Assembly: GCA_937927775.1 (NCBI GenBank)
Contig: CALBEF010000017.1
Coordinates: forward strand, 1 to 64,000
Reading direction: 5' to 3'
DNA length: 64,000 nt
Source: an uncultured Anaerolineae bacterium
GTDB taxonomy: Bacteria; Chloroflexota; Anaerolineae; J036; Brachytrichaceae
Made by a program: the position numbers and the translations under genes
The notes under the pieces: generated by a model
What the model was told of the DNA's origin: nothing
Seen by the model: only the letters and a program-made list of their open reading frames with translations
The model's database searches: none
Part shown: positions 1 to 64,000 of the stretch, in pieces
Numbering within the stretch: the stretch's first letter is position 1
Layout: each line of letters starts with the position of its first letter

Positions 1-198
1 CATCTGGCGCAGCGCGGCATGACGATTCTGCTGGCTACCCATGACCTGCGCCTGGCCCAACGCTGGCCCGATCTGGTTGTGGTGATGGAACAGGGACAAG
101 TGGCGGCGTGCGACTCCCCCGCCCAGGTATTTGCCGATCCAATCCTCAAGTCGCGCATCGGTTTGACAGAGGGATTGATTGCGGGAGTGTATTTATGA
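1..198 (+). CDS. cbiO: Cobalt/ECF-type ABC transporter ATPase, C-terminal end (CbiO-like, partial)
   Basis: Only the last 65 codons are present, open at the window edge. The visible part has the H-loop of an ABC ATPase ([10 protein letters not shown]), then a D-loop-distal strand ([15 protein letters not shown]) and an AQVFADP segment typical of CbiO/ECF ATPases. The stop overlaps the cobO start as ATGA. Its place directly before cobO and cbiX suggests it energises a cobalt ECF importer (CbiMNQO) that feeds the cobaltochelatase; the other subunits would lie upstream of the window. The family call is firm for an ABC ATPase; the cobalt specificity is inferred from context. Confidence 0.8.
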
Positions 199-764
199 TG
201 CAGACACACAACGACGTGGTTCCTTCCTCATCCCGCCCTCCCGCGCGCGGGCTGGTGATCGTCAACACCGGCAACGGCAAAGGCAAAACAACCGCCGCGC
301 TGGGCGTGCTGTTGCGCGCCTGGGGGCGTGATCTGCGCGTCGGCGTTGTCCAGTTCGTGAAAAGCGAACACGCCCGCTTCGGCGAGATTGTGGCCGGCCG
401 CCGGCTGGGCATCGACTGGGTCGTTACCGGCGACGGGTTCACCTGGACCAGCCGCGACATGAACGAAACAGTAGCCCGCGCCCGGCACGGCTGGGCGCTG
501 GCTCAGGAGCGCATCGCCGGCGGCCAGTACGACGCGCTCATCCTGGATGAATTCACCTACACGCTGCACTATGGCTGGCTGAACACCGATGAGGTGATTG
601 ACTGGCTGAAGGCTCGCAAGCCGCCGTCTTTGCATCTCATCATCACCGGCCGTTACGCCCCGCAGGCGCTCATCGACTATGCCGATCTGGTGACCGAGAT
701 GGTTGAGGTCAAGCACCCCTATAAGGATCAGGGCATCCGCGCTCAGCCCGGCATCGAGTTTTAA
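195..764 (+). CDS. cobO: Cob(I)yrinic acid a,c-diamide adenosyltransferase (CobO/BtuR type)
   Basis: Transfers the 5'-deoxyadenosyl group of ATP to the reduced corrinoid cobalt. The 189-residue product matches the usual CobA/CobO/BtuR length. A P-loop [14 protein letters not shown] lies at residues 24-37, and [14 protein letters not shown] forms the Walker B region. The C-terminus [20 protein letters not shown] is characteristic of the family, as are the final residues PGIEF. The chosen ATG overlaps the preceding stop (ATGA); a second ATG follows at once at 198, and a much longer upstream reading frame would run back through the ATPase gene. Translational coupling to the ATPase is likely. Confidence 0.95.
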
Positions 765-778
765 CGTTGTTAAAATCC

Positions 779-1603
779 ATGAACGACTCGCGCTCTTCTT
801 TTCCGCGCGCCGCGCGCCCTGTGGCGCTGGCGATTGTGGCGCATGGCACCCGTTCGGCGCAGGGTCTGGCGCAATCGCGCGCCTTTGCGCGCGCCCTGGC
901 GGAGCGTCTGGCGCTGCCGGCTCAGCTTTGCTTTCTGGAGCTGGCCGAACCCGACCTGGACACCGGCCTGGCCTTGTCTGCCGAAGCTGTTCACGGCGCA
1001 GGCGACGTGACCGTGCTGCCGCTTTTCCTGGGCGCCGGCGACCACTACAAGTCCGACACGCCCGACGCCATGCGCCGCTGCGCCGAGCGCTACCCCGGCG
1101 TCACTTTTCGCTATGCTGTCCCGCTTGGCCCGCATCCGCGTCTGATCGACCTGCTGCGCCTGCGCGTTGAGCAGGCGCTGGCGACGCATCCTGATCGCGC
1201 GTCGCCGGAAGAAACTGCCCTGTTGGTGGTGGGGCGGGGCAGCCTGGAAGAAGACAGCAACAGCGAGATCGCTCGCCTTGCCTGCCTGCTGCGGTCGGGC
1301 GCTCCCTGGCGCGCGGTCGAGTATGCCTTCCAGGCGGTCAAACATCCTACCGTTGCCGAGGGCGTTGCGCGCTGCCGGCAGTTGGGCGCCCGGCAGGTGG
1401 TTGTCGCGCCGTACCTGCTCTTTGCCGGCCGCGTCTACGATGATATTTGCGCGACTTCCGCGCGCGCCGCCGAACCGGATATGGCGGTCATTCACGCTGA
1501 ATATCTGGCCGGCTCATCGGACTCAGTCCACGGAGACGCCCCGCGCGCCTGGCTGGTTGACGTGGCCGAGCAACGCGCGCGCGAGGCGCACCCATGGGCG
1601 TGA
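779..1603 (+). CDS. cbiX: Sirohydrochlorin cobaltochelatase, two-domain CbiX
   Basis: Inserts cobalt into sirohydrochlorin (factor II), the committed step of the anaerobic cobalamin route. The 274-residue product has two CbiX-like halves. The N-terminal half carries the metal-binding VAHGTRSAQG motif (His about residue 22) and DVTVLPLFLGAGDHYKSD; the C-terminal half carries VVGRGSLEEDSN and VVVAPYLLFAGRVYDD, the second usual motif. The ATG at 779 was taken rather than an in-frame TTG at 767, since residues between them add nothing conserved. Neither start has a clear Shine-Dalgarno sequence. Its 3' end overlaps the next gene by 10 bases. Confidence 0.93.
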   Translation: MNDSRSSFPRAARPVALAIVAHGTRSAQGLAQSRAFARALAERLALPAQLCFLELAEPDLDTGLALSAEAVHGAGDVTVLPLFLGAGDHYKSDTPDAMRRCAERYPGVTFRYAVPLGPHPRLIDLLRLRVEQALATHPDRASPEETALLVVGRGSLEEDSNSEIARLACLLRSGAPWRAVEYAFQAVKHPTVAEGVARCRQLGARQVVVAPYLLFAGRVYDDICATSARAAEPDMAVIHAEYLAGSSDSVHGDAPRAWLVDVAEQRAREAHPWA

Positions 1604-4278
1604 TTGACTTTATCGGCGCAGGCCCCGGCGACCCTGAGCTGCTCACCTTAAAAGCGCGCCGCCTGATCGCGGAAGCCGATCTTATTTTGTACGCCGGCTC
1701 TCTGGTGAACCCTGCGGTGTTGCAACATGCCCGGCCCGACGCGCTGCGGCTCGACACAGCCGGCATGACGCTGGAGGAGCAGATTGCGCGGATGCAGGCT
1801 GCTGTTCAGGCCGGCCAGCGCGTGGCCCGCCTGCACACCGGCGACCCTTCTATCTTTGGCGCAATTCACGAGCAATTGCAAGCGGCCCGGGCGCTGGGGT
1901 TACCCTGGCGCATCACGCCGGGCGTCAGTTCGGCCTTTGCCGCTGCTGCGGCGCTGGGCATTGAGTACACCACGCCCGGCCTCACGCAGACAGTGATCTT
2001 CACCCGGCTGCCTGGCCGCACGCCTGTGCCCGACACAGAACGCTTGCGCGACCTGGCCGCGCATCGCGCCGGCCTGGTCATCTTTCTCAGCGCCGGCATG
2101 ATCGATCAAATTGTGGATGAATTGCGCGCCGCCGGCTACGCGCCCGAAACGCCGGTTGCAGTGGCGCAGCGCGCCAGTTGGCCGGATGAGCGCATTGTGC
2201 GCGGTGTGCTGGCCGATATTAGCGCGCGTTGCCTGGCCGCCGAAGTCACGCATCAGGCGCTGGTTGTGGTCAGCCCTGCGCTCGGTCAAGCGGTTGGCGC
2301 GGCGCGCTCGCATCTGTACGGCCTCGCGCAACAGACGCCTGTTCGTCAGGCCGGCGTGGCAATTGTGACCCTGACCCGCACCGGCGCGCAAACCGGCCTG
2401 CGGCTGAGCGCCCATCTGCCCGGCGCTACGTTGTACGCGCCGGCGCGCTTTGCGCCCGCTGCGCCGGCCCTTCCGCCCGGCGCCCAGTGCGTGCCCTGTA
2501 CGGAATCCGTCCGTCAGACGCTGCGCAGCGCCTTTCGCGCTCATTCCGCGCTGGTCTGTGTCATGGCCAGCGGGATTGTGGTGCGCGAGCTGGGGCCGCT
2601 GCTCTCCAGCAAGCGCGATGATCCCGGCGTGGTGGTGGTGGATGAACAGGGCCGCTTCGCCGTCAGCCTGGTCGGCGGACACGCCGGCGGCGCGAATCAT
2701 CTGGCCCGACAGGTAGCCGAAGCGCTGGGCGGGCAAGCCGTGATTACGACGGCCAGCGATGGTCAGTCTCTGCCCGCGCTGGATTTGCTGGGCGCTCAGC
2801 ACGGCTGGCGATTGCAGAGCGGCGATGGCATGACGGCTGTGATCGGCGCGCTGGTCAACGGCGACCCGGTCGGGCTGTTTCAAGATGCCGGCGATACGTC
2901 GTGGCAACGCGGACTGAGTCCGACGCAGCCTCTGCCGTTCAATCTGCTGCGCTTCGATGCGTGGGAGGCGCTGCTTGAATCGCGCCGGCGCTTGTCAGCC
3001 GCGCTGCTCATCACACATCGCCAACTGCCCGTCATCGACCTGCCTACCGTCGTGTATCACCCGCCCTGCCTGGCGGTTGGTGTGGGGTGCAATCGGGGGG
3101 CTACAGCGGACGAAATCTGCGCCGCGATCGATCAGACGCTGGAAGATGCCGGCCTGTCGCCGCTGAGCGTGCTGTGTGTTGCGACCATTGCGCACAAGGC
3201 GCAGGAGCCGGGATTGCTGGCCGCATGTGAGCGCAAGGCGTGGCCGTTGCGCGTCTTCTCGACCGGGGAGATCGATCGCGCTGATGCCATGCCGAATCCT
3301 TCCCCCTGGGCGCGTCAGGTGTTGGGCGTGAGCGGCGTTGCCGAGCCGGCTGCGTGGCTGGCCGCGCGCTCGGAAACTGGCGTGAGCGATCTGATTGTCG
3401 AGAAGCGCAAATATCCCAACGTCACCGTTGCTGTCGCCATCCAGCGCGTGCCGGCGCCGACGCAGCGCGCAACGGATGCGCAGACCGGCACATTGACTGT
3501 GGTGGGCATCGGGCCTGGCGATGTCGATCACCTGACGCCGGCGGCCCGCGCCGCTCTGGAGCAGGCGGATGTGCTGGTGGGGTATCGCCCCTATCTCGCG
3601 CTGATCGAATCCATCGCCCCACATGTCCTGCGCGAAGCCGGCGGCATGCGCAGTGAAGTGGCCCGCGTCCGGCGCGCAATCGATCTGGCCCGCGCTGGCC
3701 GGCGTGTGGCGCTCGTTTCGGGCGGCGATGCCGGCGTGTATGGCATGGCCGGCCTGGTCTTTGAAATGCTGCGCCACGACGCGGCGTCACGCCCTGAGCC
3801 GCCAGGTGATATTCCTGTTAGCGTTGTGCCGGGTGTGTCGGCGTTCAATGCGGCGGCGGCTTTGCTGGGCGCGCCGCTGATGACCGACTTTGCGGCTGTC
3901 AGCCTCAGCGATCAACTCATTCCGCTTGAAACGATTTTGAGCCGGCTGGAAGCGCTGGCGCAGGCTGACCTGGTGATTTGTCTGTATAACCCGCGCGGAC
4001 GCGCGCGAACGCGCCCGTTTGAGCAGGCGTGTGAGATTCTGTTGCGGCATCGCAAGCCGGACACGCCGGTTGGGATTGTGCGCGCCGCCTATCGCGCAGA
4101 TCAGCGCGTCTCCATCATTCAACTGGCCGACTTGCCGACCGCAGCCGTGGACATGTCCACCCTTCTCGTCGTCGGCAACAGCGCCACATTCGTTGATGCC
4201 GGGCGCATGGTGACGCCGCGCGGCTATGACGCCAAATACGATTTGGACGGGAGCAAAGATGACGATGCAACCCCATGA
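1594..4278 (+). CDS. cbiFGH: Trifunctional cobalt-precorrin enzyme: CbiF (C11-MT) - CbiG (5A hydrolase) - CbiH (C17-MT) fusion
   Basis: One 894-residue chain holds three consecutive enzymes of ring contraction. Residues 1 to about 250 are a CbiF/CobM tetrapyrrole methylase (VIDFIGAGPGDPELLTLKA, RLHTGDPSIFG, ITPGVSSAFAAAAALG). Residues about 251-625 are CbiG (MASGIVVRELGPLL, SLVGGHAGGANHLA, then AVGVGCNRGATADEI and ATIAHKAQEPGL). Residues about 630-885 are CbiH/CobJ (VVGIGPGDVDHLTPAA, VALVSGGDAGVYGMAG, VVPGVSAFNAAAALLGAP, LYNPRGRAR). In reaction order, CbiH methylates C17 and contracts the ring, CbiF methylates C11 and CbiG opens the lactone and releases acetaldehyde. The gene overlaps cbiX upstream and cbiC downstream. 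I saw no internal stop or frameshift. Confidence 0.95.
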   Translation: MGVIDFIGAGPGDPELLTLKARRLIAEADLILYAGSLVNPAVLQHARPDALRLDTAGMTLEEQIARMQAAVQAGQRVARLHTGDPSIFGAIHEQLQAARALGLPWRITPGVSSAFAAAAALGIEYTTPGLTQTVIFTRLPGRTPVPDTERLRDLAAHRAGLVIFLSAGMIDQIVDELRAAGYAPETPVAVAQRASWPDERIVRGVLADISARCLAAEVTHQALVVVSPALGQAVGAARSHLYGLAQQTPVRQAGVAIVTLTRTGAQTGLRLSAHLPGATLYAPARFAPAAPALPPGAQCVPCTESVRQTLRSAFRAHSALVCVMASGIVVRELGPLLSSKRDDPGVVVVDEQGRFAVSLVGGHAGGANHLARQVAEALGGQAVITTASDGQSLPALDLLGAQHGWRLQSGDGMTAVIGALVNGDPVGLFQDAGDTSWQRGLSPTQPLPFNLLRFDAWEALLESRRRLSAALLITHRQLPVIDLPTVVYHPPCLAVGVGCNRGATADEICAAIDQTLEDAGLSPLSVLCVATIAHKAQEPGLLAACERKAWPLRVFSTGEIDRADAMPNPSPWARQVLGVSGVAEPAAWLAARSETGVSDLIVEKRKYPNVTVAVAIQRVPAPTQRATDAQTGTLTVVGIGPGDVDHLTPAARAALEQADVLVGYRPYLALIESIAPHVLREAGGMRSEVARVRRAIDLARAGRRVALVSGGDAGVYGMAGLVFEMLRHDAASRPEPPGDIPVSVVPGVSAFNAAAALLGAPLMTDFAAVSLSDQLIPLETILSRLEALAQADLVICLYNPRGRARTRPFEQACEILLRHRKPDTPVGIVRAAYRADQRVSIIQLADLPTAAVDMSTLLVVGNSATFVDAGRMVTPRGYDAKYDLDGSKDDDATP

Positions 4279-4915
4279 CATTGAGCGCGAAAGCTTTCGC
4301 ATCATTCAGCAGGAGCTGGGCGAACACGACTTCAACGCGCAGGAACTGCAAATTGTCACGCGCGTGATTCACGCCACAGCCGACTTTGAATATCGCCACC
4401 TGTTGCGCTTTCATCCGCAGGCCATCCCCTCCGGCATTCAGGCGCTGCGGCGCGGCGCGCCCATCGTCACCGATGTGCAGATGGCGCAGGTCGGCATCGG
4501 CGAGGGCATGGCGTCTGTTGTCGGCAGCCGCATTGTGTGCGACATCCGTCACCCCGACGTGTATGAGGCAGCCAAAACGACCGGCCTGACCCGCTCGGCG
4601 CTGGGGATGCGGCGCAACGCCGCGTTGCTGAAAGGCGGCATCGCGGTTATCGGCAATGCGCCCACTGCGCTCCTCGAAGTCATGCGTCTGATCGAGGCCG
4701 AGGGCGCGCAGCCGGCGCTGGTGGTGGGCGTGCCGGTTGGATTTGTCAACGCCGCTGAGTCCAAAGCTGCGCTGGCCCAAAGCGACATCCCGCACATCAC
4801 GACCGTCGGGCGCAAGGGCGGTTCCACGGTTGCCGCAGCTATTGTCAATGCCTTGTTGCGCATGGCGATTGAGCCGCAAGTCGCGGCCCCGGATGCGGCG
4901 CAACGCGCCACGTGA
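4259..4915 (+). CDS. cbiC: Cobalt-precorrin-8 methylmutase CbiC
   Basis: Moves the C11 methyl to C12 to give cobyrinate. The 218-residue product starts MTMQPHDIERESFRIIQQEL and carries VTRVIHATADFEYRHLLRF, with the catalytic His of the CobH/CbiC family. Further family segments are GAPIVTDVQMAQVGI, VVGVPVGFVNAAESK and GRKGGSTVAAAIVNALL. The ATG at 4259 follows a GGGAGC Shine-Dalgarno sequence about 7 bases upstream and overlaps the end of the triple fusion by 20 bases; a longer in-frame start at 4226 is less likely. It belongs to the cobalamin operon. Confidence 0.94.
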   Translation: MTMQPHDIERESFRIIQQELGEHDFNAQELQIVTRVIHATADFEYRHLLRFHPQAIPSGIQALRRGAPIVTDVQMAQVGIGEGMASVVGSRIVCDIRHPDVYEAAKTTGLTRSALGMRRNAALLKGGIAVIGNAPTALLEVMRLIEAEGAQPALVVGVPVGFVNAAESKAALAQSDIPHITTVGRKGGSTVAAAIVNALLRMAIEPQVAAPDAAQRAT

Positions 4916-4966
4916 ACCATGCCCTGCAATGTCATGCTGTCCATTCCCCGGCCCCTGATATGAGCG

Positions 4967-6147
<1,181 letters not shown>

Positions 6148-6151
<4 letters not shown>

Positions 6152-7434
6152 GTGATCCCGCTCAAGCGTCGCGCATCACGGTAATCGGGCTGGGCGTGCA
6201 GGGCGTTGCGGCGCTGTCAGCGTCGTTGCGCGCGCGCGTGCAGACGGCGGACTGGCTGATCGCCGGCTCGCGCTGGCTGGCTGAATGCGACGCGCTGGGC
6301 ATTTGCCGGCCCGACGCGCAACGCATCCCGCTGACCGCGCGTTTGGATGACGTGATCGCTCGCCTGCGAGCGCGCGGCCGGTCACACGTGGTGATTCTGG
6401 CGTCCGGCGATCCCGGCTTTCACGGCATCGCCGGAACGTTGCTGCGCCATTTCCGCCCCGATGAGCTGGAAATTATCCCGAACGTGACCTCGCTTCAATC
6501 TGCGTTTGCGGCTGCCGGGCTGGACTGGAGCGAGGCTGCGCTGGTCAGCGCGCATGCGCATCCTCTGTCGCATGTCATCGGCTGGGCGCGTCGTTCGTGC
6601 GTGATGGGCATCCTGACTGATTCCGAGCGCACGCCAGCGGTCATTGCGCGGGCGCTGCTGGACGCCGGCCTGCCAGACTGCCGGGCCATCGTCGCCGAGA
6701 ATCTGGGCGCGCCCGACCAGCGTTTGACCGATGCGCGTCTATCCGATCTGGTCAACCGCGCGTTTGCGCCGCTCAATGTGCTGCTGCTCGTTCGCCCGAC
6801 CGGTTGGCGGCCCGACTCCGTTTTTGCGCTGCGCTCCGATGACGCCTACGCGCACCGGCGCGGCCTGATCACTAAAGCTGAAGTGCGCGCCCTGAGTCTG
6901 GCGCGTCTGGCGCTGCGCGAAACCGATGTGGTGTGGGACATTGGCGCCGGCAGCGGCGCCGTCAGCATCGAGATGGCCGCCCTGGCCTGGCGCGGTTGCG
7001 TGTTTGCCGTCGAGCGCGACGCGGAGAACCTGGCTTATTTGCGCCAGAACATCGCCCGACACGGCGCGGCGAATGTGGCAGTGGTGGCGGGCGCCGCGCC
7101 GGCATCGCTGGCCGGCCTGCCTGCGCCGGATGCCGTGTTTATCGGCGGCACGGGCGGCGCCATGCCTGAGATCGTGTCCGAAGTCCTGCGCCGGGCGCGC
7201 GGGGATGCCCGCCTGGTCATCTCCCTGGCGACGCTGGAGCGCGTGAGCGAGGCGCTGGGGCTGTTGCGCTCGGCCGGCCTGTCGCCCGATCTGCTTCAAG
7301 TCAATGTCGCGCGCGGCCAGTCCCTGCCGGTGGGCGACGAAGCAGCCCGCGCCGCCACCCGTCTGGCGCCGCTCAACCCTGTTTTTCTTGTTGCTGCGCG
7401 TGTTCCCGCGCGCGAGGACACAGAGGCCGGATAG
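6148..7434 (+). CDS. cbiET: Cobalt-precorrin-7 C5-methyltransferase / C15-methyltransferase (decarboxylating), CbiE-CbiT fusion
   Basis: The 428-residue protein is CobL-like. Residues 1 to about 205 are the CbiE tetrapyrrole methylase (ITVIGLGVQGVAALSASLRA, VILASGDPGFHGIAGTLL, IIPNVTSLQSAFAAAGLDW). Residues about 228-420 are CbiT, a class I methyltransferase with the SAM loop VWDIGAGSGAVSIEMAAL near residue 264 and PDAVFIGGTGGAMPEIVSEV. The chain methylates C5 and C15 and removes the C12 acetate carboxyl. The start overlaps the cbiD stop (ATGA). CbiE and CbiT are separate genes in many anaerobes, so this fusion and the CbiFGH fusion make the operon unusually condensed. Confidence 0.95.
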
Positions 7435-7435
7435 C

Positions 7436-8188
7436 ATGTCTTCTCCCTTGACGATCAACCCTCGCGGCCTGCTGTGCGGCGTTGGCGTGGGGCCGGGTGA
7501 TCCCGATTTAATCACCTTAAAAGCGATGCGCTGCATTCAGCAGGCGGATGTCATCGCCGCGCCGGTTTCGCAACCCGACGGCCCCAGTCACGCGCTGAAC
7601 ACCATCGCCGGCCTGTTGCGGCCCGCGCAGCGCGTCGAGCGCCTGCTTTTCCCGATGAGCCGCGACCTGCGCGAACGCGAGCGACACCGCGCCGAGGCGG
7701 TCGAGCGCGCGCAAGCGCATCTGGCGCAGGGCAGGCGCGTCGTTTTTGTCACCGAGGGCGATCCGCTGCTGCACAGCACCTTCATTTACCTGTTGCGCGG
7801 CCTGTCGGCCGACACGGCGGTGGAGATTGTGCCGGGCGTCACCTCGATAAGCGCCGCCGCTGCTGAGGCGGCGCTGCCTCTGGTGAACGGCGATCAGCGG
7901 CTGGCCGTGTTGCCGGCCACGGGCGAGGATGCGCGCCGCCTGCCGGCGCTGTTGCGCGACTTCGACACGCTAGTGCTGTTGAAAGTGCACCGCGCGCTGG
8001 ACGCCTGGCTCGACGCGCTGGACGCTCTGCCTGCGCCCTGCCATGCCGTGTTCGTCGAGCGCGCCTCGACGCCACAGGCGCGCGTGGTGCGCGATGTGGC
8101 CGCGCTGCGCGGCCAACCCGTTCATTACTTGTCTCTGCTCATTCTCCAACACGATCGCAATTCGCAATCCGATTCTTCTTTAGTCTGA
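7436..8188 (+). CDS. cbiL: Cobalt-factor II C20-methyltransferase CbiL
   Basis: The first methylation after cobalt insertion. The 250-residue tetrapyrrole methylase has LCGVGVGPGDPDLITLKAMR near the N-terminus, VVFVTEGDPLLHSTFIYLLR (the GDP-type active-site loop) and EIVPGVTSISAAAAEAALPL. The ATG at 7436 lies one base after the cbiET stop; a longer reading frame that reaches back into cbiET is rejected because the conserved start of the family begins right after this ATG. It is placed last among the ring-modifying genes although it acts second, which is common in such operons. Confidence 0.93.
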   Translation: MSSPLTINPRGLLCGVGVGPGDPDLITLKAMRCIQQADVIAAPVSQPDGPSHALNTIAGLLRPAQRVERLLFPMSRDLRERERHRAEAVERAQAHLAQGRRVVFVTEGDPLLHSTFIYLLRGLSADTAVEIVPGVTSISAAAAEAALPLVNGDQRLAVLPATGEDARRLPALLRDFDTLVLLKVHRALDAWLDALDALPAPCHAVFVERASTPQARVVRDVAALRGQPVHYLSLLILQHDRNSQSDSSLV

Positions 8189-8199
8189 GGTGTGCACCC

Positions 8200-9432
8200 A
8201 TGAAACCCCCATTTGCTTTCTTCAACACGTTGCGGCTGGCGGCCCTGGGCGCCGGCGCTGCGCTGGCACTCAGCGCCTGTTCGCTGGGCATCAGGACAAT
8301 CGTTCAGTCGCCGCCGCAGCCGACGCCCTCCGCGCAGCCGGCCCCGGAAACAAGCGCCGCGACGCCGGCTGCCGAGGCGCGCCCGGCCGTCACCCTGCGC
8401 TATGCCCAGGCGTTCACGGTGGAACAGCGCGCCGGCTATATGCTGGTGACAGTGCTCAAGCCCTGGCGCGGGGCCGGCCAGGTGTTTCGCTACGCGCTGA
8501 TTCCGCGCGGCGCGCCGGTCCCTGCTGACGCCGGCGACGCGCTGGTGATTGAAACGCCGGTCGAGCGCATTGTGGCCGTCAACACAACGCATCTCCCCTA
8601 TCTCGATCGGCTGGGTGTGGTGGACAGACTGGTGGGCGTGGGCGATCCCAGACGCATCAACACGCCCAGCGTCGTGGCGCGCATCAAGGCTGAGCAGATC
8701 GCCTCAGTGGGCCGCAATACCGATCTGGATGTCGAGCGCGTGATTGATTTGCAGCCCGACATCGTGACAACGCTGGGCCTGGGCAACCCGGAAAAGGACA
8801 ATTACCCGGTTTTGTTGCAGGCCGGCCTGAAGCCGGTGTTGATCGCCGACTTCATGGAAGATTCGCCGCTGGGCCGCGCCGAGTGGATCAAGTTCATGGC
8901 GTTGTTTTTCAATCGCGAAGCGCAGGCCGAGACGTTGTTCGATGAGGTTGTGGCGCGTTATGAGCGCATGGCTTCCATCGCGCGCAATGTCGCGCAGCGC
9001 CCGACCGTGTTCATGGGCTTTGACGATGACGGCAAGTGGCACATGCCCGGCGCGAAGAGCTATCTGGCGCGCTATGTGCTCGACGCCGGCGGCGACTATC
9101 TGTGGAGCGATCTCGACTCGAACAGCCGCGTGCCGTTGAGCTTTGAGGCGGTGCTCGAACGCGCCGCAGAGGCCGATATCTGGCTCAATCAGTCCCAGTC
9201 GTGGACGACGCTCGAACAGGTGACCCAGGCGGATGAGCGGTACAGCAAGTTCCGCGCCGTGCGCGAGGGCAGGGTGTTCAATAACAACGCGCGGTTGAAT
9301 CCCACCGGCGGCAATGACTACAACGAAAGCGGCCATGCGAATCCTGACATTGTGCTGGCCGACTTGATTGCCATCCTGCACCCGGAACTGCTGCCCGATC
9401 ACACGCCCTTTTACTACCATCGTTTGAAGTGA
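8200..9432 (+). CDS. btuF: Corrinoid/iron-chelate ABC transporter substrate-binding lipoprotein (BtuF-like)
   Basis: A secreted binding protein of the FecB/BtuF periplasmic-binding family, 410 residues. The N-terminal signal ends in a lipobox (ALALSAC, Cys about residue 27), followed by a Pro/Ala linker. The binding core has VERIVAVNTTHLPYLDRLGV, ASVGRNTDLDVERVIDLQPD and a C-terminal lobe with VLDAGGDYLWSDLDSN and DIWLNQSQSW. GAGGTG precedes the ATG. The gene sits between cbiL and a FecCD-type permease, so corrinoid or cobinamide uptake is the likely job; a siderophore substrate cannot be excluded from sequence. It is slightly longer than enterobacterial BtuF because of the linker and an inserted N-terminal region. 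Confidence 0.85.
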   Translation: MKPPFAFFNTLRLAALGAGAALALSACSLGIRTIVQSPPQPTPSAQPAPETSAATPAAEARPAVTLRYAQAFTVEQRAGYMLVTVLKPWRGAGQVFRYALIPRGAPVPADAGDALVIETPVERIVAVNTTHLPYLDRLGVVDRLVGVGDPRRINTPSVVARIKAEQIASVGRNTDLDVERVIDLQPDIVTTLGLGNPEKDNYPVLLQAGLKPVLIADFMEDSPLGRAEWIKFMALFFNREAQAETLFDEVVARYERMASIARNVAQRPTVFMGFDDDGKWHMPGAKSYLARYVLDAGGDYLWSDLDSNSRVPLSFEAVLERAAEADIWLNQSQSWTTLEQVTQADERYSKFRAVREGRVFNNNARLNPTGGNDYNESGHANPDIVLADLIAILHPELLPDHTPFYYHRLK

Positions 9433-9462
9433 TTGTCTGAAGGGATTGATTTGAAGGAACGC

Positions 9463-10599
9463 ATGGGATTGCGCTCACCGGCAACGATTGAGACCGGCCC
9501 GTTGGCTCGTCCGGCCCAGCCGGCTGTTGCCGCGCCGGAAACGCGCGTCGCGCCGGCGTGGACACGTCGGCGCGCGCGCTGGCGGGCGCTGGCGCTGGCT
9601 GCGTTATCCATCAGCCTTGCGGTCGGCTCGGTGGTCATTCCGCTCGATCAGGTGTGGGTGATTGTGACCGGCGGCCAGCCGGCTCGCCCGGCCTGGGCCG
9701 ATATTGTGCGCGACTTTCGCCTGCCCCGCGCGTTGACGGCCAGCCTGGCCGGCGCGGCGCTGGCAGTGAGCGGCCTGCTGATGCAGACCTTGTTCCGCAA
9801 TCCGCTGGCCGGGCCGTCTACACTGGGCGTCAATGCGGGCGCGAGTCTGGGCGTGGCCGGCGTCATGTTAACGTCGTCCTACGCCGCTCTGAACGCGCCC
9901 TGGCTGCGCGCCGCCGCCGATCGCCTGATTGCGCTGGATGTCGGGCGCGCGCTGGCGGCCGGCCTCGGCGCCGCGCTGGTGATGACGCTGCTGTTGATCG
10001 CTGCGCGCAACCTCGACACATTAACGTTGCTTGTGCTGGGCGTCATGGTCGGCTACGCCACCAATGCCCTGGTCAGCCTGCTGGTGTACTTCGCGATCGC
10101 TGAACAGATGCAGGCTTACGTGCTGTGGACGTTTGGCAGTTTCAGCACCGTCACCTGGTCGCAACTGCCGATTCTGGCGCTGTCGGTGACGCTGGGTCTG
10201 GGGCTTGCGTTCGGTCTGATGAAATCGCTGAACGCGCTGCTGCTCGGTGAAACGTATGCGCGCAGCATGGGCGTTTCGGTTGCGCGCGCGCGGGCGGCGG
10301 CGATTGGGTGCGCGTCGCTGCTGGCCGGCGGCGTGGTGGCGTTCTGCGGCCCGGTTGCTTTTCTGGGCGTGGCGACGCCGCACCTGTGCCGGGCGCTGCT
10401 GGGCACGTCGGATCATCGCCTGGTTCTGCCGGCTGCCGCGCTCATGGGCGCTGCGCTGGCGATTGTCGCTGACGTGGTTGCCCAGTTGCCTGGCCGGCCC
10501 GGTGTGCTGCCGTTGAACGCGGTCACAGCGTTCATCGGCGCGCCGGTCGTGATCTGGGTGATTGTGCGCCGGCGGCGCGCGGGAGGGTTTGCGACATGA
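9463..10599 (+). CDS. btuC: FecCD/BtuC-family ABC transporter permease
   Basis: An importer permease of about 378 residues with many hydrophobic segments. Family hallmarks are VRDFRLPRALTASLAGAALA followed by SGLLMQTLFRNPLAGPSTLG, a TFGSFSTVTW segment, GVSVARARAAAIGCASLLAG and GPVAFLGVATPHLCRALLG. The ATG at 9463 has GAAGGAA just upstream and is preferred over an in-frame TTG at 9433, which would follow the btuF stop directly. Together with BtuF it should form a type II importer; its ATPase is probably the BtuD-like gene at 18056, 7.5 kb downstream in the same direction. The stop overlaps cbiA as ATGA. Confidence 0.9.
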   Translation: MGLRSPATIETGPLARPAQPAVAAPETRVAPAWTRRRARWRALALAALSISLAVGSVVIPLDQVWVIVTGGQPARPAWADIVRDFRLPRALTASLAGAALAVSGLLMQTLFRNPLAGPSTLGVNAGASLGVAGVMLTSSYAALNAPWLRAAADRLIALDVGRALAAGLGAALVMTLLLIAARNLDTLTLLVLGVMVGYATNALVSLLVYFAIAEQMQAYVLWTFGSFSTVTWSQLPILALSVTLGLGLAFGLMKSLNALLLGETYARSMGVSVARARAAAIGCASLLAGGVVAFCGPVAFLGVATPHLCRALLGTSDHRLVLPAAALMGAALAIVADVVAQLPGRPGVLPLNAVTAFIGAPVVIWVIVRRRRAGGFAT

Positions 10600-12059
10600 G
10601 GGCGACGCTGAATCCTCTGCCGCGCATTGTCGTCGCCGCGCCCAGCAGCGGCTGCGGCAAGACGACCGTCGCCGTCGGCGTGATGGCGGCGCTGGCCGAA
10701 TCCCGGCGCGTGCAGCCTGTTATGGTTGGGCCGGATTACATCGACCCGATGTATCACACGCTGGCATGTGGCCGCCCATCGCGCAATCTGGACACGTGGA
10801 TGGTTTCCCCGGCGCGCGCGCGGGCGCTCTTTGATCGCGCCGTTGCCGACGCCGATGTAGCCGTCATCGAGGGCGTCATGGGTCTCTTCGACGGCTACGC
10901 GGGCGACAGCGAGAGCGGCAGCACGGCTGAAGTCGCCAAATTGCTGGGCGCGCCGGTCATTCTGGTGATGGATGTGTCGCGCATGGCCCGCAGCGCCGGC
11001 GCAATTGCGCTGGGGTGCCAGATGTTTGATCCGGCGCTGAAAATCGCCGGTGTCATCTGCAACTACGTCGGCGGCGCGCGCCATGCCGAATGGGCGCGCC
11101 AGGCGATTGAATCCACCGGCATCCCGGTGCTGGGCTGCCTGCCGCGCGCGGAAGCCCTGCGCGTTCCTGAACGACATCTGGGCTTGCACACGGCCGTGGA
11201 GCGCCAGGCTGAGGCGGCGCAGTTTGCGCGCCGCGCCGCCGAGCTGCTGCGCGCGCATGTCGATGTGGATCGCCTGCTGGCGAATGCTGTTCAGGCTGCG
11301 CTTCAACCCTTGCTGTCCGGCCTTGATCTGCGCCCATTATCGGATGACGTATTCACGCCGGCAACGCCTTCGCCTGTTTCCCCCGTTCGGATCGCTGTGG
11401 CGCGGGATGAAGCGTTTTGCTTCTACTACGAGGACAATCTCGACTTGTTGCGGGCTGCCGGCGCAGAGATTGTCTTCTTTAGCCCGTTGCGCGATGTTGA
11501 CTTGCCCGCCGGCGCGCAGGGCGTTTACATCGGCGGCGGCTACCCTGAGTTGTACGCCGAGCAACTGGCATCGAATCTCGCCATGCGCGCGGCGCTGCGG
11601 CGCGCGCATCAGGCCGGCCTGCCGATTTACGCTGAATGCGGCGGTTTGATGCTCCTCACAGAGCGTCTGGTGGATTTGCAGGGGCGCGCGCATGAGATGG
11701 CCGGCCTTGTCCCCGGCATTGCGCGGATGCAGTCGCGCTTGAGCATGGGCTACCGGCGCGTTGTGGCGCGCCGCGACACACTCTTGTTGCCCGCCGGCCA
11801 CGCCGCGCGCGGGCACGAGTTTCATTATTCGACCTGGGAGACGCCCGACGCCATCGCCGAATGGCGCGCCTATGACATTGCGCCGCGCGCGGAACTTTCG
11901 CCCGCTGAAGAGACGCGCGCCGAAGGGTTTGCCTTCGGCAATTTGCTGGCGTCCTACGTGCACCTGCACTTTGCCGCCGAGCCGGAGCTGGCGCGGCGCT
12001 TTGTCGCCGCCTGTCGCGTTGCGCCGGGGGTGGGGGAGGGCCATGTCACAGGCGCGTAA
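10596..12059 (+). CDS. cbiA: Cobyrinate a,c-diamide synthase CbiA
   Basis: Amidates the a and c carboxylates of cobyrinate with glutamine and ATP. The 487-residue protein has a dethiobiotin-synthase-like ATP domain ([51 protein letters not shown]). A C-terminal class I-type glutaminase domain has the Cys nucleophile in [16 protein letters not shown] (about residue 348) and His in [30 protein letters not shown] is also characteristic. Length fits CbiA/CobB. Start and stop overlap neighbouring genes (ATGA with btuC, 17 bases with cbiP). Confidence 0.95.
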
Positions 12060-13539
12060 TCTGATGTTGCTGGGGACACACAGCAGCGCCGGCAAAAGTC
12101 TGTTGACGGCTGGCTTCTGTCGCCTGTTTGCCCGCATGGGTTATCGCGTGGCGCCGTTCAAGGCGCAGAACATGAGCAACAACGCCGGCGTAACGCCCGA
12201 AGGCGGCGAGATGGGGCGCGCGCAAATCATGCAGGCCGAGGCAGCCGGCATCGCCCCCCACACCGATATGAACCCCGTCCTGCTCAAGCCGGAGGGCAAC
12301 CGGCGCAGCCAGGTTGTGTTGAATGGCTGCATGGCCGGCCACATCGAAGCGGCCAATTGGCTGGAGTGGAAGTCGCTTCTTTGGGAGCACGTCCGGGCTG
12401 CTTACGCGCGTTTGTCGGCGCGCTACGACCTGATTATTCTGGAGGGCGCGGGCAGCCCGGCCGAGATCAACCTGAAGGCCGGCGACATCGCCAACCTGCG
12501 CATGGCGCGTTTCGCCAATGCGCCCTGCTTGTTGATCGGCGACATCGACCGGGGCGGCGTGTTCGCGGCGCTGGCCGGCACGATGCTCTTGCTTGAACCC
12601 GACGAGCGCGCCCTGATTCGCGGCTTTCTCATCAACAAGTTTCGCGGTGATCCGGCCCTGCTCGGCGATGGCCTGCGCATGTTGCAAGCGCGCGCTTTTA
12701 ATGTGCCGACGCTGGGCGTAATTCCCTTCATCCCTAATTTGCGCCTCGCTGAAGAAGATGCGGTTGCGCTCGAGCGGCCTGCGGCGCAGCCGGTGGCGCA
12801 GACCGGCAGCCCGTGCGTGGATATTGCGATTATTCAGCTTCCGCGCATCGCCAACTTCGACGAGTTTGATCCCTTGCTGGCCGAACCGCAGGCGCGCGCG
12901 CGGTATGTCGGGCGCGCTGAAGACCTGGGCCGGCCAAACGCCATCATTCTGCCCGGCACCAAATCGACGCTGGCCGACCTGGCCTGGCTGCGCGAGACTG
13001 CGCTTGACCAGGCCATCCTGCGCGCTCATCAGAATGGCGCGGTGGTCGTGGGGATATGCGGCGGATACCAGATGCTGGGCCGGCAGGTCAGCGATCCGCA
13101 TGGCGTTGAAAGTGAACCCGGATCGACAGTGTCAGGGCTGGGCTTGTTGCCGACGGTCACCGTCTTCGCAGCGGAGAAGCAGACGTGCCAGGCAATCTTG
13201 CGATTCCCCGATGGTCAATCTGCGCGCGGCTATGAGATTCACGTTGGCGAAACGATGCTGCTGCCCGGCGCCACACCGTTTGGCGAGATTGTGGCGCGCA
13301 ACGGCCAGCCTGTTCGGTCGCCCGATGGCGCCGTGAGCGCAGATGGGCGCGTGTGGGGCAGCTACCTGCATGGGCTGTTCGAGAACGACGCTTTTCGCCG
13401 GCGCTGGCTGGCCGATCTGGGCGCGTTGTCTGACGGGCCGGCGATGGGCGCCTTGCGCAACGCCGAGTACGACCGCCTGGCCGACACGCTGGCCGCCTCG
13501 GTTGACCTGCCGGCCATTCGGCGGTTGATGGGAGCGTAA
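12043..13539 (+). CDS. cbiP: Cobyric acid synthase CbiP/CobQ
   Basis: Amidates the b, d, e and g side chains of adenosylcobyrinate diamide. The 498-residue product begins [19 protein letters not shown] with the P-loop, then [20 protein letters not shown] and [13 protein letters not shown], all classic Cob[20 protein letters not shown] and [16 protein letters not shown] follow. The glutaminase Cys is in [13 protein letters not shown] (about residue 338), and [10 protein letters not shown] carries the C-terminal His. GGGGGAGG lies upstream of the chosen ATG. A reading frame that starts earlier is open across the end of cbiA but has no family similarity there. Last gene before the riboswitch. 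Confidence 0.96.
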
Positions 13540-13565
13540 GATGCAATTTATTTCTTGGGTATAAT
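13537..13565 (+). promoter_or_regulatory. Candidate promoter of the riboswitch operon
   Basis: A perfect TATAAT lies at 13560-13565, 22 bases before the first P1 base of the riboswitch, which is about where an RNA start would be needed. At 17-base spacing the -35 position (13537-13542) reads TAAGAT, a poor match, so the promoter may need an activator or lean on its -10 element. It overlaps the last bases of cbiP. Inferred from position and the consensus -10 only. Confidence 0.5.
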
Positions 13566-13586
13566 CTTGCGCCAAATTGAATAGAC

Positions 13587-13837
13587 GGTCAGGGTGACCC
13601 GATCATCCGGCGCAAGCGGATGTGAAAGGCCCGGATGCCAGGGCGTAAAGGTGGAAGCCGGTGCAAGGCCGGCGCTGTCCCGCAACTGTAATCGCTCAAA
13701 AAGTAGTCAGTACAGAGTAGTCAGTAGTCAGATCAATGACTTCTAACTACTAACTACTAACTACTAACTACTGACTACTGACTACTGACTACTGACTTCT
13801 GACTTCTGAGCCGAGAGCCAGGACGCCTGCCCTGACC
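13587..13837 (+). promoter_or_regulatory. Cobalamin riboswitch aptamer
   Basis: Adenosylcobalamin-class riboswitch. A perfect 8-bp closing helix forms between GGTCAGGG (13587-13594) and CCCTGACC (13830-13837). The conserved core runs from GGAAGCCGGTGCAAGG near 13653 to CCCGCAACTGTAA at 13679-13691, the family's signature B12 box. The 3' conserved strand GAGCCAGGACGCCTGCC is at 13815-13831. Between the core and this 3' strand, where these aptamers vary, about 120 bases of heptamer repeats are inserted, making the element longer than usual. It precedes a CUT1-type transporter and the late cobalamin genes, which it should turn off when cobalamin is abundant. Confidence 0.95.
13703..13806. repeat. 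Heptamer tandem repeat hairpin inside the riboswitch
   Basis: Nine 7-base units run without interruption from 13744 to 13806: four TAACTAC, three TGACTAC and two TGACTTC. Three inverted copies (GTAGTCA) stand at 13703-13709, 13717-13723 and 13724-13730. The two arms can pair into a long stem (GTAGTCAGTAGTCA with TGACTACTGACTAC) closed by a loop around 13731-13771. The array sits in the variable region of the cobalamin aptamer and leaves both conserved strands intact. Confidence 0.9.
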
Positions 13838-13880
13838 TGAATCTATCTGAGAGCCTTCTCGGATGCAAGGAGGTGACAGC

Positions 13881-13898
13881 ATGATTCGAGCGCCCTGA
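13881..13898 (+). other. Possible five-codon leader ORF behind a perfect Shine-Dalgarno sequence
   Basis: AAGGAGGTGA at 13867-13876 is a full ten-base complement to the 16S rRNA tail, and ATG follows after four bases. The frame reads Met-Ile-Arg-Ala-Pro-stop. It lies between the aptamer and the intrinsic terminator. It could be a translated leader that affects read-through, a ribosome entry site controlled by the riboswitch, or the relic of a lost gene start. No function can be shown from sequence. Confidence 0.35.
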
Positions 13899-13953
13899 GC
13901 GCGCCCAGGGGTGTCCCTGATGTCGCGCAGATCGTTGTTTCGATTCATCCCTG

Positions 13954-13980
13954 CCCGGTCGAGATGATCGGGTTTTTGTT
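13954..13980 (+). terminator. Intrinsic terminator of the riboswitch expression platform
   Basis: CCCGGTC (13954-13960) pairs with GATCGGG (13966-13972), seven base pairs including one G-T, around a GAGAT loop, followed directly by TTTTTGTTTG. It lies 117 bases after the aptamer and 39 bases before the next gene, as expected of a transcription-attenuating riboswitch. An alternative pairing of its left arm with upstream sequence was not resolved by eye. Confidence 0.8.
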
Positions 13981-14018
13981 TGACATCTGTTTTTTGAAAT
14001 CTGTCTGGAGGTTAACTC

Positions 14019-15374
14019 ATGACACACAAATCTTTGTGGATCAGGGCGCTTGCTGCCGGCCTGGCGCTGATGGTGGCCGCAAGCGCGTGCAGCGTCAGGC
14101 CGGTCGAACCGGCAGCGCAGCCGGGCAGCGATCAGCCGGCCCCGGCGGCTGCCGAAAAGGTTGTGGTGCGCTGGTCGGTGTGGGGCAGCGCCGAGGAACT
14201 GGCCAGCCATCAGGCAGTGGCCGACGCTTACATGGCGGCCCATCCTAATGTGACGATCAACATAGAGCATACGCCCTGGGATGGCTATCACGACAGGTTG
14301 AAGACATTAGTGGCTGCCGGCGATCCTGGCGCGCTGGCCGACGTGATCTTCCTGGGCCAGGACTACAACCGCTACGCGGAAAGCGGCGTGCTGGAGCCGC
14401 TGGATGACTGGATTGCCAAAACAAACTACGATCTGTCGGATTACTGGCCGACCGTCATAGAGCGCGCGCGCGTCAACGGTAAAATCTACGGCCTGCAGCG
14501 CGACTTGGATCTGCGCCTGCTGTACTACAACAAGGCGATGTTCGACAAGGCCGGCGCCGCCTACCCGAACGAGAACTGGACGTGGGACGATTGGGCCGAA
14601 GCCGCGCGCGAGCTGACGATTATCGAGCCAAATGGCCGCATTGCCCAGCAGGGCATCGGCATGGAGACCGGCAAGTGGAGCATGCTGCTGGCGCAAACGA
14701 ACGGCGGCTACCTCGACGACCCGCGCAATCCCTCGCGCTGCGCGCTGGAAGATGCCAACAGCCTGGAAGCCGTCACCTTCTTCGCCGGCCTGATTCGAGA
14801 CAAGGCGGCGATGACGCCGGCTGACCTCAAGCAGATCGGCGGCGACGCGGCAGCCTTTCAGCAGGGCCGCGTAGCCATGATCGTTCAAAACTCATCCCGC
14901 GCGCCGACATTCAACGCCGCCGGCATGGACTACGATGTGGCGCCGATCCCGATTCCCAAAGGGGGCGCGCGCGTTAACAATGTGGGCGGCGCGCGTTTCG
15001 TCATGAACAGCGCAGCCAGGAACAAGGAAGCAGCCTGGGCTTTTCTGAGCTGGCTGCAGGGGCGCGAGGGCGGCCAGGCGATCTACACCAGGCGCGGCGA
15101 TATGTTCCCCATCCTGCGCTCGGTGGCGAATTCTGATGATTTCCTGAAACTGCCGATCAAGCCGGACAACCGCGCTGCTTTCGTTGTCGAGGCCAGCAGT
15201 GTGCGCCTGTTCACTTTTGGCGACTTTCCGGAGTATGACGAGATGAACGATCTCATCATCGAGCCGAATTTGCAGCGCATCTGGGGCGGCGAAGCGGAAG
15301 CTGAGGCAACCGTGCGCGACATCTGCCAGAAAGTGAACGAGTTTCTCAAGCAAAACGGCTACCCCAGGCCCTAG
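14019..15374 (+). CDS. CUT1-type (family 1) ABC transporter substrate-binding lipoprotein under cobalamin riboswitch
   Basis: A 451-residue extracellular binding protein of the MalE/UgpB family. The signal peptide ends in a lipobox (VAASAC, Cys24) and a Pro/Ala linker follows. The core begins VVVRWSVWGSAEELASHQAV, with HPNVTINIEHTPWDGYHDRL and GKIYGLQRDLDLRLLYYNKA. The C-terminal lobe has AAAFQQGRVAMIVQNSSRAP and a WAFLSWLQGREGGQ segment. GGAGG precedes the ATG. Family members usually bind sugars or glycerol phosphates. Here the first gene behind a B12 riboswitch, it may bind a corrinoid, a corrinoid precursor such as a nucleoside-like lower ligand, or something whose use depends on cobalamin status. 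The substrate is unknown. Confidence 0.9.
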   Translation: MTHKSLWIRALAAGLALMVAASACSVRPVEPAAQPGSDQPAPAAAEKVVVRWSVWGSAEELASHQAVADAYMAAHPNVTINIEHTPWDGYHDRLKTLVAAGDPGALADVIFLGQDYNRYAESGVLEPLDDWIAKTNYDLSDYWPTVIERARVNGKIYGLQRDLDLRLLYYNKAMFDKAGAAYPNENWTWDDWAEAARELTIIEPNGRIAQQGIGMETGKWSMLLAQTNGGYLDDPRNPSRCALEDANSLEAVTFFAGLIRDKAAMTPADLKQIGGDAAAFQQGRVAMIVQNSSRAPTFNAAGMDYDVAPIPIPKGGARVNNVGGARFVMNSAARNKEAAWAFLSWLQGREGGQAIYTRRGDMFPILRSVANSDDFLKLPIKPDNRAAFVVEASSVRLFTFGDFPEYDEMNDLIIEPNLQRIWGGEAEAEATVRDICQKVNEFLKQNGYPRP

Positions 15375-15388
15375 TCAGACATTGATTT

Positions 15389-15417
15389 GGCCGGCGTTGC
15401 TTTTGTCAACGCCGGCC
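15389..15417 (+). repeat. Perfect hairpin between binding-protein and permease genes
   Basis: GGCCGGCGTTG (15389-15399) and CAACGCCGGCC (15407-15417) form an 11-bp perfect stem with a CTTTTGT loop. No T-run follows, so it is more likely an RNA-stabilising or partly attenuating structure than a full terminator. In maltose-type operons such hairpins raise binding-protein over permease levels; a similar one lies at 26363 in the same relative place. Confidence 0.75.
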
Positions 15418-15428
15418 ACTCGCTTCTT

Positions 15429-16361
15429 ATGAACAATCACGCGCGCTTCACAGCCTTTCGCTGGCGATCCGATCAACAATGGGAGGGGTATGTCTTTCTG
15501 TTGCCCAGCCTGATCGGGTTGTTTGTGTTCAGCCTGTTGCCGGTGCTCTTTTCGCTGGGCATCAGCCTGCACGAGTGGGATTTGCTCACCCCGCCGGTGT
15601 TTGTGGGCCTGAAAAATTTTCGCAATCTGTTCACGCAGGACTTAATCTTCTCTGAGGTCGCCGCCAATACCGTCTTTTTCTGCGTTGCGATTGTGCCGCT
15701 GCAAATGGCCCTGAGTCTGCTGCTGGCGCTGGCGCTGACACGCCGGCTGCCCGGCGCGCCGCTCTTTCGCGCGATTTACTACATGCCGGTGGTCACCACG
15801 ATCGTCGCAGCCGCGATGATCTTTCAGTGGGTCTTTGATCGCAACTATGGCCTGTTCAGCAGCGTGGTGTGGGGCGTTGGCAGTTGGCTGAATGCGCCGC
15901 TCGCGCCGCCGGACTGGTTCAACAACGGCTTCTGGGCCAGATGGGCGGTGGTCATCCTGACGTTGTGGAAGAACAGCGGCTTTACAACGGTGATCTTCAT
16001 GGCCGGCCTGCAAGCCATTCCGCGCGTGTTGTATGAGGCGGCCGCAATTGACGGAGCCGGCCGCTGGCAATCTTTTCGCCACGTCACCCTGCCCATGCTC
16101 AGCCCCACCATCTTCTTTCTTGCCATCATTCTTATCATCGGCGCTTTTCAGTTGTTTGGCGAGTCGTATGTGATGACCGGCGGCGGGCCTGGCTACGCCA
16201 CCATGACGGTTGTGCAGTACATCTATCAGTCTGCCTTCAGCTATTTCCGCATGGGCAAAGGGGCGGCGCTTTCGTGGGTTCTGTTTGTTGCCATCTTTGC
16301 CCTGACGCTGGCGCAGTGGCAGTTGCAACGCAAATGGGTGCACTATGAGAGCAATACCTGA
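15429..16361 (+). CDS. CUT1-type ABC transporter permease (MalF-like)
   Basis: About 310 residues with six hydrophobic segments, for example GYVFLLPSLIGLFVFSLLPV and AANTVFFCVAIVPLQMALSL. The cytoplasmic EAA loop is YEAAAIDGAGRWQSFRHVTL followed by PMLSPT, which docks the ATPase. FVGLKNFRNLF is typical of MalF/UgpA-type permeases. The ATG at 15429 was chosen; an in-frame TTG at 15387 would place the intergenic hairpin inside the coding sequence. It overlaps the second permease by 17 bases. With the preceding binding protein it forms part of an importer that lacks its own MalK-type ATPase in this window. Confidence 0.9.
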   Translation: MNNHARFTAFRWRSDQQWEGYVFLLPSLIGLFVFSLLPVLFSLGISLHEWDLLTPPVFVGLKNFRNLFTQDLIFSEVAANTVFFCVAIVPLQMALSLLLALALTRRLPGAPLFRAIYYMPVVTTIVAAAMIFQWVFDRNYGLFSSVVWGVGSWLNAPLAPPDWFNNGFWARWAVVILTLWKNSGFTTVIFMAGLQAIPRVLYEAAAIDGAGRWQSFRHVTLPMLSPTIFFLAIILIIGAFQLFGESYVMTGGGPGYATMTVVQYIYQSAFSYFRMGKGAALSWVLFVAIFALTLAQWQLQRKWVHYESNT

Positions 16362-17202
16362 CGCCGCGCAGCCCCGGCGCGGCTATAGTCTGCCGGACGC
16401 GATCGTGTTTGCCTTAACAGCCGCCGGCGCTGTGTTGATGCTCCTCCCCTTCGCCTGGATGGTGAGCACGTCGCTGAAATCGCCGGCTGAAGTGTTTGCT
16501 TATCCCGTGATCTGGATTCCCCGCCAGCCGATGTGGAGCAACTACGCCCAGGCGTTTGGGATCGCCGGCTTTGACCGCATGTTCTTCAACAGCGTCTTTA
16601 TCGCCACAGCGTCAGTCACGCTCAATTTGCTCACGTCCTCGCTGGCCGGCTTCGCTTTTGCCCGGTTGCGCTTTCGCGGGCGCGATATTCTGTTTGCGCT
16701 CTATCTCGCTACGCTGATGATTCCCGGTCAGGTGACGCTGATTCCTGTTTTCATCCTGATTCGCGCGCTGGGCTGGTACGATTCCTACGCGGCGCTGATT
16801 GCGCCTTCGGCGGTGTCTGTGTTCAGCGCGTTTCTATTGCGCCAGTTCTTCCGCAGCATTCCGCCGGATTTGGACGAAGCTGCCCGCATCGATGGGGCCG
16901 GTTCGCTGCGCATCTGGTGGCAAATTGCGTTGCCCCTGGCGCGTCCGGCTCTGGCAACCGTCGCCGTGCTCAGCTTTCTGGGCAGTTGGAACGATTTTCT
17001 CTGGCCCCTGATCGTCATTCACAGCCGCGACCTGTGGACGATTCCACTTGGCCTCAGCATGTTTCAGGGCCAGTATGCGGTGCAGTGGCATTTGCTAATG
17101 GCCGGCACAACAATTGCTGTGCTGCCGGTGTTGCTGCTATACGCTGTCGGCCAAAAGTGGATTGTGAGCGCGACTGCCGTCGCTACGCGAGGCAACGCAT
17201 AA
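16345..17202 (+). CDS. CUT1-type ABC transporter permease (MalG-like)
   Basis: The 285-residue second membrane subunit. It starts near YSLPDAIVFALTAAGAVLML, has MVSTSLKSPAEVFAYPVIWI, and an EAA loop DEAARIDGAGSLRIWWQIAL followed by PLARPAL. SFLGSWNDFLWPLIVIHSRD and TIPLGLSMFQGQY are typical of MalG/UgpE. The next gene starts right after its stop. The only ATPase in this transcription unit is the FecE/BtuD-like gene at 18056, which normally serves a different permease fold; a shared MalK-type (MsmX-like) ATPase encoded elsewhere is the more usual arrangement. Confidence 0.9.
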   Translation: MRAIPDAAQPRRGYSLPDAIVFALTAAGAVLMLLPFAWMVSTSLKSPAEVFAYPVIWIPRQPMWSNYAQAFGIAGFDRMFFNSVFIATASVTLNLLTSSLAGFAFARLRFRGRDILFALYLATLMIPGQVTLIPVFILIRALGWYDSYAALIAPSAVSVFSAFLLRQFFRSIPPDLDEAARIDGAGSLRIWWQIALPLARPALATVAVLSFLGSWNDFLWPLIVIHSRDLWTIPLGLSMFQGQYAVQWHLLMAGTTIAVLPVLLLYAVGQKWIVSATAVATRGNA

Positions 17203-18084
17203 ATGGCTGTGAACAACACCTCGACTTCGATTCGCCGGCGCGTTGCGTTCGATTTTGCGGCTTTCTGGGACGAGTGTGTGCGCCGCGACCCGTATAACCG
17301 ATTGAACGCGCAGGACGACCTGGCATTCTGGGAACGCTACGCGCCGCTGTACGACCAGCGCGCCGGCGCGTCCAACTCAGCGGCGCGCACGTTGCAACTG
17401 ATTCGCCGGCACACGCGCCCCGGCGACACCCTGCTGGATGTCGGAGCCGGCACGGGCCGCTTCGCCGTGCCGCTCAGTCACTATGTTCAATCGGTGACGG
17501 CGCTCGATCACTCGCCGCACATGCTCGACGTGCTTCATCGCAAAGCCGCCGCCTGGCGCGTCAATAACATTCAGACTGTGCAAGCCGACTGGACCGCCTA
17601 TTGCGCTGAGCCGCACGATATCGTCATTGCTGCGTGGTCGCTCTATCGACAACCCGTTTTGCTGGATGCCATGCGCAAACTGGTGGAGGCGACTCGCCGG
17701 CGTCTGTTTATCGTGGCCGAGATCAAGAGCTGGCCGCCACACCGCGTGATTGCCGAAGACATCTGGCCGGAGCAGTACGCGCATGAGATCGACACGCCAA
17801 TGCACCTGAGTTTTCTGGGCGCGCTATGGCAACTCGGCGCGCACGCCGATCTGCGGGTGATCCGCGAACAGCGCGTGTTCACTGCCAGGACGCCGACTGA
17901 ACTGGCGTCCCGGTTTGCGCCCTCCCAGGCCAGCCCGGCGGAAATGGAGCGCTTCACAGCGCGCCTCGCTCCCTGTTTCAAGCGTTCCGCTCGTTTCTGT
18001 GTCTATCGCGTGGTCGAACCGGTTGCGGTAATCTTGTGGCGCGCAGACGAAGCCCATGTCCGAGTGCCTGCTTCAAGCGATTGA
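17203..18084 (+). CDS. Class I SAM-dependent methyltransferase of unknown substrate, in cobalamin operon
   Basis: A 293-residue protein. The SAM-binding loop LLDVGAGTGRFAVPL lies near residue 76, with VTALDHSPHMLDVLHRKAA as the acidic motif II and PHDIVIAAWSLYRQPVLLDA in the post-II region. A roughly 100-residue C-terminal part (RVIAEDIWPEQYAHEIDTP and following) is not one I recognise. It starts at the base after the second permease stop and overlaps the next ATPase by 29 bases, so it is co-transcribed with transporter and late cobalamin genes. It is not one of the tetrapyrrole methylases of the pathway. It could modify the imported compound, a lower ligand precursor, or the corrinoid periphery. 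Function unknown. Confidence 0.8.
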   Translation: MAVNNTSTSIRRRVAFDFAAFWDECVRRDPYNRLNAQDDLAFWERYAPLYDQRAGASNSAARTLQLIRRHTRPGDTLLDVGAGTGRFAVPLSHYVQSVTALDHSPHMLDVLHRKAAAWRVNNIQTVQADWTAYCAEPHDIVIAAWSLYRQPVLLDAMRKLVEATRRRLFIVAEIKSWPPHRVIAEDIWPEQYAHEIDTPMHLSFLGALWQLGAHADLRVIREQRVFTARTPTELASRFAPSQASPAEMERFTARLAPCFKRSARFCVYRVVEPVAVILWRADEAHVRVPASSD

Positions 18085-19099
18085 TCTGACCGTTGGCTAC
18101 CCGCTGCGCAAGCGGGGCGCGCCGGCGGCCCGCGTGATTTTGGAGCGCGTCAATGCCGAACTGCGCCCCGGCGAACTGGTCTGTCTCGCCGGCCCGAACG
18201 GGGCCGGCAAATCCACGCTGCTGCGCGCGCTGTGCGGGTTGCAAGCCCCCCTGGGCGGGCGCGTCCTGTTGCTCGGCCAGGATTTGCGCCGTCTGAGCGC
18301 CGGCGCAATCGCCCGCCATTTGAGTCTCGTGCTGACCGAGCGTGTGGATGTGGGAAATCTCACCGTGTTCGACCTGGCCCTGCTGGGGCGGCATCCGTTT
18401 ACCAACTGGCTGGGGCAGGCTGCGCCGGAAGACGAAAGCATCGCGTGGGAGTCGCTGCGCGCGGCAGGCGTTGACCATTTGGCACAGCGCTCGCTGCGCG
18501 AATTGAGCGACGGCGAACGACAAAAAGCGCTGCTGGCGCGCGCGCTGGCGCAACAGCCGCGCATTCTGCTGCTCGATGAGCCGACCGCTTTTCTGGATTT
18601 GCCGCATCGCATTCAAATGCTGCACTTGTTGCGCCGGCTGGCGCAGGCTGCGCCCCGGCGCGCTGTGGCGCTCTCCACGCACGATCTGGACCTGGCGCTG
18701 CGCGTGGCGGATGTCATCTGGCTGTTGCCGGGCGACGGGCTGTTGCATATCGGCGCGCCCGAAGACCTGGTGTTGAGCGGCGCGTTCGACGCGGCATTCA
18801 GCCGGCATGATGTGCGCTTCGAGCCTGCCGCCGGCGTCTTTCAGCAGCAGACACCCCGCCTGCTGCGCGCCAGCGTCATCGGCCACGGCCTGCGCGCCGT
18901 TTGGACGCAGCGCGCCCTGGAACGGTTGGGATTTGACGTGCGCGCCGACGCGCCCATCCAGGTGGAGTTGTTGCACAAACACGGCCAGACGCGCTGGCGG
19001 CTCAGCGCAAATCATCATCAAAGCGAGCACGACAGCATTTATGATTTGTGCAAACAACTGGATCAGCTCTTCGATCTCCATGTTCTCAAACACCCGTAA
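18056..19099 (+). CDS. btuD: FecE/BtuD-family ABC ATPase with C-terminal extension
   Basis: ATPase of a corrinoid or chelate importer, 347 residues. Walker A is GPNGAGKSTLLRALCG (about residue 45), the signature is ELSDGERQKALLARALAQQP (about 150), Walker B is RILLLDEPTAFLDLPHR, and the H-loop is VALSTHDLDLALRVAD. The ABC domain ends around residue 245. About 90 further residues (PRLLRASVIGHGLRAVWTQR, then RWRLSANHHQSEHDSI) form an extra domain found in some archaeal and actinobacterial BtuD-like ATPases. It should pair with BtuC/BtuF encoded at 8.2-10.6 kb. It overlaps the methyltransferase by 29 bases and CbiB by 20. Confidence 0.88.
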   Translation: MSECLLQAIDLTVGYPLRKRGAPAARVILERVNAELRPGELVCLAGPNGAGKSTLLRALCGLQAPLGGRVLLLGQDLRRLSAGAIARHLSLVLTERVDVGNLTVFDLALLGRHPFTNWLGQAAPEDESIAWESLRAAGVDHLAQRSLRELSDGERQKALLARALAQQPRILLLDEPTAFLDLPHRIQMLHLLRRLAQAAPRRAVALSTHDLDLALRVADVIWLLPGDGLLHIGAPEDLVLSGAFDAAFSRHDVRFEPAAGVFQQQTPRLLRASVIGHGLRAVWTQRALERLGFDVRADAPIQVELLHKHGQTRWRLSANHHQSEHDSIYDLCKQLDQLFDLHVLKHP

Positions 19100-20072
19100 A
19101 GGCAACCCATTGTCCGCTTTTCGCGCGCCGGCCATTGTGCTGCTGGCAGCGGCGCTCGACGCGCGGGCGGGTGATCCGCCCAATCGCTTTCATCCCGTCG
19201 CCTGGATCGGGCGGGCCATTGCGGTTGCGCAGCGCCGCGCGCCGCGAGCCGGCCGAATCGCGCCGCTGCTCTACGGCGGCGCGTTGTCTGCCGCCGGCCT
19301 GGCTGCGCTGGCCGGCCTCGGTCACACCGCAACGAGGCTGTGTCGTTGGGCGCCAATCCTTCGGACTATGTCCGTGGGGCCGTTGGCGGAAGCCTGGGCG
19401 CTGAAGCTGACCTTTTCCGCGCGCGGGTTGGCGCAGGCTGCGGATGAAGTGCTGGCGGCCCTGCGCGAACCGGATGGGTTGGAGGAAGCGCGTCGCCGGC
19501 TGGCCTGGCATCTGGTCAGCCGCGATACCCGCGCCTTGAGCGCAGCGCAGGTGTGCTCCGCAGTCATCGAGTCGGTGGCCGAAAACCTGTGCGATAGCGT
19601 GGTCGCGCCGCTGATGGCCTATGCGCTTGGCGGGTTGCCGGCGGCGTGGGCGTATCGCTTCGCCAATACCGCCGATGCCATGCTGGGCTACCATGACGCC
19701 GAGCGCGAATGGCTGGGCAAGGTTCCCGCCCGTCTGGATGACGCGCTGAATCTTGCGCCGGCGCGTCTCTCGGCGCTGGTTTTGTTGCTGGCCGGCGGCT
19801 TGAGCGGCTATGACGCGCGCCGGGGCTGGTGCATCTGGCGGCGCGATGCGCGATTGACTGCCAGCCCCAACGCCGGCCACACCATGAGCGCCATGGCCGG
19901 CCTGCTGGGCGTTGCGCTGGAAAAGCCGGGCCACTATTGCCTGGGAGCCGGCCTGCGTCAACCGACGCCGGATGATGTGGCTGCTTCGATTCGCCTGCTG
20001 CGGCTTGCGGCCGGCCTGGGCGCTCTCTTGTGCGCGTTGCTGGCGCTTGCCAGGCCCGCGCCCGGCAGATAG
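19080..20072 (+). CDS. cbiB: Adenosylcobinamide-phosphate synthase CbiB
   Basis: An integral membrane enzyme that joins (R)-1-amino-2-propanol phosphate (or ethanolamine phosphate) to adenosylcobyric acid. The 330-residue product has the family start LLAAALDARAGDPPNRFHPV followed by AWIGRAI, the central VIESVAENLCDSVVAPLMAY and WAYRFANTADAMLGYHDAER. NAGHTMSAMAGLLGVALEKP is the C-terminal signature. Several hydrophobic segments agree with the known topology. The ATG at 19080 overlaps the ATPase stop by 20 bases; a TTG at 19110 with AAAGG upstream is an alternative start and would remove ten non-conserved residues. Confidence 0.93.
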   Translation: MFSNTRKGNPLSAFRAPAIVLLAAALDARAGDPPNRFHPVAWIGRAIAVAQRRAPRAGRIAPLLYGGALSAAGLAALAGLGHTATRLCRWAPILRTMSVGPLAEAWALKLTFSARGLAQAADEVLAALREPDGLEEARRRLAWHLVSRDTRALSAAQVCSAVIESVAENLCDSVVAPLMAYALGGLPAAWAYRFANTADAMLGYHDAEREWLGKVPARLDDALNLAPARLSALVLLLAGGLSGYDARRGWCIWRRDARLTASPNAGHTMSAMAGLLGVALEKPGHYCLGAGLRQPTPDDVAASIRLLRLAAGLGALLCALLALARPAPGR

Positions 20073-20074
20073 CA

Positions 20075-21196
20075 ATGGAATCGGAATTTGCTTTGACGCC
20101 GGCGCGCCCTCAGCCACGCGCCGAGATCGCCGCGCTGTCGAACGTGGCGCATGGCGCATTCGATTTTGGCGAGCTGGAGCGCATGGGCTTGCGCCTGGAC
20201 GAGATCATTGACTTTAGCGTGAATAGCAATCCCTTCGGTCCGTCGCCGCGCCTGAGCGAGGTGTTGCGGAGCATCGTCCCCGACCGTTACCCTGATCGGG
20301 AGTGTCTGGCGTTGCGCCGCGCGCTGGCCGCGCAGCGCCAATGCTCAATCGACTGCGTGCTGGTTGGCAATGGCGCAGCCGAGTTGATCTGGCTGGTTGC
20401 GCTGGCGTGGCTCAATCCGCAGCGCTGCGCGCTGATCATCGGCCCAACCTTCGGAGAGTATGCGCGCGCCGCGCAAATGATGGGCGCGGCAGTTCGGGTT
20501 TGGCAGGCCGGCCCGCAGCGCGATTTTCAGATTGATATGGCCGAGATCGAACATCTCCTGGCGCAGGACAGGCCGCAGGTTGTCTTCTGGTGCAATCCGA
20601 ATAACCCGACCGGCGTCTTTATCCCCGATCAGGTTTTGTATGATCTGGCCGGCCGGCATCCTGCCACTTTGTTTGTGATCGACCAGGCGTATCGTCGTTT
20701 TGTGTTCGATCAGCCGGAGTCCCTCATGGCAGCGGACGCGCTGCCGCCCAATGCGCTGATCCTGCGCTCGATGACAAAGGATTACGCGCTGGCCGGCCTG
20801 CGCCTGGGCTATGCGATTGGACGCGGCGAGATCATTCAGGCGCTGGCGGCAGTGCAACCGCCGTGGAGTGTGAACACGGCGGCTCAGGCGGCCGGTCTGG
20901 CTGCCTTGCAGGATGAAGCGCATCTCTCGCGCGCGCTGGAGAGGCTGGCGCTGGCCCGGCGCGAGCTGATGCGCGATCTTTTGCAGGCCGGCCTGGCGGC
21001 GCGACCTTCGAGCACGCATTTCTTTCTGGTTGAGGTGGGGGACGCGGCGCGCTTTCGCCGGGTGTTGTTGCAGGCCGGCGCGCAGGTGCGTGATTGCGCG
21101 TCGTTCGGCTTGCCGGCCTGGGCGCGCATTGCGACGCGCCGGCCCGAGGAGAACAAGCGCCTGGTAGAGGCCGTATGGCGTCTATGGCAGACCTGA
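20075..21196 (+). CDS. cobD: L-threonine-O-3-phosphate decarboxylase (CobD/CobC aminotransferase family)
   Basis: A PLP enzyme that decarboxylates threonine phosphate to the aminopropanol phosphate used by CbiB. The 373-residue product has the fold I layout of histidinol-phosphate-aminotransferase relatives: IIDFSVNSNPFGPSPRLSEV, NGAAELIWLVALAW, VFWCNPNNPTGVFIPDQVL, FVIDQAYRRFVFD and the PLP lysine in LRSMTKDYALAGLRLGYAIG (about Lys235). The ATG at 20075 follows the cbiB stop by two bases. A histidinol-phosphate aminotransferase would look similar; the flanking cbiB and threonine kinase make the cobalamin role much more likely. Confidence 0.9.
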   Translation: MESEFALTPARPQPRAEIAALSNVAHGAFDFGELERMGLRLDEIIDFSVNSNPFGPSPRLSEVLRSIVPDRYPDRECLALRRALAAQRQCSIDCVLVGNGAAELIWLVALAWLNPQRCALIIGPTFGEYARAAQMMGAAVRVWQAGPQRDFQIDMAEIEHLLAQDRPQVVFWCNPNNPTGVFIPDQVLYDLAGRHPATLFVIDQAYRRFVFDQPESLMAADALPPNALILRSMTKDYALAGLRLGYAIGRGEIIQALAAVQPPWSVNTAAQAAGLAALQDEAHLSRALERLALARRELMRDLLQAGLAARPSSTHFFLVEVGDAARFRRVLLQAGAQVRDCASFGLPAWARIATRRPEENKRLVEAVWRLWQT

Positions 21197-22137
21197 AGCG
21201 CGCGCCTGAAAAGCCCCATGTTGGGGTGGGGTTCTGCATCGGCCACCACGGGGAAATCCTGCAGGGCCTCTTTCGCGCGCCGGATGAAACAGGCCGCGTA
21301 TTTTACAAGCGCGGCCTGATGACGCTGCCGTGCCCGTTGTTCTGGTCGCGGGCGCGTTTCACGCCGCAGGCAGGCGCCGGGCCGGTGAAAGTAACGCCGC
21401 CGACTAAAGAGAAAGCCCGCCGCGCCGCCGTTTTAACATTGCAACACCTGGGGCTGCCGATCAGCGGGCATGTCGAGATCGTGAGCAATATCCCGCCGGC
21501 GCGCGGCCTGGGGTCTTCGACGGCGGATGCGGTGGCAGTGATGCGCGCCATAGCGGATGGCTGTCAACTGTCTCTCAGCGCAGGCGAAATGGCGCGGCTG
21601 GCTGTGCTGGCCGAAACAGCGTCTGACGCGGTGATGTTCGCCGGCGAGAGATGCGGCCCGGCTGTGTTGTTCGCGCAGCGCGAGGGATGCGCCATCGAAG
21701 TGTTCAGCCGGCCGCTGCCGCCGCTGATCGTGCTGGGCTTTGACGCCGCCGATGTTGCCTGCGACGCGCGCCGCGGTGGTGTGAACACGCTGGATTTGCC
21801 GCTGCCGGCCTACACGCCGGCGGAAGTGACGGCGTTCGAGCATTTGCGCGCCCTGGCGCGTCAGGCGATTGCTGCCGGCGATGCGCGCCTGATCGGGCAG
21901 GTTGCCACACGCAGCGCCGTTATCAACCAGGCTTATCTGCCGACCCCCGGTTTCGAGCAGTGGTTGCGTGTGCGCGATCAGGCCGGCGCAGTGGGGGCGC
22001 AGGTGGCGCACAGCGGCACAGTCGTCGGCTTGCTATTCGACCCCTGTGAAACTGATCCTGGCGAGCGCATCTGTTGCGCTCGGCGCTGTTTGCTGCGCCT
22101 GGGGATTCGGCGCGTCTGGCGCTATGCGCTCGCTTAG
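21175..22137 (+). CDS. pduX: L-threonine kinase, GHMP family (PduX-like)
   Basis: Phosphorylates L-threonine with ATP, the substrate for the preceding decarboxylase. The protein of about 320 residues starts with GFCIGHHGEILQGLFRAPDE, a PduX-like N-terminus. The GHMP phosphate loop is IPPARGLGSSTADAVAVMRA, and a late glycine-rich motif is AQVAHSGTVVGLLFD. The ATG at 21175 has TAGAGG upstream and overlaps the cobD gene by 22 bases; a second ATG at 21184 is possible. It completes a three-gene linker module CbiB-CobD-PduX. Last gene of the riboswitch-controlled unit, followed by a strong hairpin. Confidence 0.9.
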   Translation: MASMADLKRAPEKPHVGVGFCIGHHGEILQGLFRAPDETGRVFYKRGLMTLPCPLFWSRARFTPQAGAGPVKVTPPTKEKARRAAVLTLQHLGLPISGHVEIVSNIPPARGLGSSTADAVAVMRAIADGCQLSLSAGEMARLAVLAETASDAVMFAGERCGPAVLFAQREGCAIEVFSRPLPPLIVLGFDAADVACDARRGGVNTLDLPLPAYTPAEVTAFEHLRALARQAIAAGDARLIGQVATRSAVINQAYLPTPGFEQWLRVRDQAGAVGAQVAHSGTVVGLLFDPCETDPGERICCARRCLLRLGIRRVWRYALA

Positions 22138-22157
22138 ATTCCGCACCCGACAAGAAC

Positions 22158-22194
22158 TGCCCCTCCCGCAGGTTCCAGGCCTGCGGCAGGGGCA
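22158..22194. terminator. Long hairpin at convergent gene ends (REP-like family member)
   Basis: TGCCCCT-C-CCGCAGG (22158-22172) pairs with CCTGCGG-C-AGGGGCA (22180-22194), fourteen pairs and one C-C mismatch, around a TTCCAGG loop. It lies between the ends of pduX (+) and oppF (-), so it probably ends or stabilises both transcripts. The core CCGCAGG-TTCC...CCTGCGG recurs at 34523 and 38011. Confidence 0.7.
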
Positions 22195-22211
22195 CTTTGC
22201 CGCATGTCGTA

Positions 22212-22231
22212 GCGCGAGATTAATCTCGCGC
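22212..22231. repeat. Perfect 20-bp palindrome between convergent operons
   Basis: GCGCGAGATT followed by AATCTCGCGC, with no spacer, located 10 bases before the oppF stop. As RNA it would fold with a minimal loop. It may act with the preceding hairpin as a two-way terminator; a dispersed repeat or protein-binding site is also possible. Confidence 0.6.
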
Positions 22232-22241
22232 CACTTTCGGC

Positions 22242-23255
22242 CTACCTGTAGACGAACAGCGATGACAGGTCTTCGTTTTCGAGGCGCGGGGATTCTTCGT
22301 ACAGAAAACAGGACGCGGCTCGCGTTGGCTCCAGCTTGAAAAGCGGCGGCTGCGACTCGCGGCAGCGCTCCATGACGAACGGGCAGCGCGCGGCGAAGCG
22401 GCATCCTTTGGTTGAGCCAAAGTCTCCTTCTTTGGCCTGAATGTCGCTCGATCCCCAGCGCAGGTTGATGTCGGGCCAGGGAATCGAGTCGATCAGCAGC
22501 CGGGTGTAGGGATGTTTGGGCGTCTTGATGACGGTCTCCACATCGCCGGCTTCCATGACAGCGCCGCGATACAACACCACAATCTGGTCGCTGATGTGGT
22601 AGGCCGTGGTCAGGTCATGCGTGATGTACAGGATGGAGATGCCGTAGTCCTTCTTCAGTTTCTGCAGGCTCTCCAGAATCGTCGCGCGCAATGAGGCGTC
22701 GACCATCGACACCGGCTCGTCGGCGACGAGCAACTTCGGTTTGAGCAGCAGCGCCCGCGCGACCGAGATGCGCTGGCGCTGGCCGCCCGATAGTTGATGG
22801 GGAAACCGGCCAAGAATCTCTTCCGGGCGCAGGCCCACGGCGCTCAGCGATTCCTCCATCATCTGCCGGGCCTCCCTTTTCGAGCGCGCCAGCTTGAACT
22901 TGTCGATGGGCACGGTCAGGAGGTGATCGATGGTGTAGAACGGGTTGAACACGGCGAACGGGTCCTGGAAGACTGCCTGCACTTCGCGGCGGAATTGCAG
23001 ATGCTCTTCCCTGCCCAGTTTGGCGATGTTGCGGCCCTTGTAGAGCACCTCGCCGCGTGAAGGCTCGATGAAACCGAGCGCCAGCATGCTCATGGTGGTT
23101 TTGCCGCTGCCGCTTTCGCCGGCCACGGCGATGATCGAGGGCGTCGTGTCGTCGATGACCAGCGACATGTTGTCGAGCGCGATCGTTTGCTCGCGCGACA
23201 GCAGGCCCTGGCTGTAGATCTTGGATACGTTGCGGAGTTCAAGAAGTGATGCCAT
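22242..23255 (-). CDS. oppF: Opp/Dpp-family ABC transporter ATPase (OppF-like)
   Basis: The second nucleotide-binding subunit of an Opp-type importer, 337 residues. Walker A AGESGSGKTTMSMLALGF, signature QLSGGQRQRISVARALLLKP, Walker B KLLVADEPVSMVD and H-loop ILYITHDLTTAYHISD. The C-terminal oligopeptide-type motif is GCRFAARCPFVMERC with the following CREsQPPLF-like stretch, whose cysteines are usual for this family. The gene ends the minus-strand transporter operon A-B-C-D-F. Its neighbours are alpha-mannosidase and GH32-like genes, so the substrate may be an oligosaccharide. Confidence 0.92.
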   Translation of the reverse strand: MASLLELRNVSKIYSQGLLSREQTIALDNMSLVIDDTTPSIIAVAGESGSGKTTMSMLALGFIEPSRGEVLYKGRNIAKLGREEHLQFRREVQAVFQDPFAVFNPFYTIDHLLTVPIDKFKLARSKREARQMMEESLSAVGLRPEEILGRFPHQLSGGQRQRISVARALLLKPKLLVADEPVSMVDASLRATILESLQKLKKDYGISILYITHDLTTAYHISDQIVVLYRGAVMEAGDVETVIKTPKHPYTRLLIDSIPWPDINLRWGSSDIQAKEGDFGSTKGCRFAARCPFVMERCRESQPPLFKLEPTRAASCFLYEESPRLENEDLSSLFVYR

Positions 23256-23317
23256 CTCGGTGTTGATGCGGACACAGTCCGCGCTGTCGGTTGCTGGTAT
23301 TGGTCTCGCGCAAACGC

Positions 23318-24360
<1,043 letters not shown>

Positions 24361-24364
<4 letters not shown>

Positions 24365-25266
24365 TCCGACCTCCGCACGCGAGGGTTGGCGATTTCGTCG
24401 AGACCGCGATTGATCAGCGATAGCGACGCGAAGATCGCAATCAGCGCAAGCGAGGGCCACAACACCCACCACCACCACTGGTTGAAGATGGCGGAGTGAA
24501 ATTGCGCCCAGCGGATGGTCATGCCGATGGTTGGCTCGCGGGCCGGGCCGAGGCCCAGCACCTCCAGGCCGAAGGTGGCGCCGATGGCGCCCATCACGGC
24601 GCCAACGAAGCTGGCCGCCAGATAGGGCAGCATGTTCGGCATCAACTCCTTGAAGATGATCTCCAGGTTGCTCATGCCGGATAGCTTGGCCATGCTGACA
24701 AAGGTGCGCTCTCGCATGGTGAGCACCTGCGAGCGCACCACGCGCGCGGTGCCCATCCATGACAGGATGGACGCCACGCCGGCCATGGTGAAAATGGTCA
24801 CTTTGTTCTTGTCCACGATCGTGCTGGCGATGATGATCTGCAGGATGAGGGGCGGGATTGTGATGAGCACTTCGGTGACCCAGCGAATGACCGAGTCCAC
24901 TTTGCCGCCGTAGTAGCCGGCCAGGAACCCCAGAACAACGCCCACCACGATGCCGACCGATCCGGCGATGATACCGACGGTGCCGGTCAGCAGAATGCCC
25001 CGCGCCATGACTGCCAGCAGGTCGCGGCCATCTTTGTCGGTGCCCAGCGGATACTCTGCGCTGGGCGGCTGGACGGAAGGGGCGGCGAGGGGGTATGCCC
25101 GTGTGGATGTGTCGATCAGCAGCGATCCGCCAATGCTGAAGATCAACAGGAATGCCAGAAGCCCAAGCCCCACCAACAGGCTTTTGTTGCGCCGCAGGTA
25201 GCGCAGGGCCAGGGTGAGCCGGCTCGGCCCGCTGCTCGGGCCTTGAATGGGAACAGACAGCTGCAT
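24361..25266 (-). CDS. oppC: Opp/Dpp-family ABC transporter permease (OppC-like)
   Basis: A 301-residue inner permease with an N-terminal membrane segment LLVGLGLLAFLLIFSIGGSL and the family phrase PSAEYPLGTDKDGRDLLAVM followed by ARGI. The core segments are VGIIAGSVGIVVGVVLGFLA and GKVDSVIRWVTEVLITIPPL. The EAA-like loop is AKLSGMSNLEIIFKELMPNM with LPYLAAS. It is separated from oppB by 68 bases and overlaps oppD by four. Confidence 0.92.
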
Positions 25267-25334
25267 GGTTGTTTTCCTGATTTGCGTTTCAAATCAAACA
25301 TGCGCGCTTCGCAGGCCGATGGGTCTCTGCGCGC

Positions 25335-26345
25335 CTACTTCCGGTCGTATCGGATGCGCGGGTCGAGCAGGGGATAGGTCAGGTCGATGATCATCATGCT
25401 CACACCCACTGCGACGATTGTGATCATGCCGATGCCGTAGATCACGAAGAAGTCGTTGGCCAGGATCGCCGCGTTCAGGAGCGACCCGATGCCGGGGAAG
25501 CCATACAGGTTTTCCACCAGAATGCCGGCCGACACGATCGACCCAAATGCCAGCGCCAGCGCAGTCACCTGTGGCAGGATCGCGTTTCGCACGTAGTACC
25601 AGTAGAAAATCCGGCCCTGCTTAAGCCCCTTGTGCTCGGCAAAGTTGACGTAGTCTTCTCCCTGCACGGTGACGCCCATGCCGCGCATGCCGAGCGCCCA
25701 GAACCCCACCGATGTGAGGATGAGCGACAGAGCCGGCAAAATGGCGTGACGGGCCACGTCGAGGATGAACTCGATGCTGAGTTCGGGGCCCAGGAACCGG
25801 CCGGTGGTGTATGCGCCGCTGAGCGGCAACAATTTGGCGCGGAAGGCAATGAAATAGATCAGCAGCAAACCGAGCAGGTAGCCTGGCACGGCCGCCAGCA
25901 CCATGAGTGGCGTGACCATGCCTTTAACCCAGCTCGGGCTGCGCGGCCAGCCGGCCAGCGCGCCGATGCCGGTGCCGATCAGAAACGTCAGCAGCGTGGT
26001 GACTGTCAGCAGGATCACCGTCCACGGAAGCGCCTGGCCGATCAGATCAACGACCGTTCTTGGATATCGCATCAGCGACACGCCCAGGTCGCCGCGCAGC
26101 ACGCTGCCCATATAGTCGAGGTACTGCTCGATCAAAGGCTTGTCCAGCCCGAACTTGGTCTCGAAAGCCTTGATGATGTTTTCCAGGTCTCTCGGCGCGT
26201 AACCGGTGGAGCGCTGGATCTCAGCGAATCGCTCGCGGATGGGGTTAACGCGCGACAGGCGTGGAATGAAGAACAAGACAGTGGCGGCAGTCCAGACGAC
26301 AAAAACGAGGAACAGAAAACGACGAACAAGATAACCGATCTTCAC
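25335..26345 (-). CDS. oppB: Opp/Dpp-family ABC transporter permease (OppB-like)
   Basis: A 336-residue permease starting MKIGYLVRRFLFLVFVVWTA, the usual OppB-type first membrane span. Further segments include FGLDKPLIEQYLDYMGSVLR, GDLGVSLMRYPRTVVDLIGQ and LPWTVILLTVTTLLTFLIGT. The C-terminus carries ILVENLYGFPGIGSLLNAAI, a family hallmark. It follows the binding-protein gene after a 118-base gap that holds a strong hairpin. Confidence 0.92.
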   Translation of the reverse strand: MKIGYLVRRFLFLVFVVWTAATVLFFIPRLSRVNPIRERFAEIQRSTGYAPRDLENIIKAFETKFGLDKPLIEQYLDYMGSVLRGDLGVSLMRYPRTVVDLIGQALPWTVILLTVTTLLTFLIGTGIGALAGWPRSPSWVKGMVTPLMVLAAVPGYLLGLLLIYFIAFRAKLLPLSGAYTTGRFLGPELSIEFILDVARHAILPALSLILTSVGFWALGMRGMGVTVQGEDYVNFAEHKGLKQGRIFYWYYVRNAILPQVTALALAFGSIVSAGILVENLYGFPGIGSLLNAAILANDFFVIYGIGMITIVAVGVSMMIIDLTYPLLDPRIRYDRK

Positions 26346-26362
26346 CCTGGAACCTCCGATAC

Positions 26363-26392
26363 CGCGAAGGCGGCCATTTGGCCGCCTTCGCG
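26363..26392 (-). repeat. Perfect 13-bp hairpin between oppA and oppB
   Basis: CGCGAAGGCGGCC (26363-26375) pairs with GGCCGCCTTCGCG (26380-26392) around a four-base ATTT (AAAT on the minus strand) loop. There is no T-run on the minus strand, so partial read-through and 3' protection of the binding-protein message are the likely effects. It matches in place and style the hairpin at 15389. Confidence 0.75.
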
Positions 26393-26463
26393 ACTGTCTC
26401 CCTCGGGCGTGACGGCCCGGTGGCGCGTGGCATGTGCGCCGCCGGCCCGCACGGCGTCATTTA

Positions 26464-28266
26464 CTACTGAGCAGCCTTGAGGCCCAACACCAGCAGCGGG
26501 AAGGTGTGGTGCCAGTAGGCGCCGTTCAGGTAGGGGTTATCCTGGGTCGGCCAGTTTGTCCAGTATGTCTGGTTATAGGGGATGCGGTGCAGCCACTGGA
26601 TGACCGGGATGTCGATCATTTCGGTCCAGTAGATTTCGATGGCCTTCAGGAACAGGTCGTTGAGCCTGGGATCGCCCGGCGCTATGAGGCGCATCTCGTC
26701 TACGATGGCGTCGAGCTGCGGATTGGCGTAGCGCGAGAAGCGGTTGCCGCCGGCTGTTGTGCCAATCGGCGTGGCAAACCGGCTGTGATACAGCTCCATC
26801 GTGGCGTATGGGTCCACCACGCTGGCGCCATGGCCGAACAGGTACAGGCCCGGCTTGCCGTCTGCCATGTTCTGGTAGGCGTCGGTGCCGAAGTTGATCG
26901 AGGCCTCGAAACCGCCCCGGCGCAGCATTTCGACCAGCACCGGTGTGATGTCGGCGTGGATCGACTCGAAGCCGTTGATGGTGGCATTGACGCGCGCGCC
27001 GTTCTTGACCCAGAAGCCGTCGGCATCTTTGGTGAAGCCGGCTTTCTCCATGCGCGCCGCGCTTTCTTCCAGGCTGAACTTGCGCACGCCCATCTCCTCG
27101 CCTTTGGCCCGCGCCAGATCGAGGTATTTCTTCAGCGCTGGGTATTCAGGGTAGGGGAAGATGGTTGTGATCCTGGCGCCGTTGTACACCACCTTGTCGA
27201 TCGTGTCGCGGTCAAGGGCCAGACTCATCGCCCAACGCACATTCGGATCGTTGTAAGGCTCCAGCGCCGTGTTGACCCACAGCGAGTTCGGCCACCAGTC
27301 GATGTAGCCCAACGGCTCGTCCTTGCCGGTGTGGGTGATGATCTTCTCGTTCTGGTCCACGGCCGTGCGGATGAGCGATGGGCGCAGGTCGAGGCAGGCG
27401 TCGGCTTCGTTGTTGACCACGCGCTGGGCAGCCGTGGTCATGTCGGACAGCGGGATCAGGGTCACGCGCTGGATGTCGGGCTTCTGCTGGAAGCCGGTCT
27501 TGAAACCCCACCAGTCATCTCGAATGTCGAAGATTTTCTGCTGGGCCGTTTGCACAGTGTTGAACATCCCGCTATGCACGATGTCGTCGCCGCCGGTGAA
27601 TGCTGTGATGTCCTCGACCTTCTCGAACACGTGCTTCGGCACGATCGGGATGCCGGTGTCGAACTTGAAGCTGAGGATCTCGAACTTGAAGCGCGGATTT
27701 GGGGCCTTGAACTTGATGACGACAGTCTGGTCATCCGGCGTGGTGGTTTCCTTAACGAACTCATTCACCTGCGCGTGATAACTCAGCTTCTCATTTGTGG
27801 CGAGCGTGTCGAGGGTGAACTTCACGTCGGCCGATGTGATGGGCGTGCCGTCGCTCCACTCGGCGCCCCGGCGCATGGTGATGGTCAGTTCAGTGTAGTC
27901 GTCGTTGTACTTGCTGCTCTCGGCCAGCCAGGGAATCTCCTGGTCGGCAAACACCGAGAAGTAGAACAGCGGCTCCCACAGCAGCGCATTGCCTTCCTGG
28001 TGGGTGTAACCGGTGGTCGTCCACGGGTTTGTGATGCCCTGGTTGGTGTACTGGCCGCCGGCGCCGCCGTGGTTCAGCACGAGTGTGCGGTTGCGGGGGA
28101 CATTCTTTAGCCCGGCAGGGGCTTGCGCAGCCGGCGCTCCGGCTGCCGGCTGTTCTGCCGAAGGCGCTGCGGTGGGCGCGGCCGGCGCGCAGGCTGCCGC
28201 GAGCGCGCCGGCGCCGGCGACGGCAGACAACTGAATCATCTTGCGACGTGTGAGCTTGCTGGTCAT
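26464..28266 (-). CDS. oppA: Family 5 substrate-binding lipoprotein (OppA/DppA-like, probably oligosaccharide)
   Basis: Extracellular binding protein of an Opp-type importer, 600 residues. The signal MTSKLTRRKMIQLSAVAGAG has a twin-arginine-like start and ends in a lipobox (ALAAAC, Cys26). The core has LWEPLFYFSVFADQEIPWLA, ITMRRGAEWSDGTPITSADV with KFTLD, and WAMSLALDRDTIDKVVYNGA. The C-terminal WTNWPTQDNPYLNGAYWHH resembles family 5 proteins that bind cello- or manno-oligosaccharides. The chosen ATG has AAGGA and AGGAG upstream. Upstream lie a structured leader and a LacI-type operator-like site. Peptide binding remains possible. Confidence 0.88.
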   Translation of the reverse strand: MTSKLTRRKMIQLSAVAGAGALAAACAPAAPTAAPSAEQPAAGAPAAQAPAGLKNVPRNRTLVLNHGGAGGQYTNQGITNPWTTTGYTHQEGNALLWEPLFYFSVFADQEIPWLAESSKYNDDYTELTITMRRGAEWSDGTPITSADVKFTLDTLATNEKLSYHAQVNEFVKETTTPDDQTVVIKFKAPNPRFKFEILSFKFDTGIPIVPKHVFEKVEDITAFTGGDDIVHSGMFNTVQTAQQKIFDIRDDWWGFKTGFQQKPDIQRVTLIPLSDMTTAAQRVVNNEADACLDLRPSLIRTAVDQNEKIITHTGKDEPLGYIDWWPNSLWVNTALEPYNDPNVRWAMSLALDRDTIDKVVYNGARITTIFPYPEYPALKKYLDLARAKGEEMGVRKFSLEESAARMEKAGFTKDADGFWVKNGARVNATINGFESIHADITPVLVEMLRRGGFEASINFGTDAYQNMADGKPGLYLFGHGASVVDPYATMELYHSRFATPIGTTAGGNRFSRYANPQLDAIVDEMRLIAPGDPRLNDLFLKAIEIYWTEMIDIPVIQWLHRIPYNQTYWTNWPTQDNPYLNGAYWHHTFPLLVLGLKAAQ

Positions 28267-28318
28267 GGTCCTTAACTCTCCTGCTGTGTTTGGAAATATA
28301 CGGGTCTGACTTCTGAAA

Positions 28319-28471
28319 TCAGACACTCAAAACGCGATCAAACCTGTTTTCACTGTCGTGGGGCTGGTGATTAAGTGTTACGCTTGCTGGCGCGCGCACC
28401 TCCTTGCGGGGAGCAAGGTGTGGCGCCGTTCCGACCGGGCAGATCGGGTAGTGTTGGTCGAGCAACGGCGC
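28319..28471 (-). other. Structured 5' leader of the opp operon
   Basis: Bases 28267-28608 carry no gene. On the minus strand they form the region before oppA and hold several strong inverted repeats. GCGCCGTT (28423-28430) pairs with AACGGCGC (28464-28471) and encloses CGACC/GGTCG (28432-28436 with 28456-28460). CTTGC/GCAAG (28403-28407 with 28413-28417) forms a second hairpin with flanking CAC/GTG. I do not recognise a known riboswitch. A candidate promoter (TTGCCA at 28510-28515, TAACCT at 28487-28492, read on the minus strand, spacing 17) would start the RNA just before the first stem. Confidence 0.45.
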
Positions 28472-28549
28472 GGCTCCACGATACATAGGTTAGCATGATT
28501 GGCGCGGTTTGGCAAGATGCGGATGCCCCTTGTTTTCAGTTTTCAGGTA

Positions 28550-28565
28550 TGTAAGCGCTCCCACA
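28550..28565. promoter_or_regulatory. LacI-family operator-like site upstream of the opp operon
   Basis: TGTAAGCGCTCCCACA has the central AGCGCT palindrome common to LacI/GalR-type operators, with partly matching flanks. It lies about 35-60 bases upstream of the candidate opp promoter on the minus strand and downstream of the mannosidase gene. A sugar-responsive regulator would fit the glycosidase context. No LacI-type gene is in the window. Confidence 0.35.
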
Positions 28566-28608
28566 CGCAGTGGCTGGAGGCCCTGCATTGAAGCGCATGA
28601 TCTCCAAA

Positions 28609-31068
28609 TCAGAGCCGTTTGCGCTCGAGCAAATCCACTTCTTCAGTTGCGCCATTCCGGCTGATTCGCCAGCTCTTGATCTCGTGCGCGCCAAAGTCGG
28701 CTTCCCAGGTCATGCCGGCCCCGCCCATGCGCAGGGTCGCGCGCACAGGCCGGCCGTCTGTCTCATACCCGCGCACGATCAGGTCGTCGGAATCCTCGGC
28801 CAGCTTGCATACGCTGAGCAGGATGTTCTTCGGCTCGACGCTGAGATATGAAAAGGACAACGGCAACGCGCCGGCGTGATTAGCCTCGTTGACCGACACC
28901 GGCGGCGCGTTCAACTCCCACGCGCGGCGCGGCACGCCGGCTTCGCCCCATGACCCGCGATGTGGCACAAGGCGGTATGTGACGCTTTGCCAGCCCTGAT
29001 CGTGATAGACGTAGGCGCGGCCTGGCTCCAGCTTCCACGGATCGTGATGGGCGTACACCGGGCTGCGCAGCACGGTCATGCGCATCTCGGCGTTCATCAC
29101 ATCGAAACTGTATTTGCTGTCGTTCAACAGGCTGACGCCATAAGGGACGCGCGCGCCGGCTGCGTCCAGCGCCCAGCCCGACACGTCGAGCCATTGCTGG
29201 CCGGGTTCCTCTTCACCGTTGCAGGCGCGCGCCACGCTGCCATAGGGTGTTTCATACGTCGCGCGCGGCTCGGACAGCGCCAGCGGAAATGCCAGTTTGA
29301 GCAGCTTGTGCTGCTCCTGCCAGTTCACCGACAGCCGGCATTCGATCAGGTCGATCTCGCGATACAGATACAGGCGTTGCAGCAGGGTCGAGCGCCCCCA
29401 GTGCATCTCGACGCGCAACGCGGCGCGCACAGGTCCGTCTTCTTCAACGGTCACGATGGCGTGGCTGAAGCGCCCGACCTCATCGCGGAACGCGCGCGCA
29501 TCATGGCTCCACGTGTCGCTGCGATCCTCGATGACCAGGCCGATGTTGGCCGGCCCGGCCAGCGCTTCTACCCGATTGCGCTTGTCGAACAGCCGGATCA
29601 TGCTGCCGGTGGCCGTGTCCACCTCCAGCCGCCAGAACGCATTTTCCAGGCCGGTGGTCGTTGCGGAGCGCGCCACAAGCGAGGGCAGGGGTGTCTCTGG
29701 TATCGCGCGCTCAGGCGGAATGATGATGTTTGGCTGCGCGTCCTGCCGGAACACGCGGTAGCCCAGCGCCGGCAACTCGGCGACAAAGCACACGCGCGTT
29801 TGCCCCACGACGGTGGTGGGCTGGATGCTCTGGCCTGTGATCGGCGCGCCCTCTGCGCTGTGGATCGCCGGCGCGCTGCGTTCGACCTCCACCGGCACTT
29901 TCGCCGGCCAGGGCAATGGGTTGAAGACCACCAGCGCCGTGCCCTCGCCGCGTGTGTCGATGCGGCTGCTGATCGCTTGAATCGCCATGTTCAGGGCGCG
30001 GGCAGCGATCGTGGCGCTGTAGCCATACCCATCGCGGGCATCCACATAGGCTTCGGGCAGGCTCGACCCGGCCAGGATGTCGTGGAACTGGTTGAACAGC
30101 GCAGCCTGCCAGGCGCTCGTCAGTTCTGCGCGCGGATAGGGCCGGCCTGTGAGCGCAGTTGCCAGCGCGCAGAATCGCTCTGCATTCATCAGCAGGTGTT
30201 CGACGCGCCGGTTATGACGTTTCACCTCGGACTCGGCGGCGTAGCATCCCCGCGCATGGTGCTGCAACTCGTCGGCGACGACCGGTATGGCTGCGCCGGC
30301 GGCCGCTTCGGCTTCGACCGAGGCGAAGAATGCGTCGAGCGTGCTGAGCGCAATATGCGGATTGCCGGCCTGTTCTGACATGGCGTGGATCGAGTCGATG
30401 TTGGCTTTCGTCGGCCCGCCCCCATGATTGCCGACGCCATAGAACACGATGTAGTCCGACACGTAGCCGGGGCGCGCGGCATTGGCTGCCTCCACGTGCT
30501 CGCCCAGTTCGTCGGCCCATGTGCCATACGAGCGGCTGATGCGGGCGGTCAACACGCGGCTGCCGTCAGGTGCCTGCCACCAGAACACGTTGCCGGGCAG
30601 GTCTTTCTCGTGCGGGCCGGGGCGCATGAAGACATAGCGGCTCATGCCGGACAGGCGCAAAATCTGCGGCATGACTGCGCTGTGCCCGAAGGTGTCGGGG
30701 TTGTAGCCGATGGTCGCCATGACGCCAAACGCTTCCTGAAAGAATCGCTGACCGTACAGTGACTGTCGCGCCAGGGATTCACCGCACGGGATGTTGGCGT
30801 CCGGCTGAACCCACCAGCCGCCGACGATCTCCCAGCGGCCTTCCCGGACGCGCGCTTTCACCTTCTCGAACAGGGCCGGGTCGGTGTCGCGCAGCCAGGC
30901 GTAGAAGGCGGCCGAGCTGCCGGTGAAGACAAAGTCGGGATATTCGTCCATCCGGTCGAGCACCGACTGGAATGTGGATCGAATCGTCTCCAGACCTTCG
31001 GGCCAGCGCCAGAGCCAGACCGGGTCGATGTGGGCGTTGCCGATGGCGTGCAGGGTTGGGTTTGTCAT
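28609..31068 (-). CDS. Glycoside hydrolase family 38 alpha-mannosidase
   Basis: Hydrolyses alpha-mannosides. The 819-residue protein opens with HAIGNAHIDPVWLWRWPEGL, whose His and Asp bind the catalytic zinc. WEIVGGWWVQPDANIPCGES and ATIGYNPDTFGHSAVMPQIL follow; the Asp in PDTFGH is the expected nucleophile. The middle and C-terminal beta domains of GH38 follow. No signal peptide is seen, so it is probably cytoplasmic and acts on imported oligosaccharides. The start at MTNPTLHA was chosen because further upstream the frame runs through heptamer repeat DNA; the ATG has no clear Shine-Dalgarno sequence and sits beside the repeat. Co-directional with opp and GH32-like genes. Confidence 0.9.
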   Translation of the reverse strand: MTNPTLHAIGNAHIDPVWLWRWPEGLETIRSTFQSVLDRMDEYPDFVFTGSSAAFYAWLRDTDPALFEKVKARVREGRWEIVGGWWVQPDANIPCGESLARQSLYGQRFFQEAFGVMATIGYNPDTFGHSAVMPQILRLSGMSRYVFMRPGPHEKDLPGNVFWWQAPDGSRVLTARISRSYGTWADELGEHVEAANAARPGYVSDYIVFYGVGNHGGGPTKANIDSIHAMSEQAGNPHIALSTLDAFFASVEAEAAAGAAIPVVADELQHHARGCYAAESEVKRHNRRVEHLLMNAERFCALATALTGRPYPRAELTSAWQAALFNQFHDILAGSSLPEAYVDARDGYGYSATIAARALNMAIQAISSRIDTRGEGTALVVFNPLPWPAKVPVEVERSAPAIHSAEGAPITGQSIQPTTVVGQTRVCFVAELPALGYRVFRQDAQPNIIIPPERAIPETPLPSLVARSATTTGLENAFWRLEVDTATGSMIRLFDKRNRVEALAGPANIGLVIEDRSDTWSHDARAFRDEVGRFSHAIVTVEEDGPVRAALRVEMHWGRSTLLQRLYLYREIDLIECRLSVNWQEQHKLLKLAFPLALSEPRATYETPYGSVARACNGEEEPGQQWLDVSGWALDAAGARVPYGVSLLNDSKYSFDVMNAEMRMTVLRSPVYAHHDPWKLEPGRAYVYHDQGWQSVTYRLVPHRGSWGEAGVPRRAWELNAPPVSVNEANHAGALPLSFSYLSVEPKNILLSVCKLAEDSDDLIVRGYETDGRPVRATLRMGGAGMTWEADFGAHEIKSWRISRNGATEEVDLLERKRL

Positions 31069-31070
31069 GG

Positions 31071-31230
31071 GTAGTGCGTGGTGCGTATTGCGTGGTACGT
31101 ATTGCGTGTTGCGTATTGCGTATTGCGTATTGCGTGTTGCGTATTGCGTATTGCGTGTTGCGTGTTGCGTGTTGAGTGGTATGCGTGATACGGAATACGA
31201 GACACGGAATACGAAATACGAAATGCGAAT
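31071..31230. repeat. Heptamer tandem repeat array between glycosidase genes
   Basis: About 23 units of seven bases, mainly GCGTATT and GCGTGTT on the left (31084-31175), then ATACGAA/ACACGGA-type units of opposite sense on the right (31187-31230). The arms are partly complementary. The array begins right upstream of the mannosidase start (minus strand) and happens to be free of stops in that frame, where it would encode NTQYAIR-like heptapeptides. It probably arose by slippage; it does not look like CRISPR because there are no spacers. Confidence 0.9.
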
Positions 31231-31241
31231 CAGTAGTTCGT

Positions 31242-31381
31242 CGTCCCCTCCAGATCGACGCGCGTGACCGGCCTGCCCGGCTCGGCGTCGAAGAGCCTGG
31301 CGTGGCCCACATGTCGGTCGGGGTGCGGTCAACCGGTTGATGCCGGATGGCGGCCAGAATGCGTTGTCGGTGGTCCATCAT
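31242..31381 (-). pseudogene. Truncated URO-D/MtaA-like gene remnant
   Basis: Reading from 31381, MMDHRQRILAAIRHQPVDRT followed by PTDMWATP is a textbook N-terminus of the uroporphyrinogen decarboxylase/MtaA superfamily (R-x-R-x-L-x-A-[IL]-x-H-x-x-P-D-R-x-P). The similarity stops after about 28 codons. In another frame the next bases encode ARLFDAEPGRPVTRVDLEGT and TNY before a stop at 31237, which looks like the tail of a protein. This suggests an internal deletion and frameshift, with the heptamer array directly downstream. It may be an old fragment or a deletion product. Confidence 0.45.
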
Positions 31382-31384
31382 GTC

Positions 31385-31419
31385 GATTTTGGATTTTGGA
31401 TTTTGGATTTGGGATCAGG
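31385..31419. repeat. Short heptamer array GATTTTG
   Basis: Five seven-base units: three GATTTTG, one GATTTGG and one GATCAGG. It spans the stop of the GH32-like gene (minus strand), so the last unit is coding. It is 150 bases from the larger array but has an unrelated unit sequence, which argues for repeated origin of period-7 repeats here. Confidence 0.75.
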
Positions 31420-32812
31420 GCAGGGTTGACAGCGCGAGGGCGTCGAAGGTGGCGCTGCCTTCCTGCGCGAAGACACCCCAGTTGCCGCTTTTAAGATTGT
31501 AAAGACGCGCGCTCATTGCCACACGGCTGCCGGCTGCGCCCTCGGCGTACACCTCGCACACGCTGCCATCCACAAAGACCGTGAGACGCGCCGGCTGGTC
31601 TGCCATCAATCTCAGCGGGCGCTCGATCTCGACCCAGTGCGGCAGGTCGCCGGCCCGGGGCCACGAGTCCAACACCAGGCGCTGCCGGTGCGGCTCCAGC
31701 CGGATGTAGTAGGCGGAATCCAGGTCGTCGCTGACGCGCAGCATGAGGCCGCAGCCTTTGACGCCGGTGCCGGGGCGCACGGTTGCTTCAATCTTGCATG
31801 TGGCGGGCAGCGCGCCGGCTACCGCGCAGGCGAATGTGCCCTCGGCCTGCAACGTCGTGCCGGCTTCCCACACCGGCGTCCTGCGGCTGAATGCGGCGCT
31901 AACAGGCGCCGGTGGGCGAACGCTCAGCGTGCCGTCCTCATTCTGAACGATCTCGTGCGTGACCAGGTTGCCGCCCCATTGCCACGCCCCGGTGTCGGTT
32001 TCGCCCTGCCGAGTGGGGTTCCATCCGAACAGGAAGCGGCGCTGCCCATCGGACGCAGTTTTGGCGGCGTAGAAGGCGCGCCCGTCGAACACGTCGTCAG
32101 CGGGCGTGTGCCACGGCCCGCTGAGCGCGCGCGCCATGCGGTAGCGCGTGACGCAGCGTTCCGTGAACTCGGAGAAGAGCAGATACCACCAATCGCCCAT
32201 GCGAAACAGGTCGGGGCACTCGTGGGTGAAGTACAGGCCCGGCGCGTAGAGCGGCTCGCGCGGCTGCCAGTGTTTGAGGTCGGTTGAGGCGCACACGGCG
32301 GTGAGACCGCGCCGGCGCGCCGGCCCCTGCGTCCCGCGCGCGGCGAGCAACATCCAGAACTCGCCTGCGTCGTCGTTCCAGAATACGAAAGGGTCGCGCC
32401 AGTCGTGCGGCTCGTAGCCTGCCGGCGCAAAGAAGGTGTCTTCGGGCAGCTTGCGCCAGCGCAGCAGATCGTCGCTCACGGCATGCATGACGCCCTGCTC
32501 GGGCTGGCCCTGTCGGCGCAGATGCGGATTGTGGCCGGTGTAGAAAATGTGATACTGCCCCAGCGCCTCGATCACTGAGCCGGTGAAAACGTACAAATCC
32601 TGGGCGTCGTGGCCGCCGCGCGGCAGCATCTCGCCGTGTTCGGTGAAGTGAACGAAGTCGGTCGTGCTGATCTGATACCAGGGTGTGCCTTCGCCGCGCC
32701 GGTCGCGGTCGCGCCAGTCGAGCAGATAGAACAGGTGGTAGCGCCCGTTTTTGTGGAACGGGATGAAGTCGGCGGCCCACGCGCCTTCCGGCTTGTAGAA
32801 AAACAAAGTCAT
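31415..32812 (-). CDS. Glycoside hydrolase family 32-like (clan J) enzyme
   Basis: A 465-residue five-bladed beta-propeller glycosidase with a C-terminal beta-sandwich. FYKPEGAWAADFIPFHKNGR stands at the position of the GH32 WMNDPNG nucleophile motif, in altered form with the Asp kept. PHDWRDPFVFWNDD carries the RDP transition-state motif and FTHECPDLFRMGD the EC acid/base motif. FLFGWNPTRQGETD and WGGNLVTHEI also fit GH32. No signal peptide. Beside the GH38 mannosidase it probably acts on an imported oligosaccharide; sucrose or fructan specificity should not be assumed, because the first motif is unusual. Confidence 0.8.
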   Translation of the reverse strand: MTLFFYKPEGAWAADFIPFHKNGRYHLFYLLDWRDRDRRGEGTPWYQISTTDFVHFTEHGEMLPRGGHDAQDLYVFTGSVIEALGQYHIFYTGHNPHLRRQGQPEQGVMHAVSDDLLRWRKLPEDTFFAPAGYEPHDWRDPFVFWNDDAGEFWMLLAARGTQGPARRRGLTAVCASTDLKHWQPREPLYAPGLYFTHECPDLFRMGDWWYLLFSEFTERCVTRYRMARALSGPWHTPADDVFDGRAFYAAKTASDGQRRFLFGWNPTRQGETDTGAWQWGGNLVTHEIVQNEDGTLSVRPPAPVSAAFSRRTPVWEAGTTLQAEGTFACAVAGALPATCKIEATVRPGTGVKGCGLMLRVSDDLDSAYYIRLEPHRQRLVLDSWPRAGDLPHWVEIERPLRLMADQPARLTVFVDGSVCEVYAEGAAGSRVAMSARLYNLKSGNWGVFAQEGSATFDALALSTLP

Positions 32813-32855
32813 TCCTCATTTGCTCCTCAGCCACGAGGCTGTGTCCGGCAATTTC

Positions 32856-33215
32856 TCACGGCTCTGGGCGCGGCTTCTTGCGCGCGCCCCAGGCGCGCGA
32901 CACCGGCACGACAAACATGATGCCGCTGTTCGGCGCCTGGAAATCTCCGACGATGTCGAGCGCGGCGCGCGTGGCGCGCTCGAGCACAATGTCATCGTCG
33001 ATCAGCGCAAACACAATATGGTTGGGCGTCTGGCTGCCGCCCAGCATGGCGCGCAACGACACCATGAGCGGCCAATCGTCGTGTGTGCTGGCGTACCTGC
33101 CGCCTACCGCGCCGAGCATGGTCACGCCGGATACGCCGGCTTCCTGCCAGGCGTCGAGCACGGTGGCGCATCGGTCCAGATCATCCGTCACCAGCGCGAG
33201 CAGATTCAGCGACAT
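32856..33215 (-). CDS. Small PII-like protein linked to a cation/proton antiporter
   Basis: A 119-residue protein starting MSLNLLALVTDDLDRCATVL. DAWQEAGVSGVTMLGAVGGR resembles the first beta-alpha unit and T-loop start of PII-like proteins, and APNSGIMFVVPVSRAWGARK the C-terminal strand with the PV-x-x-x-x-G motif. The ATG has a strong AAGGAGAT upstream; a longer frame starting at 33251 is unlikely. The gene overlaps the end of the antiporter gene by 35 bases, so the two are translationally linked. By analogy with SbtB and other PII-like proteins it may gate the transporter in response to a nucleotide or ion. This is inferred from fold-like motifs and context only. Confidence 0.6.
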   Translation of the reverse strand: MSLNLLALVTDDLDRCATVLDAWQEAGVSGVTMLGAVGGRYASTHDDWPLMVSLRAMLGGSQTPNHIVFALIDDDIVLERATRAALDIVGDFQAPNSGIMFVVPVSRAWGARKKPRPEP

Positions 33216-34434
33216 ACGTGATCTCCTTCGATTCGGGGGCGCGCCGGGCAAACGCCCAGCGCAGCAAAAACGGCGTGACCAGCGTCGTGGCCAGCACCAT
33301 GATGACTACAACGACAAACACGGTTTCGTCGATCAATCCGCGCCTGAGACCGACCGTCGCAACGATCAGGCCCACCTCGCCGCGCGAGACCATGCCCAGC
33401 CCCACGCGGCCGGCCTGTGCCCAGCTCATGCCGCCCAGCCGCGCGCCCAGGCCGCAGCCGACCACTTTGGACAGAACGGCCACCAGCGCAATGACGACGG
33501 CAAAGAGCACACCAGAGCCGGCCAGCGATCGCGTGTCGGCCTCCAGCCCGATGCTCACCAGAAAGAGCGGCACGAAGAAGGCATAGGACAGCGTGTGCAT
33601 GCCGCGCTCGATTTCCTCGCGGTGGCGTGTGCGCCCGAACATCACGCCGGCCAGAAATGCGCCGGTGATCGCCGCCAGTTGCCCCACCACCTCAGCAGAC
33701 AGGGCATACAGCAGCATGACCACAATCGCCAGCGCCACAACGCCCTCACTGATTCTGAGCCGATGCACCAGGTCAGCCAGGCGGGGCAGGATGAACAGCC
33801 CGACGCCCACAGCGCCCGCAAAGTAGAGCACCATCTTTGCGATGACGATGGCAATATCGCCGGCTGCGTTGCTGCCCGCGCCGGCGCCGCCCGCGCCGAT
33901 CGCCAGAAAAATTGACAACGCCAGAATCACCAGCACGTCATCTGCGACCGCCGCGCCAAGCAGCGCCAATCCCTCTTTGCTGCGCAACACGTTGAGTTCG
34001 AGCAGTGTTTGCGCCGAGATGCTGACGCTGGTGGCGCTGAGAATCAGCCCGATGAAGATGCTGGCCGGCAGAGCTTTGCCAAACAACAGCGCGCCGGCCG
34101 TCCCCATGAGGATCGGCGCGATCACGCCCAGCGTGCCGGCCAGAATCGCCACCCGGCCGGTTTTTAACATGTCCTGGATATCCACTTCCAGGCCGGCCAC
34201 AAACATCAGGAAGATCACGCCGATCTCCGCCAGATCGAGGATGACCTCGTGGCTGAGTGCCGAGTCGAGCAGGCGCCACTCGAACAACCCGATCAGGCTG
34301 GGGCCGAGCGCAAGGCCGACCAGCAACTGCCCGAGCACAGACGGTTGTTTCAGCCGGGTGGCCACATAGCCCGCGCCTTTGGCGGCCGCAATCAGGATGG
34401 CAAGTTCCAGCAGTAATTGCAAAATGGGTGTCAT
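33181..34434 (-). CDS. Monovalent cation:proton antiporter, CPA2/Kef family
   Basis: A 417-residue membrane protein with about a dozen hydrophobic segments. LKQPSVLGQLLVGLALGPSL, EIGVIFLMFVAGLEVDIQDM, ISAQTLLELNVLRSKEGLAL and LGAAVADDVLVILALSIFLA (with the ion-binding DD) are diagnostic of the Na/H-exchanger domain. FFVPLFLVSIGLEADTRSLA and GLGMVSRGEVGLIVATVGLR also fit. There is no C-terminal TrkA-N/TrkA-C domain, so the overlapping PII-like protein may supply the regulatory input in trans. The exchanged ion (K+ or Na+) cannot be told. Confidence 0.9.
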   Translation of the reverse strand: MTPILQLLLELAILIAAAKGAGYVATRLKQPSVLGQLLVGLALGPSLIGLFEWRLLDSALSHEVILDLAEIGVIFLMFVAGLEVDIQDMLKTGRVAILAGTLGVIAPILMGTAGALLFGKALPASIFIGLILSATSVSISAQTLLELNVLRSKEGLALLGAAVADDVLVILALSIFLAIGAGGAGAGSNAAGDIAIVIAKMVLYFAGAVGVGLFILPRLADLVHRLRISEGVVALAIVVMLLYALSAEVVGQLAAITGAFLAGVMFGRTRHREEIERGMHTLSYAFFVPLFLVSIGLEADTRSLAGSGVLFAVVIALVAVLSKVVGCGLGARLGGMSWAQAGRVGLGMVSRGEVGLIVATVGLRRGLIDETVFVVVVIMVLATTLVTPFLLRWAFARRAPESKEITYVAESARAGDG

Positions 34435-34522
34435 TCCATCAGGTCTCCCTGCGGTAGCACAGCGACGCGGGTGTGATCCGCACCGCGCATTCTATGCCCG
34501 ATCCTCCAAAGGATTCACCCTT

Positions 34523-34543
34523 CCGCAGATTCCAAACCTGCGG
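34523..34543. repeat. REP-like hairpin in the 34.4-34.7 kb intergenic region
   Basis: CCGCAG (34523-34528) pairs with CTGCGG (34538-34543) around ATTCCAAAC. It resembles the CCGCAGG-TTCC...CCTGCGG elements at 22158 and 38011. The rest of the gap 34435-34714 between divergent antiporter (-) and ppk2 (+) genes holds an imperfect palindrome GCGGTGAGACCGCGCGGTCT at about 34635-34660 and CCTGCC...GGCAGG at 34659-34676; no gene is seen. Promoters for both genes should lie here but none is convincing. Confidence 0.5.
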
Positions 34544-34714
34544 GCAGCCCCCGCCCGCGCGAGGGTGACAGGGAAAATGTCATGCCTGCGCAATCCCCGC
34601 CTGCGCGGACGTGACGGTGTGAAGAATGTCTGCGCGGTGAGACCGCGCGGTCTTACCGCCTGCCCATAGCGGCAGGTTTAGTCAGATAATGGGCGCACGG
34701 AGCACTGTGAAGCG

Positions 34715-35524
34715 ATGCAATCTGACCCATACCTCATCACGCCCGGCGCTAAAGTTGATCTCGCCGATTTCGATCCTGCGGACACCAGTCGCTATAACGG
34801 GCGCAAAGGCGACGCCCGGCAGGAACTGGACGAACTGACCAACCGGCTGGAAGTCCTGCAGGAGCTGATGTACGCCGAGAACAAGCGCAAGCTGCTGATC
34901 GTGTTGCAGGGCATGGACACCAGCGGCAAAGACGGCGTGATCCGGCATGTGTTCGAGGGCGTCAACCCGCAGGGGGTGCGCGTCGCCAACTTCAAAGCGC
35001 CCACGCCGCTGGAATTGTCGCGCGACTATTTGTGGCGCGTGCACGCGCACACACCCGGCAGCGGCGAAATCGTCATCTTCAACCGCAGTCACTACGAAGA
35101 TGTGCTGATCGTGCGCGTGCAGGGCCTGGCCCCGGAAGCCGTGTGGCGCAAACGCTACGAGCACATCAACGCCTTCGAGAAGATGCTGGTGGATGAGGGC
35201 GCCACCATTCTCAAGTTCTTTCTGCACATCAGCAGGGATGAACAGAAGAAGCGCCTGCAGGCCCGGCTGGACGACCCCACCAAACACTGGAAGTTCAATG
35301 TGGGCGACCTGAAAGAGCGCGCGCGCTGGGACGATTACATGCGCGCTTACGAGGACGCCTTGAGCAGGACATCGACCGAATGGGCGTCGTGGCGCGTGGT
35401 GCCATCGGACGTGAAGTGGTATCGTAACCTGGTGATTGCCCGCGCCATCGTCGGCGCGCTGGAAGGGTTCCAGATGACCTGCCCGCAGCCGAAGGAGGAC
35501 CTGTCGAAGGTCGTGATCGAGTGA
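34715..35524 (+). CDS. ppk2: Polyphosphate:nucleotide phosphotransferase, PPK2 family
   Basis: Transfers phosphate between polyphosphate and a nucleoside mono- or diphosphate. The single-domain 269-residue protein has Walker A LLIVLQGMDTSGKDGVIRHV, then VNPQGVRVANFKAPTPLELS and Walker B EIVIFNRSHYEDVLIVRV. ISRDEQKKRLQARLDDPTKH and KFNVGDLKERARWDDYMRAY are family hallmarks. The length and the VNPQGVRV-FKAP segment place it with the class III-like PPK2 group. It stands alone between two other transcription units. Confidence 0.92.
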   Translation: MQSDPYLITPGAKVDLADFDPADTSRYNGRKGDARQELDELTNRLEVLQELMYAENKRKLLIVLQGMDTSGKDGVIRHVFEGVNPQGVRVANFKAPTPLELSRDYLWRVHAHTPGSGEIVIFNRSHYEDVLIVRVQGLAPEAVWRKRYEHINAFEKMLVDEGATILKFFLHISRDEQKKRLQARLDDPTKHWKFNVGDLKERARWDDYMRAYEDALSRTSTEWASWRVVPSDVKWYRNLVIARAIVGALEGFQMTCPQPKEDLSKVVIE

Positions 35525-35594
35525 GCCGGCGCGGTCGGCGCGCAATGCGCGGGGTGTGGCGTGAGGATCTGAAACTGAGAGATGGAGGTTGGAA

Positions 35595-36446
35595 ATGGAT
35601 GTGACAACAGCAAGTGAGCAGGCGAATCGGACGCAGCCCACCCTGACCGGGCAGCTTCCGGCGCTGCGCGAAAAGTACGAACGCGATGGCTACGTGATTG
35701 CCCGCAACGTGATCGAGCCGGAATTGGTAGAGGAGGGGCGCCGGCATATCGCGTGGTTGCTGGATCAGAATCCCGGCACACGCCCCGAGCAACTGCACAA
35801 CTGGCTGATGACCGACGACCCGTTCTGGGTGCGGCTGGTCAGCGATGACCGGCTGCTCGACATCGCCCAGCAATTCATCGGCCCGGATATTGCACTGTTC
35901 GCTTCGCATTACATCGCCAAGCGACCCTACGACGGGCAGGCTGTGTTGTGGCATCAGGATGGCTCGTACTGGCCGCTGGAGCCGATGGAAGTTGTGACCT
36001 TGTGGCTGGCGCTCGACGACTCCACGCCGGAGAACGGCTGCCTGCGCGTGCTGCCCGGCACGCAACACACCGCGCTGCAACAAATGAAGGAGCGCCGGGA
36101 TGTGGACAACGTCCTCAACTCGGCTATCGATGACGCCTTCGTGGACGAGTCGCAGGCGGTGGATGTCATTCTGAAGGCCGGCGATGTGTCGATCCACCAT
36201 CCGAATGTCATTCACGGCTCGAACGCCAACACCTCGCCGCTGTGGCGACGCGGGCTGACGATCCGTTATATCCCGGCATCCACGCGCATCCTCAGCGACC
36301 GGCAGTGGCCCAGCGCGTTCCTGTTGCGTGGTAAACCCGTGCCGGGTGTGAATGACTATCTGCCGTGGCCGAAGTACAAGGCCGGCAGGCACATGCCTTT
36401 TCGCGGCGCGGAAACCTATCACCAGCGCGAGCCGGCGCGGGCGTGA
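35595..36446 (+). CDS. Phytanoyl-CoA dioxygenase (PhyH) family protein
   Basis: A putative Fe(II)/2-oxoglutarate-dependent oxygenase of 283 residues. The iron ligands are expected in AVLWHQDGSYWPL (His-x-Asp) and VSIHHPNVIHGSNANTSP (distal His), with the co-substrate Arg in RRGLTIRYIPAST. LRVLPGTQHTA is typical of bacterial PhyH proteins. GGAGG precedes the ATG. The substrate is unknown; bacterial members hydroxylate a wide range of small molecules. No clear operon partner: ppk2 lies upstream by 70 bases and the next gene converges. Confidence 0.85.
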   Translation: MDVTTASEQANRTQPTLTGQLPALREKYERDGYVIARNVIEPELVEEGRRHIAWLLDQNPGTRPEQLHNWLMTDDPFWVRLVSDDRLLDIAQQFIGPDIALFASHYIAKRPYDGQAVLWHQDGSYWPLEPMEVVTLWLALDDSTPENGCLRVLPGTQHTALQQMKERRDVDNVLNSAIDDAFVDESQAVDVILKAGDVSIHHPNVIHGSNANTSPLWRRGLTIRYIPASTRILSDRQWPSAFLLRGKPVPGVNDYLPWPKYKAGRHMPFRGAETYHQREPARA

Positions 36447-36474
36447 CCCAACCGCCCGACACTGCGTGAAGACG

Positions 36475-36502
36475 CCGGGGCGAGGCCGCAATCGCCCCGG
36501 CC
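36475..36502. terminator. Convergent hairpin terminator
   Basis: GCCGGGGCGA (36475-36484) pairs perfectly with TCGCCCCGGC (36493-36502) around GGCCGCAA. It lies between the stop of the PhyH gene (+) and the stop of the GerW-like gene (-). No T-run is present on either side. Confidence 0.6.
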
Positions 36503-36520
36503 AGCAGACCATCCTGCGCG

Positions 36521-36961
36521 CTATTTCTTGCGCGCTTTCATCATGCCCATGATCGAGGCGACGACTGCCGCCCAGGCGGTCAATGCGGCGATGGCGATCT
36601 TGCTGGCATCGACTACCGGCTTGACTTCGACCCCGCCCGGCGTGACCACAACGACAGCCACCGGCCGGGACGTGGTGTAGCCGCCACCCCCGCCCCCGTT
36701 TCCGCCGCCGAAATCTTTCACGCCGCCGGCTTCGCGGTTCGTTCCTCCTCCCGCGCCGAACCCGAACCCCAGCGCGCCGATGACCTCGGCTGCCGGGATC
36801 ACGAGCACGTCGCCCTGCTGGGCCGGCTTGCCGTAGGCTGCCTCGACACTGGCGATGTTTGTCACGCGCAGCACAGCGTCGCTGATGCGTTGTCCGCTGA
36901 TTTGAGAATCGAACAGGGCTTCTTCAGGGGGCGATGGATTGGATGTTGTCTGGTTGCTCAT
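36521..36961 (-). CDS. GerW/YtfJ-family protein with C-terminal membrane segment
   Basis: A 146-residue protein. AYGKPAQQGDVLVIPAAEVI followed by a glycine-rich GALGFGFGAGGGTNREAGG region and RPVAVVVVTPGGVEVKPVVD match the GerW (YtfJ) family. That family is known from Bacillus spores but is also common in non-sporulating bacteria and archaea. Unlike compact GerW proteins it ends in a hydrophobic helix (KIAIAALTAWAAVVASIMGM), so it is probably membrane-anchored. AAGGAG precedes the ATG at 36961. It overlaps the upstream small gene by 38 bases. Role unknown. Confidence 0.75.
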   Translation of the reverse strand: MSNQTTSNPSPPEEALFDSQISGQRISDAVLRVTNIASVEAAYGKPAQQGDVLVIPAAEVIGALGFGFGAGGGTNREAGGVKDFGGGNGGGGGGYTTSRPVAVVVVTPGGVEVKPVVDASKIAIAALTAWAAVVASIMGMMKARKK

Positions 36962-37292
36962 GGGAAACTCCTTGCAGATGCAGGGATTGGTTTCTGGCGC
37001 GACGGGACGCAATCGACATGACTGCGGCAGTCAGCGCCAGGAGCGCTGGCGCTGCCCATAGCGCAAGCTCGATCCACCGCGTCGCATCGCGGATCGGAAT
37101 GATGCGCGCGCCGTCGCCGGGCGATTGAACCTGAACCGACACGGGGCGGGTCCAGATGAGGCGGACGAAGTCCGCGCTGCCTGCGCCGGGCAGGCTGAGG
37201 CGCAGTGACCAGGTGTTGAGCCGGATCGCGTGGTTGCCGGCTTGCAATGGCGGGCTGGTGTGCGTCTCGACCGACACGAAATGTGGGCGCAT
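36924..37292 (-). CDS. Small protein with one membrane helix, partner of GerW-like gene
   Basis: A 122-residue protein I do not recognise. The N-terminal about 75 residues look like a short beta-rich domain (SVETHTSPPLQAGNHAIRLN). A membrane helix near residues 73-93 (ELALWAAPALLALTAAVMSI) and a basic, polar tail follow. A GGAGGAG site lies just before the ATG. The 38-base overlap with the GerW-like gene argues for a shared function at the membrane. Confidence 0.65.
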   Translation of the reverse strand: MRPHFVSVETHTSPPLQAGNHAIRLNTWSLRLSLPGAGSADFVRLIWTRPVSVQVQSPGDGARIIPIRDATRWIELALWAAPALLALTAAVMSIASRRARNQSLHLQGVSHEQPDNIQSIAP

Positions 37293-37490
37293 GGCTTCTC
37301 CTCCTGCAGGATTATCCCACCGCTGGCTTCCTGCCGGGCGCTACAGTGAGCCTCGGAGGTCTGACGATTTCTCCGTCAATCTTTCGTCGGATGACGCTGT
37401 GATTATGGCGTGTTACGGTTTGGCTGTCACGCGCGGGTCATAGCGGGCCGTGTCCGTGTCGGCGCGGGTACGGAATCCTCGGAGGTGCAT

Positions 37491-38003
37491 ATGTCGCAGG
37501 CGCAACGATCCAGTCTTGTCGGCGGTCTTCTTCTCATCGGGGTGGGCGCACTTTTCCTCGTTTATCAACTCTCGCCTTCATTGCGCGAGCTATTGGCGAT
37601 TCGGTTTGCGTGGCCGCTGATTGTGGTGGGCGTCGGTGTGTTTCTGCTTTTCCTCGGCCTGGTCGTTGGAGCGCCGGATATGGCAGTGCCGGCGTGCATT
37701 GTGGGCGGCATCGGCGGGCTGCTGTACTGGCAGAATGCCACCGGAAACTGGGAGAGCTGGGCCTATGTCTGGACGCTCATCCCCGGCTTCGTGGGCATCG
37801 GCGTGATCCTGGCGGGGTTGTTCGGCGGCCGGCTGGTCAAAGGCGCGCGCGAGGGATTGGGTCTGCTGTTCATCAGTCTGGTTGGATTTGCGATCTTCGG
37901 ATCGCTGCTGGGTGGGTTCGATGTGCTCGGCCCGTACTGGCCGGTGTTGCTGATCCTGGCCGGCGTAGCCATTCTCATTCGCCCGCTGTTCGGCCACCTG
38001 TGA
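37491..38003 (+). CDS. Four- to five-helix membrane protein, LiaF/DUF5668-like
   Basis: A 170-residue, very hydrophobic protein. SLVGGLLLIGVGALFLVYQL and FAWPLIVVGVGVFLLFLGLV form a first pair of helices; YWPVLLILAGVAILIRPLFG closes the protein with the W-P-[LV]-[LI]-[LI]-x-x-G motif that also appears in the next three genes. GGAGG precedes the ATG. First gene of a four-gene run of related membrane proteins. Function unknown; relatives with this motif occur in envelope-stress (LiaF-type) proteins. Confidence 0.7.
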   Translation: MSQAQRSSLVGGLLLIGVGALFLVYQLSPSLRELLAIRFAWPLIVVGVGVFLLFLGLVVGAPDMAVPACIVGGIGGLLYWQNATGNWESWAYVWTLIPGFVGIGVILAGLFGGRLVKGAREGLGLLFISLVGFAIFGSLLGGFDVLGPYWPVLLILAGVAILIRPLFGHL

Positions 38004-38010
38004 AACAAAA

Positions 38011-38046
38011 CACCCTCCCGCAGGTTCCTCAACCTGCGAGAGGGTG
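38011..38046. repeat. REP-like hairpin inside the LiaF-like cluster
   Basis: CACCCTC-C-CGCAGGTT (38011-38026) pairs with AACCTGCG-A-GAGGGTG (38031-38046), fifteen pairs and one C-A mismatch, around a CCTC loop. It lies between two co-directional genes, so it is not simply a terminator. It shares the CCGCAGGTTCC core with the elements at 22158 and 34523. Confidence 0.7.
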
Positions 38047-38069
38047 CGGGCGCGAAGGAGATACAACCC

Positions 38070-38864
38070 ATGAAGCGAAACACATTGTTCTGGGGCGCCA
38101 TTCTGATTCTGGTCGGCGCGCTGCTGCTGCTCGACAACCTGAATATTCTGCCGTTCTCGGTATGGGGGGTGTTGTGGCCGCTATTGTTGATCGCCGCCGG
38201 CGTGTGGGTGTTGCTGGGCGTTTCGCGCGGCGGGCGCAGCGTGGAGGCGCAGCAGGTGTCGATCCCACTGGAAGGCGAGCCGGCGGCGCGTGTCAAACTG
38301 AGTCACGGCGCCGGCGAATTACTGGTGAGCGGCGGCGCGGCGCCGGGCTATCTGCTGTCTGGCACATTCAACGGCGGCGTCGAGTATCGCTCCACGCGCG
38401 AAGCCGGCCGGCAGATCGTCAAGCTCAAGTCGCCGCTGGTGTTTGTCGCGCCGTGGGATATGTTCAGCCGCAATGCTCGCATGTGGTCGATCGAACTGAA
38501 CGGTGACATCCCTCTGGCGCTTGAGATCGAGTCGGGGGCGAGCAGCAGTCGCATCGACCTGTCCGGCGTCAGGCTCACTGACCTGGAGCTTGAAGTTGGG
38601 GCCAGTTCGGCAGATGTGTCGTTGCCCGCCGGCGCCGGAAGCGCGCGTGTGAAGATCGAGGCCGGCGCTGCCTCCGTCACGCTGCGGGTGCCTCCGCAGG
38701 CCGAAGCCCGCGTCCGATATGAAGGCGGCCTGTCGAGCCTGAACATCGACCGCGCGCGCTTTGTCCAGTCCGGCAACACTTACCAGACCGCCGGCTTCGA
38801 CGCGGCGACTGACCGGCTCGATATCGACATCGAGTCGGGCGTCGGCTCAGTAACTATTCTCTGA
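38070..38864 (+). CDS. LiaF-like membrane protein with toast-rack (DUF4097-like) C-terminal domain
   Basis: A 264-residue protein. Two N-terminal membrane helices (TLFWGAILILVGALLLLDNL and VWGVLWPLLLIAAGVWVLLG) are followed by a repetitive beta domain. Its regular short strands (KLSHGAGELLVSGGA, LEIESGASSSRIDLSG, LELEVGASSADVSLPAG, ARVKIEAGAASVTLRVP, DIDIESGVGSVTI) have the GA/SG turn typical of toast-rack or adhesin-like folds in LiaF and DUF4097 proteins. AAGGAGAT precedes the ATG. It may sense or stabilise the membrane; no LiaSR-like two-component genes are near. Confidence 0.7.
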   Translation: MKRNTLFWGAILILVGALLLLDNLNILPFSVWGVLWPLLLIAAGVWVLLGVSRGGRSVEAQQVSIPLEGEPAARVKLSHGAGELLVSGGAAPGYLLSGTFNGGVEYRSTREAGRQIVKLKSPLVFVAPWDMFSRNARMWSIELNGDIPLALEIESGASSSRIDLSGVRLTDLELEVGASSADVSLPAGAGSARVKIEAGAASVTLRVPPQAEARVRYEGGLSSLNIDRARFVQSGNTYQTAGFDAATDRLDIDIESGVGSVTIL

Positions 38865-38895
38865 TATTGCGTGGTGTGTCACAGGAGGTTTTCAT

Positions 38896-39540
38896 ATGGC
38901 TCGCTTTGATGTGCGCATCGTGTGGGGCGCGTTGTTGATTGTGGCCGGGCTGCTCTTTCTGGCCCAGTCCATGGGATTGATTCCCAGCGCCTGGGGCGCG
39001 CTCTGGGCAGTTGTGTTTGGCGTGGCCGGCCTGGCTTTTGTGGCCTGGCTGTTCGTCGATCGCAGGCAGTGGTGGGCGATCATTCCGGGCCTGACCTTGC
39101 TTGGATTGGCCGGCGTCCTGGTCTTGTCGATGCTGGCGCCTGAAGAGAACGACGGCTGGACCGGCGCCGTTTTCCTGGGGGCGATTGGCCTCAGCTTTGT
39201 AATCGTATATATCATGCGGCGCGACTTCTGGTGGGCCTTGATTCCCGCCGGCGCGTTGATGACGCTGGCGCTTGTCGCGCTGTCCACGTCCTTCATGACC
39301 GGGCTGGAGTCGGGCGCGCTGCTCTTCATCGGTCTGGGTGTGACCTTTGGCATTGTCGCGCTGCTTCCCACGCCCGACGGCCGCATGACCTGGGCCTGGA
39401 TTCCGGCCGGCATCCTGGGCGCCATGGGCATTCTCATTGCGCTGGCCATGGGCTCGCTGCTAAACTACGTGTGGCCGGTGGCCCTCATCATCGCCGGCCT
39501 CTACATTCTGATTCGCGGCTTCGTGCTCAGGAAGTCTTGA
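38896..39540 (+). CDS. Multi-pass membrane protein of the LiaF-like cluster
   Basis: A 214-residue protein with about eight hydrophobic segments and almost no extramembrane part. Segments include IVWGALLIVAGLLFLAQSMG, LGAIGLSFVIVYIMRRDFWW and VWPVALIIAGLYILIRGFVL. The repeated pattern of two helices with a W-x-W-x-[IL]-P-[AG] turn (QWWAIIPG, FWWALIPAG, MTWAWIPAG) suggests internal duplication. AGGAGG precedes the ATG. Function unknown. Confidence 0.7.
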   Translation: MARFDVRIVWGALLIVAGLLFLAQSMGLIPSAWGALWAVVFGVAGLAFVAWLFVDRRQWWAIIPGLTLLGLAGVLVLSMLAPEENDGWTGAVFLGAIGLSFVIVYIMRRDFWWALIPAGALMTLALVALSTSFMTGLESGALLFIGLGVTFGIVALLPTPDGRMTWAWIPAGILGAMGILIALAMGSLLNYVWPVALIIAGLYILIRGFVLRKS

Positions 39541-39566
39541 GGCTGCGACAGCACAGGGAACTCGCC

Positions 39567-40655
39567 ATGGACTCGAACTCCTCTTTTCACTCATATGGCC
39601 CTCGGCGGCGCATCAGCATTTTCTTCCCGCTTCTGCTCATCATCGCCGGCTTTGTGCTGCTTCTGACCAACATGAAGCTGGTGGACTGGGACATCTGGGA
39701 CGCCATCTTCTTGCTCTGGCCGGTCTTGTTCATCGCCGGCGGGCTGGATGGCCTGATTCAGGGCGAAAACCCGGTCTGGCAGGTTTTCTGGCTGGGCGTC
39801 GGCGCGCTGCTGTTGATGGGCAACCTGGGCTACCTGGCATGGTCCAGTTGGGACATCGTGGCGCGCCTGTGGCCGCTGTTGTTGATTGCCGCCGGCTTGA
39901 GCGTGCTGGCCGGCAAGTCCAGCGTCGGCAGACTGGTCAGCGCCGGCATGGTGGTCGCCCTGCTCGGTGGCGCGCTCCTGCTGCTGAGCCAGACCCCGCT
40001 GCCTGTTGTCACGGTTGAGGGCGATCGCATCAGCCAGTCGCTTGACGGCGCGCGCAAATCCGATGTTGACCTGAACCTGTCTGCCGGCAGGCTGCGCCTG
40101 ACCGCCATGCCGGAAGCCAGCGGCCAAATCGAGGGCGCGCTGCGCCAGCAGGACACGCGCACTATCGAGCAGAGCCATTACGTGTCACAGGACACCGCGT
40201 ATTTTGCGCTGCGCAGCGCCGGCGTGGCCGTCTGGGTTCCCTTCGGCCCGAACCGGCAGCAGAACGAGTGGGATCTGCGCGTCAATCCCGAAGCGCCGCT
40301 CACGCTGAAGGTCTCGATGGGCGCCGGCGAGATGGACGTGAATCTGACCAACACCGTGATCGCGCGCGCCCGCCTCAACATGGGCGCCGGCTCGGTTGCT
40401 GTCACGTTGCCTGATGAGGGGCGCTTCGAGGCGCAGGTCGAGGGCGGCGTTGGATCGATCACGGTGCTCCTGCCCAGGACGATGGCGGCGAGAGTGCGCG
40501 CAAACACCGCGCTGGTTGATCTTGATCTGCCGCCCGGCTTTGTGGAGGATGGCGATGTCTGGCGTTCGCCCAATATCGCCGGCGCTGATAGTGTCGTTGA
40601 CCTGACGATCAATCTGGCGATCGGGCGCGCGGTGATCCGCTATCTGGGCGAATGA
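39567..40655 (+). CDS. LiaF-like membrane protein with four helices and toast-rack C-terminal domain
   Basis: A 362-residue protein. Helices include FFPLLLIIAGFVLLLTNMKL, IFLLWPVLFIAGGLDGLIQG, FWLGVGALLLMGNLGYLAWS and LWPLLLIAAGLSVLAGKSSV, then a short fifth segment MVVALLGGALLLLSQTPLP. The extracytoplasmic beta domain repeats the short-strand pattern of the gene at 38070 (LNLSAGRLRLTAMP, LKVSMGAGEMDVNLTN, LNMGAGSVAVTLPDEG, VEGGVGSITVLLP). A terminator hairpin follows, which marks the end of the cluster. Confidence 0.7.
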   Translation: MDSNSSFHSYGPRRRISIFFPLLLIIAGFVLLLTNMKLVDWDIWDAIFLLWPVLFIAGGLDGLIQGENPVWQVFWLGVGALLLMGNLGYLAWSSWDIVARLWPLLLIAAGLSVLAGKSSVGRLVSAGMVVALLGGALLLLSQTPLPVVTVEGDRISQSLDGARKSDVDLNLSAGRLRLTAMPEASGQIEGALRQQDTRTIEQSHYVSQDTAYFALRSAGVAVWVPFGPNRQQNEWDLRVNPEAPLTLKVSMGAGEMDVNLTNTVIARARLNMGAGSVAVTLPDEGRFEAQVEGGVGSITVLLPRTMAARVRANTALVDLDLPPGFVEDGDVWRSPNIAGADSVVDLTINLAIGRAVIRYLGE

Positions 40656-40694
40656 CCCATGCCCGTCAGCGCGCACAGCGGACTTCGTCCACAG

Positions 40695-40730
40695 GGCCAG
40701 GCCTCTTTACGGGGCCTGGCCTTTGTGTTT
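40695..40730 (+). terminator. Intrinsic terminator after the LiaF-like cluster
   Basis: GGCCAGGCC (40695-40703) pairs perfectly with GGCCTGGCC (40713-40721), nine pairs, followed by TTTGTGTTT. It lies 40 bases after the last LiaF-like gene and 15 bases before the next start. Confidence 0.75.
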
Positions 40731-40744
40731 ATGATGCCGTCACC

Positions 40745-41716
40745 ATGCAAGTCACAGTTCTGGGCGCAACGGGTTTTATCGGCGGGCAGATTGCGCGCGC
40801 GGCTGTGGCGCGCGGCTGGCGTGTTCGAGCAGCGCGTCGCCATGCCGGCGCGCTGGGCGCGATTGGCGATGCGCCGGTGGAATGGGTCGAGGCCAATCTT
40901 GCGGATGAGACCTCGCTGGCGCGCGCCATGCGCGAGTCGGAGGTGGTGTTTCATGCTGCGGCGTCGTATCCCCAGGACTTTCGCAACATCGCACGGGCGG
41001 TGGCACAGGCCAGTCAGGAGATGGAGCGCGTGCTGCGCTCTGCGCGGCAGGCCGGCGTTCGACGCCTCGTGTATACCAGCAGCCTAACCACGCTGGGGCT
41101 GGCCGGGCCGGGCCGGCTGGCCGATGAAAGTCTGTTCTATACGCCAGGCGCTGCCCGCAGCGCCTACTTTGAAGCCAAATATGACATGGAGCAGATTGCG
41201 CTGCGCGCAGCAGCCGACCCGCAGACCGCTCTTGAGGTGGTGGTATTGCTGCCCTCGGCCGTGTTCGGCCCCGGCGATGTGAAACCGACCACCAGCGTCG
41301 TGATCCGTGACGCGGCGCGCGGCCGGTATCCCTTCTACTTCGACGCAATCATCAACGCCGTCGATGGCCGGGATGTGGCGTGGACGCACATTGCTGCCGC
41401 CGAGCGCGGGCGATCCGGCGAGCGGTACATCGTGGGCGGACACAATCTGACCTTGCGCCAGTTGCTCGACACAGTAGATGCGATTGTCGGGCGCAGGCAT
41501 AGGCGCGTCAGGGTGTCGCGCCGGCTGGTGCGCGCGCTGATCGGCCTGACCGACCGTCTGCCTTTTACGCATGTGCCGGAGAACTTTCGCACGTTCGAGT
41601 TCTGGCAGCCGGTGTCCAGCCGCAAAGCGCAGACTGAACTAGGGCACACCATCCGCCCGTTTGAGGAGACGGTGCGCGACACGCTGATGTGGTTTCAGGA
41701 AACGCTGAGGACTTAG
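40745..41716 (+). CDS. NAD-dependent epimerase/dehydratase family protein (extended SDR)
   Basis: A 323-residue protein. The Rossmann motif MQVTVLGATGFIGGQIARAA starts the chain. RLVYTSSLTTLGLAGPG holds the catalytic Ser/Thr strand and SAYFEAKYDMEQIALRAA a Tyr-x3-Lys pair (Y-F-E-A-K). VVLLPSAVFGPGDVKPTTSV is the proline-glycine loop after it. The C-terminus suits hopanoid-associated or dihydroflavonol-reductase-like SDRs. The ATG at 40745 was chosen over an upstream in-frame start before the terminator. Substrate unknown. Confidence 0.85.
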   Translation: MQVTVLGATGFIGGQIARAAVARGWRVRAARRHAGALGAIGDAPVEWVEANLADETSLARAMRESEVVFHAAASYPQDFRNIARAVAQASQEMERVLRSARQAGVRRLVYTSSLTTLGLAGPGRLADESLFYTPGAARSAYFEAKYDMEQIALRAAADPQTALEVVVLLPSAVFGPGDVKPTTSVVIRDAARGRYPFYFDAIINAVDGRDVAWTHIAAAERGRSGERYIVGGHNLTLRQLLDTVDAIVGRRHRRVRVSRRLVRALIGLTDRLPFTHVPENFRTFEFWQPVSSRKAQTELGHTIRPFEETVRDTLMWFQETLRT

Positions 41717-41728
41717 TGCCTGCAAAGC

Positions 41729-41752
41729 AGGGCAAGCCCTGCGGCTTGCCCT
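41729..41752. terminator. Convergent hairpin terminator
   Basis: AGGGCAAGCC (41729-41738) pairs perfectly with GGCTTGCCCT (41743-41752) around CTGC. It lies between the SDR gene (+) and the DsbA-like gene (-), both of which end here. Confidence 0.65.
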
Positions 41753-41781
41753 ACCGGCATACCCCACTTAGTCCGCGACGC

Positions 41782-42654
41782 CTACTGTGAGTTGAGCGCC
41801 TCGTCGATAGCGGCCTGGAAGGCGATGAGGGGCTGCGCGCCGACGATCAGCTTGCCGTTGATGAGGAAGGAGGGAGTGCCGCGCACCCCTACTTTTTGAC
41901 CTTCCTGAGCGTCCTGTCGCACACGATCCAGCGTCAGGTCTTCGTTCAGGCATCTGCTGAATGTCTCGGTGTTCAGGTCGAGCGCGACGGCGAATTCGAC
42001 GAATTGCGCTTTGGTTGCTACCAGCCGGCCTGCCCGTTCGCGCTCGGTGTACAGGTAATTGTGATAATCCCAGAAGCGCCCCTGGTCGGCGGCGCACTCA
42101 GCAGCTTGCGCGGCGATGGCCGATTCCGGGGTGAGGAAGGGGAAATGCTTGAAGCTGTACTTCACCTTGCCGGTGTCGATGTATTGTTTCGCCAGTTCAG
42201 GGAAGATCGTGGTGTGGAACCTCAGGCAATACGGGCACTGGTAGTCGCTGTACTCGATGATGGTCACGGTGGCGTCGGCGTTGCCGATCATATTTGGCCC
42301 GCGCGGTGTGGCGTTCCTGATGGCTTCGGGGTCGCCGGCCGGCTCCTGTTCCTGATTCGCGGCATCTGCGCTGCCTTTCAACGCCTCTTCGACGCCGGCT
42401 CTGGCGGCTTCGCGCACGGCTGACATATCCACACCAAGTCCCTCAGCTTCGCGCAACGCCTCCTGCGCGCCGGCTTTGGCGGCGGCCTGCACCGCAGCCA
42501 GATCGGTTGTGGCCGGGCCGGCGCTCAATGAGCCGGTCAGCGCCAGCGCGCCGGCCAATACTGCCGCCCCTGCAAGCGCGCCAAGCGCAAACCAGCCCAG
42601 CGGCGCGCGGTCTTTTGGCGGGATGAATCCCGCGTTACTTTGTTGTTTGTCCAT
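41782..42654 (-). CDS. DsbA-family thiol:disulfide oxidoreductase, membrane-anchored
   Basis: A 290-residue protein. An N-terminal membrane helix (WFALGALAGAAVLAGALALT) anchors an extracytoplasmic thioredoxin-fold domain. TIIEYSDYQCPYCLRFHTTI carries the CPYC redox site, KVKYSFKHFPFLTPESA the next strand, and GVRGTPSFLINGKLIVGAQP the cis-Pro loop (TPS). Such proteins (often grouped with BdbD or Na/H antiporter-fused thioredoxins) form disulfides in secreted proteins. It overlaps no gene but starts four bases after the GT4 stop, so they may be co-transcribed. Confidence 0.9.
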   Translation of the reverse strand: MDKQQSNAGFIPPKDRAPLGWFALGALAGAAVLAGALALTGSLSAGPATTDLAAVQAAAKAGAQEALREAEGLGVDMSAVREAARAGVEEALKGSADAANQEQEPAGDPEAIRNATPRGPNMIGNADATVTIIEYSDYQCPYCLRFHTTIFPELAKQYIDTGKVKYSFKHFPFLTPESAIAAQAAECAADQGRFWDYHNYLYTERERAGRLVATKAQFVEFAVALDLNTETFSRCLNEDLTLDRVRQDAQEGQKVGVRGTPSFLINGKLIVGAQPLIAFQAAIDEALNSQ

Positions 42655-42657
42655 CGA

Positions 42658-43815
42658 TCATGCTCCTGATCTGTCGGCCAGTTCGTGATACAGGCGCTCG
42701 TATTCTCGCACCGAGCGCCCGGTATTGTATAGATGCGCGATGGCCTCGCGCGGTTTCCTGTAGCGGCCGGGGTTGCCGGCCACTTCGATAATGGCCTCGG
42801 CCAGCGCGGCGTCGTCTCCCACCGGCACGACCCTGCCCATGCCGGTTGTCTGCACCGGCACGCGCACGCCCGGCAGGTCGCTGCAGATCGAGGGCGTGCC
42901 ACATAGCATCGATTCGACTTGCACAAGCCCAAATGACTCGGTTGAATTGAGACTGGGCAGCACGGTGACATCGCAGTTGGCGTACAGCGCGGCCAGTTCG
43001 TCGCCGTGCAATGAGCCGGTGAATGTCCACACCGGGCCGAGCGCGTCGAACTCGGGTTGCAGCCGGCGCGCATAGGCTTCTTCGCCCAGCACGTTGCGAT
43101 ACGGGCCGGCAAACAAAACGCGCGCCGAGGGCAGCGTTTGCCGCACGCGCCGCAGCGCCTTCACCAGTACCTCGACGCCCTTTTCGGTTGCCAGCCGGGC
43201 CACCATGCCGATAATCGGGCGCTCGCGCAGCTTCCATTTGGCCGCGAATTCAGTCACTCCCTCTGGCGTCGGCGTCGGCATCTCCACCGGCGGCGGGATG
43301 ACCGTCAGCTTGTGCGCGTAGCGCGACAGGAATGGTGAGTGCCGGGCATAGTCGTCGGTGTATGCGACCAGTCGATCGGTGAAGCGCGCGGCGATGTGGT
43401 TGGCGGCGCGGATGACAGGGCCGGCCAGACTGTTGAGCAGGCCGCGCGGCAACTGGATGTCGCAGTGGTATGTCAGCACGACCGGCTTGCTTAGCCGGCG
43501 CGCGTTGATGGCCAGGCCGGCGCCGTCAAACTGCGGCAGGTGCAGATGCACAATGTCATGTTCGCGGATCAGACGTCGGGCTGTGCTGCCGAATGCCGGC
43601 ATGATGACGCCTTTGCTCAGGCGAAAAGCCACCGGCACGCGCACAATCTGCGCCCCGCCCTCGCGGGCAAGCAAGGGCAGCGCCCGATCATATTGCGAGG
43701 TAAGCACCGTCACAGTGTGACCGGCGTCAGCCAGTCCTTTCGCCAGCCGCTGCGCATAGATTGTCAGACCGCTGATGTGCGGGCGGTAGTACGTGAGAAC
43801 CTGCAAAATGCGCAT
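42658..43815 (-). CDS. Glycosyltransferase family 4
   Basis: A retaining GT-B glycosyltransferase of 385 residues. It opens MRILQVLTYYRPHISGLTIY, with FGSTARRLIREHDIVHLHLP in the acceptor domain. The nucleotide-sugar domain has PIIGMVARLATEKGVEVLVK, VLFAGPYRNVLGEEAYARRL and NSTESFGLVQVESMLCGTPS with the E-x7-E motif. It lies downstream of a UPF0104 membrane protein gene by 30 bases and probably works with it in glycolipid or envelope polysaccharide assembly. Substrates unknown. Confidence 0.9.
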   Translation of the reverse strand: MRILQVLTYYRPHISGLTIYAQRLAKGLADAGHTVTVLTSQYDRALPLLAREGGAQIVRVPVAFRLSKGVIMPAFGSTARRLIREHDIVHLHLPQFDGAGLAINARRLSKPVVLTYHCDIQLPRGLLNSLAGPVIRAANHIAARFTDRLVAYTDDYARHSPFLSRYAHKLTVIPPPVEMPTPTPEGVTEFAAKWKLRERPIIGMVARLATEKGVEVLVKALRRVRQTLPSARVLFAGPYRNVLGEEAYARRLQPEFDALGPVWTFTGSLHGDELAALYANCDVTVLPSLNSTESFGLVQVESMLCGTPSICSDLPGVRVPVQTTGMGRVVPVGDDAALAEAIIEVAGNPGRYRKPREAIAHLYNTGRSVREYERLYHELADRSGA

Positions 43816-43845
43816 GTCGGATTACAGCGCGGCGCCTGAGCGGGT

Positions 43846-44898
43846 TCAGTCGCGCGCGGGCGCGCCGTCCCCGGCCAGGGTGATGTGCGCGTCTGACGCC
43901 TGCGCTTGCGCTGCTGCGCGCTGGCTGCCGGATGTGACTTTGCCGAACGTCAGGCCAAGCCGGGTCAGGCTGAACACCCCCAGCAGGATGAGCACGAGTT
44001 GCTGGCCCAGCGACCACACGAAGGCGAATGCTACGGCGGCGTTCTTATCTACCCCAAATGGGATGACCAGCGATTCGCGCGCCAGCGGCTGCACGACGCC
44101 CAGGCCGCCCGGCGCCGAGGGCAACGCGCCGCCCAGGTTCGACATCACCATGACCACGCCGGCCTGATCGAGCGCGCCGGGCATGAACGCCCACATGGCG
44201 AACCAGGCCACGAAAACATTGGTCGCCCACACGCCGGCGTTGGTGAACAGAACGAGCGCCACCTTGCGCGGTGTGTTGATCACACGGAAACCATCGCACA
44301 CATCGTTGAAGAGGCGGATGATGCGCTCGGCCCTGAATCGCGCAAAGCGCCGTTCGACCCGGCCAAACACGGCGCGCAGCAATCGCTCGACACGCCCGGA
44401 TTGCCAGATCATCACCGCCAGCGCGGCCACCAGCGCGACGATGAACAGTCCGCCGGTCAGCGCCACGCGAGAGAACTCGGCCGGCATGGGGATGAACTGG
44501 GCGAACGCCGCGAACAGCACCAGCACAGTGGCCAGATCGAGCATGCGCTCGACTACCACAGCGGACAGCGCGCGCGCCATGCTGGCGCGGGTGCGCTCGC
44601 CGATCACCCAGGCGCGGGCCAGCTCTCCCAGCCGCAGGGGCAATGTGGAGTTGACCATGTAGCCGATCGTGATGGCGTGGTACGTGACGCCCAGGGGTGT
44701 GTTGTCCATCAACAGCGACCAGCGCCACACGCGCATGAACAGCGTGGCGAACAGGGCAATCAGGGCCGGCAGCAGCCAGATGACCTGCGCGTTGGCCAGT
44801 TGGGCGAAGAACTCATCGAATCGAATGTCGCGCAGCGTCAGGTAGAGGCCGGTCGCGCTGATGGCAAGACCCAGCCACAGTTTCCAGTTTTTCAGCAC
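43846..44898 (-). CDS. Lysylphosphatidylglycerol synthase TM region/UPF0104 family membrane protein
   Basis: A 350-residue integral membrane protein. LKNWKLWLGLAISATGLYLT, YHAITIGYMVNSTLPLRLGE and LARAWVIGERT (the conserved P-x-R-x-G-E motif), then GGALPSAPGGLGVVQPLARE, identify the AglD/MprF-TM family. There is no lysyl-transfer domain. Relatives are flippase-like proteins often next to glycosyltransferases, as here. The start follows a short gap from the divergently unrelated gene at 44942. Confidence 0.85.
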   Translation of the reverse strand: MLKNWKLWLGLAISATGLYLTLRDIRFDEFFAQLANAQVIWLLPALIALFATLFMRVWRWSLLMDNTPLGVTYHAITIGYMVNSTLPLRLGELARAWVIGERTRASMARALSAVVVERMLDLATVLVLFAAFAQFIPMPAEFSRVALTGGLFIVALVAALAVMIWQSGRVERLLRAVFGRVERRFARFRAERIIRLFNDVCDGFRVINTPRKVALVLFTNAGVWATNVFVAWFAMWAFMPGALDQAGVVMVMSNLGGALPSAPGGLGVVQPLARESLVIPFGVDKNAAVAFAFVWSLGQQLVLILLGVFSLTRLGLTFGKVTSGSQRAAAQAQASDAHITLAGDGAPARD

Positions 44899-44941
44899 AG
44901 CGATTGATCCTGGCGGGTTGAGAATGGGGGCAAGGATAGCA

Positions 44942-46078
44942 TCATCGCGCGATCTGTCCGCGATTGCGCTGCTGGCGTCGCCACAGAAAGATTGCGGCGA
45001 TCAGACATGCCAGCCCTGCTGACCCGGTGATGATGACGATGATGGTTTGCGTATGATCTGCGGAGAAGGCTGGCCCGCGCGAGGGCGCCCCGGCGCGCAG
45101 GGCTGTGGCGCGATCACTGAACGCCATGGCGACCACCTGGGCAATGGTTTCGGACGGTGTGGGAGCAGGGGTGCTTCGCGTGCCGGCGCTGGCTTCCGGG
45201 AAGGTGATGAACAGGCCGGATGAGTCGCACTGAATCGTTGGATCGCCGGACAGGTCGATGGCAGGCCCTCTGGCGTCGCTGACGCGCACCCGCCACACCG
45301 TTGCCGGGCTGCTGGTTTCGATCATGAGCGCATAGCGCAGCACCTCCGATTCGCGCAGGACGGGTGTGTAAAAGCTCAGTTCGCGCGTTGTCAGCTCGGC
45401 CCGGCTTGACTCGGACCACCCGCCGAGAATGCGGGCCGGTTCCTGCACATGGGCCGCGACTCGGATGTTGGTGGCAACGATGCGCAGGTTGGCGGGAGTG
45501 GGGCTGGCGGCAGGTGTGGGGCGTGTGTCGGTGGCCGGTGGTGTAGCGCGCGCGCCGGGCGTTGTGTCGAACACGCACACATGCACCAGCCAGGCCGGCT
45601 CAGGGCCGGGAACAGCGCGCTCGGCGCGAACGACGTACTTGATGCCGGGTGGCAGCGGGGTTGCTGTGGCGAGGGGCGCAGTGTATTGCCGCCCTTCTGC
45701 CGCATTGCTTTCAGCGGCATCCGGTGTCGGTGGTGGAGGCGCTGAGGTGGCTGCGGGCGTCGGCGTTGAGGTCGGTGTTCTGGTCTGACGCGGCAGGGTT
45801 TGAGCGGGTGTAACTGTTGGCGGCGGCGCAGTAGCTGTGCAGGTTGGGGCAGGGGCGTCGGTCGGCGGAACTGGCGTGTCCGGCGGTGGCTGAGGTGTGT
45901 TTCTCGGCGGTTCAGGCGTGTCTGTAGCTGGTTCGGGAGTGATGACACTCTCCAATGCGCGCGCTGCCACACGAAAGCCGGGGTGCTCGACGGAAAACAT
46001 CTGCGTAGCCAGGGCCAGGCCACACAGAGCAAGTGGCAACAACCAGACTGGTCTGATAAATCGTTGACTGACTTGCAT
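44942..46078 (-). CDS. Secreted Pro/Thr-rich protein anchored at both ends
   Basis: About 378 residues. An N-terminal hydrophobic signal (PVWLLPLALCGLALATQMFS) is followed by a long proline/threonine linker (PEPATDTPEPPRNTPQPPPD). A globular domain of unknown type holds WLVHVCVFDTTPGARATPPA and AARILGGWSE-like segments. Near the C-terminus IIVIITGSAGLACLIAAIFL and a basic tail (WRRQQRNRGQ) form a cell-surface anchor. The exact start is uncertain: in-frame ATGs at 46138, 46117 and 46078 all lack a good ribosome site, and 46078 fits the signal best. Function unknown. Confidence 0.6.
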   Translation of the reverse strand: MQVSQRFIRPVWLLPLALCGLALATQMFSVEHPGFRVAARALESVITPEPATDTPEPPRNTPQPPPDTPVPPTDAPAPTCTATAPPPTVTPAQTLPRQTRTPTSTPTPAATSAPPPPTPDAAESNAAEGRQYTAPLATATPLPPGIKYVVRAERAVPGPEPAWLVHVCVFDTTPGARATPPATDTRPTPAASPTPANLRIVATNIRVAAHVQEPARILGGWSESSRAELTTRELSFYTPVLRESEVLRYALMIETSSPATVWRVRVSDARGPAIDLSGDPTIQCDSSGLFITFPEASAGTRSTPAPTPSETIAQVVAMAFSDRATALRAGAPSRGPAFSADHTQTIIVIITGSAGLACLIAAIFLWRRQQRNRGQIAR

Positions 46079-46233
46079 GGGAGGTGGCCTGTTGTGCCAG
46101 AGCCAAGTATAAGCCATGTGCGACTTTGTCCGCCGCATAAATTGATGGGTTGTCCATATCAGAAAATGCGCCCTGCGAGACTTTGCTATCGACTTTGCGC
46201 AGGGATGACGCAGAGCAGTTCTGCGCGTTGGCG

Positions 46234-47121
46234 CTATGCCGGCGCTGCGCGCGTGGCAGCGACGCGGCTCAGCAGAGCGTCCAATGCGCCGGGGGGCAGC
46301 CGAATCGATCCCAGCGCCAGTTCGGTGTCGCGCACCGGAGAGTGAAAATCGCTGCCGCCTGTGATGAGCAGGTTGTGCTTGCGCGCCAATGCGGCGAATG
46401 CCTCAGACTGCTCGGCTGTGTGCAGCGGATAGTAGACCTCAATTCCATCCAACCCATGCGCAAGCATGTCCTCGAACACTGCCATCAGGTCGCCTTTGTA
46501 GAGGGCCGGATGGGCAATAACGGCGAGGCCGCCGGCGCGGTGGATGAGGTCTACCGCTTCCGCCGGGGTGAGCGCATCATTGGGCGCGAAGGCTGGCCTG
46601 CCCTCGGCCAGATATTCATCGAACGCCTGCTGTTTGGTCTGGACATGGCCGGCTTCGACCATTGCGGCGGCGATGTAAGGCCGGCCGAGCATGGCGTCGC
46701 CGGCCAGCTCCTTCACCCGTTCAAATTGAACCGGCTTGCCCAGGCGCTCCAGGTTGGCCAGGATGCGTCTGGCGCGGCTTTCCCGGCTCGAACGCAGGTC
46801 CGCGATCTGCTGGCGTGTGGCTTCGTCTGTCGGGCGCACGCCGTAGCCCAGCACGTGCACTTCGCCCTGTGACGACAACGAACTAATTTCGATGCCGGGG
46901 ATGACGGTGACGCCTTGCGCGGCGCCGGCTGCCAGCGCCTCGTCATGGCCGTCGATCGTGTCGTGGTCGGTGATGGCAATGACGCGCAGATCGCGCAGAC
47001 GCGCGACGCGCACCAGCTCGGCCGGCGTGTAATATCCGTCAGATGCCGTCGTGTGGCAGTGCAACTCGGCCCGTGAATTGGATCCATTGGGGGCCGGAGC
47101 CGAGGGTGAAAGTGTGGTCAT
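46234..47121 (-). CDS. PHP-domain phosphoesterase (YciV/RNase AM-like)
   Basis: A 295-residue metal-dependent phosphoesterase. The PHP motifs are RAELHCHTTASDGYYTPAEL (H-x-H), RVIAITDHDTIDGHDEALAA, GVTVIPGIEISSLSSQGEVH and LITGGSDFHSPVR. AGGLAVIAHPALYKGDLMAV supplies another His. This layout matches the family of Trs/RNase AM (YciV) that removes 3',5'-bisphosphates or 5' nucleotides. The ATG at 47121 was chosen; two in-frame upstream starts exist without better ribosome sites. Substrate inferred from the family only. Confidence 0.88.
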   Translation of the reverse strand: MTTLSPSAPAPNGSNSRAELHCHTTASDGYYTPAELVRVARLRDLRVIAITDHDTIDGHDEALAAGAAQGVTVIPGIEISSLSSQGEVHVLGYGVRPTDEATRQQIADLRSSRESRARRILANLERLGKPVQFERVKELAGDAMLGRPYIAAAMVEAGHVQTKQQAFDEYLAEGRPAFAPNDALTPAEAVDLIHRAGGLAVIAHPALYKGDLMAVFEDMLAHGLDGIEVYYPLHTAEQSEAFAALARKHNLLITGGSDFHSPVRDTELALGSIRLPPGALDALLSRVAATRAAPA

Positions 47122-47225
47122 AGTTGTATTCGGTGCGGGTGGTGATACGGGCTGAACGTCCCCATACATGCAAAACGCCGCGAGCGACATCATCGCTCGC
47201 GGCTGATTGACACGTCACGATTGAG

Positions 47226-47549
47226 TTAGCGTTGCTCGCGCGGTTCGACAGCAAACCGAACGGCTGTGCGCTCGGTGCCTTCGATATCGACTTCAGAGAA
47301 GGATGGAATCACGACGACGTTGATCCCATCGAGGAGCAGGTAGCCTCGCGCAATGGCTGCCGCCTTGATCGCCTGGTTCACCGCGCCGGCGCCGATGGCC
47401 TGAACGTCTGCCCGACCGTGCTCGCGGACTACGCCTGCGATGGCCCCGGCCACGGCAGTTGACCGCGAGTTGGCCGATACCTTGATGATCTCCGGCCCGC
47501 CGGCCGGCGTTGTCTTCCCGTTGTTATTGGCCGTGTTAATCTCATCCAT
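47226..47549 (-). CDS. spoVS: Stage V sporulation protein S (SpoVS) family
   Basis: A 107-residue Alba-like small protein. EIIKVSANSRSTAVAGAIAG, VREHGRADVQAIGAGAVNQA and IKAAAIARGYLLLDGINVVV, then GTERTAVRFAVEP, match SpoVS along its whole length. The N-terminal 20 residues are a polar extension. SpoVS is widespread in non-sporulating Thermus and Chloroflexota relatives, so it does not imply spores. The 5' region 47550-47695 holds two small inverted repeats (47626-47643 and 47686-47707) but no gene. Confidence 0.92.
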   Translation of the reverse strand: MDEINTANNNGKTTPAGGPEIIKVSANSRSTAVAGAIAGVVREHGRADVQAIGAGAVNQAIKAAAIARGYLLLDGINVVVIPSFSEVDIEGTERTAVRFAVEPREQR

Positions 47550-47695
47550 GTTTCCAACTCCAGTTACAACTCCTGCTCCATACCCATACTCATCATGATG
47601 ACGCCTTTTGAGCGCAGGCTGAGAGGATGATTAACGAATCATCAAAAGGAGTGGTTGCGCACGGGTCGACAGTAAAGCTGCGAGTAACAAGCGTT

Positions 47696-48493
47696 TTAAG
47701 GCTTGTTGTGCGGGCGGTTTGCACCCGGGCCGGGGGTCTTCCTGCGTTCCTCTGCCTCCAGTCGATCGCGGTAGGCCTTGATGCGATCAACCACAGCCTC
47801 GCTGCCGGTCATGACCCAGAACAGCCAACCCAGCAGCACAAAGAGGGGGGGCACGATCAGCAGGCTCAGCGCCAGCAGCGCGAACGCAACGATCAGAAGG
47901 ATCAGTGTAAACACCGGATTGGCGCCGGCAACCAGCGCGCCATTCCGAAGCGACACTTTCCAACTCTTGGTCTCCTGTTCCACGTAAAACGGAAAAGCGT
48001 AGAACTGGATGGCCACCCAGAACAGCAGCGCGGCCAGCCATGCGCCCTGCACCCACGCCACCCATGCTTCATTGGGGAACTGGAGCGGGTACCACAGGAA
48101 ATTGAGCAAGAGCAGCATCAGCACTGCGAAGGACAACAGGAGATAGCGCCACCACTTCCAGATATTCTGCTTGAGCGCGGTGAAGAAATACTCCCACGAG
48201 ATGGCAAAGCCATTGGCGACGCGGTTGCAGACGGCATACAAGGCGGCCCAGCACCCGGCGAATGGAATGAACGTCGGCACGGACATCACCACAAGCGCCG
48301 CAACGGTCAACACCAGGGTCGAACGCACGTTTTCCGGCGTTGTCACCTCAAGCCCAAAGGTGATGATGAAGTAGGCGATCAGCCCGGCCGGCAGCGCAGC
48401 GAGAAAAGTCAGGCCGTTCATCAGCACCAACAGGAGCATGTCTTCCCAGATGCTCTTGACCGTCTTCCACAGGACTCGAAATGCGTTGAACAT
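47696..48493 (-). CDS. YesL/DUF624-like integral membrane protein
   Basis: A 265-residue protein with about six hydrophobic segments (DMLLLVLMNGLTFLAALPAG, LVLTVAALVVMSVPTFIPFA, YLLLSFAVLMLLLLNFLWYP, FTLILLIVAFALLALSLLIV). Its first part (AFRVLWKTVKSIWEDMLLLV) and the GLIAYFIITFGLE region recall the YesL family, often found with carbohydrate genes. The C-terminal tail is basic and soluble. It lies 71 bases downstream of the GH57-like lipoprotein gene, on the same strand. Function unknown. Confidence 0.65.
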   Translation of the reverse strand: MFNAFRVLWKTVKSIWEDMLLLVLMNGLTFLAALPAGLIAYFIITFGLEVTTPENVRSTLVLTVAALVVMSVPTFIPFAGCWAALYAVCNRVANGFAISWEYFFTALKQNIWKWWRYLLLSFAVLMLLLLNFLWYPLQFPNEAWVAWVQGAWLAALLFWVAIQFYAFPFYVEQETKSWKVSLRNGALVAGANPVFTLILLIVAFALLALSLLIVPPLFVLLGWLFWVMTGSEAVVDRIKAYRDRLEAEERRKTPGPGANRPHNKP

Positions 48494-48564
48494 GCAGACT
48501 CAGTGTGCGCCCTGGCAAGGCCCGGCAGGGCATGGCATACAAAACAGCAGACGTTTGACGCCGG

Positions 48565-51500
48565 CTATTCTACAGGAAGGGTTAGCACCGGCACGACGCC
48601 GAACTGGTCGGCGTCCAGCGCGCCGGGATCGGTTGCCTGCGCCGGCGGATACCCGCCCAGCGACGCCTCCTGTGTGATGCCGGAACCCGGCGGCACAAAG
48701 ATGTCGATGATGCGCGTGTGATTGGTGTCTCTGGGCGCGCCGCCCAGCCGCCACTGTGAGGCTGCCGGCGTAATGTCGCGCACGCGGCGCACGCCGCGCG
48801 CGGGGAATGCGTCCTGGCTCAGCACGGCTACGGCAAAGGCCCATGTGGCCGGGTCGCCTCCGCCGAGATCGTCGATCGAGACGCGCACAGTCACACTGCC
48901 GAGCGGATCGACTTCCAGGGTGGGGGAGATTCCATTCAGGACGGTGATGGTGTCGCCGGCTGCCGGCGCCAGCGCCTGCTGATGCCAGCCTTCGATCCAC
49001 AGGGCGATCTCCCAACCATGCTCTTTGGGCAGCGAGGCGTTGCGGCCCTCAAGTAGTTTTCGCCGGCCCGTGCCCTGGCCGGGGTCCTGGTCGATGTAGA
49101 TGTCGAATGTTTGCAGGGATATGCCGGTCGGCGAGTTCCAGGGATTGGCGATCGGGCTGTGCAGGTCGATTCTGAAAACCAGGTTGCGTCCTTCCTGCGC
49201 GATGCGCAGCCGCTTCAGGTCAAAAGCGCCGCGCTCGAATACAGGGTCTGTTGGATATGTGTATTTGCCGAAGCCATAGTCATCGCCGGCAGGGTCATCG
49301 ACGTTCAGTTCGAAGTCAGGTGTGACGCGCTGCGGCAGGCTGAGATTAGCCAGGCTCATCTGCGCGATGCCTGTGCGCGGCGCGCGCGACACGATGCGTT
49401 GTCCCAGATGGGCCACAGCCGCGAACGAAACGATGTCGCCGGGATCGAGCACGCTAATGGCGCGAATGGGCAGCGCCATCTCCACCACCGACCCGCGCGC
49501 TGCGCCCGTCGCCGGCATGACCCACGACCAGCCCATATTGGCATTCGCTTCGTACAGGGTGCTGGACGCCGAGCCGTCCGGCCCCAGCGTCCATTCCAGC
49601 AGGTGGGTGGCGTCGAAGCCGAGCGCGCGCCGGGTTTCATTCTCTGCGCTGACGCGGGTGAAGCGCGAGATGTGCGAGCGGACAGAGTCCGCAGCGCCGG
49701 GCGCCTGAATATAGATCCCCAGGCGCAGTTCTTCTGGCGCTTCCGGCCTGCTGACAAATGAGGCAACGTCGGCGGTTGTGTCGATGCGAAAGTACAGGTT
49801 CTCTGTGTTCAGGCCAAAGCGCACGCTTGAAATGGCTGCGCCGGCGTTCAGGGCGGCGTCGCCTGCTGCCAGCAGGCCGGCTCCATCCCACTCGCCTTCT
49901 TCCACAAAACCGTTCAGAGTAGGCGTGATGAATCCGGTCGGCGACCGGCTTTGAACCGCCACGCTGGGTTGCAGCGCCGGCACTTTGACGTAGTCAGGCA
50001 CGGGCGCTCCCACCGCCCGATACACCTGGGCCAGCAGGTCGCGGAAAATGCTGTCGATATATTCGCGCGCTTCTTCGGCCTGGTCGCTGCCCAGTGCCTC
50101 AAACCAGTCGGCGCTTTGCGCCAGCAACACCGCCTCATAGGCCCGGCTGATTGAGGCGCCATCAGTCACTTTGTTGCCCGACAGGTAGCCTTGCAGAAAC
50201 TCGCGCGCCTGATTCAGGAGATTCCATGCGGCGATGTCCTCGGCATGGCCGGCCCACACATCGTACGACTCATTCCACGCGCTGGCTGTAATGGAAGCCA
50301 GTCGGGACACCGCAGGCGCCTGGCCCATGCGCTCGGGCAGAGTCACCGTGCGGATCAGCCCGGCCTCTGCTTCAGCAGCCAGGCGCCGATACAGCGGGTC
50401 AAAAAACGCTTCGCTGAGTCCCGCGACATCGAGCACCAGCGTCACCAGAGGCGGGGCATCTGTGCCGGGCGGGGACAACCGCTCTCGAATGGCGAGCATC
50501 TGATCGACAAGATGTTGCGCGGCAGGGTCGGGCGTCTGCCGGGCTTCCATCGTCAGGGCGTCGGACAGCGCCGTGTCGCCGAACACGATGACGAGGGGCG
50601 GGCCTTCGTTCGCGGTGGCCGAAAGCGCGTAGGGTTGATAGAGGGCGCCGGCCTGAATCGGCAGGCCGGCTTCATCACGACTGAGCAACGCGCCGGCCCG
50701 TTCGCCGATCTGGCCCGCCAGCGCGCGTTCGCCGGCGATCAGCCACGAGAAGCCCGCGTCCTGAATGGCTCGCAGGATGCCGGGCGAGACGGCGCCGCCG
50801 GCCGGCCACAATCCGCCCGGCGCGCGCCCGAAGATCGATTCATGCGCTGCTCTTGCGCGCGCGAGGTGCTCGTTGCCGTCTTCGGGATGACCGAACACAG
50901 GGCGTTGCGCTGCGGCGTTGCTCGCCACAGATTGCTGCACGGCCGGGTCCATCAGCAGCGGCAGGATAGGATACGCCAGGGGCGAGGTGGTGAGTTCAAT
51001 GCTGCCATTGTTCTGGAGCTTGGCCAGCGCGGGCAGGATGCTGCCCAGGGTCAGGGCAACCTGCTCGAGTGCGATTTGCTTGTCCTGTTCTGAGAAGTCG
51101 CGGCCCTTGCCGACCAGCGCATCGAGCGGTGGGGTTGCGAGCTGGCCGGGCGGGAACGAGGCCAGGTGATGCCACACCTGCGCGTCCAGAATATCCTGGT
51201 CGCTGAATGTGGCTGCGCCCTGCGCAGATTTGTCAAGCAACTCGCGGTAGCGCGCAGGTGTTTCGCCGTTGAAAGCGCCGGCGGGCTGCTCTGCAAACTG
51301 CTCAATGAGTGTGGCGCGTTCGCTGGCAGTCAGGCTGGCGGCCTGGCGGATGCTCAATTCCCACATCACATCGCGCGCGCCTGATGCCAGCGCGGCAAGC
51401 TGACGCGCCAGGATGGGCGAAACGTTGAAGGTCGTGTGAACGCTGGGATAGCGTTGCGCTGTTTGCGCCAGCGCATGGTAACTGTGAAGGGCGTTCAGCC

Positions 51501-51723
51501 TGACTGTGCTGCGCAGGACGAGGCCGGTGTCCGGGTCGATGCCCTGCAGCGGCTGGTGCAACAGCCACACCAGATTAAGGTGGATCGGAACGGGAACCGG
51601 CGTGGGAGACGGAGGGATGATGAATGTGGGGGTAATGGGCAGTGGCGTCGGCTGTGGCGTGGGCGAGCCGCACGCTGCCAGCGCGATGCCCAGCGCAACC
51701 CACAGGGGCAGGAGTGTTCTCAT
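48565..51723 (-). CDS. GH57-like lipoprotein with C-terminal glucodextranase-type domain, catalytic motifs degenerate
   Basis: A 1052-residue surface protein. The signal ends in a lipobox (ALAAC, Cys18) and is followed by a PTP-rich linker. Residues about 45-560 resemble GH57 amylase-type glycosidases (HLNLVWLLHQPLQGIDPDTG, PSVHTTFNVSPILARQL, SIELTTSPLAYPILPLLMDP, GFSWLIAGERAL). In the usual WPSEGSVSPE motif the sequence reads LWPAGGAVSPG, without the Glu, and the usual LDGENxWE reads LVLDVAGLSEAFF. Residues about 600-1020 form a glucodextranase C-terminal-like beta region (GFVEEGEWDGAGLLAAGD, DIYIDQDPGQGTGRRKLLEG). It may bind rather than cut alpha-glucans. Confidence 0.8.
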   Translation of the reverse strand: MRTLLPLWVALGIALAACGSPTPQPTPLPITPTFIIPPSPTPVPVPIHLNLVWLLHQPLQGIDPDTGLVLRSTVRLNALHSYHALAQTAQRYPSVHTTFNVSPILARQLAALASGARDVMWELSIRQAASLTASERATLIEQFAEQPAGAFNGETPARYRELLDKSAQGAATFSDQDILDAQVWHHLASFPPGQLATPPLDALVGKGRDFSEQDKQIALEQVALTLGSILPALAKLQNNGSIELTTSPLAYPILPLLMDPAVQQSVASNAAAQRPVFGHPEDGNEHLARARAAHESIFGRAPGGLWPAGGAVSPGILRAIQDAGFSWLIAGERALAGQIGERAGALLSRDEAGLPIQAGALYQPYALSATANEGPPLVIVFGDTALSDALTMEARQTPDPAAQHLVDQMLAIRERLSPPGTDAPPLVTLVLDVAGLSEAFFDPLYRRLAAEAEAGLIRTVTLPERMGQAPAVSRLASITASAWNESYDVWAGHAEDIAAWNLLNQAREFLQGYLSGNKVTDGASISRAYEAVLLAQSADWFEALGSDQAEEAREYIDSIFRDLLAQVYRAVGAPVPDYVKVPALQPSVAVQSRSPTGFITPTLNGFVEEGEWDGAGLLAAGDAALNAGAAISSVRFGLNTENLYFRIDTTADVASFVSRPEAPEELRLGIYIQAPGAADSVRSHISRFTRVSAENETRRALGFDATHLLEWTLGPDGSASSTLYEANANMGWSWVMPATGAARGSVVEMALPIRAISVLDPGDIVSFAAVAHLGQRIVSRAPRTGIAQMSLANLSLPQRVTPDFELNVDDPAGDDYGFGKYTYPTDPVFERGAFDLKRLRIAQEGRNLVFRIDLHSPIANPWNSPTGISLQTFDIYIDQDPGQGTGRRKLLEGRNASLPKEHGWEIALWIEGWHQQALAPAAGDTITVLNGISPTLEVDPLGSVTVRVSIDDLGGGDPATWAFAVAVLSQDAFPARGVRRVRDITPAASQWRLGGAPRDTNHTRIIDIFVPPGSGITQEASLGGYPPAQATDPGALDADQFGVVPVLTLPVE

Positions 51724-51747
51724 TCGAGGCGTGATTGTAGCAAGCCG

Positions 51748-52713
51748 TCAGCTTGCTCGCGCGCCGGCTTTCGTCTTCACCATCTCGGCGGCGATGGCGA
51801 CGGCGATTTCCTCCGGCGCGCGCGCGCCGATGTCGAGGCCGATCGGCGCGTGAATGCGGGCCAGTTGCGTTTCGGTGTAGCCGGCCTGCCGCAGCCGTTC
51901 GAGGCGCGCGGCGTGCGTCTTGCGGCTGCCCAGCGCGCCGATGTAGCGCGCCGGGCTGTTCAGCGCAAGCATCAGCGCCGGGTCGTCCACTTTTGGATCG
52001 TGTGTCAGGATGGCGAAACAAGTCGATGTGTCGATCATGTCGAGCGTGAGCGCGCGATGTGGATACGCCACCAGCAGCGCGTCGGCATGGGCGAAGCGCT
52101 CCGGCGTCGCAAACATCTGGCGCGGGTCGATGACGGTCACGTGATAGCCCAGCGTCCGGGCGATGGTGGTCAACGCAATCGAGATGTGCGTGCCGCCGAC
52201 GATGTACAGGCGGTCTGGCGGCGCGATGATGTCGAGGAAGGCGGGGCCGGCTGGCGTGTCGATCAGACCGGTCGGGCCGGGCAGGTTGCCTGTATCGAGG
52301 TCGGGGAGGATTGTTCTGGCACCGATGTGGTCGCCTGAGACAACTGTCTGAACGGCGAAGCGCCGGCGCGCGCGGGCAAGCTGCGCGATCTGGTCGAACT
52401 GAGCGTCGAGCCGTTCGATGAGCACGTCGATCTGGCCGCCGCACATCAGGCCGACGCTCCAGGCCGTTTCGTCGGCGATACCGAAGTGGAGGCATTGTGG
52501 CCGGCCATTCTCGATGACCTCCAGGGCGGCCTCGACCACGGCCCCTTCGACACAGCCGCCGCTGACCGAGCCGGCAATTTCGCCGCGCGCGTTGACAGCC
52601 ATTTTGGCGCCGGCAGGGCGCGGCGCCGACCCTGTGAGTTTGACGACTGTGGCGAGCGCAACCGCGTCGCCCCGCGCGCGCCAGGCGTCGATGGTGTTCA
52701 GCAGTTCAAGCAT
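51748..52713 (-). CDS. xdhC: XdhC/CoxI-family molybdoenzyme maturation protein
   Basis: A 321-residue protein. LATVVKLTGSAPRPAGAKMA, GEIAGSVSGGCVEGAVVEAA and SVGLMCGGQIDVLIERLD form the N-terminal XdhC domain. DRLYIVGGTHISIALTTIAR, VTVIDPRQMFATPERF, ILTHDPKVDDPALMLALNSP, ARYIGALGSRKTHAARLERL and HAPIGLDIGARAPEEIAVAI form the C-terminal Rossmann domain. XdhC loads or sulfurates the molybdenum cofactor for xanthine dehydrogenase or CO dehydrogenase. No such enzyme is in the window; its partner must be elsewhere. A short hairpin (51739-51757) overlaps its stop. Confidence 0.9.
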   Translation of the reverse strand: MLELLNTIDAWRARGDAVALATVVKLTGSAPRPAGAKMAVNARGEIAGSVSGGCVEGAVVEAALEVIENGRPQCLHFGIADETAWSVGLMCGGQIDVLIERLDAQFDQIAQLARARRRFAVQTVVSGDHIGARTILPDLDTGNLPGPTGLIDTPAGPAFLDIIAPPDRLYIVGGTHISIALTTIARTLGYHVTVIDPRQMFATPERFAHADALLVAYPHRALTLDMIDTSTCFAILTHDPKVDDPALMLALNSPARYIGALGSRKTHAARLERLRQAGYTETQLARIHAPIGLDIGARAPEEIAVAIAAEMVKTKAGARAS

Positions 52714-52723
52714 GTCTGTGCCC

Positions 52724-52936
52724 TTACTTCAGCGCCAGCAGCAGCACGGCCACGGCCAGAATCAGCGTGCTGATAGCGAACAGGGCAATCCAGGGGGATT
52801 GCTTCTTTTTGGGCAAGGGTACCATGACCACGCTGCGCTTGAATTCGGCGAATTCCTGCTGTTGAGCGCGCACCTGCAACTTCAGGTAGACCATGTAGGC
52901 CAGCATCAGCCCGATAGCGACCAGAGCAATTTCCAT
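52724..52936 (-). CDS. Small protein with two membrane helices
   Basis: A 70-residue protein: helix MEIALVAIGLMLAYMVYLKL, a basic loop (QQQEFAEFKRSVVMVPLPKK) and a second helix PWIALFAISTLILAVAVLLL. The start codon follows heptamer repeats by 14 bases. It ends ten bases upstream of xdhC on the same strand, so it may be co-transcribed with it. Not recognised. Confidence 0.6.
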   Translation of the reverse strand: MEIALVAIGLMLAYMVYLKLQVRAQQQEFAEFKRSVVMVPLPKKKQSPWIALFAISTLILAVAVLLLALK

Positions 52937-52950
52937 GACCCGACCTCGTC

Positions 52951-53062
52951 AGAGCGCAGAGCACAGATGACAGATGATAGACGACAGAGCACAGAGCGCG
53001 GATGGCAGACTGACGAATACGCAATACGCAATACGCAATACGCAATACGCAATACGTGACAC
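52951..53062. repeat. Sixteen-unit degenerate heptamer array
   Basis: The whole stretch can be cut into seven-base units in one register: AGAGCGC, AGAGCAC, AGATGAC, AGATGAT, AGACGAC, AGAGCAC, AGAGCGC, GGATGGC, AGACTGA, CGAATAC, five GCAATAC and GTGACAC. The right half (GCAATAC) is the reverse-complement type of the GCGTATT units at 31.1 kb. It fills the gap between the isochorismatase-like gene end and the small membrane protein start. Confidence 0.85.
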
Positions 53063-53063
53063 G

Positions 53064-53774
53064 CTATTCCAGTCGCGCCACAACCTCGACGCCGTTGGCC
53101 GCCATGTTGAACAGGAAAATGGCGTGCAGCAGGTCGCCGTCGTGCGGCGGAATGCCCAGCTTTTCCGCGACATCCAGCGGCGTGTGGTAGGTCTGCACGC
53201 AGTCGGCCGGCAGGATGACGCGCGCGCCGGCCTTCTGGAACTCATTGGCCCGCAGCCGCAGGTGCATGGCAAGCTGATAGGTGCACAGGTCCGAGCAGTC
53301 GCCGGTGACGATGAAGGTGTCCACCTCTGGGTGCTGGTCGAGCCAGCGATCCAACTGTCCGTTGACGGATGACGAGATCGAGTTCTTCTCGATCACGACA
53401 TATGTTTCCGCGAAGGGCAACGCTTTCAACTCCGGGGCTGTTTCCGACTCGGCGGTGTCGCGGATGCAGTGAGGCGGATACTGCCGGAACTCGACCGCGT
53501 CCGGGGCGTGGGCATCCTGAGTGAGAACGAAATGACGCACGCCCAGTGCGTGCGCGGCGGTGAACAGTCGGGCGATTGGGGCCACGATGCCCTGCACGCG
53601 CGGGCTTGACAGGGGGCCGATGGTGCAGAACCCATTGATGACATCGACACACAAAACAGCAACTCGCTCGGGCTGCTGGATGACTGATTGCAGCTTCAGG
53701 GCCGGGCGGTTGTTCAACCATCGCTCGACATGATCCACGAAGCCGGCCGAGCGCTGCGCAAGAGAACTGCTCAT
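53064..53774 (-). CDS. Isochorismatase/nicotinamidase-family cysteine hydrolase
   Basis: A 236-residue alpha/beta hydrolase of the cysteine type. The triad is expected as Asp in VAVLCVDVINGFCTIGPLSS, Lys in YVVIEKNSISSSVN and Cys in FIVTGDCSDLCTYQLAMHL. FVLTQDAHAPDAVEF and PPHCIRDTAESETAPEL add further family residues. The family includes nicotinamidase, N-carbamoylsarcosine amidase and isochorismatase; this one looks like the nicotinamidase-type subgroup, but the metal-binding His/Asp cluster is not clear. Single gene; its upstream region 53775-54055 is shared with the divergent export operon. Confidence 0.85.
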   Translation of the reverse strand: MSSSLAQRSAGFVDHVERWLNNRPALKLQSVIQQPERVAVLCVDVINGFCTIGPLSSPRVQGIVAPIARLFTAAHALGVRHFVLTQDAHAPDAVEFRQYPPHCIRDTAESETAPELKALPFAETYVVIEKNSISSSVNGQLDRWLDQHPEVDTFIVTGDCSDLCTYQLAMHLRLRANEFQKAGARVILPADCVQTYHTPLDVAEKLGIPPHDGDLLHAIFLFNMAANGVEVVARLE

Positions 53775-53830
53775 CTTCTACTTCACTCCATTCTGTCTGA
53801 ACTGCCGGCCATCTTACCGCGCCGGCCCGT

Positions 53831-53851
53831 TTAGTGTAATATTGACACTAA
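53831..53851. promoter_or_regulatory. Inverted-repeat operator candidate
   Basis: TTAGTGT (53831-53837) and ACACTAA (53845-53851) form a perfect 7-bp inverted repeat with a seven-base spacer, in an AT-rich island of the divergent gap between the isochorismatase-like gene and the export operon. The TTGACA at 53842-53847 overlaps it and could be a -35 box. TetR-, MerR- or PadR-like regulators use sites of this sort; none is encoded nearby. The rest of the gap 53775-54055 has no gene. Confidence 0.45.
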
Positions 53852-53903
53852 TTGTAGCTCGGCCGGCCCGTTTGTCAAGGCTCGCGGCGTTTTTTAAGAT
53901 TGG

Positions 53904-53912
53904 TGCGATAAT
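53904..53912 (+). promoter_or_regulatory. Extended -10 promoter candidate of the export operon
   Basis: TGCGATAAT matches an extended -10 element (TGn plus GATAAT) about 150 bases before the adaptor start codon, following a T/A-rich stretch (TTTTTTAAGATT). No good -35 box is seen at the standard spacing, as is usual for extended -10 promoters. Placed downstream of the inverted repeat at 53831. Confidence 0.3.
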
Positions 53913-54055
53913 AGCTCTGACTCGATGGCCCCGTTTGCGCGCGCCGCACTCCGAGCGGCTTCTCCAGTTTGCGTTTGTGCGCAGTTGCCAGCTTGTGTCC
54001 TTTGGGCGCATGGCTACACTGTGCGTGTTATCACTTACCCGGAGGATCGTTCCAC

Positions 54056-55432
54056 ATGAAGATTCGCAATGCCTCGATGGCGTTTGTGATTGTTTCGGCG
54101 CTTGTCGCCACTGCGTGCGGCGACCAGGCGGCCCAGGTCGAGTTGCCTACGCCTACGCCGCTGCCGGCGCCGGTGATTCCAACCAAGCCCACCTACGTCG
54201 TGCAAAAAGGCGAGGTCGTTCGGCGCGTCACGTTCACCGGCCGCATCGGCCCCGTGCGCGAAGTCGATCTGTTCTTCCGCGCAAGTGGGCGTGTGCGATC
54301 GGTCAATGTCGAACGCAGGTCGAAAGTCAAGCAGGGCGACATTCTGGCCGACCTCGAAAACGCCGAACTGGAACGCCAGTTGCAGCAACTGGAGCTGGAG
54401 CTGGATCGCGCGCGCATCCGGCTCGACCGCGCGCAGAAGTCGGCCGACAGCGCAGCGGCCCGCGCAAAGGTGGACCTGCAAATCAAGCAGCTTGAGTATG
54501 CCCGCCTGAAGTCGATGGACATGGAGGCGCGCAAGAAGCAGGCTCAGGTGCAGTTGCGCCAGGCGGAAATTGCTGTGGAGATCGCGCAATCCGACTATGA
54601 CCGATCGCCCATCGAGGGGCGCAGCGGTTCGTGGCAGGCGATGGCGCTGCAGAACGCCACTCTCAACTATGAACTGGCCAAAGCCAACTACGATCTGGTG
54701 ATGCAGGACATCATTACCAATCACGAGTACAACCTGAAGATCGTCGGCCAGCAGGTTGCCGCGGCGCGCCAGGGCGTGGCCGACGCGGAGACCAGCGTGG
54801 ACCAGTTGCTGGTGAACGATGTGAAGAGCGCCGAGCTGAACGTGGAGTCTCTGCGCGCCCGCATTTCCGACGCCCAGATCGTCGCGCCATTTGATGGCGA
54901 GATCATGTCTTTGTCCACGGCGCCCGGCCTGGCTGTGGAGGGCTACAAGCCGGTGATGGTGATCGCCGATCCGACCGAACTCGAAGTGGTCGCCGATCCC
55001 AGCACCAATCTGCTCAGGGATCTGCAGGAAGGGCTGCTGGTGGATGTGACGCTGGTGAGCGTGCCGGAGAAGCCGATGAAGGGCAAGATCCGTCAGTTGC
55101 CCTATCCCTATGGCGGCGGCGGCCGGACTGCCCAGGGTGTCGAGGCGCCAAACGCCGACAAGTCGACCCGCATCACGCTGGACGAAGCGACAACCGCCGG
55201 CGTGCGCTACGAGATGGGCGATCTGGTGCGCGTGAATGTGGTGCTGGAGCGCGTTGCGGAAGCGCTGTGGATCCCGCCGCAGGCCGTGCGCACATTCGAG
55301 GGGCGCAAGTTCGTGGTGATCCAGGAAGGCGAAGCGCAGCGCCGTGTCGATGTGAAAGTGGGCATCACGGGCGAAGATCGCGTCGAAATCCTCGAAGGGC
55401 TGCGGGAAGGGCAGGTCGTGGTGGCGCCGTGA
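54056..55432 (+). CDS. Membrane-fusion-type efflux adaptor lipoprotein (MacA/HlyD-like)
   Basis: A 458-residue adaptor. The lipobox (ALVATAC, Cys21) anchors it outside the membrane. Order: half lipoyl domain (VREVDLFFRASGRVRSVNVE, VKQGDILADLENAELERQL), a long coiled-coil hairpin (about residues 100-280, rich in Q/A/R heptads), second half lipoyl domain (ISDAQIVAPFDGEIMSLSTA), beta-barrel and membrane-proximal domain (LWIPPQAVRTFEGRKFVVIQ, VDVKVGITGEDRVEILEGL). GGAGG lies 10 bases before the ATG. It couples to the downstream FtsX-type permease and two ATPases. In a single-membrane cell it may hand the substrate to the cell surface. Confidence 0.85.
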   Translation: MKIRNASMAFVIVSALVATACGDQAAQVELPTPTPLPAPVIPTKPTYVVQKGEVVRRVTFTGRIGPVREVDLFFRASGRVRSVNVERRSKVKQGDILADLENAELERQLQQLELELDRARIRLDRAQKSADSAAARAKVDLQIKQLEYARLKSMDMEARKKQAQVQLRQAEIAVEIAQSDYDRSPIEGRSGSWQAMALQNATLNYELAKANYDLVMQDIITNHEYNLKIVGQQVAAARQGVADAETSVDQLLVNDVKSAELNVESLRARISDAQIVAPFDGEIMSLSTAPGLAVEGYKPVMVIADPTELEVVADPSTNLLRDLQEGLLVDVTLVSVPEKPMKGKIRQLPYPYGGGGRTAQGVEAPNADKSTRITLDEATTAGVRYEMGDLVRVNVVLERVAEALWIPPQAVRTFEGRKFVVIQEGEAQRRVDVKVGITGEDRVEILEGLREGQVVVAP

Positions 55433-58335
55433 TCCAGGCCGTTCGCACAGCGCTGTCCACGTTTGTCGTTGCGGCGCGACGACTATGGTCCACACGCTGG
55501 CTGGCTCTGGCTGGCGCCGTGGGCCTGCTGTCGGTCGTCGCGCTGACGTTGAGCATTCCACTGTACGCCGACTCGGTCTACTTCCGCATTCTGAAGACCG
55601 AGCTGACTGCCACCGAGAATGGTCTGCGCCCGCCGTTCGCGTTCATGTTCCGCTACATCGGCTCGTGGCACGGCCTGCGCGAGCTGGGCGATGTGACGGC
55701 GGTGGACGAGTTCATGATCGCTCAGGCGCCGGCCTACATCAATCTGGAGCGCGAATTGCTGGTGCGCTTCTTTCAGACCGACACCTTCCAGTTGTTTCCG
55801 CAGGCCGATGCCGGCCTTTTCAATTCTCGCCAGCCGCTCACCTGGGCGTCGCTCGGCTATGTCAGCGACTTCGAGGACCACGTTCAAATTCTCGAAGGGA
55901 CATTGCCCAAAGACTCGACCACAGTGGGCGACCCTATCGATGTGATTATCAGCCTCAGCCTGGCCGAAAAGCTGGGCTTGCAGGTGGGCGAGCAGTACAT
56001 CGGCTTCTTCCGCAAGGGTGGCAGCCAGAAAACCGCCGACAAACAAATCCCCCTGCACATCGCCGGCATCTGGGTGGCCAAAGATCCCAGCGAGCGCTAC
56101 TGGTTCTATCGGCCGGACTACCTCAAAGAGGTCATGCTGACGACCGAGAACACCTATGCCCATTACCTGTCTCCGTACCTGGATGGCGAGGTTTATCTGG
56201 CGCTGTGGTATATGGTGTTCAACGGAGACAGCGTGCGCTCCGAGCATGTGCAGGAATTGCTGGCCCGCATCAACCTGACCATGACCCGCGCGAATTCGTT
56301 GATGCCGGATGTGCGGCTGGACGAATCACCGATGAGGGCGCTGTGGAATTATGAACAAGCCAACCGGCTGCTCACCATCCAGCTCTTTGCGTTCAGCGCG
56401 CCGATCCTGGGTCTGGTGCTGGCTTTCATCACCCTGGTGGCCGGCCTCACTGTTGGCGGTCAGCGCAACGAGATCGCGGTGCTGCGCAGTCGTGGCGCGT
56501 CGGTGGGGCAGGTGGTTGCCATCTCGCTGGTCGAGGCGCTGGTGCTGGCCGGCCTGGCGCTGGTCGTTGGCGCGTTCGCCGGGCAGGGTCTGGCCCAACT
56601 GGTCGGGCAGGCGCGCAGCTTCCTGAATTTCGCCGGCGGCGAGTCGCTGTCGGTGACCCTGACCGGAACCAGCCTGCGATTTGGCGTGGCGATCGCGCTG
56701 CTCGCCGTGCTGGTCACGGTCACGCCGGTGATCGGCGCCGCACGGCATACCATCATCAGTTACAAACTGGAGCGCGCTCGCACGCTGCGCCCTCCACTCT
56801 GGCAGCGCATGTTTCTCGATGTGCTGCTGTTTGTGCCTTCGGCCTATGGCACCTATCTGCTGAATCAGCAGGGCACTATCGCTGTGCCGGGTGTGGTCAG
56901 CGTGGGCGGGGGCGATCCGTTCAGCAACCCGCTGCTGTTTCTGGTGCCGTCGTTGATGATGGTGTCGCTGGCGCTGTTTCTCATCCGGCTATTTCCATTT
57001 TTCCTGCGCATCCTGTCGTGGGTGCTGGGCCGGCTGCCGGGCACGTCGGTCTTGCTGGCAATTCGCCAGTTGTCACGCTCGCCGGGTTTCTATTCCGCGC
57101 CCCTGCTGCTGTTGGTGCTGACCCTGTCTCTTGCAACGTACACGGCATCGCTGGCAGCCACGCTCGATCAGCACCTGGTTGATCGCATCCGCTATGAAGT
57201 GGGCGGCGACATGCGCCTGATCGAGCAGCCGCAGAGCACGTCCGTGGGAGGCGCAGGCCCGTTCGGCGGCGCGGCGCCGGCCCCAGGAGCATCGTCGGAG
57301 CCGGCCGAGGTTGGGCCGCGCTGGCTGTTCCTGCCGGTCAACGAGCATCTCAAAGTCGACGGTGTCGAGCACGCTGCGCGTATCGGCTGGTTCCCTGCTA
57401 CCGCTCGCACGGCCACCGGACAGATGCAAGGACACTTCCTGGGCATCGACCGGCTCGACTATGGTCGCGTCGCATTCTGGCGTTCGGATTTCGCCTCTCA
57501 ACCGCTGGGGGCGCTGCTCAACAATCTGGGCGTGGACAACAACGGCGTGCTGGTGCCCGAAAACGTGCTGACCCAGAATGCGCTGCGAATCGGCGACCCG
57601 ATCCGGGTGACGGTGCCTGTTTTCGGCGCGTCGGCCAACATGGACATGAAGATCGTCGGCACTTTCCGGCGCTGGCCGGCGTGGTATCCGAACAAAGAGA
57701 ACGCAGGGCCGCTATTCGTTGGCAACCTCGAGTATTTCTTCGAGCAGGCCGGCGGTCAGATTCCCTATGATGTGTGGCTGAAGGTGCAGGATGGCGCCGA
57801 TCCACAGAAGATTGTGGCCGACGCCAGCAGCCTCGGCTTCACCATCGTGAGTTTCTCCGATGTGCGCACGCAGGTGCTGAAGGAGCAAACCCGGCCGGAG
57901 CGGCAGGGGCTGTTCGGCATTCTGTCGGTCGGCTTTGCCGCCGCCGCGCTGCTCACCGTGCTGGGTTTCTTCCTGTACGCGGTCTTCTCGTTTCGCCGGC
58001 GCCTGATCGAGCTGGGCATGCTGCGCGCGATCGGCCTCAGCACGGCCCAGATGGCCGCCATGCTCGGGTGGGAGCTGGTGCTGTTGCTGGGCGCCGGCGT
58101 GCTGGCCGGCACCGTGCTGGGCGTCGCGGCCAGCAACATCTACGTGCCGTTCATGCAAGTCGGCCTTACCCCGGAGGCCACGGTGCTGCCGTTCCGGGTG
58201 CTCATCGCCTGGCCGGCCATTTACAATATCTACGCTTTGTTTGGTCTGTTGTTCGTCCTGGCCCTGCTGGTGTTGCTGGCATACCTGACCCGGATGAAGA
58301 TTTTCCAGGCCGTGAAGATGGGAGAGACGGTATGA
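55429..58335 (+). CDS. FtsX-family ABC transporter permease, large two-unit form
   Basis: A 968-residue permease starting at a GTG that overlaps the adaptor stop. One N-terminal membrane helix (WLALAGAVGLLSVVALTLSI) is followed by a large outer domain, a first FtsX unit (PILGLVLAFITLVAGLTVGG, ISLVEALVLAGLALVVGAFA), further helices, a second outer domain (FVGNLEYFFEQAGGQIPYDV) and a last FtsX unit (LLTVLGFFLYAVFSFRRRLI, GMLRAIGLSTAQMAAMLGWE). This doubled layout resembles the LolCE/YknZ-type permeases used for lipoproteins, lipids or antimicrobial compounds. It extrudes rather than imports by family precedent. Stop overlaps the next gene (ATGA). Confidence 0.85.
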   Translation: MIQAVRTALSTFVVAARRLWSTRWLALAGAVGLLSVVALTLSIPLYADSVYFRILKTELTATENGLRPPFAFMFRYIGSWHGLRELGDVTAVDEFMIAQAPAYINLERELLVRFFQTDTFQLFPQADAGLFNSRQPLTWASLGYVSDFEDHVQILEGTLPKDSTTVGDPIDVIISLSLAEKLGLQVGEQYIGFFRKGGSQKTADKQIPLHIAGIWVAKDPSERYWFYRPDYLKEVMLTTENTYAHYLSPYLDGEVYLALWYMVFNGDSVRSEHVQELLARINLTMTRANSLMPDVRLDESPMRALWNYEQANRLLTIQLFAFSAPILGLVLAFITLVAGLTVGGQRNEIAVLRSRGASVGQVVAISLVEALVLAGLALVVGAFAGQGLAQLVGQARSFLNFAGGESLSVTLTGTSLRFGVAIALLAVLVTVTPVIGAARHTIISYKLERARTLRPPLWQRMFLDVLLFVPSAYGTYLLNQQGTIAVPGVVSVGGGDPFSNPLLFLVPSLMMVSLALFLIRLFPFFLRILSWVLGRLPGTSVLLAIRQLSRSPGFYSAPLLLLVLTLSLATYTASLAATLDQHLVDRIRYEVGGDMRLIEQPQSTSVGGAGPFGGAAPAPGASSEPAEVGPRWLFLPVNEHLKVDGVEHAARIGWFPATARTATGQMQGHFLGIDRLDYGRVAFWRSDFASQPLGALLNNLGVDNNGVLVPENVLTQNALRIGDPIRVTVPVFGASANMDMKIVGTFRRWPAWYPNKENAGPLFVGNLEYFFEQAGGQIPYDVWLKVQDGADPQKIVADASSLGFTIVSFSDVRTQVLKEQTRPERQGLFGILSVGFAAAALLTVLGFFLYAVFSFRRRLIELGMLRAIGLSTAQMAAMLGWELVLLLGAGVLAGTVLGVAASNIYVPFMQVGLTPEATVLPFRVLIAWPAIYNIYALFGLLFVLALLVLLAYLTRMKIFQAVKMGETV

Positions 58336-59375
58336 GCGAAGAGAACGCCCCCGCAATCGTCAACGAGCCGTTTATCTTGTGCGAAAACCTGGTCAAGATT
58401 CACAAGATCGCCGATCTCGAAGTGGTGGCGTTGCAGGGGTTGGACCTGGAAGTCAGGGAAGGCGAGTTGCTGGGCGTCGTCGGCGCCAGCGGCAGCGGCA
58501 AATCCACGCTGCTTAACATTCTTGGCGGCCTCGACCGGCCCAGCGCCGGCCGCGTGCGCGTGGGCAAGCGCGATCTGTTGAAGATGTCGTCGCGCGCGCT
58601 CACCGAGTACCGGCGCAAAGAGGTCGGTTTTGTCTGGCAGCAGGGCGCGCGCAACCTGATCCCATATCTGTCGGCTCAGGACAACGTCGAGTTGCCGATG
58701 ATTCTGGCCGGGCACGCCGGGGGCAAGGCGCGCCAGCACGCCCGCGATTTACTGGCGGCCGTCGGGCTTGACTCCCGGCGCAACCACTACATGCAGATGC
58801 TCTCCGGCGGCGAGCAACAGCGCGTCGCCATCTGTGTGGCGCTGGCCAACTACCCCTCCGTCGTGCTGGCCGACGAGCCGACCGGCGAGTTGGACTCGAA
58901 CAGCGCGCTGACGGTCTACCAGGCCTTCCGCAACCTGTGCAAGCAGGCCGGCGTGACCACGCTCATCGTCAGCCACGACCCCAACCTTGCGCGCCACGTC
59001 GACCGTGTGGTGGCCATCCGCGACGGCAAGCTGGCCGGCGAGACGGTGCGCAAAGTCATCACCAAACATCCCACCGAGCAGGCCCACGAGCAACAGCCGC
59101 AGCACGAGCACGTGTTCGAGGAGTACGCCGTGCTCGACTCGGCCGGGCGGTTGCAGATTCCAAAAGACCTGCGCGAGCAATACGGCATCCGCGAGCGCGC
59201 CAAGCTCGACCCGGTTGACGATGGCATTCTGGTGCGGCCGGTTGTGCGCGAGGGCGAGGCGGATGTCAATGGCCAGTTGGCCGACGCGGAAGCAATGGAA
59301 GCGCAGGCGGCGGCGGCATCGCGCGCCGAGCGTCACGGTCTGCAAAAGCTGTTGGCGCGGTTTCGCAAGAGGTAG
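58332..59375 (+). CDS. MacB/LolD-type ABC ATPase fused to an AbrB-like domain
   Basis: A 347-residue protein. Residues 1 to about 240 are an ABC ATPase: VVGASGSGKSTLLNILGGLD (Walker A), QMLSGGEQQRVAICVALANY (signature), SVVLADEPTGELDSNSALTV (Walker B), TLIVSHDPNLARHVDRVV. A His/Gln/Glu-rich linker (HEQQPQHEHVFEEYAV) leads to VLDSAGRLQIPKDLREQYGI and RERAKLDPVDDGILVRPV, the swapped-hairpin pattern of AbrB/MazE-type DNA-binding domains, followed by an Ala/Glu-rich basic tail. The fused domain might bind DNA, dimerise the ATPase or bind another protein. Overlaps the permease by four bases. Confidence 0.85.
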   Translation: MSEENAPAIVNEPFILCENLVKIHKIADLEVVALQGLDLEVREGELLGVVGASGSGKSTLLNILGGLDRPSAGRVRVGKRDLLKMSSRALTEYRRKEVGFVWQQGARNLIPYLSAQDNVELPMILAGHAGGKARQHARDLLAAVGLDSRRNHYMQMLSGGEQQRVAICVALANYPSVVLADEPTGELDSNSALTVYQAFRNLCKQAGVTTLIVSHDPNLARHVDRVVAIRDGKLAGETVRKVITKHPTEQAHEQQPQHEHVFEEYAVLDSAGRLQIPKDLREQYGIRERAKLDPVDDGILVRPVVREGEADVNGQLADAEAMEAQAAAASRAERHGLQKLLARFRKR

Positions 59376-59381
59376 AAGCGC

Positions 59382-60179
59382 ATGGCAGATTCCAACAATA
59401 CTGAGAGGATGGCCCGCACTGCGTCTGCAGGCGTGGCGGACCATGTCCGCGCTGCCTTGCCGTCGTCGAATGGCAAGGCAGTCGCGGAAGAAGGGCTGGC
59501 GGTTGAAACGATCGACCTGGTGCGGGCATACAAAGTGGGCAACAACGACGTGCTGGCTCTGCGCGGACTGAGCATCCAGGTCAAGGCCGGCCGCTGGGTG
59601 GGCGTGAAAGGCCGCTCCGGCAGCGGCAAGACCACGCTGCTCAACTGCATCGGCGGCCTGGACCATCCCACCAGCGGCGTGGTGCGCTGCTTCGGGCGCG
59701 AGATCACACGCCTGTCTGACGGGCAGTTGACCAAATGGCGGCGCGAGCAGGTCGGGTTTGTCTTCCAGTCGTTTGCGCTGCTGCCGACACTGTCGGCATT
59801 CGAGAATGTCGAACTGCCGTTGCGCATCGCCGGCGCCAAAGATCGCGCGCGCCGGGCGAGATATTGCCTGGATCTGGTCGGCCTGACCAGGTGGGCCAAA
59901 CACCGCCCCTATGAGATGTCGGGCGGCCAGAATCAGCGCGTGGCGATCGCCCGCGCGCTGGCCAACCGGCCCAAACTCATCCTGGCCGACGAGCCGACCG
60001 GTGAGTTGGACACGACCACCAGCCGGGACATTCTGGCCTTGTTCCGTCGCATCGTCGAAACAGAGGGCATCACCATCCTGATGACCAGCCACGACCCGAT
60101 CGTGCTCGAATACGTGGACGAGGTGCTTGAGCTGTCCGACGGCCAGCTCATCAACCGCTGGGAAAATCAGTTCGAATAG
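59382..60179 (+). CDS. MacB/LolD-type ABC ATPase
   Basis: A 265-residue ATPase with an N-terminal tail of about 35 polar residues. GVKGRSGSGKTTLLNCIGGL (Walker A), EMSGGQNQRVAIARALANRP (signature), LILADEPTGELDTTTSRDIL (Walker B) and TILMTSHDPIVLEYVDEVLE (H-loop) are intact. GFVFQSFALLPTLSAFENVE is the Q-loop region. Six bases separate it from the AbrB-fused ATPase, so the operon carries two non-identical ATPases for one asymmetric permease. They may form a heterodimer. Confidence 0.9.
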   Translation: MADSNNTERMARTASAGVADHVRAALPSSNGKAVAEEGLAVETIDLVRAYKVGNNDVLALRGLSIQVKAGRWVGVKGRSGSGKTTLLNCIGGLDHPTSGVVRCFGREITRLSDGQLTKWRREQVGFVFQSFALLPTLSAFENVELPLRIAGAKDRARRARYCLDLVGLTRWAKHRPYEMSGGQNQRVAIARALANRPKLILADEPTGELDTTTSRDILALFRRIVETEGITILMTSHDPIVLEYVDEVLELSDGQLINRWENQFE

Positions 60180-60218
60180 CTAAGAATGTATGTTGGTTGC
60201 CCTGGCCGCCGGGCGCGC

Positions 60219-61292
60219 TTAGGGCAGCAGCGCCGTTAGCAGTGGCTGGCGCCATTGCCGCGCGACATAGTCATACACGCCAAAGCCGGCCCGAAACTCC
60301 CAGTACGCCCAGCTCATGTCGCGCTGTTCGGCCTGCCGGGCGACGAAGGCAGTCCACAGGGCGCGCGAGTCCATATCCGCTTTGCTGTACGCGCCGAACT
60401 CGCCCAGATAGACTGGCCGGCCATTGTCCCTGCCCCATTTGGCTGCCCAGTCCAGATCGAACATCACATTTTGCCGCTCGGACGTGTTGGCCGTCCACTT
60501 GCGCCCCAGCCATTTGTCTGTGCCGGCCACCCACTCCGCGCCCTGGTGGGTGAACTCGAACGGCAGGTAGTAGTGGAAGGTGACGATCAGCCGCTGATCG
60601 TCGGCGGGCAATTGCAGGTCTTGCAGCCGGCGATGGCTCGACCAATCGACCGGCGTGACGATCAGCCAGCGCGCCGGGTTCGTCTCGCGGATCGCGCCGA
60701 TGGCCTTTGCCTGCAACTTGTTCCACGCCGATGCGCCGATGTCATGCGGCTCATTGGCGATCTCGAAGTACAGCGTGTCCGGGTAGCCCGCATAGCGCGC
60801 GGCAATCTGCCGCCAGATGGCGAGGAAGCGCGCCTCCTGCCCCTGCGGGTCTTTGAACACCTCGTCGTAGTGGTGAATATTGAGCACGACATTCAGCCCG
60901 CGCGACAACGCCTGATCGATGGCCCAATCGACCCGCTCGAAGAACGCCGGCTCGATGGTGTAGGGGGCCTCGCTCGCGGCGTGAGCAGACCAGCGGGTGG
61001 GCAGGCGGATGGAATCGAAGCCGGCTTCGGCGATCAGCCGGAAGTCGTTCGCTTCGAGTGTCACGCCCCATTCGCCCTCGCGCGGCGCTTCCAGCGCGTT
61101 GCCGAGGTTGACACCCCGGCCCAGACGCGCGTTGGCAGCAAACACATCGGCGGCGGGCGCCGGAGTGGGTTGACGTGTTGAAGAGATTGGATTGGTCATG
61201 GCCGTTGGGGGTGGCGCCGGCGGCACAATTTGGCAGGCGGTCAGGCTCAGAGCAACCAGCGTCGGGATACTCAGAAGCAAAAATCGTTTCAT
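60219..61292 (-). CDS. Glycoside hydrolase family 5 lipoprotein (endoglucanase-like)
   Basis: A 357-residue secreted enzyme. The lipobox (LVALSLTAC, Cys20) precedes a Pro/Ala linker. The catalytic domain starts at RLGRGVNLGNALEAPREGEW, then DFRLIAEAGFDSIRLPTRWS, VVLNIHHYDEVF, TLYFEIANEPHD (acid/base Glu) and RPVYLGEFGAYSKADMDSRA (nucleophile Glu) and WAYWEFRAGFGVYDY. Length and motifs fit the GH5 cellulase/mannanase group. Its ATG overlaps the ChbG-like stop (ATGA). It is the last gene of a minus-strand unit with rhamnose genes. Substrate could be beta-glucan or beta-mannan. Confidence 0.9.
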   Translation of the reverse strand: MKRFLLLSIPTLVALSLTACQIVPPAPPPTAMTNPISSTRQPTPAPAADVFAANARLGRGVNLGNALEAPREGEWGVTLEANDFRLIAEAGFDSIRLPTRWSAHAASEAPYTIEPAFFERVDWAIDQALSRGLNVVLNIHHYDEVFKDPQGQEARFLAIWRQIAARYAGYPDTLYFEIANEPHDIGASAWNKLQAKAIGAIRETNPARWLIVTPVDWSSHRRLQDLQLPADDQRLIVTFHYYLPFEFTHQGAEWVAGTDKWLGRKWTANTSERQNVMFDLDWAAKWGRDNGRPVYLGEFGAYSKADMDSRALWTAFVARQAEQRDMSWAYWEFRAGFGVYDYVARQWRQPLLTALLP

Positions 61293-62218
61293 AGGGTCTC
61301 CATGTTGGCAGGAGCCGGAGGCGATTGTGGCAGGAGGGCCTGCAGCGCCCGATAGCCGATCACATGCGCGCCGATCTGTTTCAAATAGCGCGGGATTTCG
61401 GGCCGCATGAACGTCTCGAAGTTGGCGACCCGGCCGGGCCAGTCCGGCGCGATGGCGCGCAGCTCGGGCGTGTCTTCGGCGGGATGCAGAATGAACACGC
61501 TGATGCCGGGCGGCAGGGCGTCGAACGCGCGTTGGGCGTAGTCGAGCTGGTCGCGCGGGTCGCTCAGCGGCATGCCGGTGATGTGGTCGATCAGCGGCAC
61601 GCCGGCCGACTCCAATTCCGCAAACAGGCCCGCCGTGTGATCGGCGTCTTCCGCGCTCATGCCGCGCTGCTGCAATTGCGCCTTGTCCATGCGGGGAATC
61701 ATCGGCACAAGATGGTGGCGCAGAGCCAGTTCGACGTAGCCGCGAATCAGGGCTGTGTGCATGACGGCTCCCATGTGCGTGTCGATGTGGGTGAGGGGAA
61801 TGCCGGCGGCGCGCGCATGTTCAACTTGCGCAGCCAGTTCGCGCTGCGCGGCAGCCGGCTCCGCGTGAAGCTGGGCTGCCTGGGTCGAGCGATGGAAGTA
61901 GCCTTCGTTGTCCATCAGCCCGGAGGCCGGATCGCGTGTGGAGAGCGGCCCCCAGCGATAGGCGTCCCATTCGCATGTGAGGGTAGTGTGCACGCCCATG
62001 TCCACGTCGGGATGGGCGCGGCAGAAAGCGGCGGCGGCGGGAAACCATGAGCAGGGCGGCATGACGGCTGCCGAAGAGATGCCGCCCGTCTCAATTAATT
62101 TCGCATAGGCAGTAAGCGAGGCCTGGCACATCCCGATATCATCTGCATGAATGATGACCACGCGATCGGTGTCGCTCAGCCCAAGCCGGCGCAGCGCCGG
62201 GTTCGTCGCATTCATCAT
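61289..62218 (-). CDS. chbG: ChbG/YdjC-family carbohydrate deacetylase-like protein
   Basis: A metal-dependent deacetylase-like protein of about 309 residues. RVVIIHADDIGMCQASLTAY gives the first Asp pair, PDVDMGVHTTLTCEWDAYRW the His, AGIPLTHIDTHMGAVMHTAL the second metal site and ISVFILHPAEDTPELRAI the C-terminal His. Family members deacetylate chito-oligosaccharides in E. coli; in other loci the substrate is unknown. Two adjacent ATGs (62218, 62215) are possible starts, both beside the heptamer repeat. Between rhaB and the GH5 gene it may trim acetyl groups from plant polysaccharide fragments. Confidence 0.85.
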   Translation of the reverse strand: MMNATNPALRRLGLSDTDRVVIIHADDIGMCQASLTAYAKLIETGGISSAAVMPPCSWFPAAAAFCRAHPDVDMGVHTTLTCEWDAYRWGPLSTRDPASGLMDNEGYFHRSTQAAQLHAEPAAAQRELAAQVEHARAAGIPLTHIDTHMGAVMHTALIRGYVELALRHHLVPMIPRMDKAQLQQRGMSAEDADHTAGLFAELESAGVPLIDHITGMPLSDPRDQLDYAQRAFDALPPGISVFILHPAEDTPELRAIAPDWPGRVANFETFMRPEIPRYLKQIGAHVIGYRALQALLPQSPPAPANMETL

Positions 62219-62246
62219 ACGCAACACGCAACACGTAATACGCGCT
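62219..62246. repeat. Short heptamer array at the rhaB/chbG junction
   Basis: Four units: two ACGCAAC, one ACGTAAT and one ACGCGCT. It spans the chbG start-side gap and touches the rhaB stop. Unit sequence is related to the AATACGC/ATACGAA units at 31.2 and 53.0 kb. Confidence 0.65.
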
Positions 62247-63660
62247 ACTTCGGCTCAAACCTCGCGATGTCGAATGACCGGCGCACGACTTCGCGCAGTT
62301 CGGCCAGCGAACCGATCTCGCCGGTGCCCATAGCCTGAGTCAGCACATTGCCGATGGCGGTGCCCTCCACCGGGCCGGCGATGACCGGCCGCTGACACGC
62401 ATTGGCGGTAAGCTGGTTCAGGATGTGGCTGCGTGACCCGCCGCCCACAACGTGAATGGCCTCGATGCGCTGGCCGATCAAGCCTTCGATCTGCTCAATG
62501 ACGGTGCGATAGGCCTGCGCCAGGCTGGCGTAGATCAGGCGAGCAAATTCGCCCGGCGTGCTGGGCACAGGCTGTCGTGTCTCCTGACACTTCTGCGCGA
62601 TCGCTTTGCGCATATCAGCGGGGTGCAGGAAGGCGTCGTCGTTGGGATCGATGAGCGACGGGAAGCCGGAAGCGTCATTCGCCATCTGGGTGATCTGGTC
62701 GTAGGAGTAATCGCGTCCTTCGGCCTTCCACTCGGCGCGGCAGCGCTGAATCAGCCACAGGCCCATCACGTTCTTCAGCAGGCGGATTTTGTTGTCGACG
62801 CCGCCCTCATTGGTGATGTTGGCGGCCAGCGCCTGCGCGTTGATAACCGGCTGATCGACTTCCACGCCCACCAGCGACCACGTGCCCGAGGAGATGTAAG
62901 CGCGCGCGCCGCCGCCCGGCGCAAACGGTACGGCCGCCACTGCAGAAGCAGTGTCGTGCGAGCCGGCCAGCACGACGGCTGCATCGCTGATCCCGGCTTC
63001 GTCGCGCACGCCGGGCAGCAGGTGTCCCAGTTTTGTGCCCGGCATCAGCACGTCACCGAACAGAGAAGCCGGCATCCCCACGCCTTCGAGCAGCTCCGAC
63101 GACCACTTCCGGGCGCGGGCGTCGAACGCCTGCGATGTGCTGGCGATGGTGTATTCGTTGGCCATCACACCGGTCATCCAGTAGTGCAGCAGATCGGGGA
63201 TCATCAGGCAGCGCCGGGCCAGTTCGACCTTGCCGGGGTTGTGTTCGCGCTCCACCGCCCACTGGTACAGCGTGTTGATCGGCATGAACTGGATGCCGGT
63301 GATCTCGAAGATGCGCTCGCGGCCCAGTTTTGCGCATACGCGCTCCAGCGCGCCGTCGGTGCGCGCATCGCGGTAGCAGTAGGGGTTGGCGAGCAGGTCG
63401 CCGTTCTGGTCGATCAGCGCGTAATCCACGCCCCACGTGTCGACGCCCATGGCTGCCACATCGCCGGACTGGGCTGAGGCGCGCATGCCATTTTTCATTT
63501 CGCGCCACAGGCCAAGGATGTCCCAGTACAGGCTGTCCTTCACCCGCACGCCGCCGTTGGGAAAGCGATGCACTTCGCTGAGGGTGAGTTTGCCGTCGCG
63601 CAGGTCGCCGATGATGGCGCGCCCGCTTTCTGCGCCGATGTCAAATGCAAGATACCGCAT
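62245..63660 (-). CDS. rhaB: Rhamnulokinase RhaB
   Basis: Phosphorylates L-rhamnulose to rhamnulose 1-phosphate. The 471-residue FGGY kinase begins MRYLAFDIGAESGRAIIGDL, with MGVDTWGVDYALIDQNGDLL, PYCYRDARTDGALERV, LPGVRDEAGI, VLAGSHDTASAVAAVPF (the GSHDT motif), AYISSGTWSLVGVEVDQP and IHVVGGGSRSHILNQLTANA. These are the RhaB hallmarks. The ATG at 63660 fits the start of the family; an in-frame TTG at 63672 lies inside heptamer repeat. It follows the rhamnose isomerase gene on the same strand. Confidence 0.95.
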   Translation of the reverse strand: MRYLAFDIGAESGRAIIGDLRDGKLTLSEVHRFPNGGVRVKDSLYWDILGLWREMKNGMRASAQSGDVAAMGVDTWGVDYALIDQNGDLLANPYCYRDARTDGALERVCAKLGRERIFEITGIQFMPINTLYQWAVEREHNPGKVELARRCLMIPDLLHYWMTGVMANEYTIASTSQAFDARARKWSSELLEGVGMPASLFGDVLMPGTKLGHLLPGVRDEAGISDAAVVLAGSHDTASAVAAVPFAPGGGARAYISSGTWSLVGVEVDQPVINAQALAANITNEGGVDNKIRLLKNVMGLWLIQRCRAEWKAEGRDYSYDQITQMANDASGFPSLIDPNDDAFLHPADMRKAIAQKCQETRQPVPSTPGEFARLIYASLAQAYRTVIEQIEGLIGQRIEAIHVVGGGSRSHILNQLTANACQRPVIAGPVEGTAIGNVLTQAMGTGEIGSLAELREVVRRSFDIARFEPK

Positions 63661-63662
63661 GG

Positions 63663-63704
63663 CAATCGTCAATTTTCAATCGTCAATCGTCAATCTTCAA
63701 CTGT
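63663..63704. repeat. Heptamer array between rhaI and rhaB
   Basis: Six units: CAATCGT, CAATTTT, CAATCGT, CAATCGT, CAATCTT and CAACTGT, filling the 47-base gap between the isomerase stop and the rhaB start. Any rhaB ribosome binding site would have to lie inside the repeat; none is apparent, so translation may depend on coupling. Confidence 0.8.
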
Positions 63705-63707
63705 TCG

Positions 63708-64000
63708 TCAATCGGCGGTGGGGTAACCGCCGCCCCCGGCATCAGCCGTGCCGCGTTCCTGCGCAATCTTCGCCTCATAGCCGCTGGCGCGCAACGCCTG
63801 GATGGGGTCGGGGTCGATGCCCATTTCCACGCGCGTCTGCTCCAGCAACGGGCGCACGTCGGTCTCGAAAGCGGTGGTCAGCTCGCGGTAGGCGCCGAGC
63901 ACGTCGCATTCAGCCTGCTTCTGCGCCAGCGCCTTGCGGTTCACGATCAACGCTTTGGCATAGGCGCTCTGGATGTTCACGACCGACTGAAGCATGGCTT
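63708..64000 (-). CDS. rhaI: L-rhamnose isomerase, C-terminal part (partial at window edge)
   Basis: About the last 96 codons of an isomerase open at the window end. [60 protein letters not shown] and [11 protein letters not shown] match the C-terminus of the Pseudomonas stutzeri-type L-rhamnose isomerase (RhaI), which converts L-rhamnose to L-rhamnulose. The next gene is rhaB, which supports the call. An internal ATG at 63995 is not the start; the frame continues beyond the window. Confidence 0.88.

Follow-up and report, generated by a model that had tools for sequence, protein, structure and literature searches.

Cyanobacteria that form heterocysts are reported to have STRR within their RNase P RNA (Vioque 1997, cited in PMC2858038). 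In Nostoc, degenerate heptanucleotide repeats in the group I intron of tRNA-Leu (UAA) pair to form the P6b hairpin, and their copy number differs between genotypes (PMC3488679). Heptameric direct repeats of the TAACTGA type occur in Beggiatoaceae, cyanobacteria and Bacteroidetes (PMC4679880). Cobalamin riboswitches, among whose established elements is the P6 extension (PMC9911696), differ between classes in their peripheral elements, and in Mycobacterium tuberculosis the B12 riboswitch has a short translated upstream open reading frame (ORF) nearby, the start region of which can be masked by the riboswitch (PMC11260477). Searches of an open-access library turned up no previous description of riboswitches with repeat arms.

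The stretch of DNA analysed here, 64,000 nucleotides long and referred to as the window, contains a cobalamin riboswitch with a heptamer array in its P6-extension arm (Table 1). The Rfam scan matched RF00174 inside the window at 13624–13848 with 42.4 bits, and the search of the whole genome at 13580–13848 with 45.5 bits; the full model was matched, and both scores lie above the curated gathering score of 31.5 bits. P1, P4, P6 and the B12 box were all identified from the RF00174 alignment and from pair probabilities, and P1 covaries among homologues, with GTCAGG/CCTGAC in the window and GTCGAGG/CCTCGAC or GTCAAGG/CCTTGAC elsewhere. The array is located between CAACTGTAA and the B12 box. Its inverted strand (13703–13730), made up of three exact inverted copies and one degenerate copy, is separated by GATCAA (13731–13736) from the direct heptamers; TRF assigned a period of 7, with 10.4 copies and 93% match, and the lag-7 identity of the arm, 0.71, exceeds that of all 3000 dinucleotide-preserving shuffles. 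The sequence-only reading had described a heptamer hairpin in the variable region of a B12 riboswitch whose conserved parts and P1 were intact. Sequence, TRF and Rfam agree with this, with coordinates correct to within a few bases; the covariance model of the cobalamin family and pair probabilities of 1.0 for P1 and P4 bear out the assignment, and the RF00174 alignment and the fold identify the variable region as the P6-extension arm. The three inverted copies it had counted are those that are exact, whereas its nine tandem units are in fact ten.

In itself, a heptamer array is nothing rare in the window or in the genome, and the aspect of this array that is not due to chance is its location together with its two-armed build. 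Arrays of other heptamer units are also present in the window, at 31071–31229, 52950–53064, 62219–62243 and 63663–63700.

Table 1 Features of the riboswitch leader in the window, and related arms, genomes and RNAs.
Feature	Position or locus	Strand	Size or unit	Basis or remark
Cobalamin riboswitch aptamer (RF00174)	13580–13848	+		42.4 / 45.5 bits
P1, 5′ strand, GGTCAGG	13587–13593	+		Partner 13831–13837, pair probability 1.0
P4 hairpin, GCCGG-TGCAAGG-CCGGC	13657–13673	+		Sequence; pair probability 1.0
P6-extension arm, closing TCGCTC / GAGCCGA	13692–13814	+	123 nt	Arm extraction and fold
Inverted strand of heptamer hairpin	13703–13730	+	GTAGTCA, GTACAGA, GTAGTCA, GTAGTCA	Sequence, fold
Ten direct heptamers	13737–13806	+	TGACTTC, 4× TAACTAC, 3× TGACTAC, 2× TGACTTC	Sequence; TRF period 7
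B12 box, GAGCCAGGACGCCTGCC	13815–13831	+		RF00174 alignment
P1, 3′ strand, CCTGACC	13831–13837	+		Pair probability
Candidate P13 / anti-SD hairpin, CCTT(CTCG...)AAGGAGG, with the Shine-Dalgarno (SD) of the leader ORF	13854–13873	+		Sequence
Leader ORF, MIRAP stop	13881–13898	+	Five codons	Sequence; family comparison
Intrinsic terminator, stem followed by TTTTGTTTGA	13953–13980	+	9-pair stem	Stem and tract
Extracellular solute-binding protein SBP_bac_1, sugar-type ABC importer, first downstream gene	14019–15374	+		PF01547, E 6e-38
Riboswitch arm, C17 (window)			123 nt; GACTACT
Riboswitch arm, C87			102 nt; GACTACT
Riboswitch arm, C106b			184 nt; GACTACT
Riboswitch arm, C106a			111 nt; different unit, ACAGATG/TCTGTGT
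Same-genus relative, Thermoflexales bacterium SKYG113 (G001)	JANWVJ010000101.1
Same-genus relative, Ca. Roseilinea mizusawaensis AA3_104 (G002)	JAEANN010000046.1
RNase P RNA with P12 heptamer hairpin	L145 1501–1926 (G000:C134), L156, L163, L165		80–96 nt	Window genus and genus g2

Folded in isolation, the arm reached −36.0 kcal/mol, against −23.0 ± 3.3 kcal/mol for dinucleotide shuffles, none of which (0 of 200) was as good, ruling out chance or base composition as the source of the hairpin. The long stem expected by the sequence-only reading is predicted to form as a separate unit with negligible pairing to the core. In silico, P1 and P4 keep a pair probability of 1.0 with the array present, excluding a disruption of P1 or of the core by the repeat; P6 has a probability of 0.65 with the wild-type arm, versus 0.67 with the short arm of a relative, and cross-pairing between wild-type arm and core amounts to 0.09 nt. 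When the direct (3′) array was left on its own, predicted cross-pairing with the core rose to 9.5 nt and P6 fell to 0.16, and shuffled arm interiors gave 13 ± 8.5 nt of pairing with the core and a P6 probability of 0.15. Because the core is invaded once the inverted strand is removed or the arm is shuffled, it is the inverted strand that, in silico, renders the insert harmless. In these folding models, which leave out the L5–L13 pseudoknot and cotranscriptional folding, the arm is under evident folding constraint.

The window genome (G000) is a draft of 135 contigs and 3.55 Mb, which its kinship with two same-genus relatives would assign to Candidatus Roseilinea, Chloroflexota; the sample of the genus comprised three genomes with eight riboswitches in total. 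An RF00174 search of the window genome yielded four B12 riboswitches, all four with a long repeat arm (102–184 nt), compared with a hairpin of mostly 13–33 nt elsewhere in the family. The three arms of the GACTACT type have a common 5′ half and loop, CAGTACA.AGTAGTCAGTAG.CAGATCAA.G, a likeness suggesting that they may stem from one ancestral event or be copies of one another; they do not count as three independent insertions. One of them, C106b (L131 and L004; G000:C106:36809–37027, minus strand), precedes cobT- and cobS-like genes, named from protein sequence, and scores only 24.1 bits with RF00174, below the cut-off, probably on account of its 184-nt repeat arm. Real riboswitches with long arms can fall below the Rfam cut-off in this way, and annotation pipelines would miss C106b.

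The C106a riboswitch is orthologous to G002:C48 and G001:C2, the proteins encoded downstream being 53–82% identical. The sequence-only reading had suggested an arm length that varies between strains; between species, arm length and even the unit do differ at the orthologous riboswitch: the arm is 111 nt long and of the ACAGATG type in the window genome, 88 nt long and of the GACTACT type in Ca. Roseilinea mizusawaensis, and a 44-nt relic in SKYG113. These differences show directly that length and unit alike turn over fast from one species to the next. Homologues of the genus that lack a long arm have arms of 15, 19 and 44 nt, which argues that the long arm is not required.

Periodic arms recur across the class. 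Cobalamin riboswitches were surveyed in 150 of its genomes, giving 104 arms from 36 families, with long arms deliberately over-sampled and about nine arms not reliably extractable. Periodicity was significant (p < 0.01, dinucleotide-preserving shuffles) in 21 of the 49 long arms, defined as those of at least 33 nt, and in 20 arms when mononucleotide shuffles were used; with lags 4–14 scanned, the best lag of the periodic arms was always 7, 14 or 8. These arms span 11 families (f1, f11, f12, f16, f19, f20, f21, f24, f33, f39 and f47), f19 being the weakest. All 20 periodic arms tested for folding are hairpins, with a mean folding z of −7.3 and each at or below −3.1. The unit of the f16 arm, GGTATTA, is dispersed in two of the three host genomes tried, with 13 pattern matches in G077 and 66 in G147 and none for the reversed control; its presence at so many other places indicates that the arm units are the host genome's own.

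About 43 other arrays of the GACTACT unit are dispersed in the window genome, mostly between genes. Their mean folding z is +1.3 (43 arrays), and two-armed copies, with several inverted units nearby, occur at three loci only (C32, C2 and C100). The 5′ half GTAGTCAGTACA.AGTAGTCAGTAGTCAGATC is common to riboswitches and to the intergenic loci C32 (L086) and C2 (L089); as the GACTACT arms share this half with each other and with these two loci, copying between loci has occurred. The heptamers of the window genome display two marks of the STRR type, dispersal in tandem arrays between genes and insertion in peripheral stems of structured RNA, namely the P6 extension of four riboswitches and P12 of RNase P RNA. 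Rfam scans of 40 array loci returned no other structured RNA apart from one tRNA, which lies outside the array, and no similar DNA was found in the plasmid collection. The loop motif CAGATCAAYGACT also matches at C103 and C135, where no array surrounds it, most likely by coincidence. Many of the intergenic GACTACT arrays (within L082–L126) stop only a few bases 5′ of a start codon and have the GACTACT sequence on the coding strand.

The repeats in cyanobacterial RNase P RNA are reportedly heptamers located in P12. The RNase P RNA of the window genome has a 96-nt P12 built from ATTGACG-like units and their complements, and P12 is likewise a period-7 hairpin in G002 (95 nt), G003 (87 nt) and G019 (80 nt); in the remaining members of the family it measures 22–44 nt. 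In the window genome, inspection by eye revealed no heptamer insert in the tmRNA or in two TPP riboswitches, so not every structured RNA has been colonised.

The explanation that we hold with good confidence is that the peripheral P6 arm owes its added length to a two-armed heptamer microsatellite, through a process in which dispersed repeats colonise tolerant stems, are kept there only where they form a self-complementary hairpin, and change rapidly. Dispersed intergenic arrays would reach stems that tolerate added length, such as P6 of all B12 riboswitches of the window genome and P12 of RNase P. One-armed arrays would invade the ligand-binding core and be lost, and arrays with complementary units on both strands of the stem would fold on themselves and be retained; slippage and copying would then quickly alter the number and sequence of units, with P1, the core, the B12 box and the expression platform conserved. 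The computations establish where the array sits, its self-complementarity, the in-silico insulation of the core, the recurrence, the turnover between species and the dispersal of the unit; from these we infer that the filter is selection on RNA folding and that the arm has almost no effect on switching. With four of four riboswitches, further families and the P12 of RNase P all affected, this looks mainly like recurrent, tolerated colonisation and not like a special device of one switch.

An arm that tunes the riboswitch through its length or stability, with copy number as a tuning knob between strains, would account for the retention of a long arm by every riboswitch of the window genome, for periodic arms in 11 families and for the evident folding constraint. 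It could operate by holding back the B12 box and P1 for about 100 nt of transcription, since added length necessarily postpones completion of the aptamer, or by steadying P6. We nevertheless consider it unlikely, given that homologues of the same genus manage with the short arms listed above, that the unit sequence is freely replaced and that a similar insert in P12 of RNase P points to a general process and not to a use specific to riboswitches. Rather unlikely, too, is a class-wide and repeatedly evolved adjustment of B12 riboswitches, in which the number of units would set arm length and folding time, and slippage would shift the response with the core left untouched. The sharing of GTAGTCAGTACA.AGTAGTCAGTAGTCAGATC between riboswitches and the C32 and C2 loci does imply that segments move from one locus to another, as they would if a mobile palindromic element (MITE- or REPIN-like) preferred B12 riboswitches as insertion sites; yet by eye the copies have no fixed ends or lengths and share the inner half, the fourth riboswitch of the window genome has a different unit, the 7- and 8-mers of other families are unrelated and the unit mostly occurs in one-armed arrays, making such an element very unlikely. 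Very unlikely, too, is the proposal that the repeats are sites for a regulator acting outside RNA structure, as put forward for the Beggiatoaceae TAACTGA heptamers, and that their location in a riboswitch is incidental. Many intergenic arrays do end a few bases 5′ of a start codon, as in PMC4679880, but the riboswitch array is paired, the closest candidate start codon is 75 nt away, and orthologues have another unit in place of this one.

The riboswitch is flanked by a CobB/CobQ-type gene (12046–13539) and by an operon starting at 14019; the adjoining CobB/CobQ-type and FecCD-type transporter genes are consistent with B12-related control. The region 14019–19099 encodes the solute-binding protein, two sugar-type ABC permeases, a methyltransferase and an ABC ATPase, and this importer would be an unusual candidate for regulation by B12. 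Downstream of the aptamer, the motif CCTTCTCGn...CAAGGAGG recurs 3′ of most riboswitches of the family, and the conserved candidate SD-bearing hairpin is positioned where the kissing-loop partner in L5–L13 is expected. The 5′ strand of this hairpin, CCTTCTCG (13854–13861), is complementary to GAGAAGG in the loop or stem of many terminators of the family, and the terminator of the window (13953–13973) has GAGATGA instead. Pairing of CCTTCTCG with GAGAAGG could possibly form an antiterminator that couples release of the SD to read-through. A further complementarity of ten bases links CCCGATCATC near the 5′ end of the aptamer (13598–13607) with GATGATCGGG in the terminator (13963–13972), and this pairing shapes the free fold of the entire leader.

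The leader ORF, with the intrinsic terminator of the window 3′ of it, is conserved in the family. An ORF of the form M-x-x-(A/G)-P-stop directly follows the SD hairpin in 26 of 36 family riboswitches (loci L003, L035, L046, L034, L131 and L045 among them), and 29 of 36 have an ORF of exactly five codons. All four proline codons and all three stop codons are used across the family, and MARAP, MAKSP, MAQGP, MTYGP and MIRGP were found in three further families. Peptides with proline before the stop codon terminate slowly, which would suit a stalling device, a mechanism put forward here as a guess. A length-invariant ORF of five codons ahead of a terminator merits separate study.

The window riboswitch resembles other members of RF00174 in its conserved core, B12 box, P1, downstream SD hairpin and terminator, and departs from them in an arm of tandem repeats of 7 or 8 nt, which reaches up to 184 nt. 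A short ORF near a B12 riboswitch is shared with Mycobacterium tuberculosis, where it is translated, the ORF of the window being known from sequence; in contrast to the mycobacterial one, it has five codons, a near-invariant length within the family, an Ala/Gly-Pro-stop end and a terminator after it. Abundant intergenic heptamer arrays, often just 5′ of start codons, are a likeness to the Beggiatoaceae TAACTGA repeats, which the abstract of PMC4679880 describes mainly as direct repeats, with no mention there of a riboswitch arm. As with the cyanobacterial STRR (Vioque 1997, cited in PMC2858038), dispersed short tandem repeats are found within structured RNA; the differences lie in the Chloroflexota host, the other units and a riboswitch that is also affected. 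With 11 families and units that are always 7 or 8 bases long, the class offers a natural length series for the effect of the arm on the ligand response. As in the Nostoc P6b, heptamers are paired into a variable peripheral hairpin (PMC3488679), which in Nostoc belongs to a cyanobacterial self-splicing intron and in the window to a ligand-sensing leader. What is known from a group I intron and from RNase P RNA, that a functional RNA can accommodate fast-evolving microsatellites provided that these fold back on themselves, is thereby extended to a riboswitch.
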